Part shown: positions 1-28,081 of the stretch, piece after piece | Position numbering within the stretch: the first letter of the stretch is position 1 | Layout of the letters: each line of letters starts with the position of its first letter | Virus record (IMG/VR): IMGVR_UViG_3300028590_000074 | Location: 1 to 28,081 of that record | Length of the DNA stretch: 28,081 nt | Strand: one strand, 5' to 3' | Source: a virus | Position numbers and translations under genes: made by a program | The notes under the pieces: model-generated | What the model saw: only the letters and a program-made list of their open reading frames with translations | The model's database searches: none | Told to the model about the DNA's origin: nothing

Positions 1-45
1 GGGTGAAAGCCTTGCTCATGGTGGGCGATTCCCAGGCAAAAAATG

Positions 46-73
46 AAAAAGCCCGCAGCTTTTGGCTGCGGGC
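46..73 (-). terminator. Rho-independent terminator of the tRNA
   Basis: Read on the minus strand there is a 9-bp perfect stem (65-73 paired with 51-59), a 5-base loop, and then a run of five U from the A tract at 46-50. It lies just downstream of the tRNA 3' end, so it is most simply the native terminator of the tRNA transcript. This supports the idea that positions 1-80 are host chromosome. Confidence 0.8.
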
Positions 74-80
74 TTCCATA

Positions 81-127
81 TGGTGCGGCTGGCAGGAATT
101 GAACCCACGACCCCTTGGTTCGTAGCC
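81..127 (-). tRNA. 3' half of a tRNA, probably tRNA-Arg(ACG); prophage attachment site
   Basis: The minus strand reads an anticodon loop CTACGAA (119-125), the 3' anticodon stem CCAAG, a T arm with a TTCAATT loop, the acceptor 3' strand, and an encoded CCA at 81-83. The 5' half (acceptor, D arm and 5' anticodon stem) is missing: the sequence above 127 does not pair with it. A tRNA cut inside the anticodon stem is the usual footprint of tyrosine-integrase phages, which use the 3' half as att core. Because the tRNA terminator follows directly, this is probably the original 3' half pushed away by integration, with the phage-restored gene at the other end of the prophage. The ACG assignment rests on the loop only. 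Confidence 0.8.
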
Positions 128-188
128 TGCTGAAAAACGAATGGGGTCATGTAAATCAACAGGTTACGGGCGTCCACCCTACCTTTGC

Positions 189-238
189 AGCGCGACTGCG
201 CACGAGTGAGCATTCTACAGTCGCGCAAAAGTCGCGCA
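189..238. repeat. Short repeats (AGTCGCGCA) next to the att site
   Basis: AGTCGCGCA occurs as two direct copies at 219-227 and 230-238 (11-bp period), with an inverted 8-of-9 copy at 189-197. They lie 60-110 bp inside the prophage from the tRNA core. Position, spacing and size fit arm-type integrase sites or excisionase sites, but this is inference from layout only. Confidence 0.4.
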
Positions 239-263
239 CTCTCCTATGCTCCCAGGGGCACCT

Positions 264-291
264 AAAACACTGTATATTGAACCAGTGTTTT
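264..291. promoter_or_regulatory. LexA-like SOS box
   Basis: Perfect 9-bp arms (264-272 and 283-291) flank a 10-base AT-rich spacer. The core has the LexA pattern CTG-N10-CAG at 270-285 and begins CTGTATAT as in the enterobacterial consensus. The segment TATATT at 273-278 could serve as a -10 element inside the box. It sits 23 bp upstream of the ATG at 314, which would place that gene under SOS control. LexA binding is inferred from the pattern. Confidence 0.6.
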
Positions 292-313
292 CAGAATTCA
301 ACTCGCTTCAGCC

Positions 314-661
314 ATGCACGTGACCATGACCCCGCTAAGGTCTGGGGGCCGTCCTGTACCCGCCGGCTCTCGCACACCAATGCGCGGAACGCTCGCCACA
401 AAGAAGTTCATTGGCGGCGACGCTTGGTACAAGGTGCTTGGATTTCAGCAACACGGCTGTGCCCCCGGCAAGTTCGAACTTTACGAAGCGCGCGTGAAGA
501 ACTGCGAGGCAGAGTCGTCTGTCGTTGTGTACTCCGGCACCGCATATGAGGATGGGGCATGGGTTGTCCAAGAATGGGCGGTTGATGTGGCACCGACAGC
601 ACCGACACCTTTCGCAATCGGCTGGATCAACCCTGCGCGGCACCGCGAGCAGCAGCCGTAG
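314..661 (+). CDS. Small uncharacterised protein downstream of a LexA-like box
   Basis: An open frame of 115 codons. I do not recognise the family. Codon use looks coding, and the part from about residue 28 onward (GGDAWYKVLGFQQHGC, then mixed beta-like segments ending FAIGWINPAR) reads like a compact soluble domain. There is no signal peptide or membrane segment. The start is unsure: no good ribosome site precedes the ATG at 314, and later ATGs at 326 and 380 are possible. It faces the SRAP gene, ending one base from that gene's stop. The LexA-like palindrome just upstream suggests expression during DNA damage, hence during prophage induction. An accessory (moron) gene next to att is the best reading. 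Confidence 0.5.
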   Translation: MHVTMTPLRSGGRPVPAGSRTPMRGTLATKKFIGGDAWYKVLGFQQHGCAPGKFELYEARVKNCEAESSVVVYSGTAYEDGAWVVQEWAVDVAPTAPTPFAIGWINPARHREQQP

Positions 662-662
662 T

Positions 663-1358
663 TCAGAGCAGCGTGGGCGTGTCCGGCGTGGACGGCCCAG
701 CGTCGAACATCTCAACTGGCGTCAGCCGCAGCAGTTCCCGCGCCTCCTGCACCGTCCCCGCGAGCCATTGGTCCACGTCGGCCTGCTCGATGGCGATCAC
801 GCTGCGCTTGTCCTGCTGTTCGAACGGCAGCGGCTGCTTGGTAGCGGGGTCCAGATCCGGGCGATGCATCCGGCTCATGAGGGGGTGGCTGTTCGCGTGC
901 AGAGTGAGCATCGTGTAGCTCTCGACCTCTTCACCGGTGGCAGGGTCTTTCCAGACATTCCACAGGCCCGCCAGGCCCCAAGGCTCGCCGTCGGCCCGGC
1001 GAAAGCGCCACCACACGTTTTTGCCGCTCTCCCAGTTGGGTTCATCGAACCAGTCCGCCGGGATGATGCAGCGCTGCCCGCGCGCCCAGGGGTGCTTGTA
1101 GCTGGCCTTTTCGGTCAGCTCTTCGCTGCGGGCGTTGTTCGTGGCGTACTTGATATCAGCGGTCTTGGAGAACCATGGGACTAGGCCCCAGCGCCCAGCT
1201 ACCAACTCGCGCTCGTAGCCCACCTCATCGCGCGCGCGGCGGATGAATGGTCCGGGCTTGCGCGGCGCCACGATGCCGCCATCCCAGGCGAGTTCGTTCC
1301 TGGGGCGCCAGTGTTTGCGGATGCCGGCCTCTTTCGTCGATCCGTACAGGTTGCACAT
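663..1358 (-). CDS. yedK: SRAP (YedK/HMCES-type) abasic-site DNA-protein crosslinking protein
   Basis: 231 residues, the usual length of the SOS-response-associated peptidase family. The start at 1358 is fixed by the required N-terminus Met-Cys-Asn: the Cys at position 2 becomes the exposed nucleophile after Met removal and forms a thiazolidine link with abasic sites in single-stranded DNA. Family blocks visible in order are ARSEEL, RCIIPADWFDEP (with the catalytic-region residues), FAGLW-like LAGLWNVW, and TMLTLHANSHPLMSRMH with the conserved His. An upstream in-frame extension to 1442 is not used by the family. The gene is cytoplasmic and lies outside the structural operon, downstream of its terminator. 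Phages often carry SRAP genes; here it may protect replicating phage DNA or act in SOS-linked induction, which is inference. Confidence 0.93.
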   Translation of the reverse strand: MCNLYGSTKEAGIRKHWRPRNELAWDGGIVAPRKPGPFIRRARDEVGYERELVAGRWGLVPWFSKTADIKYATNNARSEELTEKASYKHPWARGQRCIIPADWFDEPNWESGKNVWWRFRRADGEPWGLAGLWNVWKDPATGEEVESYTMLTLHANSHPLMSRMHRPDLDPATKQPLPFEQQDKRSVIAIEQADVDQWLAGTVQEARELLRLTPVEMFDAGPSTPDTPTLL

Positions 1359-1392
1359 GGCGCCAGCATACCCCCGGCAGTAGGATGTGGCC

Positions 1393-1599
1393 ATGGAGCC
1401 TGACCACCCCACCCTGCTCCGCCGTCCCAACCCCGGCGGCATCCCGTCGATCGTCGAGGACGTTCTGCCGGGAAGTCCATGGGACTACAGCATCACGCAA
1501 GTGGGCGATGCGTGGTCGGTCAAATACCTAGTAGACGGCAAAGAAGTCTACGCAGGACTCGGCCCGGTCGAAGTGCTCAGGTCGCCAGCGCCGTTCTGA
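1393..1599 (+). CDS. Small uncharacterised protein, divergent from the SRAP gene
   Basis: 68 residues from the ATG at 1393, with an AGGA ribosome site seven bases upstream; a GTG at 1387 would add two residues. Codon use is GC-rich at third positions, as in neighbouring genes. The protein starts with a Pro-rich stretch and continues into a short domain (WDYSITQVGDAWSVKYLVDGKEVY) that looks like a small beta structure. I do not recognise a family. It is divergent from the SRAP gene with only 34 bp between starts, so the two probably share a regulatory region. It ends just before the late-operon terminator. Its function is unknown; an accessory prophage gene is likely. Confidence 0.55.
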   Translation: MEPDHPTLLRRPNPGGIPSIVEDVLPGSPWDYSITQVGDAWSVKYLVDGKEVYAGLGPVEVLRSPAPF

Positions 1600-1604
1600 A
1601 ACAG

Positions 1605-1631
1605 AAAAACCCCCTGACCCGAAGGCCAGGG
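1605..1631 (-). terminator. Terminator of the leftward late operon
   Basis: The minus strand reads an 8-bp stem (1624-1631 with 1612-1619, one G-U pair), a UUCG tetraloop at 1620-1623, extra G residues and then five U (A tract 1605-1609). It lies about 50 bp after the last lysis reading frame and ends the long leftward transcription unit. Confidence 0.85.
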
Positions 1632-1680
1632 ACGAAACCAACGGTCCAGTGGAAACTGAGATCGTTGGAGGGAGACACGG

Positions 1681-1746
1681 TCACAAGAACAGCGCCCAGA
1701 CCAGCGTGGCGAAGGCAGCGATCCAGATCAAGCCGACGACGGTCAT
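1681..1746 (-). CDS. Putative 21-residue membrane peptide coupled to Rz
   Basis: The ATG at 1746-1744 overlaps the TGA of Rz as ATGA, the same coupling used across the operon. The frame stays open for 21 codons to a TGA at 1683-1681. The peptide is almost entirely hydrophobic (VVGLIWIAAFATLVWALFL after Met-Thr), long enough for one membrane-spanning helix with no charged residue. It has no separate ribosome site, so expression would depend on re-initiation after Rz. It is the last reading frame before the operon terminator. It could tune the holin or spanin step, but no function is shown and a chance frame is possible. Confidence 0.45.
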   Translation of the reverse strand: MTVVGLIWIAAFATLVWALFL

Positions 1747-2216
1747 CGGGTCAGCGCGCGGTAGGATCCTTCGCAGGCGAGGCCGGCGATGCGGGCTTGG
1801 TCAGCATGCCGCGCAACTCGTTCCTGAGCTTCATCAAGCCGGCGCTGCACGTCGGCAAGCATTCTTTCGGTGGCTTCGGCTGCAGCGCTTCCGCCGGGAG
1901 TGGAGGGATTGACGGTGCAGGCGCGGGCACGGGCGGCAGCGAGCTCGTCGCGCAGGCTGCGACCAGCAGCAGCGGCACCAGCAACAGCGCCCTCCAGGGC
2001 ATCCGATTTCTTTCTGGCATCTTCGACCTCCTTCTGTACGGCCGCGGTGCGGCGGGTTCCTTCATCGAGCGCAGCGCGTACGGCACGGCCTGACTCGCGC
2101 TCCCAGTCCACGCGCTGGCTCACAACTTCCAGCTCGGCAAGACGCAGGCGGTTGGTCTGCAGCGCCGCGAAGGCGCCCACAACCAGCACGCACGCAATGG
2201 CGGCCTTGGTGATCAC
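1743..2216 (-). CDS. Rz: Rz-like inner-membrane spanin subunit (i-spanin)
   Basis: 157 residues. The start is a GTG at 2216 overlapping the endolysin stop as GTGA. Residues 3-19 form one hydrophobic segment (an N-terminal signal anchor), and the rest is a long charged, Ala-rich helical region, as expected of the periplasmic coiled coil of Rz. It has Cys residues at about 100 and 144. With Rz1 it would span the periplasm and fuse the inner and outer membranes in the final lysis step. The Rz1 frame lies wholly inside it. The call rests on topology, place in the cassette and the embedded lipoprotein gene rather than on sequence motifs. Confidence 0.88.
   Translation of the reverse strand: MITKAAIACVLVVGAFAALQTNRLRLAELEVVSQRVDWERESGRAVRAALDEGTRRTAAVQKEVEDARKKSDALEGAVAGAAAAGRSLRDELAAARARACTVNPSTPGGSAAAEATERMLADVQRRLDEAQERVARHADQARIAGLACEGSYRALTR
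1751..2020 (-). CDS. Rz1: Rz1-like outer-membrane lipoprotein (o-spanin), nested in Rz
   Basis: 89 residues in a different frame, entirely within Rz. The start at 2020 has a near-perfect ribosome site (AAGGAGGT, five bases from the ATG). The sequence has a short basic N-terminus, a hydrophobic core and a lipobox LLVAAC with the lipidated Cys at 23. A Pro-rich mature region (PPVPAPAPSIPPLP) follows, typical of Rz1 proteins. It would be exported, lipidated and inserted in the outer membrane, where it meets Rz. Two further Cys residues lie near 54 and 58. Nested Rz/Rz1 pairs are known from lambda. Confidence 0.9.
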   Translation of the reverse strand: MPERNRMPWRALLLVPLLLVAACATSSLPPVPAPAPSIPPLPAEALQPKPPKECLPTCSAGLMKLRNELRGMLTKPASPASPAKDPTAR

Positions 2217-2692
2217 GCTTCGCCCCTCGTGGCCGGCGCCGAACCGATCTGCAGGGACACGTGCGGCACTGGCCAGGACAGCGGCCAGCGGTAGCCCGAC
2301 ACACGGCTTTCGGGGAAGGCGCGGACGTTCACCTCGTTGCCCTGGTTCCCGCCCAGCACCAGCAGCCTGCCGTCGATGGTCAGGCCCTCCAGGAAGCCCA
2401 CATGCCCGCCACCGTCGCGCGTGAAGACCACGATGCAGCCGGGCGCCGGGCCTGGAAGCTGCTGCCCCCAGGTGAGATACGACTTGGCCGACTCGAAACG
2501 GCTGGACACGATCCCGACGTTCTCCAGGCAGAAGCCCACGAAGGCCGCGCACCAGGGCGTTTCGTCGTCCTTGATGCCGCCGCGCTTGATGGTCTTCCAC
2601 ATCTGCACGATCAGCGGGTTGTGCGTGACACCGGGTATTTCACGCACACCGATGTAGCGGCGCGCCTCGGTGATCCATGCGGGGTTGCTCAT
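2213..2692 (-). CDS. Endolysin, CHAP-like peptidase (TIGR02594-type)
   Basis: 159 residues starting at 2692, where the ATG overlaps the holin stop. The frame is open far upstream, but there it only shadows other genes. The catalytic pattern of this Cys-His peptidase family is visible: Cys48 in TPWCAAFVGFCLE, His97 in GGGHVGF, and a polar residue in GGNQGNEV near 116. No signal peptide is present, so it needs the holin to reach the cell wall, where it should cut peptidoglycan peptide or amide bonds. It ends in GTGA overlap with Rz. Order holin-endolysin-Rz/Rz1 is standard. Confidence 0.88.
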   Translation of the reverse strand: MSNPAWITEARRYIGVREIPGVTHNPLIVQMWKTIKRGGIKDDETPWCAAFVGFCLENVGIVSSRFESAKSYLTWGQQLPGPAPGCIVVFTRDGGGHVGFLEGLTIDGRLLVLGGNQGNEVNVRAFPESRVSGYRWPLSWPVPHVSLQIGSAPATRGEA

Positions 2693-3066
2693 TTGATGAT
2701 CTCCTTCACATCGCGGGCCAGCTCGCCCAGGTCGTGGTCCTTGCGCTTGTCGGCCCAGGCGAAGCCGGCGCGCACGATCACCCAGCCCGGCAACCCACAG
2801 GCGAAGATCAGGCCGCCAAGGGCCATCAGACCGACCACGCCGCCCACAGCCAGGTGCTGCAGTTGCAGGTACTCCACTGCCATGGCGCCGCCGCCCACGC
2901 TCGACACCACCGTGCAGATCAGGGCCATGGCCCACTCGCGTTTGCTCTTCGGTTGCACCCAGAGCATTACCACCACGGCGGCCAGGCCTGCCGGGATGCC
3001 GAAGGCGATGGCGGCCTTGTAGAGCAGGTATCCCCCTGCGGCGGTGGACGAAGTAGGTTCGCTCAT
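2689..3066 (-). CDS. Holin, probably three membrane segments
   Basis: 125 residues with hydrophobic segments at about 14-37, 46-62 and 72-98, and a charged C-terminal tail (DKRKDHDLGELARDVKEIIK), which fits a class I holin. A GGAAG ribosome site precedes the ATG at 3066. It opens the lysis cassette and overlaps the endolysin start by four bases. It should form the inner-membrane holes that release the endolysin and set lysis timing. A dual start as in lambda S is not obvious. The family is not recognised from sequence; the call uses topology and position. Confidence 0.8.
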   Translation of the reverse strand: MSEPTSSTAAGGYLLYKAAIAFGIPAGLAAVVVMLWVQPKSKREWAMALICTVVSSVGGGAMAVEYLQLQHLAVGGVVGLMALGGLIFACGLPGWVIVRAGFAWADKRKDHDLGELARDVKEIIK

Positions 3067-3117
3067 GGCTCAACTTCCGTAGGGCTGGGATTGAATGTTT
3101 CTGGTGCGGACGGATAC

Positions 3118-3777
3118 TCATGCCGCGGTGAGTACAAGCGTTGCAAGCGCATGCGCAGCGTTCCCACCAGGGTTGTAGGCAGCGGGGTCTTCCGTCGTTC
3201 CGACCACGCTTTTCACAGCACTGAAAGACTGAAACCGCCCAGAAACTTGGAAGTCCAGTGCGTACCCGGCCGGGGCTGACGCCGTGGCGAATGAACCGGC
3301 GAAAGCGCCTACAACGATGCACGCAGAAGGCGAGGCGGCCGGGATGCTGCCAACGCTCGGAGGGTTTGCAGTGTTGGAACCGGGTGCCGCAAAAGCGGCT
3401 GATGCCGATCGGACAACTGCCACGTTTCTTACTGCGTAGCTGTTGGCGTTGATGCCGTTCGAGGCGCCAAAGGTAAGCCGGAGAGCATCGCCTCCACCAC
3501 CTGCCGCCACTTTCGTCGCAACCCACAGGAGGCGCGTGCCACCAGTGGCCGCTAGATTGGCCCTGACCGTCCACCCAGTGCCTGACACCCCAGTGTCGAT
3601 CCCGATCGACGGAGCATTGGTTGTGCCAAGAGCTACGACGATGATGTCGCCCGCAGCTGCGGCGGGCATACTGATGTTGTGCACCGAAGCTGCGCCAGCT
3701 ACAGTCGAAACATCGTCGACGATGAGGGGGCCGACCCCTGCCGTCATCTTTGCGCTGGCTACGATTCCCGGTATCAC
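3118..3777 (-). CDS. Putative tail fibre or receptor-tip protein
   Basis: 219 residues, rich in Ala, Gly, Ser, Thr and Val, with a repetitive beta-strand pattern and no membrane segment or signal. I do not recognise a named family, but similar low-charge proteins are common as tail-tip or particle-surface components. Its ATG overlaps the stop of the 3774-4481 gene as ATGA, and it is the last tail gene before the lysis cassette, the place where host-range proteins usually sit. Host recognition is inference from position and composition. Confidence 0.6.
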   Translation of the reverse strand: MIPGIVASAKMTAGVGPLIVDDVSTVAGAASVHNISMPAAAAGDIIVVALGTTNAPSIGIDTGVSGTGWTVRANLAATGGTRLLWVATKVAAGGGGDALRLTFGASNGINANSYAVRNVAVVRSASAAFAAPGSNTANPPSVGSIPAASPSACIVVGAFAGSFATASAPAGYALDFQVSGRFQSFSAVKSVVGTTEDPAAYNPGGNAAHALATLVLTAA

Positions 3778-4481
3778 AGCGGCTCCGTCGAACCGAACAC
3801 GTCGGCCACGCTGCTTGAGACGAATTTCACCGTCACCGTGTCGCCCGGCTCCAGCACCAACGTGCCTCCCTTTGGCGGATTGAGCGTGACACCTGAGCCG
3901 GACAATGTCAGGTTGCCCGAGGCGCCTCGATTGGCGACGTGGTACTCCTCGGGGGCCGCGAAGCCGTCGCCGACGTCGAAAGTGCCCGTCTTCGCGCCAG
4001 TCGCCGTGAAACGCACGTAAGAGCCAGCATCGCTCGGATCGAAGGCCCGAGCTGCCGTGGCGTCAGTGATGAGAGGGGCGGCAGAACCCCCTCCACCGCC
4101 TCCATCCGCTTGGCCATGAACGCCACCGGGGCCACCACGGCAATCTCGGATCACCGTGGGGACGCCGCCTGCCGTGGTGATGTGGAACACCCGCGCATAG
4201 TCGACCAGGTTGTTCCAGTTGGTCATGCTGGTGGAAGTCGTCATCGCGCCTGTGGAACGCGCCACCACGAGGTAGTTCTCCGCTGAGTTGGTCAGCGTAA
4301 GCGTGCCGTCAACGATGTCGAATCCGCCCCATCTCGCACCACCGAGATACCCCCATGTGAGTGCTGCGCTGGTGGCCGGGTCACGCCCATAGACCTGCTG
4401 GTGCGCCAGGATGTCCAGCGCCTCGTTGACGATGGGAAATGGATCAGCGGGATTCCCGCCTGGTACGCGCGGAGCGCTCAT
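3774..4481 (-). CDS. Putative tail fibre protein downstream of the hub gene
   Basis: 235 residues. The N-terminal part (PADPFPIVNEALDILAHQQVYGRDP) is helical and may dock to the tail tip. A Gly-rich linker near 120-133 (DGGGGGGSA) separates it from a beta-rich C-terminal part (about 140-235) that ends in VTVKFVSSSVADVFG, resembling the end domains of fibre or spike proteins. It overlaps both neighbours by ATGA, right after the large hub gene, the usual slot for fibres. The split at the Gly linker suggests two modules that may be exchanged separately. Confidence 0.62.
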   Translation of the reverse strand: MSAPRVPGGNPADPFPIVNEALDILAHQQVYGRDPATSAALTWGYLGGARWGGFDIVDGTLTLTNSAENYLVVARSTGAMTTSTSMTNWNNLVDYARVFHITTAGGVPTVIRDCRGGPGGVHGQADGGGGGGSAAPLITDATAARAFDPSDAGSYVRFTATGAKTGTFDVGDGFAAPEEYHVANRGASGNLTLSGSGVTLNPPKGGTLVLEPGDTVTVKFVSSSVADVFGSTEPL

Positions 4482-7474
4482 GGTGCTGATGTCTCCAAAG
4501 TGGCGGCGAATCCCTCGCCAACGGTGTCCGAGAGTTGCTGTGCGGTGATCGTGATGAGGTCGCCGCTGGTGAATCCGTCAGCGGCAATCTCGGCCGCCGA
4601 ATACGTCCATTCGAGATCGGTGTCGTTGTGCGTCCGCACGAGGCTCAAGCCGTCGTAGACCTTGAAGCGGAAGGCCGCCAGGGTCTCACCCAGCGGCGCG
4701 AACGTGCCGGTGGTGGTGTACCGGGCCACCAGACGCGATCGGCGACCCGCCGACACCTCCAGGTCGCCGCCAGCGTTGGCGTGAGCTCGAAGGCGCCAAG
4801 GGCTGTAAGGCATCAGCGAGATGCCGCTGTCGGCGAACTCCTCCTCGATCACCGAGGACAGCAGCAGGTTGAGGGTCACCGCCTTGACTTGCTGCTCCAC
4901 GCCGATGTCGGTGGTCTCATTGACCATCCGGCGCAACATCGAGTCAAGCAGAACGAAGCGCGCCCCCGATGGGTGCTCGACGATCTTGTGCTCTTGACCA
5001 AGCTGACCGCGCAGGAACTGCGAGAGGTCATAGATGCGGTACAGGCCATCGTTGCCGACGAAATCGGCATGCACGAAACGCAACGGCTCGTCCCCGATGA
5101 CAGCAGCGTTGATGGTGCGGTCGACCGCCATGTCGGCAAGTGTCGAGCTGCTCAACTCGCCGCGGACGCGAACGCGAACCTTGCCGCTGTGCTGGAGAGA
5201 CCAGCTACCTCCTGCATGGCTAGCAAGCGCCGTGGTTGTCTCGCCGATCACTGCGGAGTCACCCGTGATGAACTCCTGTTCATAGGCTTCGGGAAGCCGT
5301 GCGCGCACGAACACTGCCCCTGGCCATTCGTCCGCCGCGCTGGATCGGCCAGGGGTGATGGCGACGTAGGGCCCAGGGGCATCGGCGTCAGCGTCACGCA
5401 GCGCAGGGATGTTGACCGTCTGCCACTCTGTCGGGGCAATGAGCACCGGTTCCGCCGGCACGTAGCCCTCGTAGGTTGGGTCGGGCGGATTGAGCACGCT
5501 GGCGTCATCAAGCGCGCAATCCCATTCGATCACCACCAGCGAATCGCGCTTCGTGATGACGCGCAACCTGTAGGTGCGACCCTGCGGATTGGTTGTCGTA
5601 ATGATCTGACCAGGTTGCACCCTGGCGTACTTGCGACCGCCCACACGCAGCGTCACACGCCCGAGGCCGGCCATGAGATCGAGCAGCATCGAGGTAACGG
5701 TGTTCTTGGCTTGCGCTGGCGTCATGCCAAAGGCCATCTCCACCACCCTCGTGCTCACCATGCTGCTGTCGATACGATCGCTGAACTCCGTGCCAACTGC
5801 GTAGTCGGCATGGGCGTTGCGATAGCGCAGCGCGATCTGCGCCGGCAACTCGCTCTCGTTCCCTTGCACCAACGGGAACGGTTCACCGGGGTCGGCATCT
5901 TCGTTGGCGCCCAGGTCACTCCAATCGACCGCCATGACGGGCACCGTGGCGCGCGGAGAGATGTAGAGCCTGTCGGTGCAGAACGCCTCGTACTTGGCGT
6001 AGGGTCGAAGTGTCTCCAGGTGCGCCCGCGTGCCGCTCACATCGCCTGTTGCATAGCCCTCCAGTGGCACGTCGTACAGATCCTCGTGCACCTGAAACTC
6101 ATTGGGCATGTAGCCCGCGCGGACCAGAAGCGCATCGACAGTCGCCTTGACGTTGGTTTCGAGCGTAGGCTGATAGACCGGGTCCGTGCCGTATCCACAA
6201 TAGAGACGCGAGAGTCGAAACGAGGCAAAGATGGCGCCGCGCATGTCAGTCACACCAACGGCGCCGAATGCCCAGGATCTGCTCCCGACCGCCAGAGCAT
6301 TGGGCGAAACGACCGTCATGAACAGGCTGTTGTCGACGTAGATCTCCATCGTGTGCAACGTGCCCGCCGGGAAGACGATTCCCAATCGGCCAGTCAATGG
6401 AAGGTTCGTCGCAACAACTTCAGGCTCAGGCAAGTTGAGGCGATGCCAAACCAGATCAAAGCTGGCGCCTGGGTTTGAAACGGAGTCGTGATCCCGAATG
6501 GAAAGCCTGTGGGAGTTCAGCCCATCGCTGAAGATCCAGAACTGAGTTGCTCCATTGGCGTAAGTCGGACCGCCCACGGGGGAGCGGATCTCCATGTCGA
6601 AAAAGTTGTAGTCGAGCGCGATGTATCGGTCGGTGGTGGCGAAGTCATGTGCGACGTCAAAGTCGCCACCGTCCGCCGGAAACTGGAATCGCGTTTGTCC
6701 GCCGTTTGGAAACGACCACTGAAGTTCGACGCCGGTCGTCTTAAAGTCCAGCGACGTGAACACGCCGCTCGCACTCGGCGTTGCGTTCTGAGCGGGAGGA
6801 AGCTGATCGCCGAGCTCCGTCACATTGGTCAACGGCATGTATATCCGCGCACCCGATAGATCAATTCCGGAAACGGTGTTGGCCTGGTGCTCCAGGTTCG
6901 GAATCTGCTTTCCATTGGTCAACTGCAGACCCGTGATGACGATGCTTGTTCGGCCGCGGTATGCCGGCGCATTGCCCACGCCCACCGCCGCTTCATAGGT
7001 CGGGTCCGGCAATTGATCGTCCGCTCCTGTGTAGACGACGTAGGAGGCCCAAATGCCTTCCTTGGTCGTGACTTCACTGCGCACGAGCTCGGCATTGAGC
7101 CAGTCACGAGCCACGTCGGTAGTCACGTTCTCGGAAAGCAGGATCATGACGTCACACTCGTAGGTGAACGTCGTGTACTTGCTGCCACCGCCCTTCCCTA
7201 CTTTCTTTCGCTGAGCGATTTCGCGCACGGGGCTGGCCCAGACAATCTGCCCCGTCAAGCGCGGCTTACCAGCCAGCCAAGGCACTGCCTGGCCATAGGC
7301 CGTTCCAATGATGTTGCGATCCTCCAGGCGCGGGCCCTGCTGGTTGCTGCCGCCCATGGCCGACGAGAGGAGCGAGCCCGCCATGAAGCCCCAGGAGGCG
7401 TATGAAATGCCCCAGAGCCCGCCAGTGAAGAACGAGCCGATGGCCGCGCCGATGTAGGGAAGAGCCTCAGACAT
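4478..7474 (-). CDS. Large tail-tip/hub protein (GTA-type 'megatron', gpJ-like role)
   Basis: 998 residues from the ATG at 7474, which overlaps the NlpC/P60 stop by eight bases. Residues 1-45 are hydrophobic and Gly-rich. Residues about 50-200 (RLEDRNIIGTAYGQAVPWLAGK, then AYRGRTSIVITGLQL.NGKQIPNLE) and about 440-680 (VDALLVRAGY, GYATGDVSG, RVGGRKYARVQPGQII) match the layout of the phage tail protein family that includes RcGTA gp15. Between them, about 205-430, lies an extra beta-rich block that looks like a LamG/concanavalin-type fold. The C-terminal third is beta-rich. It should form the base of the tail tip and contact the cell surface. The exact fold of the insert is inference. Confidence 0.85.
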   Translation of the reverse strand: MSEALPYIGAAIGSFFTGGLWGISYASWGFMAGSLLSSAMGGSNQQGPRLEDRNIIGTAYGQAVPWLAGKPRLTGQIVWASPVREIAQRKKVGKGGGSKYTTFTYECDVMILLSENVTTDVARDWLNAELVRSEVTTKEGIWASYVVYTGADDQLPDPTYEAAVGVGNAPAYRGRTSIVITGLQLTNGKQIPNLEHQANTVSGIDLSGARIYMPLTNVTELGDQLPPAQNATPSASGVFTSLDFKTTGVELQWSFPNGGQTRFQFPADGGDFDVAHDFATTDRYIALDYNFFDMEIRSPVGGPTYANGATQFWIFSDGLNSHRLSIRDHDSVSNPGASFDLVWHRLNLPEPEVVATNLPLTGRLGIVFPAGTLHTMEIYVDNSLFMTVVSPNALAVGSRSWAFGAVGVTDMRGAIFASFRLSRLYCGYGTDPVYQPTLETNVKATVDALLVRAGYMPNEFQVHEDLYDVPLEGYATGDVSGTRAHLETLRPYAKYEAFCTDRLYISPRATVPVMAVDWSDLGANEDADPGEPFPLVQGNESELPAQIALRYRNAHADYAVGTEFSDRIDSSMVSTRVVEMAFGMTPAQAKNTVTSMLLDLMAGLGRVTLRVGGRKYARVQPGQIITTTNPQGRTYRLRVITKRDSLVVIEWDCALDDASVLNPPDPTYEGYVPAEPVLIAPTEWQTVNIPALRDADADAPGPYVAITPGRSSAADEWPGAVFVRARLPEAYEQEFITGDSAVIGETTTALASHAGGSWSLQHSGKVRVRVRGELSSSTLADMAVDRTINAAVIGDEPLRFVHADFVGNDGLYRIYDLSQFLRGQLGQEHKIVEHPSGARFVLLDSMLRRMVNETTDIGVEQQVKAVTLNLLLSSVIEEEFADSGISLMPYSPWRLRAHANAGGDLEVSAGRRSRLVARYTTTGTFAPLGETLAAFRFKVYDGLSLVRTHNDTDLEWTYSAAEIAADGFTSGDLITITAQQLSDTVGEGFAATLETSAP

Positions 7475-7907
7475 GGGCCACCTCCGGGAATCGGAATGCC
7501 GCAACGAACTTCATGCCGGCGGCGAGGACCAGCCGCTGCTCGACCACTTCGCCGCGGCGGTTGTCCGCATGAATGATCGACAGGCCGCCCAAGTGGTCAC
7601 CCAGAATGCCAACGTGGTGGGGAAACCTGTCCCACGCGATCACAAGCAGATCGCCCGGGGCCATCTCTGTCTGCGGCACTTCGTGGGCCATCAGTGGCCG
7701 TATTTGCCGCATGAGCGTCACGCCGTCTGGAAGCCGCCGATAGCCCGTGACGTTCCATTCCCGCGCCTTGAGCCCGAGATCCCAGGCAACACCCACCGGC
7801 AGACCCACGCAATCGATGCCGCCCAGAGGACCCTTGACGCGCCCCTGGTGCAAATAGGGCGTGCCGATGTAGGCACGTGCTGCGGTCACGACATCGGGCC
7901 GGCTCAT
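7467..7907 (-). CDS. NlpC/P60 tail-associated peptidase (TIGR02219, RcGTA gp14-like)
   Basis: 146 residues, the usual length of this phage peptidase family. The catalytic Cys33 (GIDCVGL) and His98 (HHVGIL) are visible, with a third candidate at His113 (IIHADN). It should act in the virion tail, opening peptidoglycan so that DNA can enter the periplasm. It sits between the DUF2163 protein and the large hub protein, the same order as gp13-gp14-gp15 of the Rhodobacter gene transfer agent. The start overlaps the upstream stop as ATGA. Confidence 0.92.
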   Translation of the reverse strand: MSRPDVVTAARAYIGTPYLHQGRVKGPLGGIDCVGLPVGVAWDLGLKAREWNVTGYRRLPDGVTLMRQIRPLMAHEVPQTEMAPGDLLVIAWDRFPHHVGILGDHLGGLSIIHADNRRGEVVEQRLVLAAGMKFVAAFRFPEVAHV

Positions 7908-8809
7908 CCGCCTACCCCGCTCAGAATTCGGTCCGCCGTCGGTCGGTGTTCCTCTCCCTGGAAGTTGGGCACATTGCCGAACTTGTCGCGGCAGTCAGGG
8001 CCAAGGCGCTTGCGGCACCCCGCTTCTGCGATGAGTGTGTCGCCGACCTGAATGGCAAGAACAGCCGGCGCAGTCAGTACGAATGCGCCTGAGGCGAACG
8101 AACTCACCTGCATCTCAATGCCTGCGTTGTTGCCGGTGAGCCATTTGACGTTGCCGGCACCGAAGTAGTCGACGCTCTGGCCCGCACCGCTGCAAATGAA
8201 CCTGCCCTGATCCGTTACACCGGTGACCGTCAGGTTGTGCCGAAACCCCGTGGGGTTCGCGTTGCACTGCGCTGAGCCAGTGGAGAACAGCCGCGCGCGG
8301 CATGTGGGCTGCGACACAATGCCGATGGGTTGTTGCAGTCGTTGCTTGAGGCAGCGCAACTCCATCGTAATCTTGGCGCTCTCCACCTTGGGCTGACCCA
8401 TGGTGCCCACCTTGAGCGTCTCGATGTCGTCCGCAATCGTCGTCGTCGCCACATCCCATCGAAACAGGAACAGACGGAAACGAGCAGAAAACCAGCGGCC
8501 AGCAAGCAGGTCGGCTTCCAGAAACGTCTGGCCATTGTTGAGCGTGACGAAGCTCGTTTCGTCGACCTCGAACCCGGCCGTGCTCTCCAAGGTGCCGAAG
8601 GTGAGCCCATGCAGCGGGGAGAACTCGAAACTGGTGAGCCCTGCAAGGTTCCACGGGAGGCTGTTCCATGGCGTGATGTCGATCTTGCGAGGCACCGAGA
8701 GCGATGTCAGACCCATCGTCGTGCCGTCGGCACGCTGCAGCAGAAGCCCAACAGCCATACAGGTGTGGCCGGTGTCGTAGTGCGCCTGGAGCGATGCAGG
8801 GATGTTCAT
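7904..8809 (-). CDS. DUF2163 tail hub protein (TIGR02218, RcGTA gp13-like)
   Basis: 301 residues from the ATG at 8809, which overlaps the DUF2460 stop; an upstream in-frame ATG at 8848 lies inside that gene and is not needed. Family features are the N-terminal block (LQAHYDTGHTCMAVGLLLQRADGTTMGLTSL), the central GLEST-like stretch, and the Cys-rich C-terminal part (CRARLFSTGSAQCNAN, then EAGCRKRLGPDCRDKFGNVPNFQGE) with the conserved CR.KFGN.NFRGE-type end. In gene transfer agents this protein forms the tail hub that can hold an iron-sulfur cluster; the four C-terminal region Cys fit that, although this is carried over from the family. Confidence 0.92.
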   Translation of the reverse strand: MNIPASLQAHYDTGHTCMAVGLLLQRADGTTMGLTSLSVPRKIDITPWNSLPWNLAGLTSFEFSPLHGLTFGTLESTAGFEVDETSFVTLNNGQTFLEADLLAGRWFSARFRLFLFRWDVATTTIADDIETLKVGTMGQPKVESAKITMELRCLKQRLQQPIGIVSQPTCRARLFSTGSAQCNANPTGFRHNLTVTGVTDQGRFICSGAGQSVDYFGAGNVKWLTGNNAGIEMQVSSFASGAFVLTAPAVLAIQVGDTLIAEAGCRKRLGPDCRDKFGNVPNFQGEEHRPTADRILSGVGG

Positions 8810-9420
8810 GCTTCCTGCCGCGTTTCCCGGATGCTGATGTCCGACCAAGAGGTGAGCATTGCCGAGCCACCGAGGACTGCAAACGCGGCTTGCGGCGACG
8901 TGAATGCCACCGGAACATGGAACTGGCCCATGAGGGCATACGTATCGCCGCCCGCATGGCCGGCGATCACCACCCGGCCATCAGTCGTCGTGATCGTGCT
9001 GGACCCAGTGATGTCGGTGGTCGTGCCCGACCTCGTTCGAAACACCTTGACACCCGGCGCGGGCTTGTAGATGGGCCGAACGGCTGTACGGCCTGGGGAC
9101 TGGTAGAGCCGATTGATCTGCCAGGTCGTGCCGCTGATCAACGTGAGATTCGAGTTTTGAAGGGTGAGCCGATAGTCGGACCAGTCCTTAAAACGAAATC
9201 CGTCGATGCCTCGGACCACCCAAAAGAACGCGCGCAAGGCCTCGAACTCTTCGCCTGTTCGCGGTGGCTGTTCAAAGGAATACTCATGAAGTGGATACGG
9301 GTCCATCAGGTTCGTGAACCGCTGACCGCCAATCGTCCCTGCCTGCATTGCCGTGAAACGTGGACCTCCCACCATGTTGGCGCTGATCTCGGGCGGAAAG
9401 AGTTGCTCGTAGAACGACAT
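8806..9420 (-). CDS. DUF2460 distal tail protein (TIGR02217, RcGTA gp12-like)
   Basis: 204 residues from the ATG at 9420; a GTG directly before it at 9423 would add one residue. The typical start (FPPEIS....GGPRF.T....T.GGQRF.NL..PYPLHEY) and the block EEFEALRAFFWVVRGIDGFRFKDWSDY are clear. In the family this protein forms the ring that joins the tail tube to the hub. The start codon overlaps the stop of the tape measure gene as TGATG. Confidence 0.93.
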   Translation of the reverse strand: MSFYEQLFPPEISANMVGGPRFTAMQAGTIGGQRFTNLMDPYPLHEYSFEQPPRTGEEFEALRAFFWVVRGIDGFRFKDWSDYRLTLQNSNLTLISGTTWQINRLYQSPGRTAVRPIYKPAPGVKVFRTRSGTTTDITGSSTITTTDGRVVIAGHAGGDTYALMGQFHVPVAFTSPQAAFAVLGGSAMLTSWSDISIRETRQEA

Positions 9421-11294
9421 CACATGTTCCTTTGAGCGGCCTGGAGACCACGTGCTGCAGCTTTCGAGAGCTGCGCTTCTGTGCGCCGGTCCACCGGGCC
9501 CTGCACCGAAAAGTAGTTGGTGACGGAGAAGGCACGCCCGGCTCCAGCGGCGTTCTCAGAAGCGGGAATGATCCTTTCACCCTCGTGGACCATGGCGAGC
9601 ATGTCACGCGGCACATAGTCAGTACCAACGTCAAAGGACGGGACTCCGCCGAATAGACTGCCGGCGATGCTTTTCAGCGCTCCGCCAACCACACCGTCAC
9701 CGCTGCCGCCACCAACCATGTCCCCAAAAAGGTAGCGAGACAACTGCGCAGCAGCGGCCTCTGCCACCATTCGGCTCAGCATCTTGGTGAAGGCCTCGCC
9801 AACGTTGTCGAACTTTCCTTCCATGAGATCGACGAAGGTGTCACCCAGCGCGTCTTGGATGTTCTCGGCTGCACGCTGGGTGAAGTCGTCCAGTTCGCTG
9901 ATCTTGTCCTTCTGTTCATCGGCAATGCCGAGGAAGGCCTGTGCGGCTTCGGTGTACTTGCGCAGTGCATCTTCGCTGCCGACCAGGCCCAGCTCGCCCT
10001 TCTCGTAGGCGGCGCTGAGTTCGAGCATGACGTCACGTTGCTGCTCAAGCTGCCGGGTGGCACCGGCGTCTACCAGGTCCTTGATCCGCTGGACGCGATC
10101 CTCTTCCGCCTCTTTTGCTTTGCGAGCGCTCTCGGCACGCAACTCATCGGCTTCCTTCGTGGCTGCAGTGAGTTCCCGATCGAGGTCGAGCTGCTGCGCA
10201 GTGGCAAGAATCTGCTTGCGCTGCTCGTCCGTAACCTTGCCCAGGCGGCCAAGCTGCAGATCTCGGAGCGCTTGCTCGGTCTCCGTCAGTTTTTCGGTGG
10301 CCTCCAGTTGCTTCTGCAGCGCCTCCAGGTAGCGCTTGGCTTCTGCGTAGGGATCTTTCGCAGCACCGCCCTTGGGCTTCTTGGGATCCTTGGCGTCTGG
10401 TGGCACCACCAACGACGGCCGGCGCGTGAGGCGTGCCAGTTCTGCGGCGCTCTGATCATCGGCGCTGAATGTGGGCTTGAACCTGCCCTTCTGCGCCGGG
10501 TCTTCCATGCCGTAGAAGCCGCGCACGTTTTCCCAGTACCGCTGAGTGGCGATTTCAAAGAATCCCTTGCCCTCTTTCTGGCCGACCCTGAATCGATCGA
10601 TGACCTCATTGATTCCGGTCACAAGGTCAATGGTCAGGGACCGACTCGCGTCTTGCGCGTTCGCCTGCAGCTGAGCGAGCTGCTTGTTGAACTTGTCGAC
10701 CTCCTCGGCCTGCTCCGTGGTCACGGTCGCTTGCAGCTTTCCAGCCTCAGCGAGATCCCGGAGGTACGGTCCAACTTCCTTCACCGATTTGCCGAACAAC
10801 TCCTGAACGGCCCGGGCCTTGTCCCCATCATCGGCGAATCCCTGCAACGCGACAGCCGTCACGCGCAGTGCCTCGGCGGGGTCCAGGCGCTTCAACTCCG
10901 CAATATCGAGATTGAGCGCCTTCAAGACGGCGCCTGCGCCCTTGTCCGGGTCTGCGTCCTTTAGAACCTGGTTGAACTTGACCAGGGCGCCGCTGGCAAT
11001 CTCGAAGGATCCACCCGTCTCCCGTGCAATCCGGTCGAGTGCGCTGATGTTCTCAACTGTTGATCCGCTGACTTCGGCCAGGTCCTTCAAGCCATCGATC
11101 GCATCCCGTGCGTCGGTGGTGAGACTGATCAGACCCGCAGCAGTAACGGGTATCGCCAGCGCACCCAGGGCAGCAACTGCCGTGGTCTTGAGCGTGTTGA
11201 GATTGAAGCCCAAGCCGTCGACGCGCTTGCTCACGGCCGCAAAGGCTGCCGCCGTCTTGTCTTCAGCGGTAAGCGCGATCTTGGGTTGCGTCAT
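9420..11294 (-). CDS. Tail tape measure protein
   Basis: 624 residues. It has an N-terminal region with a hydrophobic Ala-rich helix (about 35-60, TTAVAALGALAIPVTAAGL), long charged coiled-coil stretches (about 280-480, with many E, K, R and Q) and a C-terminal part (VDLMEGKFDNVGEAFTKMLSRMVAEAAAAQLSRYLFG, then AFSVTNYFSVQGPVDRRTEAQLSKAA) usual for short tape measures. It sets tail length and is ejected with DNA. Using about 0.15 nm per residue known from such proteins, a tail in the range of 90-95 nm would be expected. It follows the G/GT chaperone frames, with ATGA overlap. Confidence 0.92.
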   Translation of the reverse strand: MTQPKIALTAEDKTAAAFAAVSKRVDGLGFNLNTLKTTAVAALGALAIPVTAAGLISLTTDARDAIDGLKDLAEVSGSTVENISALDRIARETGGSFEIASGALVKFNQVLKDADPDKGAGAVLKALNLDIAELKRLDPAEALRVTAVALQGFADDGDKARAVQELFGKSVKEVGPYLRDLAEAGKLQATVTTEQAEEVDKFNKQLAQLQANAQDASRSLTIDLVTGINEVIDRFRVGQKEGKGFFEIATQRYWENVRGFYGMEDPAQKGRFKPTFSADDQSAAELARLTRRPSLVVPPDAKDPKKPKGGAAKDPYAEAKRYLEALQKQLEATEKLTETEQALRDLQLGRLGKVTDEQRKQILATAQQLDLDRELTAATKEADELRAESARKAKEAEEDRVQRIKDLVDAGATRQLEQQRDVMLELSAAYEKGELGLVGSEDALRKYTEAAQAFLGIADEQKDKISELDDFTQRAAENIQDALGDTFVDLMEGKFDNVGEAFTKMLSRMVAEAAAAQLSRYLFGDMVGGGSGDGVVGGALKSIAGSLFGGVPSFDVGTDYVPRDMLAMVHEGERIIPASENAAGAGRAFSVTNYFSVQGPVDRRTEAQLSKAAARGLQAAQRNM

Positions 11295-12009
11295 GACTCA
11301 AAGCTGGCGTTGATGGATGCGACCTGCCGGGCGAGTTGCTCGGCAGTAGGCTGCTGTTCGGCTTCCTCGCCCTGGTCGTTGATCTGCCAGGGATCTGTGC
11401 CCAGGAACTGCGATGCCGCCCAGCGAGTCTTGTCGGCCTTGCGCAGTTCGCCGTTGTGGATGGCGGCCAGCAACTGCGCATGCCGCAGGCGATCCGCCGC
11501 CGGGTGCAACTGCTCTTTGGTGAACATGACCTGCCATTCCCCGAACTCCTCTGCGCTCATGCGCTCGCCCAGTTCTTCCACAGTGCAGCCCAGCCGAAGG
11601 GCAAGAACGAAGGCGAAGCGCCTGTCCGGCTGGTGCGCTAGTTTTTTGCGATTTCCTGCTTGTTGCGTCCGTTGAGCGACTCGGCGACCTTGAAGAGTTC
11701 CAGCACGTCACTGGGGTTCTCCGCACCAAACACGTCCCACTCGGCCTCGCTGTAGAGTGGCTTGCCGTCGGCGAGCGTGACGGTGCGCGCCAACGTGTAG
11801 GAAACCACGTGCCCGCCGGCGCGCGCGCGGGCGCGCCCCTCGGTCTCGCCGTCGCGAGGCTTTTTTGCCTCTTCGTTGACATGCTTTTTTTCAAACATTT
11901 CGGAGAGCAGGAGGCCGCGCACGACGACATCGGCGCCCAGCGCTGGGACGGTGACGGTCTGCTTGCGCAGGACCGGAGACTTGACTTGATCGCGGTTGAG
12001 CAGTGCCAT
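11291..12009 (-). CDS. GT-type tail assembly chaperone made by -1 frameshift
   Basis: The G frame (11638-12009) is followed by an overlapping -1 frame that runs from the slip site at 11641-11647 to a stop at 11291. Slippage gives a fusion of about 239 residues: 123 from G plus 116 from the second frame. The sequence made only after the slip begins LAHQPDRRFAFVLALRLGCT and continues EELGERMSAEEFGEWQVMF, a block seen in DUF4035/GpT-type tail proteins. The block begins before any sensible start codon, which argues for fusion instead of independent start at GTG 11581. As in lambda G/GT, both forms should hold the tape measure during tail assembly. It overlaps the tape measure start by ATGA. Confidence 0.85.
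11638..12009 (-). CDS. G-like tail assembly chaperone
   Basis: 123 residues, placed between the tail tube gene and the tape measure gene, where lambda-like phages keep gpG. It starts MALLNRDQVKSPVLRKQTVTVPALG, has a charged linker around 45-65 (EEAKKPRDGETEGRARARAGG) and ends with the block VFGAENPSDVLELFKVAESLNGRNK, close to the usual C-terminus of such chaperones (DVDELYEVA..LN-type). The last codons carry the frameshift site. Most ribosomes stop here and give the short form. The AT-rich homopolymer at its end is unusual in such GC-rich DNA. Confidence 0.85.
   Translation of the reverse strand: MALLNRDQVKSPVLRKQTVTVPALGADVVVRGLLLSEMFEKKHVNEEAKKPRDGETEGRARARAGGHVVSYTLARTVTLADGKPLYSEAEWDVFGAENPSDVLELFKVAESLNGRNKQEIAKN
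11641..11647 (-). other. Programmed -1 frameshift site (A AAA AAC)
   Basis: The minus strand reads GCA AAA AAC TAG in the G frame, so the heptamer A-AAA-AAC is in the exact phase X-XXY-YYZ required for tandem -1 slippage and lies directly before the G stop codon. The bases that follow can form a small hairpin (AGCGC and GCGCT arms with a 13-base loop), a possible stimulator. The -1 frame is open for 116 codons. Confidence 0.88.
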
Positions 12010-12013
12010 GGGT

Positions 12014-12652
12014 TCAGTTCATCCAGAAGGACATCGGGGCACGAAGATTCATGCTGAGCGGCGTGGTCACGGCAGCGCCCGCTTCACCCTGCGGTGAGAG
12101 GTTGCAGCTCATGTAGGCCGAAAAAGCCAGCTTGACGCCGGTGGCGAACGTCAGCAGAACGCAACCAGGCGTCTTGCGGTCGTCGAAACCCTTGGCGGCG
12201 AGCAGCGCGGCATCGTTGGGCACCCAGAGCGATGTCGAAGCCACGACGATGGGCGAACGGTTGCCGGGGATCTGGAAGTCCTGGTCGGTGTGAATGGTCG
12301 GGATCAGGATCTGCGCGGCTTCGCCACCGCTTGGCGTGAAGTTCTGCAACGTGCTGGCCTGAGCGCCGAAGGTGATCTCCTCCGCCGTGCCACTCACGAA
12401 GTCGTCGAACAGCGTGCTGTCGATACCCTCCAGGGTGAACTCATCCGTGGTCGATGCGGAGACACGCACCACGCGGTAGTTCAGCTGCGTCATGCCCACG
12501 ATCTTCAACAACAGGTAGTCGCCATTGGAGTAGCCGTGCGCCGTGCTGTCGGCCACGGCCGGGTTGGCCTTGCTGATGTCGGTGATGGTCTTGGGGGCGG
12601 CCAGCAGGGTCTGCACGGCCACTTTCACTTTGCTCCAGACGTTGATGTCCAT
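12014..12652 (-). CDS. Major tail tube protein (gpV-like role)
   Basis: 212 residues, beta-rich, with the layout of tail tube subunits: an N-terminal TTP-like start (MDINVWSKVKVAVQTLLAAPKTI), a segment that describes a value boundary (SNGDYLLLKIVGMTQLNYRVVRVS) and a long beta region. The position just upstream of the G/GT chaperone and tape measure genes is the standard place of the tail tube gene. It should polymerise into the hollow tail. I infer the role from gene order and fold pattern rather than a named motif. Confidence 0.82.
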   Translation of the reverse strand: MDINVWSKVKVAVQTLLAAPKTITDISKANPAVADSTAHGYSNGDYLLLKIVGMTQLNYRVVRVSASTTDEFTLEGIDSTLFDDFVSGTAEEITFGAQASTLQNFTPSGGEAAQILIPTIHTDQDFQIPGNRSPIVVASTSLWVPNDAALLAAKGFDDRKTPGCVLLTFATGVKLAFSAYMSCNLSPQGEAGAAVTTPLSMNLRAPMSFWMN

Positions 12653-12670
12653 GCGATGCTCCTGTGGGTT

Positions 12671-13120
12671 TCAAAGAATTTGGTCGGGGGCCTCGGCGGC
12701 CACCATGTAGGTCATGCGCCAGTCCTGCGCGCGCGATGCAATGAGCCGGTCTTTGTCCTCGCTGACCACCGGCCGACTACCTGTGATCTGCACGCCGAGT
12801 TTGCAGAGGGAGCGCAGCGTTGCGCTGGCCGCAAGCAGCTTTTCCACCTGCAGGCCGAGATCTCTCGAGCGCGCGACTGCCTCGGTCCCGTGAGCGGCCA
12901 CGCAGGTGATGGATACGCCCAGCGCGCGCTCCTCGATGCTCGCCATCGTGTTTAAGGTCACCGTCTCACCCTCTGCCGATTCGTCCACCAGGATGGCCGG
13001 GAGCAGGTTGGGCGGGACGGCGTCCACGCGATCGAGGTAGACGTTCGAGCCTGCAGCGGTTGCGCCGGTCGCCAGGATGCTGCGCACCGCTTCGAGGATC
13101 TGCTGTTGGGCGTGTGCCAT
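12671..13120 (-). CDS. Tail terminator/completion protein (gpU-like role)
   Basis: 149 residues. The sequence MAHAQQQILEAVRSILATGATAAGSNVYLDRVDAVPPNLLPAILVDE is typical of small tail terminators: an N-terminal helix, then the strand pattern V..R..plp...lPailV. Such proteins form the ring that stops tail tube growth and joins it to the head. The gene precedes the tail tube gene, as U precedes V in lambda. Confidence 0.8.
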   Translation of the reverse strand: MAHAQQQILEAVRSILATGATAAGSNVYLDRVDAVPPNLLPAILVDESAEGETVTLNTMASIEERALGVSITCVAAHGTEAVARSRDLGLQVEKLLAASATLRSLCKLGVQITGSRPVVSEDKDRLIASRAQDWRMTYMVAAEAPDQIL

Positions 13121-13124
13121 GCCT

Positions 13125-13409
13125 TCAGCCTTTGCGCAGGCGAAGCAGGGTGGTGCCGGTGCCGTCGGGCTCGGGCTCCACCACGTTCCAGACGTCCGAG
13201 CCCATCACCAGGCTGAGCCCATCGACGTTCTCCGGAACATCGCTGGAAGCGATGAGGAAGACGGGGCCGGTGGCGTAGACGCCCGCCGCCACCTCGAAGG
13301 CCTGGTAGCCGTTGTCGAAGATCCCACGCACCGGCTCCCCGCCCAGCATCGCGTCGGTCGCGAACTCGCTGGACTGAAAGAAGAGCGTGAAGTCTTCGAC
13401 GAAGGGCAT
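13125..13409 (-). CDS. Head-tail joining protein (gpFII-like role)
   Basis: 94 residues. The N-terminal MPFVEDFTLFFQSSEFATDAML pattern and the short beta-barrel-like remainder (PVRGIFDNGYQ, PVFLIASSDVPENVDGLSLVMGSDVWNVVEPEPDGTGTTLLRLRK) fit small head-tail connector proteins of the lambda FII type. It lies four bases upstream of the tail terminator gene and follows the FI-position gene, as expected for that role. Confidence 0.78.
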   Translation of the reverse strand: MPFVEDFTLFFQSSEFATDAMLGGEPVRGIFDNGYQAFEVAAGVYATGPVFLIASSDVPENVDGLSLVMGSDVWNVVEPEPDGTGTTLLRLRKG

Positions 13410-13412
13410 GGC

Positions 13413-13817
13413 TCAGCTTCCGAGCGCGGCAAGCGCGGCGCGGGCCTGTTCGAGCTGGGCGGTGGCGGCCGCGAGCGGCAGCTCCTCGCCCTTCGCAAGC
13501 TCCACAGCGTTTTCGGCCGACTTGACTGCACTGCGAGCGGATTCGAGCGCCTGAGCGGCTTTGGCCGCGGCTTCCTGCTCAGCCTTGCTCGGGCCCTTCT
13601 TAGCGGGTTCGACGGCGTCGGCAAGAGCCTTCGGCAACTCGCCCTCGTAGAGGAACGATTCGCCCACCTTGAACTGCAGCGGGCCGGTGACCAGGTACCA
13701 GCCTTTGCGGTCGGCGCTCGGAGTGGTGCAGTGGCAGCGGGCGGCGGCTTGGTCCTTGTTGAGACCGACCTCCGCGCCAGCCGCCAACGTGACAACCGCT
13801 GTTGCGATGTATTTCAT
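13413..13817 (-). CDS. Small head-associated protein in the lambda FI position
   Basis: 134 residues from the ATG at 13817; the open frame further upstream only overlaps the capsid gene. The first 50 residues form a small domain (TLAAGAEVGLNKDQAAARCHCT..., YLVTGPLQFKVGE). The remainder is an Ala/Glu/Lys-rich helix, probably coiled coil (about 70-134). It lies between the capsid gene and the FII-like gene. A role in DNA packaging or head completion is possible by position, but I see no recognisable family. Confidence 0.68.
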   Translation of the reverse strand: MKYIATAVVTLAAGAEVGLNKDQAAARCHCTTPSADRKGWYLVTGPLQFKVGESFLYEGELPKALADAVEPAKKGPSKAEQEAAAKAAQALESARSAVKSAENAVELAKGEELPLAAATAQLEQARAALAALGS

Positions 13818-13831
13818 GGCAGCGGCTCGGT

Positions 13832-14776
13832 TCAGGTCATCGTGGCCAGGCAGGCACGCTGCCAGTAGCCGTAGCCCACGTTGCGGCTGGCCTTCACGCC
13901 GTACTGGTGCTTGTTCTCCTTGAACTCCAGTTCCGAGTCCTCGGCGATGGCGCTGATGGAGACCGCCTCTTCTTCCTGGCGGATGAAGGCCTTGGTTTCG
14001 GCGTCGGTGCGGAAGACGGCCAGCTTGTCCGTCCACGTCAGGCGCGCGTTGGCGGCCATGCGCATCGTGAACCCGCCCAGCGTGCCCAGGGTCAGAATGG
14101 TGTTGGTGCGGGAGACCGAAGCACCGTCCATGATCACCTGTGCACCGATGGCGCCACCAACAGCACTCATCAGGGAGATAGGGGTCATGATCAGGAACTC
14201 GCGCGCGTTCTCGTTCATCGGCTCCCCCTGGTTGTCTTTGAAGCCAAGGATGGCCTGCACTGCCGCGAGGATCACCTTCTCGGCTTCGCCCGCGGTGGGC
14301 GCGGTGGGCGTGGCCACGTCGATCGAGATGTCGTTCGACTGGGTGCCGCTGTCGTCTTCGGCGTGATCGGTGTCGAAGAAGAACTGGCCGTCGTAGCAGA
14401 CGGCTGCTTCACCTGCGATGATCAACGCACTCAGCAGCTTCGCCCAGTGCGCGTTGGTGCGCTGCGCGAGCTCACGCACGCGGACCATGACCTGGCCGGT
14501 CTTGTCACGCCGCATTTCCTTCACCAGGACTTCGAGCGTGGCCTCGAAGTCCTTGTTGACGATGGTGATTCCGTCCGTGCGGAAGCCCTTGGCCTGGCGA
14601 CCGCCGATCCATTCACGCATGGCGGGCGACTGGCCAAGCCACTTGTAGATCTCGGACTCCTGGTCGGAGGTGAAGTAGTTCGAGACGCCGGGGACCCAGA
14701 GGCCGCCCATGTCCTGTTCGAGGGTGGCGTAGAACTCGCCGATGATGGCGCGGCTGGAGAGACCTTGTGCACTCAT
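13832..14776 (-). CDS. Major capsid protein, Mu gpT-like
   Basis: 314 residues, close to the length of the Mu gpT head subunit family (about 305). It starts with a helix-rich region (SSRAIIGEFYATLEQ), has WVPGVSNYFTSDQESEIYKWLG and the block CYDGQFFFDTDHAEDDSGTQSN, which is characteristic of the gpT family, and ends with a beta-rich HK97-fold tail (KENKHQYGVKASRNVGYGYWQ). It should form the icosahedral shell. Unlike Mu, the neighbours are a lambda-type portal and terminase, so the capsid gene sits in a hybrid head module. Confidence 0.9.
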   Translation of the reverse strand: MSAQGLSSRAIIGEFYATLEQDMGGLWVPGVSNYFTSDQESEIYKWLGQSPAMREWIGGRQAKGFRTDGITIVNKDFEATLEVLVKEMRRDKTGQVMVRVRELAQRTNAHWAKLLSALIIAGEAAVCYDGQFFFDTDHAEDDSGTQSNDISIDVATPTAPTAGEAEKVILAAVQAILGFKDNQGEPMNENAREFLIMTPISLMSAVGGAIGAQVIMDGASVSRTNTILTLGTLGGFTMRMAANARLTWTDKLAVFRTDAETKAFIRQEEEAVSISAIAEDSELEFKENKHQYGVKASRNVGYGYWQRACLATMT

Positions 14777-14825
14777 GATGGTTTTCCTTGAGTTGGGTGT
14801 AGGTTGTGAGTGGGGCGGTCAGCGA

Positions 14826-15440
14826 TCAGACGTCGCCAGCGACACGGGCCGCTTCTGCGGCTGCAAGGCCTGCGTCGAACTCGACGACGCACACGCCACT
14901 GGACACCCAGCGCGAGACGCGGCCGATGATGGAGTTGGTGCTGGCGGTGAGCGTGAAGGTGTCGTCGTCGCTGGCGTAGACCAGGGGGCCGTCGTTGGCC
15001 GTGACGGCGGTGGCACCCGCTACCGGGATCTGCACTTGACCCTTGCGGCGAACACGAACGCTCGCGCCGCCAGCGGCGCCCAATGAGTTGTCGGCTTTGG
15101 ATTCGGCAAAGCCCAGGAAGGGGTCACCGGCCACCAGGGGACGGGCGTACCCGGAGGCGTTCTCGCCAACCGCCGCGCCTTCATAGATGATGTCGGCCGC
15201 GATGACGGGGTATTCCTGGATCGTGCCCAACTCGTAGGGCCGGGCCTTGTCGACGGCCAGGGTGGCCATGCCGAGAATCAGACCGTTGCGCACCTGAAGA
15301 GCGAAGACCACGTCGTGCAGGCGCTCACCAAGCGAGCGGGCCGCTTCGGCCGTCTTCCGACGAGCCACGGGTACGAAGAGGAAGGCAAATGCCACCAGCA
15401 CCACCAGGGCGAGAGCGGCGGACCACAGCATGTCGTTCAT
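14826..15440 (-). CDS. DUF2190 capsid stabilising protein with N-terminal membrane-like segment
   Basis: The C-terminal 147 residues (from MATLAVDKARPYELG) match the DUF2190 family, small head proteins found beside capsid genes and assumed to decorate or stabilise the shell. The frame continues upstream without a stop for 57 codons, starting at an ATG at 15440 with an AAGGA ribosome site seven bases away; the internal Met58 at 15269 has no good ribosome site. The extra N-terminus has a strong hydrophobic helix (about 5-25) followed by Arg/Lys and an amphipathic stretch. Either the protein is really made as 204 residues with a membrane-like N-terminus, or two starts are used. The DUF2190 part is sure, the start less so. 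Confidence 0.8.
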   Translation of the reverse strand: MNDMLWSAALALVVLVAFAFLFVPVARRKTAEAARSLGERLHDVVFALQVRNGLILGMATLAVDKARPYELGTIQEYPVIAADIIYEGAAVGENASGYARPLVAGDPFLGFAESKADNSLGAAGGASVRVRRKGQVQIPVAGATAVTANDGPLVYASDDDTFTLTASTNSIIGRVSRWVSSGVCVVEFDAGLAAAEAARVAGDV

Positions 15441-15476
15441 GGGAGTTCCTTGGGGTTGAGTTGAAGGGTGTTCGGA

Positions 15477-15953
15477 TCAGCCGCGCTTGATGCGAGCGCG
15501 ACCGTCTTCCTCAGCGCGGGTGAAGGCGGTGAACGCGACCAGGCTGGAGAACTCGGCACGCACGGTGGCGTCTTTGTCCCAAGCGGCTTTGCAGCGGTCT
15601 TCAACCGGCACGGTCTTGTCCACGCCTGCGGCAGCGGCCTGATCGACAGCAGTGGGCAGCACGGCGGTGATGGTGGGTACTGACGCAGCACCGACTGGCT
15701 TGTTGGCTTCGGCTGCAGCGGCATTGGCCTGGGCGGTTCGCAGGCTGCGCTCGGCAGCATTGACGGCCATGGCAGCGTCTCCGCCGCTGGACTTGCCGTC
15801 GTACTTGAGCGAAGAGATGAGGGCTTCATGGCCAGGCAGCATCTGTGCTTCCACGGCCTGGATGCGCTCGCGTTCGGCGGTCGCGCCCTCGGCCAGGATC
15901 GCATGTAGCAGTTCGGGCGCTTCGGCCGCGATCTGTTCACGGGTGGGTTTCAT
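15477..15953 (-). CDS. Nested scaffold protein (lambda Nu3-like), internal start in the protease gene
   Basis: An in-frame ATG at 15953 (Met323 of the protease) is preceded by AAGGA nine bases upstream, an almost identical leader to that of the DUF2190 gene. It would give a 158-residue protein starting MKPTREQIAAEAPELLHAIL, with long charged helices and Ala-rich linkers, as in capsid scaffolds. Lambda makes Nu3 from the C gene the same way. Expression as a separate product is inferred from the ribosome site and domain border. Confidence 0.7.
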   Translation of the reverse strand: MKPTREQIAAEAPELLHAILAEGATAERERIQAVEAQMLPGHEALISSLKYDGKSSGGDAAMAVNAAERSLRTAQANAAAAEANKPVGAASVPTITAVLPTAVDQAAAAGVDKTVPVEDRCKAAWDKDATVRAEFSSLVAFTAFTRAEEDGRARIKRG

Positions 15954-16919
15954 GGATGGGGTTCCTTCAAGGGTTGCGGAGGTGCCGAGCAACACCGGCT
16001 CGGTGAGCGGGGGTTCGCCAGCGGACAGCGCACCGGCTGTCGTACTTGGCAGTCCACCCAACGCAAATGCGGCCTTGCGGCGCGCGGCGTACTGGGCTGG
16101 ATTGGTGGCCATGCGCTCGACGATGTCGTCGACCGTGGCGAAGCCGTCGGCGAGTCCAGCGTCGAGGGCTTGTTGGCCGATGAAGACGCGGCCGTCAGCC
16201 ATGTTGGAGAGCACATCGTCCACCGTCACCCTGCGGTGTTGCGCAATGGTGTCCGCGAAGACGGTGTAGAGGTGGTCGAGCTGGGCCTCGAAGTACGCCA
16301 TGTACTCAGCGCTTGGAGACTGGCCGTTGATGGCGCTTCGCTTGTATTTGCCGCGCACGAACTCAACGGAGGTCGGGTCCGGCTGGCTCAAGGTCATTCG
16401 GGCATACACACCGATGTTGCCGGCCTGCACCGTCGGTCCGGTGAGGTACACAGCGTTGGCTGCGGATCCACCCCAGTAAGCCGCGCTGGAGATGGTGGCG
16501 TCGCTGACAGTGACGACGGGCTTGACCTTCGCCAGCTCGGCGACGGCGGAAGCCCACTCAGGTATGCCGAACACACTGCCGCCAGGGGAGTCGATCACCT
16601 GCACCAGGCCCTTGACCCGACTGTCTGCGGCGGCGCTCTGGATTTGCTGAACCAGCATCTGCGCAGAGGTGCCGCCGCTGATGTCGGTGAAGAGGTTGGC
16701 CTTGGGTGCAATCACGCCTTCGATAGGCAGGACAGCCACGCCGCCTTCACGCACTTGATAGCGCTGCTGCTCATTTGCCAGCGGCCGACCCAGGCGCGCT
16801 TCAACCGATGCCAGATCGATCTTGTCCCCTTTGAGGTGGGTCGTGTAGATCTGTTGGATCTCGCGCAGGCTCTCGGGCATGATGGCCCAGGGCGCTGTGA
16901 GAAGTTCGGTGAGTTTCAT
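15477..16919 (-). CDS. S49 (SppA/ClpP-class) head maturation protease with scaffold C-terminus (gpC-like)
   Basis: 480 residues. Residues about 55-265 form the S49 peptidase domain: GVIAPKANLF, the VIDSPGG loop (109-114), the nucleophile region TISSAAYWGG with Ser144/145, GNIGVYARM, and GKYKRSA with Lys193 as likely general base. The region from about 280 to 322 is a Pro/Ala/Gly-rich linker, and the last 158 residues are a charged helix-rich scaffold domain that is also made on its own. The protease should cut scaffold and portal or capsid parts in the prohead. It follows the portal gene, as C follows B in lambda. An 80-bp gap with the 21-bp repeat precedes its ATG. Confidence 0.92.
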   Translation of the reverse strand: MKLTELLTAPWAIMPESLREIQQIYTTHLKGDKIDLASVEARLGRPLANEQQRYQVREGGVAVLPIEGVIAPKANLFTDISGGTSAQMLVQQIQSAAADSRVKGLVQVIDSPGGSVFGIPEWASAVAELAKVKPVVTVSDATISSAAYWGGSAANAVYLTGPTVQAGNIGVYARMTLSQPDPTSVEFVRGKYKRSAINGQSPSAEYMAYFEAQLDHLYTVFADTIAQHRRVTVDDVLSNMADGRVFIGQQALDAGLADGFATVDDIVERMATNPAQYAARRKAAFALGGLPSTTAGALSAGEPPLTEPVLLGTSATLEGTPSMKPTREQIAAEAPELLHAILAEGATAERERIQAVEAQMLPGHEALISSLKYDGKSSGGDAAMAVNAAERSLRTAQANAAAAEANKPVGAASVPTITAVLPTAVDQAAAAGVDKTVPVEDRCKAAWDKDATVRAEFSSLVAFTAFTRAEEDGRARIKRG

Positions 16920-16974
16920 GTGATCGGATGCACTGGTTCTTCAGTGAAGCCGACTGTAGAAATTCATGCCCTAA

Positions 16975-16995
16975 AAAAACAGGGCAAATTGGCAC
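16975..16995. repeat. 21-bp direct repeat, copy 1 (before the protease gene)
   Basis: This 21-bp sequence is identical to that at 18869-18889. It contains the near-palindrome GGCAAATTGGC (16983-16993). It begins four bases after the portal stop codon region and ends about 55 bp before the protease start, on the minus strand. In this copy the flank (GCCCT at 16968-16972) can also pair with AGGGC inside the repeat. It is a possible regulator site or recombination linker. Confidence 0.8.
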
Positions 16996-16999
16996 AAGT

Positions 17000-18598
17000 T
17001 CAACCAGCCTGATCTCGTTCGATGTGGGCCGGCTGCGGTGCCGGTGCGCCGGCGGGCGCAGTCCACAGGCCGTCGCGCTTGCGGGCGTTCACTTCCTTGA
17101 CCTGCTGCGGGTGTTTGGCCGCCCAGCTCACGCCATCGTGCAGGATGCTCTCGCTCTCCAGCGTGCTGATCCCCATGTCCACGCGGGACTTGGCTGCCTG
17201 CACTTCCTTTAGCGGATCCACGCTGCCAGGGCCATCACCGGTCCACACAGCACCACACCAGGCGGCACGCACCAGTGGGTCGGAAAAGAAGCCAGGCGCT
17301 CGAATCCGCCCCAGCCGAACTTCGTTGGCGAGCCACTCTTCGTACACGGGCTGGCACAGCTCGGTGACGATGAGATCTCGCTCCATGCGGAAGAACTTCC
17401 ACGCCATGAGCAGCGCACCACGAGCCGCGGTGTAGCTGCTCTGAAAGTGCATCACCAGCACTTCGAACGGGATCTCAAGCGCCACGCCAATCTGGCGCAG
17501 GATGGCTTGCACGAAGGGGTCGAACTGGGGATTGGGTCGACCAGGGGTGAAGTTCTGCACCTCCTCGCCAGGGAGCAGATTGACAACCTGATTGTCGCCA
17601 GCGACCTTGCCATCCCAACCGAGCGATTCATTGAGGTACTTCTCTTTGCCCTCTTCGTTGAACAGGTCATCGAAGGCCTCTGGGTCCATCTTCGTGAAGA
17701 AGCTGGTGATGGCCGAGTCCACTGCGGCCTTGAGTTCCGCGTCGGTGTACTGGCTCAGTTGGCGCAACGGCTCCAGGATGGGTGCGATCCACGGCACGCC
17801 GCGCTTCTGACCAGGGCGCAATGGTTTGAAGACGTGCAACACATTGCGCCGGCCGCTCTCCCGTCCGCGTACACGCAGCGGCGTCCAGGTGTTCTTCACC
17901 AGCCGGTCACCTGGGTGGTGCTTGCATACATACACCTGGAGGGCCTCGCCCGTTTCTGGGTCGAACTCGATGCCATCGATCAGCGTCTCGGTGTCGGACT
18001 TGCGGTCGGGGTTGCAGACGCGGTCAGCTTCGATCAGTTCCAACACCAAGTGCTGGCTGTTGCCGGCGCGCTCGATCAGCGGGAGGTTGACAAAGTGGTC
18101 GCCGCTCTCCTTCCACGACCGATGCACCAGACTCTGACCCTGGTAAAAGTTGCAACTTCGGTCGAGCGTGCAGTCCTTGGACGCGGCGTAGGCGTCGAAC
18201 CGCGCCTTGGTGATCAGCTGCCAGGCATCGGCGTCTTCCTGGCTCATCAGCAGGATGGCGGCGTTGATGGACGGGTTGCAGCTCAGGCCGGTGCCGATGC
18301 TGTGGCTGTTGTTGATGTTGAGCGCCCCCAACGCAACAGGGGCATTGCGCATCTGATCGCGACTGCGGGAGCGCAAGGTGGGCAGGTCGCCAATGATGTC
18401 AGCATTGGGCGATCCAGCGGCAGTGCGCCACTTGGACAGTGCCGCCCGGTCGGTGCGGGCACCGGTGTATCCGCCCGACAGAGCCAGCACGGTACGGGAC
18501 TGTTGACGCTGCTGGCCCCATTTGGGGTTGACGTAGGTAATGACCTTGTCGAGCAGATTGGCTTCGACCAGCGGCCTGCGTGGGGTTCGTTCTTTCAT
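17000..18598 (-). CDS. Portal protein, lambda gpB family
   Basis: 532 residues, matching the lambda-type portal in length and pattern. Recognisable blocks are the N-terminal SRSRDQMRNAPVALGALNINNSHSIGTGL (start of the stem-clip part), the central FDAYAASKDCTLDRSCNFYQGQSLVHRSWKESGD, VLHVFKPLRPGQKRGVPWIAPIL, and FEVLVMHFQSSYTAARGALLMAWKFF, a conserved stretch of the family. It should form the dodecameric ring through which DNA enters and leaves the capsid. It starts one base after the gpW gene stop. The C-terminus is Pro/Ala-rich. Confidence 0.95.
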   Translation of the reverse strand: MKERTPRRPLVEANLLDKVITYVNPKWGQQRQQSRTVLALSGGYTGARTDRAALSKWRTAAGSPNADIIGDLPTLRSRSRDQMRNAPVALGALNINNSHSIGTGLSCNPSINAAILLMSQEDADAWQLITKARFDAYAASKDCTLDRSCNFYQGQSLVHRSWKESGDHFVNLPLIERAGNSQHLVLELIEADRVCNPDRKSDTETLIDGIEFDPETGEALQVYVCKHHPGDRLVKNTWTPLRVRGRESGRRNVLHVFKPLRPGQKRGVPWIAPILEPLRQLSQYTDAELKAAVDSAITSFFTKMDPEAFDDLFNEEGKEKYLNESLGWDGKVAGDNQVVNLLPGEEVQNFTPGRPNPQFDPFVQAILRQIGVALEIPFEVLVMHFQSSYTAARGALLMAWKFFRMERDLIVTELCQPVYEEWLANEVRLGRIRAPGFFSDPLVRAAWCGAVWTGDGPGSVDPLKEVQAAKSRVDMGISTLESESILHDGVSWAAKHPQQVKEVNARKRDGLWTAPAGAPAPQPAHIERDQAG

Positions 18599-18599
18599 G

Positions 18600-18821
18600 T
18601 CATCGCACCATGGTGGCGGAGCGGCCGCGGCGCGTGGCGCGCATGCTCAGCTCAGACACGCGGCGGCTCCATAGTTCAATGCCCTGCTGGATGGCCGGCA
18701 GATCCTGAAAGGTCATGCTGCGACCGCTGATGGTGTAGCTTTTGCGGGCAAGTGCCGCCGTCTCAGCGGCTAGATAGGCGTTGAGCTGCTCCTGAGCTTG
18801 CTCAAGGGTGATTCCGGCCAT
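18600..18821 (-). CDS. Head-tail joining protein gpW
   Basis: 73 residues, near the 68 of lambda gpW. It is helical at both ends with a short strand pair in the middle (KSYTISGRSMTFQDLPAIQQGIELWSRRV), which is the gpW pattern. It acts in head completion, closing the portal and forming the site for FII and tail joining. It lies directly before the portal gene, as W precedes B in lambda. Confidence 0.9.
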   Translation of the reverse strand: MAGITLEQAQEQLNAYLAAETAALARKSYTISGRSMTFQDLPAIQQGIELWSRRVSELSMRATRRGRSATMVR

Positions 18822-18868
18822 GTGGTTGGACTCCTAGGTGGAGGCAAGTCTAGGCAGCGGACTCGTTG

Positions 18869-18889
18869 AAAAACAGGGCAAATTGGCAC
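18869..18889. repeat. 21-bp direct repeat, copy 2 (before the gpW gene)
   Basis: Exact copy of the 21-bp sequence at 16975-16995. It begins a few bases after the stop of the Mor-like gene and ends about 48 bp before the gpW start on the minus strand. Both copies have the same orientation and the same relation to an upstream stop and a downstream start, and together they bracket the gpW-portal block. Confidence 0.8.
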
Positions 18890-18893
18890 CGCA

Positions 18894-19199
18894 TCAGGCA
18901 CCTCCGGTCTTGATGTACCGATAAAGCGACCGGCGGCTGATGCCGTGGCGCGAGGTGATGGCGTCGTCACTCTCAGCACTGCCGATCGCGTCGTCGAACA
19001 CCGCGCGCCGCTGCTCGGGCGACGGGTGTTTTTTTCGCTTGGGAATGCGCACGCGCAGGCCACCGTATTCGGCTTTAATGGCGACTTCGATCACCTGGGC
19101 CTGTTCGTCTGTGAGGCCCGGGTTGACGTCGCGCACGCGCTGCAGCACCAGCAGAACGATGTCGGGCCCGGTGCCGTCGGTCTCGGCGCTGCGGCTCAT
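18894..19199 (-). CDS. Mor/C-family-like transcription activator
   Basis: 101 residues. It has a Mor-type core (DEQAQVIEVAIKAEYGGLRVRIPKRKK at about 31-57) with the GGLRVRIPK block that is typical of Mu Mor relatives, followed by a helix-turn-helix of roughly 77-98 (SDDAITSRHGISRRSLYRYIK). Mor proteins switch on middle or late promoters by binding dyad sites and contacting RNA polymerase. The gene lies between large terminase and gpW, an unexpected place for a regulator. Its stop is followed at once by the 21-bp repeat. It overlaps the terminase stop by ATGA. The DNA target is not known. Confidence 0.78.
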   Translation of the reverse strand: MSRSAETDGTGPDIVLLVLQRVRDVNPGLTDEQAQVIEVAIKAEYGGLRVRIPKRKKHPSPEQRRAVFDDAIGSAESDDAITSRHGISRRSLYRYIKTGGA

Positions 19200-21259
19200 T
19201 TTCGGAACCTCCCGCCGCCACCGAGCGAGATCTTCCCGTCAACGATGGAGGGCGCCACTGCCGGGCGAGAGGGTACTGGATTCGGTCTAGGTGCCTGCGG
19301 TGCAGCGCGATTGCCGATGGGTTCGACTATCGGCGCGCCGTTCTGCTTGGCTTCCAGTTCGCCCTGCTGTGGATCCTGCGATGTCTCGGGCTGATCGACT
19401 GGATCGAACAAGTCACCGATGGTGGGAACCAGGCGGTCGCGCAACAACTGCCAGGCGTGTTCGCTCTTCTTATGCAGGCCCAGCATCATGGCGGCAGCCA
19501 CGTTGTAGACGGTAAGGTCCAGCGGTTCGTTAGGCTCGCCCTTCTTCTGTTCCCACCAACTGACCTTGCGGCCGCGCTTGAAACCGCTGGTGCGGTACTC
19601 GGCCACCAGCCCCTTAAACCAACTCTCGGGCAGGTCTTGGCTGAAGTGGATGGCACCAGGGCCTTGCATAAACTTCCAGCGCGCCTGCAGGTAGTCCTTA
19701 GCCGTGTCAGTTCCGATGATCCACAGTTGCGGGCCGCGGCGCTCGGTCTTGCCCCTCTTGTCCACGCCGACGTTGCTGGGCTTGTTACCGATGATGGGGC
19801 GGTTCTTTTTGTTGGCGTCGCCCTTGATGGCGAAGACGTTGCGGTGGCGGCGCGCTTGGGTGAAGTTGTAGACCTCTTGCGTGTGGTGTCCACCGGAGTC
19901 GACAAAGGCGGCACTTACGTTGAGGCGGCAGCCGCTGGCGTGGCGGTAACGGCCTTTAAGCAGTTCGTCGGCCTTGTCCCATGTAGCTTTGCTGGCCGGA
20001 TCTCCATGGATGATCTGATAGTCCACCACCCAGCCTTCCATGCCCTCGCCCCATGCAATGACCTGGAATTCCAGGCGGTAGGCCTGCACGTCGATGGCGG
20101 CGGTGAGGACGAGCCCGCCGGCCGGCACGGTGGTCAGGCGGTACGGTTCGGCGCGAGCCATCAGCCCTTCATAGCGCGTCGTCTCTTTGCTTCGCGCCCA
20201 GCACTTGGCCAAGCGTGTGTTGTAGAAGACGATCATGCTGGTGTCGTCGCCCTCCTCCAGCTTGGCCTTGGCCTTGTGATACTGCTTGAGCAGCGAAATC
20301 CAAGGGAGCCAACCGTAGGGGAGGAACATGGCCGAGGCTTGGAAGCTTTCGGTCTCACCGTCACCCGGGACGCCATCGCTCCATAGACCACGCGCGAACA
20401 TCCGGGTTTTGTCCCCCTCGCCGTGCAGCCCGCCGCACTCACTGCAGGGGTAGAACGCTTCCTTGCCATCATCGCTGGCGATCAAGCACGGTTCGCCGTC
20501 CTTGGTGAAGAAGTCAAGCGGTTGGGCGTGGCCGCAGTGAATGCACTCCGCCAAGGCGACTCGCTGGGTGCCGCGCTCGTACAAGGTCTGGATCGGGCTT
20601 TCGCCTTCGATGGTCGGTGAGCTGGGGTAGTAGGTCTTACGGTCCCGCTCGTGGCTGGTCATGCGGGTTTCCAACAATTCGTCGGGCGAGCCTTCACCGC
20701 CCACGTTGTCCTTGGATCGGTCGATCTCGTCGAATACGCCGTAAGTCGCCGACAGTTCCGAAAGGTTGGCTGCGGCACCGGCGCTTGCGATGTACAGCGC
20801 ACCGCCCGGATAGGCCTTGATGTCGTTGTTGTTGGTCGCCACGCGAGATGCCGGACGGGCGAAGCGCTCGCGCAGCACTTGGGTGGCAGCCACCACCTTG
20901 TCGATGCGGGCGGCCGCGCGCTTGTGCAGCTTGCCGGTAGGCACTACCCAGATAAAGTTGCGTGGGCGCTGGTGCACAGTCTCGCCCAGAAAATTCAGAC
21001 CAACCTGGCTCTTGAACATCTGGGAAGCAACCATGGCCGCTACGCGCTTGCACGGGTGGTCAGCACTGAGGGCACGCATCACCGCGCCGGCATGCGGCGT
21101 ACGCGACGTTTTGTAGCGACCCGGCTCGCTCGCGCCGGTCTCCTTCGGCACCACCATGTTGTCGTCAGCCCAGACCTCCACCGACTTGTTCGAGTCCGGT
21201 TCGATGCCACGCGCGAACGCGTCGAGCAGCAAGTAGTAACCGTCGTGCAGGTCGTTCAA
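19196..21259 (-). CDS. Terminase large subunit, lambda gpA family
   Basis: 687 residues from a TTG at 21259 that overlaps the small-subunit stop as TTGA. The GGAGG ribosome site four bases before the TTG decides the start; the open frame upstream to 21352 lies in the small-subunit gene. The ATPase part has a deviating Walker A near Lys83 (SQMFKSQVG) and Walker B VFDEID at 175-180. A CxxC pair at 239/242 and another at 272/275 suggest a zinc knuckle. The nuclease part has Asp390 (AAIDVQ) and Asp454 (FVDSGG). It should cut concatemers and drive packaging. GpA-type enzymes work at cos sites. The C-terminal 90 residues are Pro/Gln-rich and probably bind the portal. Confidence 0.95.
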   Translation of the reverse strand: MNDLHDGYYLLLDAFARGIEPDSNKSVEVWADDNMVVPKETGASEPGRYKTSRTPHAGAVMRALSADHPCKRVAAMVASQMFKSQVGLNFLGETVHQRPRNFIWVVPTGKLHKRAAARIDKVVAATQVLRERFARPASRVATNNNDIKAYPGGALYIASAGAAANLSELSATYGVFDEIDRSKDNVGGEGSPDELLETRMTSHERDRKTYYPSSPTIEGESPIQTLYERGTQRVALAECIHCGHAQPLDFFTKDGEPCLIASDDGKEAFYPCSECGGLHGEGDKTRMFARGLWSDGVPGDGETESFQASAMFLPYGWLPWISLLKQYHKAKAKLEEGDDTSMIVFYNTRLAKCWARSKETTRYEGLMARAEPYRLTTVPAGGLVLTAAIDVQAYRLEFQVIAWGEGMEGWVVDYQIIHGDPASKATWDKADELLKGRYRHASGCRLNVSAAFVDSGGHHTQEVYNFTQARRHRNVFAIKGDANKKNRPIIGNKPSNVGVDKRGKTERRGPQLWIIGTDTAKDYLQARWKFMQGPGAIHFSQDLPESWFKGLVAEYRTSGFKRGRKVSWWEQKKGEPNEPLDLTVYNVAAAMMLGLHKKSEHAWQLLRDRLVPTIGDLFDPVDQPETSQDPQQGELEAKQNGAPIVEPIGNRAAPQAPRPNPVPSRPAVAPSIVDGKISLGGGGRFRK

Positions 21260-21867
21260 TCGGCCTCCACCTTTACGCCAAGCTTCTCGCGCAGGCGCTG
21301 AGCCAGCATCAGTTGGATGGTGCGGTTGTGCTGGCGCAGGACCTTGGCGCAAGCGTCCGCGTTTTCGAGCACCGCCACTTCGGCGGCGAGGGTGTTGACG
21401 GACGAGTCCATAGCGTCGCGCAGTTCGCGGGCAATGTCGAAGCCGCCTCGATTGATGTCGGCCACGTCCCTCACCTCTGCACGCTTGCGAGCCAGATCCA
21501 GCTCGGCAAGCGCAGCATTGGCGTTCTCGGTGCGCACACGTGCGGCGGTGTAGCCGTCTGGTGCCACAGCAGCTGCAGCGAGCACGGCCGGCGCCTGGAC
21601 GCCATCACCGGCCGCCGTCAGCAGGTCTCCACCGGCTTCGGATACGTGTCCACCACCATCGGTGGCGCCGATCCGAGCGCGGGTGTTGCGCGCCCACTGG
21701 CTGTCGGCCAATGCCAGGTCCACCAGTTTGTCCGGCCCGAACGCGCTGATGCGCCCCGCGTCAACCGCCTTGCGTACCGCCTCACGCGACGCGCCGGGCA
21801 GCCCGCGCTCTGCGCGCGACCGCGCGTACTCCGCCTGTGTCAACAGGTTCGGGTCACTTTTGGCCAT
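21256..21867 (-). CDS. Terminase small subunit (Nu1-like)
   Basis: 203 residues. The N-terminal part has a winged-helix-type DNA-binding pattern (LLTQAEYARSRAERGLPGASREAVRKAVDAGRI with the following FGPDKLVD) as in Nu1 homologues, and an Ala-rich region leads to a C-terminal coiled-coil (ENANAALAELDLARKRAEVRDV...) that should contact the large subunit. It would recognise the cos region, probably the 132-bp gap just upstream. It is coupled to the large subunit by TTGA overlap. Confidence 0.88.
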   Translation of the reverse strand: MAKSDPNLLTQAEYARSRAERGLPGASREAVRKAVDAGRISAFGPDKLVDLALADSQWARNTRARIGATDGGGHVSEAGGDLLTAAGDGVQAPAVLAAAAVAPDGYTAARVRTENANAALAELDLARKRAEVRDVADINRGGFDIARELRDAMDSSVNTLAAEVAVLENADACAKVLRQHNRTIQLMLAQRLREKLGVKVEAD

Positions 21868-21999
21868 GTGTCAACCCGCGTGTCAACATTTCCCGGGCCG
21901 GATTTCTAGCGCGATTTCGCGATCGTTTCGCCCCGTATGAGACGGGCGCACGGAAGGACCCGAACGGGGGGTGGGGGGTCGGGAGAGTGGGGTGCATGG
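21868..21999. other. Gap before terminase: candidate cos region with G-rich tract
   Basis: 132 bp without a gene, directly upstream of the small-terminase start and after the gpZ-like stop. It has a hairpin-forming CCCGT-ATGAG-ACGGG (21932-21946), an interrupted dyad GACCC/GGGTC (21957-21961 and 21976-21980), and between the arms of that dyad a very G-rich stretch GGGGGGTGGGGGG (21966-21978). Four G tracts between 21966 and 21992 meet the pattern of a G-quadruplex. Lambda-type terminases act at a cos site located just before nu1, so this is the best cos candidate; the cut position cannot be seen. Confidence 0.5.
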
Positions 22000-22602
22000 T
22001 CAGCGCGCGTTGAACTTCGAGACGTAGAAACGGGCTTCGCTCGCGAAGATGGTGGGGAAGCGGGCGCGGATCGTGCCGACCACCGCGCGGTTGATTCGCT
22101 TCTGGTTGAACATCTGGGCTACATCGATCGTGCTCACAGCCTTGATGGGCAAGCGATCCTTGCCCGTGCGGATGAAGACGGTGCGTCCCTTGTTCCCGAT
22201 GAATGCGCCGGTGATGATCTTCTTGCCACCGGTCTTGCGGACCTGGAAACGGAGCTGGTTGAGCGTGCCTTCCTTGCCGCGCTTGCGCGCCTGGGCAAGG
22301 CTCACCGAGCGTTCGAGGAACGCAATCATGTTCGAGCTGCGCTTCTTGCCATTGCCACCAATCAACTCGGCAGTGAAGCTGAACTGGCCTGCCCTGAAAG
22401 CGGCGCGCTTGAGGCGCAGCCGCTCCCGGACATAGGCCGAGGTAACGCGGTACTCCGAGGTGATCTCCCGGCCCATCTGAGTCTGTGCCTGGGCCATGGT
22501 CTTGTTCATGGCTGAGACCAAGGCCCGACCGCCAATGTCGGAACGCAGCTGCCGCAAGGACCGCTGCACTTCGGGGAAGTTGGTCTTGAAGTCCAGCTTC
22601 AT
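22000..22602 (-). CDS. Prophage minor tail protein Z-like (gpZ family)
   Basis: 200 residues from the ATG at 22602, which overlaps the upstream stop as ATGA. The family pattern is visible: MKLDFKTNFPEVQRSLRQL, ALVSAMNKTMAQAQTQMGREITSEYRVTSAYVRERL, then basic Lys/Gly-rich segments and VFIRTGKDRLPIKAVSTIDVAQMF near the end. In lambda gpZ is needed to position the DNA end in the tail connector. In lambda Z lies between FII and U; here that slot is empty and the gene is the second of the late group, next to the terminase genes. Confidence 0.85.
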   Translation of the reverse strand: MKLDFKTNFPEVQRSLRQLRSDIGGRALVSAMNKTMAQAQTQMGREITSEYRVTSAYVRERLRLKRAAFRAGQFSFTAELIGGNGKKRSSNMIAFLERSVSLAQARKRGKEGTLNQLRFQVRKTGGKKIITGAFIGNKGRTVFIRTGKDRLPIKAVSTIDVAQMFNQKRINRAVVGTIRARFPTIFASEARFYVSKFNAR

Positions 22603-22895
22603 GGTTCGTCCCGCCCCCACGGAGACCGCAGCCCAATGGACCGTCCGCCCTCTTCCGCAAAGAACGTGCAGCGATGGCCGTGCACCAGATGCCACCGTGC
22701 CGCCACATCCGCACCCTGCGCCTGCAACACGGCGGCATGCTCACGCCTGGCCTGTTGAGCCTTGGCCATTTGCGCATCCACCATGTCGCTGCCGTAGGCC
22801 TCCCTGCAGAGGTCGACAAACGCGGCCACCGCAGGCATGGCTTGGCGCCGCGCCGCGTTTGGCGCCGTCCGTTCGATCGACTGCTCATCCTTCAT
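22599..22895 (-). CDS. Small uncharacterised protein at the head of the late genes
   Basis: 98 residues from an ATG at 22895 with an AGGA/GAG ribosome site a few bases upstream. It is helix-rich (Ala, Arg, Glu, Gln), with one Cys in the first half and HGHRCTFFAEEGG near the end. I do not recognise the family. It overlaps the gpZ-like gene by four bases and is the first gene left of the iteron array. Tight coupling suggests that it is expressed, but no function can be named. Confidence 0.65.
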   Translation of the reverse strand: MKDEQSIERTAPNAARRQAMPAVAAFVDLCREAYGSDMVDAQMAKAQQARREHAAVLQAQGADVAARWHLVHGHRCTFFAEEGGRSIGLRSPWGRDEP

Positions 22896-22932
22896 AACTC
22901 TTCCTTTTTTTTGAGAGAGAAACCAGAGTGGT

Positions 22933-23138
22933 GTTACGCGTGCGCGCGACCGTGTTGCGCCTGGAGCCCGCGTCGTTACGTGCGTTACGCTCGTTACGGG
23001 GGGTGTGCGTTACGCACATGCGCACGCGCCTGCACGCACATGGGTATGCGCGCACATGTACAGGGAGGTGGCGTAACACGCGTAACGCACGTAACGACGC
23101 GGGTTTGCGGCGCATCGGCGTTACGCTGAGTGCGTAAC
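22933..23138. repeat. GTTACG iteron array with a 24-bp perfect inverted repeat
   Basis: Ten copies of GTTACG lie in about 206 bp: forward at 22933, 22975, 22984, 22993, 23009 and 23120, and inverted (CGTAAC) at 23072, 23081, 23090 and 23133. Three forward and three inverted copies have a strict 9-bp period and sit on the two arms of a perfect 24-bp inverted repeat (22967-22990 and 23080-23103). The loop is alternating purine-pyrimidine with three copies of CGCACATG (23013, 23035, 23051). A smaller perfect hairpin (GTTACGC-TGAGT-GCGTAAC) is at 23120-23138. It directly follows the helicase gene. A replication origin is the first guess. Confidence 0.85.
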
Positions 23139-23142
23139 AGGC

Positions 23143-24819
23143 TCATTTCTCACCCCCGGCTCTCTTGCCCGACGTGGGGGCGGGGGAGGATGTTCCATCG
23201 TCGGTTCCTGATCCACCTTCCCTGGTACGGAGAAAGCGGCTCAAGGCGACGTCGAAGGTGTCAACAGCACTGCCAGCCCACTCGCCTTCGGAGACACCGT
23301 TGCGCGGGCCGCAGTCGCGCGGTATCCAGCACCGCACGGACTTCCTGACGCTCGTGGCATCCACCAGGTTGATCACCTTGTAGGTGAGCACGGGTTCGAG
23401 CTTTCGGCCTTCCGAGTCCTTCTCAACTCTTTCGTCGGCCCATTTCCTGACCGTCGAGGTGAATTGCGCCTGGTTCGGGGCCCAGCGCTCGCCGGTGTTC
23501 TCTCCCCAACGGCGGAAGGCGCGGTACAGTTGCTCGGCCGAGCACACGGTCCTGGGCAGGTGCAGGTACCCGCCCATCCAGTCGAGCATGAAGCGCTCGC
23601 CCGGTTCCATGCTCAGCTCGATGAGGTCCTGCTTGGCCTGCGTCATGAGCGGCTTCGTGTGCTCGTGGAAGCCATCCAGCGGATAGTTCAGCAGATAGTG
23701 CATCCACTTGGCCGCGCCACCAGCTGCCAGGAAGGCCCGCACCGTGTCGTATAGCTTCCCGTCTTCGGGAATCGGGGTGTAGACGACGAGATGGCGCCGG
23801 TCATCCCGCTCCAGCGCGATCGGGATTTTCTCGTTCGAGAGAAACACCAGGTTCGCCCAGTTGGCTTCCCAGCGGGTGTCGGTGTGCATCGAGCGGATCG
23901 GGATACGCTCCGCGTCGATCATCCACTTCAGGCGGTTCTTGTTGTGAAACAGCTCCTGGCGGCTGACCACCTCATTGCAGACCACGATCTGCTTTGCCGA
24001 TATCCACGCGTTGTACTTTTCCTCGATCTCGGTCTGGCCGACCATCACGCCATAGCGCCCGTACATGTCGCGGACCACATCGAAGAAGAGGTTCTTACCG
24101 GTGCCCTGAGGCCCGTGGAACACCAGCGCAGTGGCCATCTTGGCACCTTGCTTCTGCAGGGGAAGCGCCAACCAGCACAACACCCAGTTCTTCACTTCGT
24201 CGACGCTGGTCACCGCGCCATCGCACCGGCTGCAGAGGTGATCGAGGAGCGCGAGCATGGGCTCAACATCCTTAGCCTCACAAGCCACCGGTTCGATGGC
24301 CAGGCCATTCCACAGGTTGATCGCGTCTTCACCGCATTGTTCGGTTGGGTCGAAAACAAGCTGCTCTTCGTCGACGCTCTTGCGGTCTGGCGAGGCCTTC
24401 CACATGCGCACGTAGTCCGCACCGAACATGTGAGCCATGTTGGACAGCTTCACGCTCTTGCGCTTTTCGCCATCCCAGGCCGTGTCGGTGGGGTAGATCA
24501 GCGTGAAGTTCTCAATGAGGCGCGTGTACTTTCCCCAATCGATCTTCTTTTTTGGCTTGCCACCATCGCCCGCGGCCTCCCCCCCCTTCCCCTTCGAAGA
24601 CGCGCTAGCGCTATCAGGGGAAGGGGGTGGAGAGGCCGAATTCGCGCCATCTGACGCACTGGAGCGCCTCTTCCGGCCCGCACTGAGCGGCAAGACATTG
24701 TTCAGTGGCGCTTCCGCGCCAGAGGCCAGGAAGGCGGCTTCTGGCGCTCCCAGCTCATCGCCCGCCGAGTCGTCGTCAGGCTCAACCGGTGGCAGGTGTG
24801 GGTCATCCGGTTCAGTCAC
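23143..24819 (-). CDS. Replicative helicase/primase-helicase (DUF5906-type, P-loop)
   Basis: 558 residues. The first 95 residues are a low-complexity Ser/Pro/Gly/Lys-rich linker. The ATPase core carries Walker A GPQGTGKN (236-243), Walker B-like IVVCNEV (278-284), a sensor VFLSNE (325-330) and an arginine-finger region ERDDRRHLVVY (337-347), in the order of SF3-like phage helicases next to primases. The C-terminal 120 residues include WAPNQAQFTSTVRKWADERV, possibly a winged helix for DNA binding. It overlaps the Toprim primase gene by eight bases; together they resemble the two halves of the P4 alpha protein. It should open the origin and load the replisome. Confidence 0.9.
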   Translation of the reverse strand: MTEPDDPHLPPVEPDDDSAGDELGAPEAAFLASGAEAPLNNVLPLSAGRKRRSSASDGANSASPPPSPDSASASSKGKGGEAAGDGGKPKKKIDWGKYTRLIENFTLIYPTDTAWDGEKRKSVKLSNMAHMFGADYVRMWKASPDRKSVDEEQLVFDPTEQCGEDAINLWNGLAIEPVACEAKDVEPMLALLDHLCSRCDGAVTSVDEVKNWVLCWLALPLQKQGAKMATALVFHGPQGTGKNLFFDVVRDMYGRYGVMVGQTEIEEKYNAWISAKQIVVCNEVVSRQELFHNKNRLKWMIDAERIPIRSMHTDTRWEANWANLVFLSNEKIPIALERDDRRHLVVYTPIPEDGKLYDTVRAFLAAGGAAKWMHYLLNYPLDGFHEHTKPLMTQAKQDLIELSMEPGERFMLDWMGGYLHLPRTVCSAEQLYRAFRRWGENTGERWAPNQAQFTSTVRKWADERVEKDSEGRKLEPVLTYKVINLVDATSVRKSVRCWIPRDCGPRNGVSEGEWAGSAVDTFDVALSRFLRTREGGSGTDDGTSSPAPTSGKRAGGEK

Positions 24820-25828
24820 TCAAGGCCTCCACGATGAGCGCCGTGACACGCTGCAGTTGGCGAGCAACGACGGAGAGGCCTTCGCGCTGGTGCAGGTCAT
24901 TGAAGTCGGTGTCCTTGAGCTGCCGCGTTCGCGCGTCGAACACCGGCCAGACGATCTCGCATGAATCCGTGTGCTTCGCCGCCAGGCGCGCACGCCTGCA
25001 GCCGGGATTCGGGCCCGCATGGTCGGTCGACTTCCAGTCGTCATCGGCGCAAATCAGAATGAACGCCTCGGGGTAGAGGCCGCGCAGCAGCTCCACTACC
25101 GCAGGCAAGTTGTAGGCATCGAGCGCCACGAACACGGGCCACTTCTTCTCCGTCGCCATGCGAATGGACAAGCCAGTGGCATAGCCTTCGCACACCAACA
25201 GCAGAAGGCTCTCCGGAGAGATTTCGCCCAATCGCACGCTGCAGCCGGTTTTTGCGAAGCCGGAGGTGAAGACCTTCTGCGGCAGCGGCTCGCCCGTCCG
25301 GCGATGCTTGCGCGGCCCGGGGTGGATACGCTGTACTGCACGCAACGCGTCCTCGCGCGGCAAGTCGTACCGCAACAATGGAATCAGGATCGATCCGTCG
25401 GGGAGATACCGGCATGCCTCGCCTTCCACCTGCTTGGACTTGAGATAGGCCGAGCTGCCGGTGCGAGATCCCGTGGCCCAGAGTTCGGCCGCGGAAAGGG
25501 CGGCTAGACGGGCCTCTTCGGCGCGCGCAGCGGCCTCGGCCCTCCGCGCTGCTTCGTGCTCCGCTTTCCGGCGCGCGCGCTCAGCCTCAGACAGCGGCGC
25601 CCAATCGACCTCGACCTTTTCGGACTTGCCGCTGCGCCAACTGCCAAACGTGCCAACCAGGTAGACCCCGCCGGCATCAGGGCGGAACTCGTACAGCTTG
25701 TACCAAGCCTTGCCCCCTACTCCGCAGGTTGTGCGCCGATTGAGGACAGGAAAGCGACTTCGGTCTTTCAAACGTAGGGCGATACCAAACTGCTCCATCT
25801 GATGGAGCACCTCTCGGTAGTTGTCCAT
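24812..25828 (-). CDS. Toprim-domain primase
   Basis: 338 residues. An N-terminal domain (about 1-75, with GKAWYKLYEF and GVYLVGTFGSWRSG) is followed by an Ala/Arg/Glu-rich helix (75-110). The Toprim domain has LLLVCEGYATGLSI (Glu214 as catalytic acid), FVALDAYN (236), LICADDDW (260-265) and the closing DTDFNDLH (306-313), the set seen in P4 alpha-like primases. It should make primers for phage replication together with the helicase. It starts one base overlapping the stop of the regulator gene (TGATG). No zinc finger is visible at the N-terminus. Confidence 0.92.
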   Translation of the reverse strand: MDNYREVLHQMEQFGIALRLKDRSRFPVLNRRTTCGVGGKAWYKLYEFRPDAGGVYLVGTFGSWRSGKSEKVEVDWAPLSEAERARRKAEHEAARRAEAAARAEEARLAALSAAELWATGSRTGSSAYLKSKQVEGEACRYLPDGSILIPLLRYDLPREDALRAVQRIHPGPRKHRRTGEPLPQKVFTSGFAKTGCSVRLGEISPESLLLLVCEGYATGLSIRMATEKKWPVFVALDAYNLPAVVELLRGLYPEAFILICADDDWKSTDHAGPNPGCRRARLAAKHTDSCEIVWPVFDARTRQLKDTDFNDLHQREGLSVVARQLQRVTALIVEALSD

Positions 25829-26196
25829 CAGTTCCGCTTGCTCTGCAGCAATGTGAGAAGGGCATCGCGCTGCTCGCGCAGCTCTCGGTTTTCTCGCTCC
25901 AGCGTCGTCTCGACCTTGCGCATGGCGCTGAGGTCAAACCCTCGGTCGTGGTTCATCCAGAGCAGCGGGGCATCGTTCCCACAGTGATTCATGACCAGCT
26001 TGAGGCGCGGCCAGATGATGCCTTCCTGTCCAGACTGCCAACGGCTGAATTGGGCCTTATCCAGCTTGAGATCGCGCTGGACCTGCTTCGCCTCGTAGCC
26101 GGCCAGCTCGACGCACAGATCAAGGGCCGCGCCCAGTGACTGTTTGCGCATGACCTCGGAGGGTGACACCACCAAAGGGATGGATACCTGTTGCAT
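25828..26196 (-). CDS. Phage DNA-binding regulator (helix-turn-helix), early operon
   Basis: 122 residues from the ATG at 26196; an open frame upstream to 26247 has no better start. Residues about 35-75 form a helix-turn-helix (AGYEAKQVQRDLKLDKAQFSRWQSGQEGI), followed by PLLWMNHDRGFDL, a stretch seen in early regulators of related phages. The C-terminus (about 90-122) is a heptad-like coiled coil (TTLERENRELREQRDALLTLL), good for dimerising. It follows the Cro-like gene in the same direction, the place of cII in lambda. Its ribosome site lies in one arm of a 9-bp inverted repeat, so translation or transcription may be controlled there. Confidence 0.72.
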   Translation of the reverse strand: MQQVSIPLVVSPSEVMRKQSLGAALDLCVELAGYEAKQVQRDLKLDKAQFSRWQSGQEGIIWPRLKLVMNHCGNDAPLLWMNHDRGFDLSAMRKVETTLERENRELREQRDALLTLLQSKRN

Positions 26197-26202
26197 TTCG
26201 AT

Positions 26203-26235
26203 GCCTCTCAATTTTGTTGTGTGGTGTTGAGAGGC
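26203..26235. promoter_or_regulatory. Inverted repeat over the ribosome site of the early regulator
   Basis: Perfect arms GCCTCTCAA (26203-26211) and TTGAGAGGC (26227-26235) enclose a 15-base loop. On the minus-strand transcript the last arm contains GAGAGG, the likely ribosome site of the gene starting at 26196. It could be an RNA hairpin that masks the site or an operator for the regulator itself. Confidence 0.5.
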
Positions 26236-26477
26236 TCGCGGAGGCAAAAATTTTTGACATGCGAACCAACCACACGAAAGAAAAACCCGCCGGCCGCGCG
26301 CCAGGTTGTGGCCAGGGAGGAAGAACCTTCAGGCGCGCGGCCACCGCTGCGAGCGGCCACATGGCGGAAAGACTGCCGGAAGAAGGGACGAAAGACCGGC
26401 AACCGCAAAACATGTCGAGGAGCAGGCTCGCAGATGGCTTCCGCGCTTGCCTCCAGCGGGGCACGGGATTGCGCATG
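26236..26477. other. Gap between the Cro-like gene and the early regulator
   Basis: About 240 bp with no convincing gene. Open frames on both strands are rich in Arg, Pro and Ser and have no ribosome site, so I treat them as chance. The stretch has a palindromic A5T5 (26246-26255, near the inverted repeat) and a GC-rich part with CCGGCCGCGCGCC. By analogy with lambda this space could hold an antitermination or early termination site, but no clear signal is visible. Confidence 0.4.
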
Positions 26478-26720
26478 TCAGTCCTGCACGGCCTTTGCCT
26501 CTGCGAGCTCGGGCCAAATGAGGCGCCAACGATCTGGGAACACCTTTGTCCGCGCCAGCGCGCCACCCGTGAACGCCTCAAGCCGCGCACCGTGTTCGAC
26601 CGGAATCGGGCGTTCTCCGGTAGCCATCTTTGCAACAAATGAGGGGCTTACACCAAGGTGCCGGGCGAGACGAACCGCTCTCCCATGCTCTTCGGACAAC
26701 CATGTTTTCAGGAGTTCCAT
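26478..26720 (-). CDS. Cro-like repressor, YdaS-type helix-turn-helix
   Basis: 80 residues from the ATG at 26720; a start at 26738 would add six residues but lies inside the first operator. The domain fits the YdaS/Cro-like family: MELLKTWLSEEHGRAVRLARHLGVSPSFVAKMATGERPIPVEHGARLEAFTGGA, followed by RWRLIWPEL, the usual end of such short proteins. It is divergent from the CI-like gene and is the first gene of the long leftward operon, so it should turn the switch toward lytic growth. Neither start has a good ribosome site; a short leader is likely. Confidence 0.85.
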   Translation of the reverse strand: MELLKTWLSEEHGRAVRLARHLGVSPSFVAKMATGERPIPVEHGARLEAFTGGALARTKVFPDRWRLIWPELAEAKAVQD

Positions 26721-26733
26721 GGCCGGATTATTG

Positions 26734-26790
26734 CCCATTGGGACATATCACGTCCACTCCCAATGGAAAATTTCTTTATTACCCGATGGG
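26734..26790. promoter_or_regulatory. Right operator cluster (three repressor sites)
   Basis: Three copies of a 14-bp motif lie between the Cro-like and CI-like genes: 26730-26743 (forward), 26758-26771 (reverse) and 26781-26794 (reverse). Their cores are CCCATTGGG, CCCAATGGA and CCCGATGGG with centres at 26738, 26763 and 26786, so 25 and 23 bp apart. This has the spacing of lambda OR. A possible extended -10 for the Cro-like gene (TGATATGT on the minus strand) lies between the first two sites; no clear repressor promoter was found. Confidence 0.82.
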
Positions 26791-26806
26791 GAATACCCTC
26801 GCTCGC

Positions 26807-27196
26807 ATGCAGACGGTTCACGACACAAGGCGGCAGCGCCTCGACATCCTGATCGGGCGATTTGGGTCTATCGCAGGCTTAAATGAGGCCCTGAGCTGGC
26901 CACGAACGGACTCCCGTTTGAGCCGCATTAAGAACGCCAACGCCAGAAGCGACCGGGACGGGAAGGTATTTCAGATGGGCGACAACATCGCCCGCGAGAT
27001 GGAGAGCACCCTAGGCCTTGGCACTGGCTGGATGGATACCCCGCCGTCCTATGCAGAGTTGCACGGTGAAAACGACCCTATCAGCAAGGCCGTCGATCTT
27101 CTGAGCGTCATGGAACCGGAGGCGCGCTACCAAGCCCTCCGCTTGCTAGATGCGCTTACTCAACCACCAAAGGCCAACGGCACCCACGGCAACTGA
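26807..27196 (+). CDS. CI-like lysogeny repressor without peptidase domain
   Basis: 129 residues from the ATG at 26807; an ATG at 26786 inside the third operator is less likely. The N-terminal half is a helix-turn-helix domain of the type found in beta-proteobacterial phage repressors (RRQRLDILIGRFGSIAGLNEAL, RLSRIKNANARSDRDGKVFQMGDNIAREMESTLGLGTGWMD). In long relatives the MGD...GWMD block joins to an S24 (LexA-like) autocleavage domain; here a short tail of about 50 residues follows instead, ending in PKANGTHGN. So it cannot be cut by the RecA-driven route seen in lambda. It should hold the lytic genes off by binding the six sites nearby. Confidence 0.78.
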   Translation: MQTVHDTRRQRLDILIGRFGSIAGLNEALSWPRTDSRLSRIKNANARSDRDGKVFQMGDNIAREMESTLGLGTGWMDTPPSYAELHGENDPISKAVDLLSVMEPEARYQALRLLDALTQPPKANGTHGN

Positions 27197-27226
27197 CCGG
27201 GCAAAATGCAAACGGTGAGCCTGGAC

Positions 27227-27715
27227 TTACTTTCCCGGCTTCCAGACAAGCTCGACAGGGCTGGTGAACTCCAAGACCTGCTCGCCTGCTTGGTATAGCG
27301 GAAGCTGCACCAGGATCTTCCTGGACTTCTGAGCAGCAGCGATGAAGCGGGCGTGAGGCCCTAGAAACACGGTCACAGAACCGCCGTCGGCTGAGGGCAG
27401 CCCCTCGTATGCCCGAGGCTGGCCGTCTCCAAACTTAACTGCAATGCTGCAAGGATCGTAGGTCGATCGACAAAGGATCTGACCCCGCTCGATCCGCACC
27501 AAAACGTCGACTCCGTACTTCGGATGCCTACGAACCGTGAGCGTTCCGTGATTTTTGCCAGCATAGGGAAACGCCAGATTCAGCGAGTTGTCGCTCTCTA
27601 TCTGAGCGTAGTAGGCGGTCTTGCCCGTCATTCGGTCTGCCTCGTCGTGGTACCTCCACTGACCCGCCGAAACAGACATCGGACCACATGCAAACGCAAG
27701 CCACAACCACCGCAT
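27227..27715 (-). CDS. Predicted secreted protein in the immunity region
   Basis: 162 residues from the ATG at 27715, with a GGGGGAGG ribosome site. The N-terminus MRWLWLAFACGPMSVSAG looks like a signal peptide with cleavage near SAG, so the protein should be periplasmic or exported. The mature part is a beta-rich domain (RMTGKTAYYAQIESDNSLNL, GTLTVRRHPKYGVDVLVRIERGQILC, FIAAAQKSRKILVQLPLYQ, QVLEFTSPVELVW) that matches a pattern of uncharacterised bacterial exported proteins known from many chromosomes and plasmids. It is oriented against the repressor gene, between the two operator clusters, where lambda has rexAB. It may be expressed in the lysogen and change the host surface or resist other phages; this is inference. 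Confidence 0.75.
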   Translation of the reverse strand: MRWLWLAFACGPMSVSAGQWRYHDEADRMTGKTAYYAQIESDNSLNLAFPYAGKNHGTLTVRRHPKYGVDVLVRIERGQILCRSTYDPCSIAVKFGDGQPRAYEGLPSADGGSVTVFLGPHARFIAAAQKSRKILVQLPLYQAGEQVLEFTSPVELVWKPGK

Positions 27716-27800
27716 CTCGGCCTCCCCCAGTTTTGGACACACGCGCCGCCCCTGCGGCACCCCACAGAGTTACACATTCTTTCGATTCGCTCAACCCCTG

Positions 27801-27864
27801 ATTGCCCACTGAAACCAGCAATATTTCCCATTGGGTATTGACACGATAAGACCCATTGGGAAAT
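27801..27864. promoter_or_regulatory. Left operator cluster (two strong and one weak repressor site)
   Basis: The same 14-bp motif as in the right cluster occurs at 27801-27814 (weak, core CCCACTGAA), 27823-27836 (core CCCATTGGG) and 27851-27864 (reverse, core CCCATTGGG on the plus strand). Centres at 27809, 27831 and 27856 are 22 and 25 bp apart. All six motif copies in the window keep ATTNCCCA on one side. Confidence 0.82.
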
Positions 27865-27867
27865 AAT
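27838..27867 (+). promoter_or_regulatory. Strong sigma70-like promoter of the rightward operon
   Basis: A perfect -35 TTGACA (27838-27843) and a -10 AATAAT (27862-27867) are 18 bp apart. One repressor site (27852-27860 core) fills the spacer and another lies directly upstream of the -35. Repressor bound here should block polymerase, as at lambda PL. A good ribosome site and the ATG at 27901 follow 25-33 bp downstream. Confidence 0.8.
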
Positions 27868-27900
27868 TCCTCCACGCCCACCCCGGGCGATGGAGGTCAC

Positions 27901-28081
27901 ATGTCAATCCACCGGATCACAGCCCTGGACACCGCCCAGGCCGTCCAGGCACACGCGGTCACTGTCGTCGAACTGGATGAGCGCGAGAGCGGCTTCGCGC
28001 TGCTGACGCAGTTCGGCATCACCGATTTCGCAGACACCGAGCCGGCCGAGCTGGCTCTGGTGCCGATCGAGGCCGACCACC
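27901..28081 (+). CDS. First gene of the rightward early operon (cut by the window end)
   Basis: An ATG at 27901 with a GGAGGT ribosome site (27892-27897) starts an open frame of 60 codons that continues past the window end. The translated part begins MSIHRITALDTAQAVQAHAV and continues with an acidic domain. I do not recognise the family. It has no signal peptide. Its place right after the PL-like promoter suggests an early phage function, in the region that should also carry integrase and recombination genes further on. Confidence 0.75.
   Translation, partial: MSIHRITALDTAQAVQAHAVTVVELDERESGFALLTQFGITDFADTEPAELALVPIEADH

What the first reader, a model, noticed from the sequence alone, without database searches (positions are those of the whole stretch)
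22933..23138. Dense GTTACG array with mirrored 9-bp iterons: candidate phage replication origin
Ten hexamers in about 206 bp, three and three of them in phase on the arms of a perfect 24-bp inverted repeat, with a Z-DNA-prone loop that holds a second repeat (three CGCACATG). The array follows the helicase and primase genes directly. In P4 the alpha primase-helicase binds iterons at ori and crr, so a similar role is plausible, but the mirrored layout with 9-bp phasing is not a form I know. The same DNA is also transcribed in the long leftward operon, so a 24-bp RNA hairpin with RNase III or polarity effects is an alternative.
Basis: partly seen in the sequence, partly recalled or inferred. Interest (0 to 1): 0.75.

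Follow-up and report, generated by a model that had tools for sequence, protein, structure and literature searches.

The report
Mirrored-repeat phage replication origin beside helicase
Directly behind its DNA-unwinding helicase gene this phage carries a mirror-image cluster of short repeats that is very probably where copying of its DNA starts; related phages keep the same layout even when they have completely changed the repeat 'word', which makes it a good natural system for studying how an origin and its starter protein change together.

Summary
None of 1,000 shuffles matched this.

The element is not peculiar to this phage. It lies at the 3' end of the gene for a DUF5906/NrS-1-type SF3 helicase in nearly every relative examined: 97 non-redundant elements from Burkholderiales prophages and Stenotrophomonas, Pseudomonas, Halomonas, Moraxella, Bordetella and Nitratiruptor phages. 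The repeat word differs widely (GTTACG, GTCACG, GTTGCG, GTCCCG, GTGTTGGGT, TCAGACAG and others). The geometry stays: repeats point inward at the tract in 95 of 97.

Element similarity follows the helicase (partial r 0.63), not the terminase (0.06), which argues against cos/pac. Arm mismatches show no RNA-strand bias (G-U 344, A-C 333), which argues against an RNA hairpin.

Best reading: a replication origin. The adjacent helicase, whose C-terminal domain is predicted to be a winged helix, loads on both arms and melts the centre. It works like SaPI/PICI, SCCmec Cch2 and P4 origins, and re-reads the published BIP-1 'stem-loop' origin as mirrored iterons. Function is inferred; nothing was tested at the bench.

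The parts
22930..23142 (.). whole element (candidate origin), between the helicase stop codon and the next gene
   Evidence: conserved at this position in relatives
23143..24819 (-). SF3/D5-type helicase (DUF5906; NrS-1 C-terminal-region homologue), proposed initiator
   Evidence: Pfam DUF5906 E 1.7e-17; AF2 pLDDT 83.5; NrS-1 CTR Z 26.8, SaPI5 primase-helicase Z 18.7
23218..23628 (-). C-terminal domain of the helicase, predicted winged helix (proposed iteron reader)
   Evidence: AF2 pLDDT 93.6; structural matches are almost all winged-helix domains but at low Z (6.6 or less)
24812..25828 (-). TOPRIM primase, same operon
   Evidence: Toprim_3 E 2.2e-7; PHROG DNA primase E 4e-78
22956..22998 (+). 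arm distal to the helicase (43 nt), holds three iterons
   Evidence: (I1)
23072..23114 (-). arm proximal to the helicase (43 nt), holds three inverted iterons
   Evidence: (I1)
22933..22938 (+). iteron GTTACG (outer)
22975..22980 (+). iteron GTTACG
22984..22989 (+). iteron GTTACG
22993..22998 (+). iteron GTTACG
23009..23014 (+). iteron GTTACG inside the alternating tract
23072..23077 (-). iteron GTTACG
23081..23086 (-). iteron GTTACG
23090..23095 (-). iteron GTTACG
23120..23125 (+). iteron GTTACG (outer)
23133..23138 (-). iteron GTTACG (outer)
23003..23062 (.). alternating purine/pyrimidine (Z-prone) tract between the arms; proposed melting site
   Evidence: conserved in relatives
22967..22974 (.). 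CCCGCG box next to the inner iterons (second conserved motif, role unknown)
   Evidence: kept in relatives that changed the iteron word
23096..23103 (.). CCCGCG box, mirror copy
22599..22895 (-). 98-aa ORF following the element (function unknown; relatives in a few loci)
22000..22602 (-). minor tail protein Z homologue
   Evidence: PF06763 E 1e-10
21256..21867 (-). terminase small subunit
   Evidence: PHROG 57
19196..21352 (-). terminase large subunit, GpA type
   Evidence: PF05876 and PF20454

Best explanation
The element is the phage's replication origin. The SF3 helicase encoded directly upstream binds the GTTACG iterons through its C-terminal winged-helix domain. One set of subunits assembles on each mirrored arm, giving two helicase rings that face each other across the alternating purine/pyrimidine tract. 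The tract, rich in weakly stacked pyrimidine-purine steps and able to flip to Z-DNA under negative supercoiling, opens first. The primase of the same operon then primes the exposed strands, and replication runs in both directions. Shown here: the array, the mirror geometry, the inward orientation, the conserved place behind this helicase, co-inheritance with the helicase, and absence of RNA-type selection. Inferred: binding by the helicase, melting at the tract, bidirectional start.
For: (1) Place: in 86 loci that could be scored (mostly about 4-9 kb), the strongest inverted repeat of the whole locus lies at the helicase 3' end in 80, the strongest purine/pyrimidine alternation in 79, the strongest 6-mer repetition in 71. 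(2) Geometry: in 97 non-redundant elements the iterons point at the tract in 778 of 881 copies, as the majority in 95 loci and the minority in none. Spacings are mirrored and near whole helical turns: 9,9 with 21 or 42-43; 8,8 with 44 or 52. (3) The word changes at least 23 times on the helicase tree, and in both arms together, as expected for sites of one trans-acting protein. (4) Element similarity tracks the helicase (partial Mantel 0.63, 0/2000 permutations) and not the terminase (0.06, 488/2000), n=40. L006 has a 61% helicase, 30% terminase and a window-like element; L051 has an 87% terminase, 44% helicase and a different element. (5) In complete genomes the long words cluster only here: NrS-1 11/11, pAN 10/11. 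(6) The helicase is structurally nearest to NrS-1 CTR (Z 26.8), then SaPI5 primase-helicase (Z 18.7), AsfvPrimPol and D5. (7) Related systems with tested or biochemically supported origins directly 3' of an SF3/D5-type helicase: PICIs (PMC6092414), SCCmec Cch2, whose isolated C-terminal domain binds the repeats (PMC7581432), pRN1 (PMC4234260).
Against: No binding, replication or marker-frequency data. GC skew gave no origin signal. The winged-helix assignment rests on a prediction and on low-Z matches. NrS-1 has iterons but no alternating tract (score 8), so the tract is not universal. For NrS-1 the published guess for an origin is a different 8-nt priming site in mid-genome (PMC7102993), and no 8-mer of their test oligonucleotide falls in the array except TTTGACCA, which also occurs elsewhere. 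Word changes are frequent on the helicase tree, so the word by itself is only weakly tied to helicase phylogeny.
Confidence: 0.85

Rival explanations
1. The element is the packaging site (cos or pac) recognised by the terminase encoded 1.3 kb downstream.
For: It lies upstream of terminase genes in many loci; cos sites also carry repeated binding sites.
Against: Element similarity does not follow terminase similarity once helicase is accounted for. The distance to the large terminase gene varies from about 0.3 to over 3.5 kb while the distance to the helicase stop stays near zero. In H4907, pAN and Turba, lysis genes or other unrelated genes stand between element and terminase, and the linear pAN record begins just before TerS and ends just after the HNH gene, 2 kb from the element (whether these are physical ends was not checked).
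Confidence: 0.05
2. An RNA hairpin in the transcript (RNase III site, attenuator, antitermination signal).
For: The transcribed strand folds very stably (z -7.0).
Against: Arm mismatches are G-U 344 versus A-C 333 in 96 loci (p 0.70); selection on RNA pairing should favour G-U. Several loci keep iterons with poor pairing (L010, L028, L080: inverted-repeat score 9-10). No Rfam match.
Confidence: 0.04
3. A DNA cruciform or extruded hairpin is what is recognised, as proposed for pRN1 and BIP-1, and the iterons are incidental. This is still an origin, with a different recognition step.
For: Arms within a locus resemble each other more than the word alone requires (L013, L036, L042: inverted-repeat scores 40-59). 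The pRN1 stem-loop is essential (PMC4234260).
Against: Loci with poor arm pairing keep inward iterons; outer iterons also occur beyond the arms; [quoted passage not shown]
Confidence: 0.1
4. Operator array for a regulator or a partition (parS-like) site.
For: Iteron-like arrays can serve both.
Against: The place behind the helicase is constant and not at a promoter of the operon; co-inheritance is with the helicase; the integrases in annotated relatives point to chromosomal prophages. No partition gene was seen among the proteins scanned, but not all window ORFs were scanned.
Confidence: 0.05

Closest known systems
SaPI/PICI origins (Pri-Rep-ori)
   Same: Origin directly 3' of the initiator helicase gene; two sets of iterons flank a melting region; word differs between elements (PMC6092414); SaPI5 helicase is a structural relative.
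   Different: PICI centre is described as AT-rich, here an alternating purine/pyrimidine tract that is usually GC-rich; here iterons are mirrored and inward; the host is a tailed-phage genome with its own terminase and virion genes.
pRN1 plasmid and Bordetella phage BIP-1 'stem-loop' origin (PMC4234260)
   Same: For pRN1, a stem of 21 nt and loop of 58 nt downstream of the primase-helicase gene; structure conserved while sequence is not. BIP-1 has GCCTCGTTT repeats in both arms around CATACGTGTACATG.
   Different: The authors saw a stem-loop without iterons; here the arms are iteron arrays, which offers a simpler reading of BIP-1. pRN1 itself was not examined here.
SCCmec Cch2 origin (PMC7581432)
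   Same: D5-type helicase binds repeats downstream of its gene through its C-terminal domain.
   Different: Only three iterons, and the inverted repeats are not needed for binding.
P4 alpha with ori and crr
   Same: Primase-helicase with a winged helix binding iterons (cited in PMC4234260).
   Different: P4 needs a second site (crr; from memory); here complete relatives have one cluster only.
S. thermophilus phage Sfi21 origin (from memory, not found in the library)
   Same: Noncoding repeats next to the primase gene act as origin.
   Different: Not compared here.

Membership tests
PICI-type iteron origin (two iteron sets flanking a melting region 3' of the initiator) | located immediately 3' of the initiator helicase gene | tested here: met
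PICI-type iteron origin (two iteron sets flanking a melting region 3' of the initiator) | two sets of iterons flanking a central region | tested here: met
   778 of 881 copies in the expected orientation and side
PICI-type iteron origin (two iteron sets flanking a melting region 3' of the initiator) | AT-rich centre | tested here: not met
   tract GC median 0.67, locus median 0.65; AT-rich only in some relatives
PICI-type iteron origin (two iteron sets flanking a melting region 3' of the initiator) | drives autonomous replication with its helicase | not testable with these tools
   needs a plasmid test
SF3 / D5-NrS-1 helicase family (neighbouring gene) | DUF5906 domain and SF3 fold | tested here: met
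   47 of 47 relatives match DUF5906; Z 26.8 to NrS-1 CTR
SF3 / D5-NrS-1 helicase family (neighbouring gene) | C-terminal winged-helix DNA-binding domain | tested here: inconclusive
   AF2 model helix-helix-helix-strand-strand-helix; matches to winged helices at Z 6.6 or less
pRN1/BIP-1 stem-loop origin | long stem-loop directly 3' of the replication protein | tested here: met
pRN1/BIP-1 stem-loop origin | pairing itself is under selection | tested here: inconclusive
   no G-U excess, but selection on DNA pairing is not excluded
phage cos/pac site | co-varies with the terminase | tested here: not met
   partial r 0.06, 488/2000 permutations as high

The most novel reading that the evidence does not exclude
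A widespread class of temperate-phage origins uses a conserved alternating purine/pyrimidine tract, a left-handed (Z-DNA) switch, as its opening element in place of an AT-rich region, with two head-to-head SF3 helicase rings loaded from mirrored iteron arms whose word is repeatedly replaced.
Probability: 0.25. Interest if true: 0.8.

Novelty: new variant of a known kind. Interest (0 to 1): 0.62.

Why it matters
It gives phages of the DUF5906/NrS-1 helicase family a recognisable, testable origin. It reinterprets the BIP-1 stem-loop as mirrored iterons, and it shows that two annotated 'hypothetical genes' (S1 gp2, NrS-1 NRS1_29) overlap such elements. It offers dozens of natural initiator/origin pairs with different words for studying how specificity changes. 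The conserved alternating tract makes the question whether Z-prone DNA can serve as an origin-opening element directly testable.

Tried and rejected
GC skew of complete relatives: no usable signal. The 344-aa ORF 21854-22888, first used as a query, is out of frame with the real tail-protein gene and probably not a gene. Stenotrophomonas S1 at first looked like a counter-example with no gap behind the helicase; the element is there, under the annotated gp2. The NrS-1 priming site: a motif I recalled (TTTGGTTA) is not given in the paper, and the published oligonucleotide does not place the site in the element. More distant helicases (YuA, FZ14, AXL_3, Vibrio 1.111) have no such element behind them, so the class is limited. 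Matching the iteron word to residues of the predicted recognition helix was looked at by eye only and is not claimed. Rfam: nothing. A literature search for Z-DNA in phage iteron origins returned nothing. A direct structure search with the isolated C-terminal domain found no match at E below 0.001.

Full report
Observation. The segment 22930-23142 was checked letter by letter. It holds ten of the twelve GTTACG/CGTAAC copies of the 28 kb window. Three on each side are spaced by 9 bp in mirrored arms of 43 nt (37 paired; 24 bp without a mismatch, holding two iterons per arm), around a 60-bp tract in which 54 of 59 steps alternate between purine and pyrimidine. Of 1,000 dinucleotide shuffles of the segment none reached the iteron count, the repeated-6-mer count or the alternation score.

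Surroundings. The window is an IMG/VR phage record of 28,081 bases. Leftward in one operon-like row are a TOPRIM primase, a DUF5906 helicase, the element, a 98-aa ORF, a minor tail protein Z homologue, small terminase and GpA-type large terminase, then portal and head protease. Named hosts of the closest relatives in genome contigs are Burkholderiales: Ramlibacter, Hydrogenophaga, Variovorax, Methylibium, Comamonas, Acidovorax, Polaromonas.

Conservation. Relatives of the helicase (36-66% identical) were fetched from viral and genome contigs, and more distant ones from named phages. The DNA behind the helicase stop codon shows the same plan in nearly all of the first group and in several of the second. 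A scan that ignores position found the strongest inverted repeat of the whole locus at the helicase end in 80 of 86 loci, the strongest alternation in 79 and the strongest 6-mer repetition in 71; median alternation score there is 23.5, against a median of 8 and a maximum of 19 in 10,225 windows elsewhere. The loci were collected by helicase similarity and are not independent. Near-identical ones were dropped for the counts on 80 and 40 loci, and exact repeats only for the counts on 97 and 96.

The word changes, the plan stays. Most Burkholderiales elements use GTTACG, but others use GTCACG (L067, L073), GTTGCG (L044, L061, L077), CTTACG (L007), TTTACG (L070), GTCCCG (L041) or GAACGCGA (L053). 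Other phages use GTGTTGGGT (pAN, Turba), TCAGACAG (H4907), GTGCGGG (S1), GGTTAGGG (KT1), GTTACACTT (NrS-1) and GAGGCAAAC (BIP-1). Whatever the word, the copies on either side point at the tract: 778 of 881 copies in 97 elements. The spacing patterns are mirrored: 9,9 plus 21 or 42-43 in window-like elements, 8,8 plus 44 or 52 in the second type; S1 with another word has 9,9,43,12,9. These distances are near whole helical turns. At least 23 word changes are needed on the helicase tree.

Origin, not packaging site. Phage mosaicism separates helicase from terminase. Among 40 loci with both, element similarity correlates with helicase similarity after accounting for terminase (0.63; 0 of 2,000 permutations as high) and not the reverse (0.06; 488 of 2,000). 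In gammaproteobacterial phages, lysis or other unrelated genes separate element and terminase while the element stays at the helicase.

DNA, not RNA. The transcribed strand can fold well (z -7.0), but in 96 loci arm mismatches that RNA would tolerate (G-U, 344) are no commoner than their mirror class (A-C, 333; p 0.70). Some loci keep iterons with poor pairing (L010, L028, L080).

The likely initiator. The helicase model matches the NrS-1 polymerase C-terminal region (Z 26.8), the SaPI5 primase-helicase (18.7), AsfvPrimPol and poxvirus D5/E5, all SF3/D5 type. Its C-terminal domain, modelled alone (pLDDT 93.6), has winged-helix topology; structural matches are nearly all winged helices, several of them origin-binding ORC/Cdc6 domains, but at low Z (at most 6.6), so this is a strong hint, not proof. 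In SCCmec Cch2 the equivalent C-terminal region binds the repeats behind its gene (PMC7581432). In PICIs the origin behind the initiator has two iteron sets around an AT-rich region and was shown to work (PMC6092414). For pRN1 a 100-bp stem-loop behind the replication gene is essential, and the same authors drew a stem-loop for phage BIP-1 and found no iteron origin (PMC4234260); its arms contain GCCTCGTTT repeats around CATACGTGTACATG.

Mechanism proposed. Helicase subunits read the iterons of each arm, form two rings facing the tract, the tract opens, and the primase starts both strands. Steps after recognition are inference. The tract may act through weak stacking of its pyrimidine-purine steps, through a B-to-Z switch under supercoiling, or as a protein or primase site; the data do not decide. 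It is missing in NrS-1 and AT-rich (GC 0.17) in Moraxella Mcat7.

Novelty. Origins made of iterons behind an SF3/D5 helicase are known; this is a new variant, widespread in temperate phages, with mirror geometry and an alternating instead of an AT-rich centre. I found no description of it in the open-access papers searched; most subscription papers are not held.

Noticed in passing
L121 (Polaromonas sp. CF318), helicase ORF 3698-5467, N-terminal part: The helicase carries an N-terminal FtsK-gamma winged-helix domain (Pfam E 1.2e-23), an unusual fusion of a second DNA-binding domain to this helicase.
   Followed up: partly
L106 2454-2804 (Stenotrophomonas phage S1 gp2) and L129 17055-17456 (NrS-1 NRS1_29): Annotated hypothetical genes overlap the iteron element and may not be genes.
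   Followed up: partly
window 22967-22974 and 23096-23103; same place in most relatives: A second box (CCCGCG/CGCGGG; in the other element type AGCA..GGCGCGG) is kept when the iteron word changes; role unknown.
   Followed up: partly
window 21854-22888, - strand: 344-aa ORF is out of frame with the Minor_tail_Z gene and probably spurious; the real genes there are 22599-22895 and 22000-22602.
   Followed up: yes
L013, L036, L042 helicase 3' ends: The two arms of one locus share locus-specific changes, such as a GTTTCG in the same place on both arms of L013, more than the word alone requires; this suggests copying between arms or selection for DNA pairing.
   Followed up: partly
L099/L130 (BIP-1) about 26610-26712: The region has GAGGCAAAC repeats in both arms, about 0.5 kb beyond the stated end of the replication gene; whether it is exactly the stem-loop drawn in the paper could not be checked because the figure is not held.
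   Followed up: partly

Follow-up and report, generated by a model that had tools for sequence, protein, structure and literature searches.

Operator clusters and genes at the locus

The stretch of DNA analyzed here, which we call the window, is 28,081 nt long and carries, near its right end, divergent genes for a Cro-like protein and a short CI-like repressor (Table 1). Three operator sites (OR) lie between these genes, overlapping PR, and a second cluster (OL) of two or three sites is found approximately 1.1 kb downstream of OR, within a PL-type promoter beyond the repressor gene. An initial annotation had described six copies of a 14-bp motif, ATTTCCCATTGGGT, arranged as two clusters of three, with cores 22–25 bp apart and with no further copies noticed. 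Allowing up to 3 mismatches, the motif gave five separate matches in the 28-kb window (starts 26730, 26758, 26781, 27823 and 27851) and one reverse-strand match overlapping a site, with the rest of the window empty; shuffled sequences averaged 1.3 matches, and 0 of 100 shuffles reached 6. The confinement of the motif to two clusters was therefore reproduced, as was the spacing, since the core centers lie at 26738, 26763 and 26786 in OR (25 and 23 bp apart) and at 27831 and 27856 in OL (25 bp apart). The TTGACA-N18-AATAAT promoter with an operator in its spacer is likewise present exactly as described. Of the six copies, however, only five are strong: the sixth, the outermost one of the second cluster (ATTGCCCACTGAAA, 27801–27814), gave no match to ATTTCCCATTGGGT at 3 mismatches in the window and scores far below the others (Table 1). 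At this position, the relative L205, which is 84% identical, does have a strong third OL site, and the window's third copy is therefore probably degenerate. The operator unit is better described as a 15-bp pseudo-palindrome, WTnCCCnnnGGGnAW, than as a 14-bp motif.

Table 1. Predicted genes, promoters and operator sites of the immunity region (window coordinates).
Feature	Position	Strand	Remarks
Gene at cII position	25828..26199	-	Assigned by position alone; no convincing family match
Cro-like protein, 80 aa, YdaS family	26478..26720	-	Pfam YdaS_toxin 8e-8, P22_Cro 0.003; phrog_35
PR promoter	26727..26756	-	-35 TGGACG, -10 AATAAT, 18-bp spacer; relatives' consensus TTGACA/AATAAT
OR1 TTGCCCATTGGGACA	26731..26745	+	In spacer of leftward PR (Cro-like gene); same place in relatives, -68/-69 from repressor start
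OR2 ACTCCCAATGGAAAA	26756..26770	+	Center -44 from repressor start; adjoins expected PRM -35
OR3 TTACCCGATGGGGAA	26779..26793	+	Center -21 from repressor start; overlaps expected PRM promoter
CI-like repressor, 129 aa	26807..27196	+	HTH domain and two C-terminal helices; no S24/LexA-type domain
Cargo gene, rex-like slot between repressor gene and OL	27227..27715	-	Predicted secreted protein; phrog_1848
Third OL site, weak/degenerate, TTGCCCACTGAAACC	27802..27816	+	6.1 bits, against 16–19 for the other sites
OL site TTTCCCATTGGGTAT	27824..27838	+	Immediately 5' of PL -35
PL promoter TTGACA-N18-AATAAT	27838..27867	+	-35 27838–27843, -10 27862–27867; similar in most of 43 relatives
OL site AGACCCATTGGGAAA	27849..27863	+	Occupies PL spacer
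First gene of PL operon, truncated by window end	27901..28081	+	99% identical DNA in L229

The restriction of the motif to the phage was also considered at the scale of a bacterial genome, using the 4.9-Mb genome bin that carries L205. This held for clusters, as the four prophage sites form the sole one, but not for single copies, given that the 15-bp pattern (WTNCCCNNNGGGNAW) occurs 17 times in the bin. Short motifs and the AT-rich frames common to promoter regions could produce chance repeats or promoter-associated sequence of no regulatory meaning; set against the shuffles, the single cluster in the bin, and relatives that keep the positions of the sites while their sequences diverge (see below), this explanation retains a negligible probability.

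Among the predicted proteins, the Cro-like protein passes the curated cut-off of the YdaS family PF15943 (32.4 bits, versus 30). The repressor matches phrog_12107, annotated as “transcriptional repressor” (3e-12), and gave no match in Pfam or NCBIfam, nor to the whole-protein profile of the RacR family (NF049929). Its AlphaFold model (pLDDT 87) shows an HTH domain up to approximately residue 80, followed by long helices at residues 91–101 and 104–118, and this two-helix C-terminal segment is conserved among relatives; no S24 peptidase domain was found at the C-terminus, either with Pfam and NCBIfam or in the model. In a fold search, in which the matches listed were filled by HTH domains, the closest solved structure was the repressor (Rep) of Salmonella phage SPC32H in complex with the antirepressor Ant (PDB 5d50; see also 5d4z), with a Z-score of 10.7 and an rmsd of 1.4 over 70 residues at 24% identity, while a profile search found no sequence match between the two proteins. 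The N-terminal domain of PaaR2 (7nkv) was more distant (Z 5.7 over 63 residues; sequence E-value against the repressor family 0.012, which is weak). A match of residues 75–120 to uteroglobin (PDB 7vg7/7vf3; E-values between about 2e-5 and 2e-4) we regard as coincidental, because this is a secreted eukaryotic protein and every matched stretch taken singly has an E-value above 1.

The layout is kept across relatives

We collected relatives by scans with the repressor protein and with alignment A1, from which approximately 70 loci could be used. They come from isolates as well as from viral contigs and genome bins, and are related to one another, so that counts across them are not independent. 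Their named hosts are mainly Burkholderiales and Enterobacterales. The window's repressor itself had no match in the phage collection, and cultured relatives were reached via distant members only. A plain scan of viral contigs for palindrome pairs was dropped as too unspecific. OR was searched for de novo upstream of each repressor, as any three symmetric 15-mers with a spacing of 21–27 bp and without supplying a motif. In most loci, this placed the centers at about -68/-69, -44 and -20/-21 from the repressor start, each locus having its own operator sequence; among the 44 close relatives, OR1 and OR2 were invariably 23–25 bp apart. In some weak cases, the third site was left out of account or positions were assigned by hand; hand rules also determined the operator register at certain loci, and the register of the group with His at repressor residue 47 is partly uncertain.

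To find OL, a matrix was built from the OR sites of each locus alone, and its best match outside OR was set against 20 shuffles, of which the best-scoring one had to be exceeded. This was the case in 63 of 70 loci, where the matrix identified one further pair of sites downstream of the repressor; the predicted pair sits in a TTGACA/TAATAAT promoter. The distance between OR and OL was 0.8–3.9 kb in 42 of the 42 members with a clear OL pair. Since the outer frame is common to all operators, matrices taken from loci with a different core also located the true OL, with a success rate of 68%; finding OL is therefore no proof of specificity by itself, a point that is carried by the co-variation tests described below. 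Among cultured phages, Atpa001 and BgManors32 have the same layout, which also occurs in the Rac prophage of Escherichia coli K-12. Overall, approximately 60 related phages keep the layout while the sequence of the sites changes in step with the two proteins predicted to read them, which strongly supports the reading as an OR/OL switch that had been put forward for the window.

The promoters are part of this conserved arrangement. In most of 43 close relatives, PL reads site-TATTGACA-site-TAATAAT, with some variation. When 44 upstream regions were anchored on the repressor start, PR appeared as a minus-strand TTGACA at -51 to -56 and AATAAT at -75 to -80, with OR1 in the spacer, and the -10 element of PRM, the repressor's own promoter, as TnnAAT at -13 to -8. 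Transcription from PRM would therefore begin on the first base of the repressor gene or close to it. A Shine-Dalgarno-like sequence precedes the repressor in only 1 of the 44 loci, and the transcript probably has no leader or almost none. The window's own PRM -10 is a poor fit to the family consensus, so that the exact start is uncertain here, and the window's PR also has a variant -35 (Table 1). Lambda CI activates PRM from about -42, and OR2 is centered near this position.

Operator sequence follows the recognition regions of both proteins

Half-site types among the relatives include TTaCCCA, TTcCCCg, TTAGCCA, ATATCCC, ATAGCGn and ATAGCAC. By corrected mutual information, the two strongest pairings linked half-site base 6 to repressor residue 47 and half-site base 4 to residue 40. 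Arg at residue 40 went with C at base 4 in 16 of 16 cases, and Gln mostly with G, A or T; at residue 47, which lies just past the recognition helix, Arg went with C at base 6, Asp or Glu with G, Asn with A, and His mostly with C or T. We further compared operator distance with protein segments by sliding-window partial correlations. Operator distance tracked mainly residues 37–56 of the repressor (partial r up to 0.41), and a permutation test of residues 35–50 gave 0 of 2,000. For the Cro-like protein, the peak was at residues 22–37, the region of its recognition helix (r up to 0.38), and in both proteins the remainder of the HTH domain was close to zero. A smaller signal at repressor residues 65–88 probably reflects shared ancestry, which the co-variation tests do not fully remove. 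With the operator tracking both recognition regions, the predicted sites are very probably read by the CI-like as well as the Cro-like protein.

One of the relatives, L163, has an S24-type C-terminal domain, yet its HTH type and operator are the same as those of short relatives, from which it follows that the operator goes with the HTH domain. The same protein could be taken to indicate that the short CI-like gene, whose product is about half the length of a classical CI, arose by decay of a repressor, with loss of the C-terminal domain, and that the sites serve either the Cro-like protein or some third regulator. We consider this very improbable, given that intact short forms are conserved across approximately 40 divergent phages, and that operator sequence tracks the short repressor's own recognition region. 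Related HTH domains occur on different C-terminal modules, namely S24-type in L163, RacR-type in L174, and the short two-helix tail; among other long relatives (L165, L175, L216 and L220–L222 were compared), an S24-type module is likely, judging by length.

Taken together, we are highly confident that the window holds the immunity region of a temperate phage on the lambda plan, in which a short repressor of CI type and a Cro protein of YdaS type would act on 15-bp pseudo-palindromes.

Comparison with known switches

The lambda switch is alike in having three OR sites approximately 24 bp apart, OL at PL, a repressor gene and PL in the same orientation, and cargo between the two at the rexAB position; the distance between its OR and OL is about 2.3 kb. 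It differs in its operator, Cro and repressor families, and in that lambda CI has a self-cleaving cooperative domain. In the Rac prophage of E. coli K-12 (RacR/YdaS/YdaT), the repressor gene is likewise divergent from a gene for a YdaS-type Cro, and OR contains TTAGGCnnnGCCTAA sites 25–26 bp apart (TTAGGCGACGCCTAA and relatives at -87, -61 and -36), which are unlike the window's operators in sequence. A profile comparison found no significant match between the HTH domain of RacR and the window's repressor family, although the C-terminal segment of RacR matches that of Enterobacterales relatives such as L174, whose HTH domain is that of the window's family. RacR, a repressor without a LexA-type domain, is an octamer by size exclusion (PMC11014345). 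Downstream of racR (L225, positions 5620–5680), two RacR-type sites flank a TTGACA promoter and form a candidate OL/PL; the literature passages covered contain no mention of this pair. In prophage CP-933P of E. coli O157:H7 (PaaR2/YdaS/YdaT), the operators are 18-bp palindromes with consensus GTTTAGTAA, compared with 15 bp in the window, and a toxin-antitoxin pair takes the place of the cargo gene. According to PMC8630535, PaaR2 forms octamers and has no sequence similarity to lambda CI; it shuts down PR and, at low level, activates PRM, and a PL with OL sites is also under its control.

With Rac and CP-933P as precedents, this kind of switch is already known; what is new is an unnamed repressor family, its operators, and approximately 50 co-varying sets of repressor, Cro and operator. 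Phage immunity groups are usually known from few model systems, whereas here about 50 homologous sets can be read from sequence. These provide a testable recognition code for how two proteins and five binding sites shift specificity jointly, and a natural test bed for the evolution of phage immunity types; they could also help predict which prophages exclude which phages, and allow one to ask how repressors without a self-cleaving domain cooperate and are induced. In cluster A mycobacteriophages, repressor and operator sequence also diverge together across a phage group (PMC6550527); in contrast to the phages studied here, their repressor is unrelated, and asymmetric sites (stoperators) are scattered genome-wide without an OR/OL layout.

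Predicted mechanism, cooperation and induction

The sites, spacing, promoters, conservation and co-variation read from the sequence point to a mechanism in which binding, PRM activation, cooperation, looping and induction are predicted steps. In the lysogen, the repressor would cover OR1, OR2 and both OL sites, and thereby switch off PL as well as PR, which would serve cro, the cII-like gene and replication; at OR2, it would be positioned to activate its own promoter, PRM. The Cro-like protein would compete for the repressor's sites and favor the lytic state. Cooperation between repressors may come from the C-terminal two-helix segment in place of a LexA-type domain, and could act inside each cluster and perhaps also through an OR–OL loop of approximately 1.1 kb. 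It had been pointed out initially that the repressor lacks the domain normally used for cooperation; we indeed saw no LexA-type domain, but this is not unprecedented, as RacR and PaaR2 form octamers likewise.

In an alternative version of the same OR/OL switch, the short repressor would bind to every site on its own and neither cooperate nor form loops. Besides the missing LexA-type domain, two points speak for this: promoter geometry alone could set the spacing, because PR and PL each put one site in the spacer and one beside the -35 element, and the 933W repressor is reported to be non-cooperative on adjacent sites (PMC3317979). Nevertheless, the two-helix segment is conserved, the octamers of RacR and PaaR2 are formed without that domain as well, and OL is kept within the same range in every member with a clear pair, although repression of PL could account for the latter by itself. 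On balance, we regard independent binding as unlikely, if still a serious contender. We tentatively propose, at somewhat less than an even chance for the proposal as a whole, that short repressors lacking a LexA-type domain, each with a YdaS-type Cro as partner, form a large family with a readable specificity code (residue 40 setting half-site base 4, and residue 47 base 6), in which both proteins co-evolve on the same operators, immunity types are predictable from sequence, cassettes pass whole from phage to phage, and the two C-terminal helices serve cooperation and looping.

Without a LexA-type domain, self-cleavage is unlikely, and induction would probably need an antirepressor or another signal. 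SPC32H Rep is inactivated by the antirepressor Ant, and from the fold match to this protein, antirepressor-driven induction may be guessed for the window's phage.

Cassette exchange and the cargo slot

From position 27891 onward, the window and viral locus L229 share 99% identity, and at 26278–26409 they share 94%. Between these flanks (L229 positions 2113–3990), L229 carries a different Cro-like gene, a lipoprotein gene and an unrelated HTH repressor of 139 aa, with TTAGAGTT-type repeats at both ends of the cassette. This makes the difference an immunity-region (heteroimmunity) swap of the lambda/434 kind.

The slot between repressor gene and OL holds one small variable gene in most relatives. 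This cargo gene is co-oriented with the repressor gene in 31 of 43 relatives, whereas it is opposed to it in the window, and in 24 of the 43 the N-terminal stretch of its product is strongly hydrophobic, as is usual for lipoproteins and for secreted or membrane proteins. In L206, the phage's own repressor gene, which is of the TTAGCC type, is directly followed by a second one (6452–6835) whose operator type is TTCCCC; no operators matching this second repressor were found at the L206 locus, and it could make lysogens immune to a different phage group. In L014 (2055–3200), the slot encodes a protein with the N-terminal domain of type I restriction HsdR (Pfam HSDR_N; phrog_4225, endonuclease).
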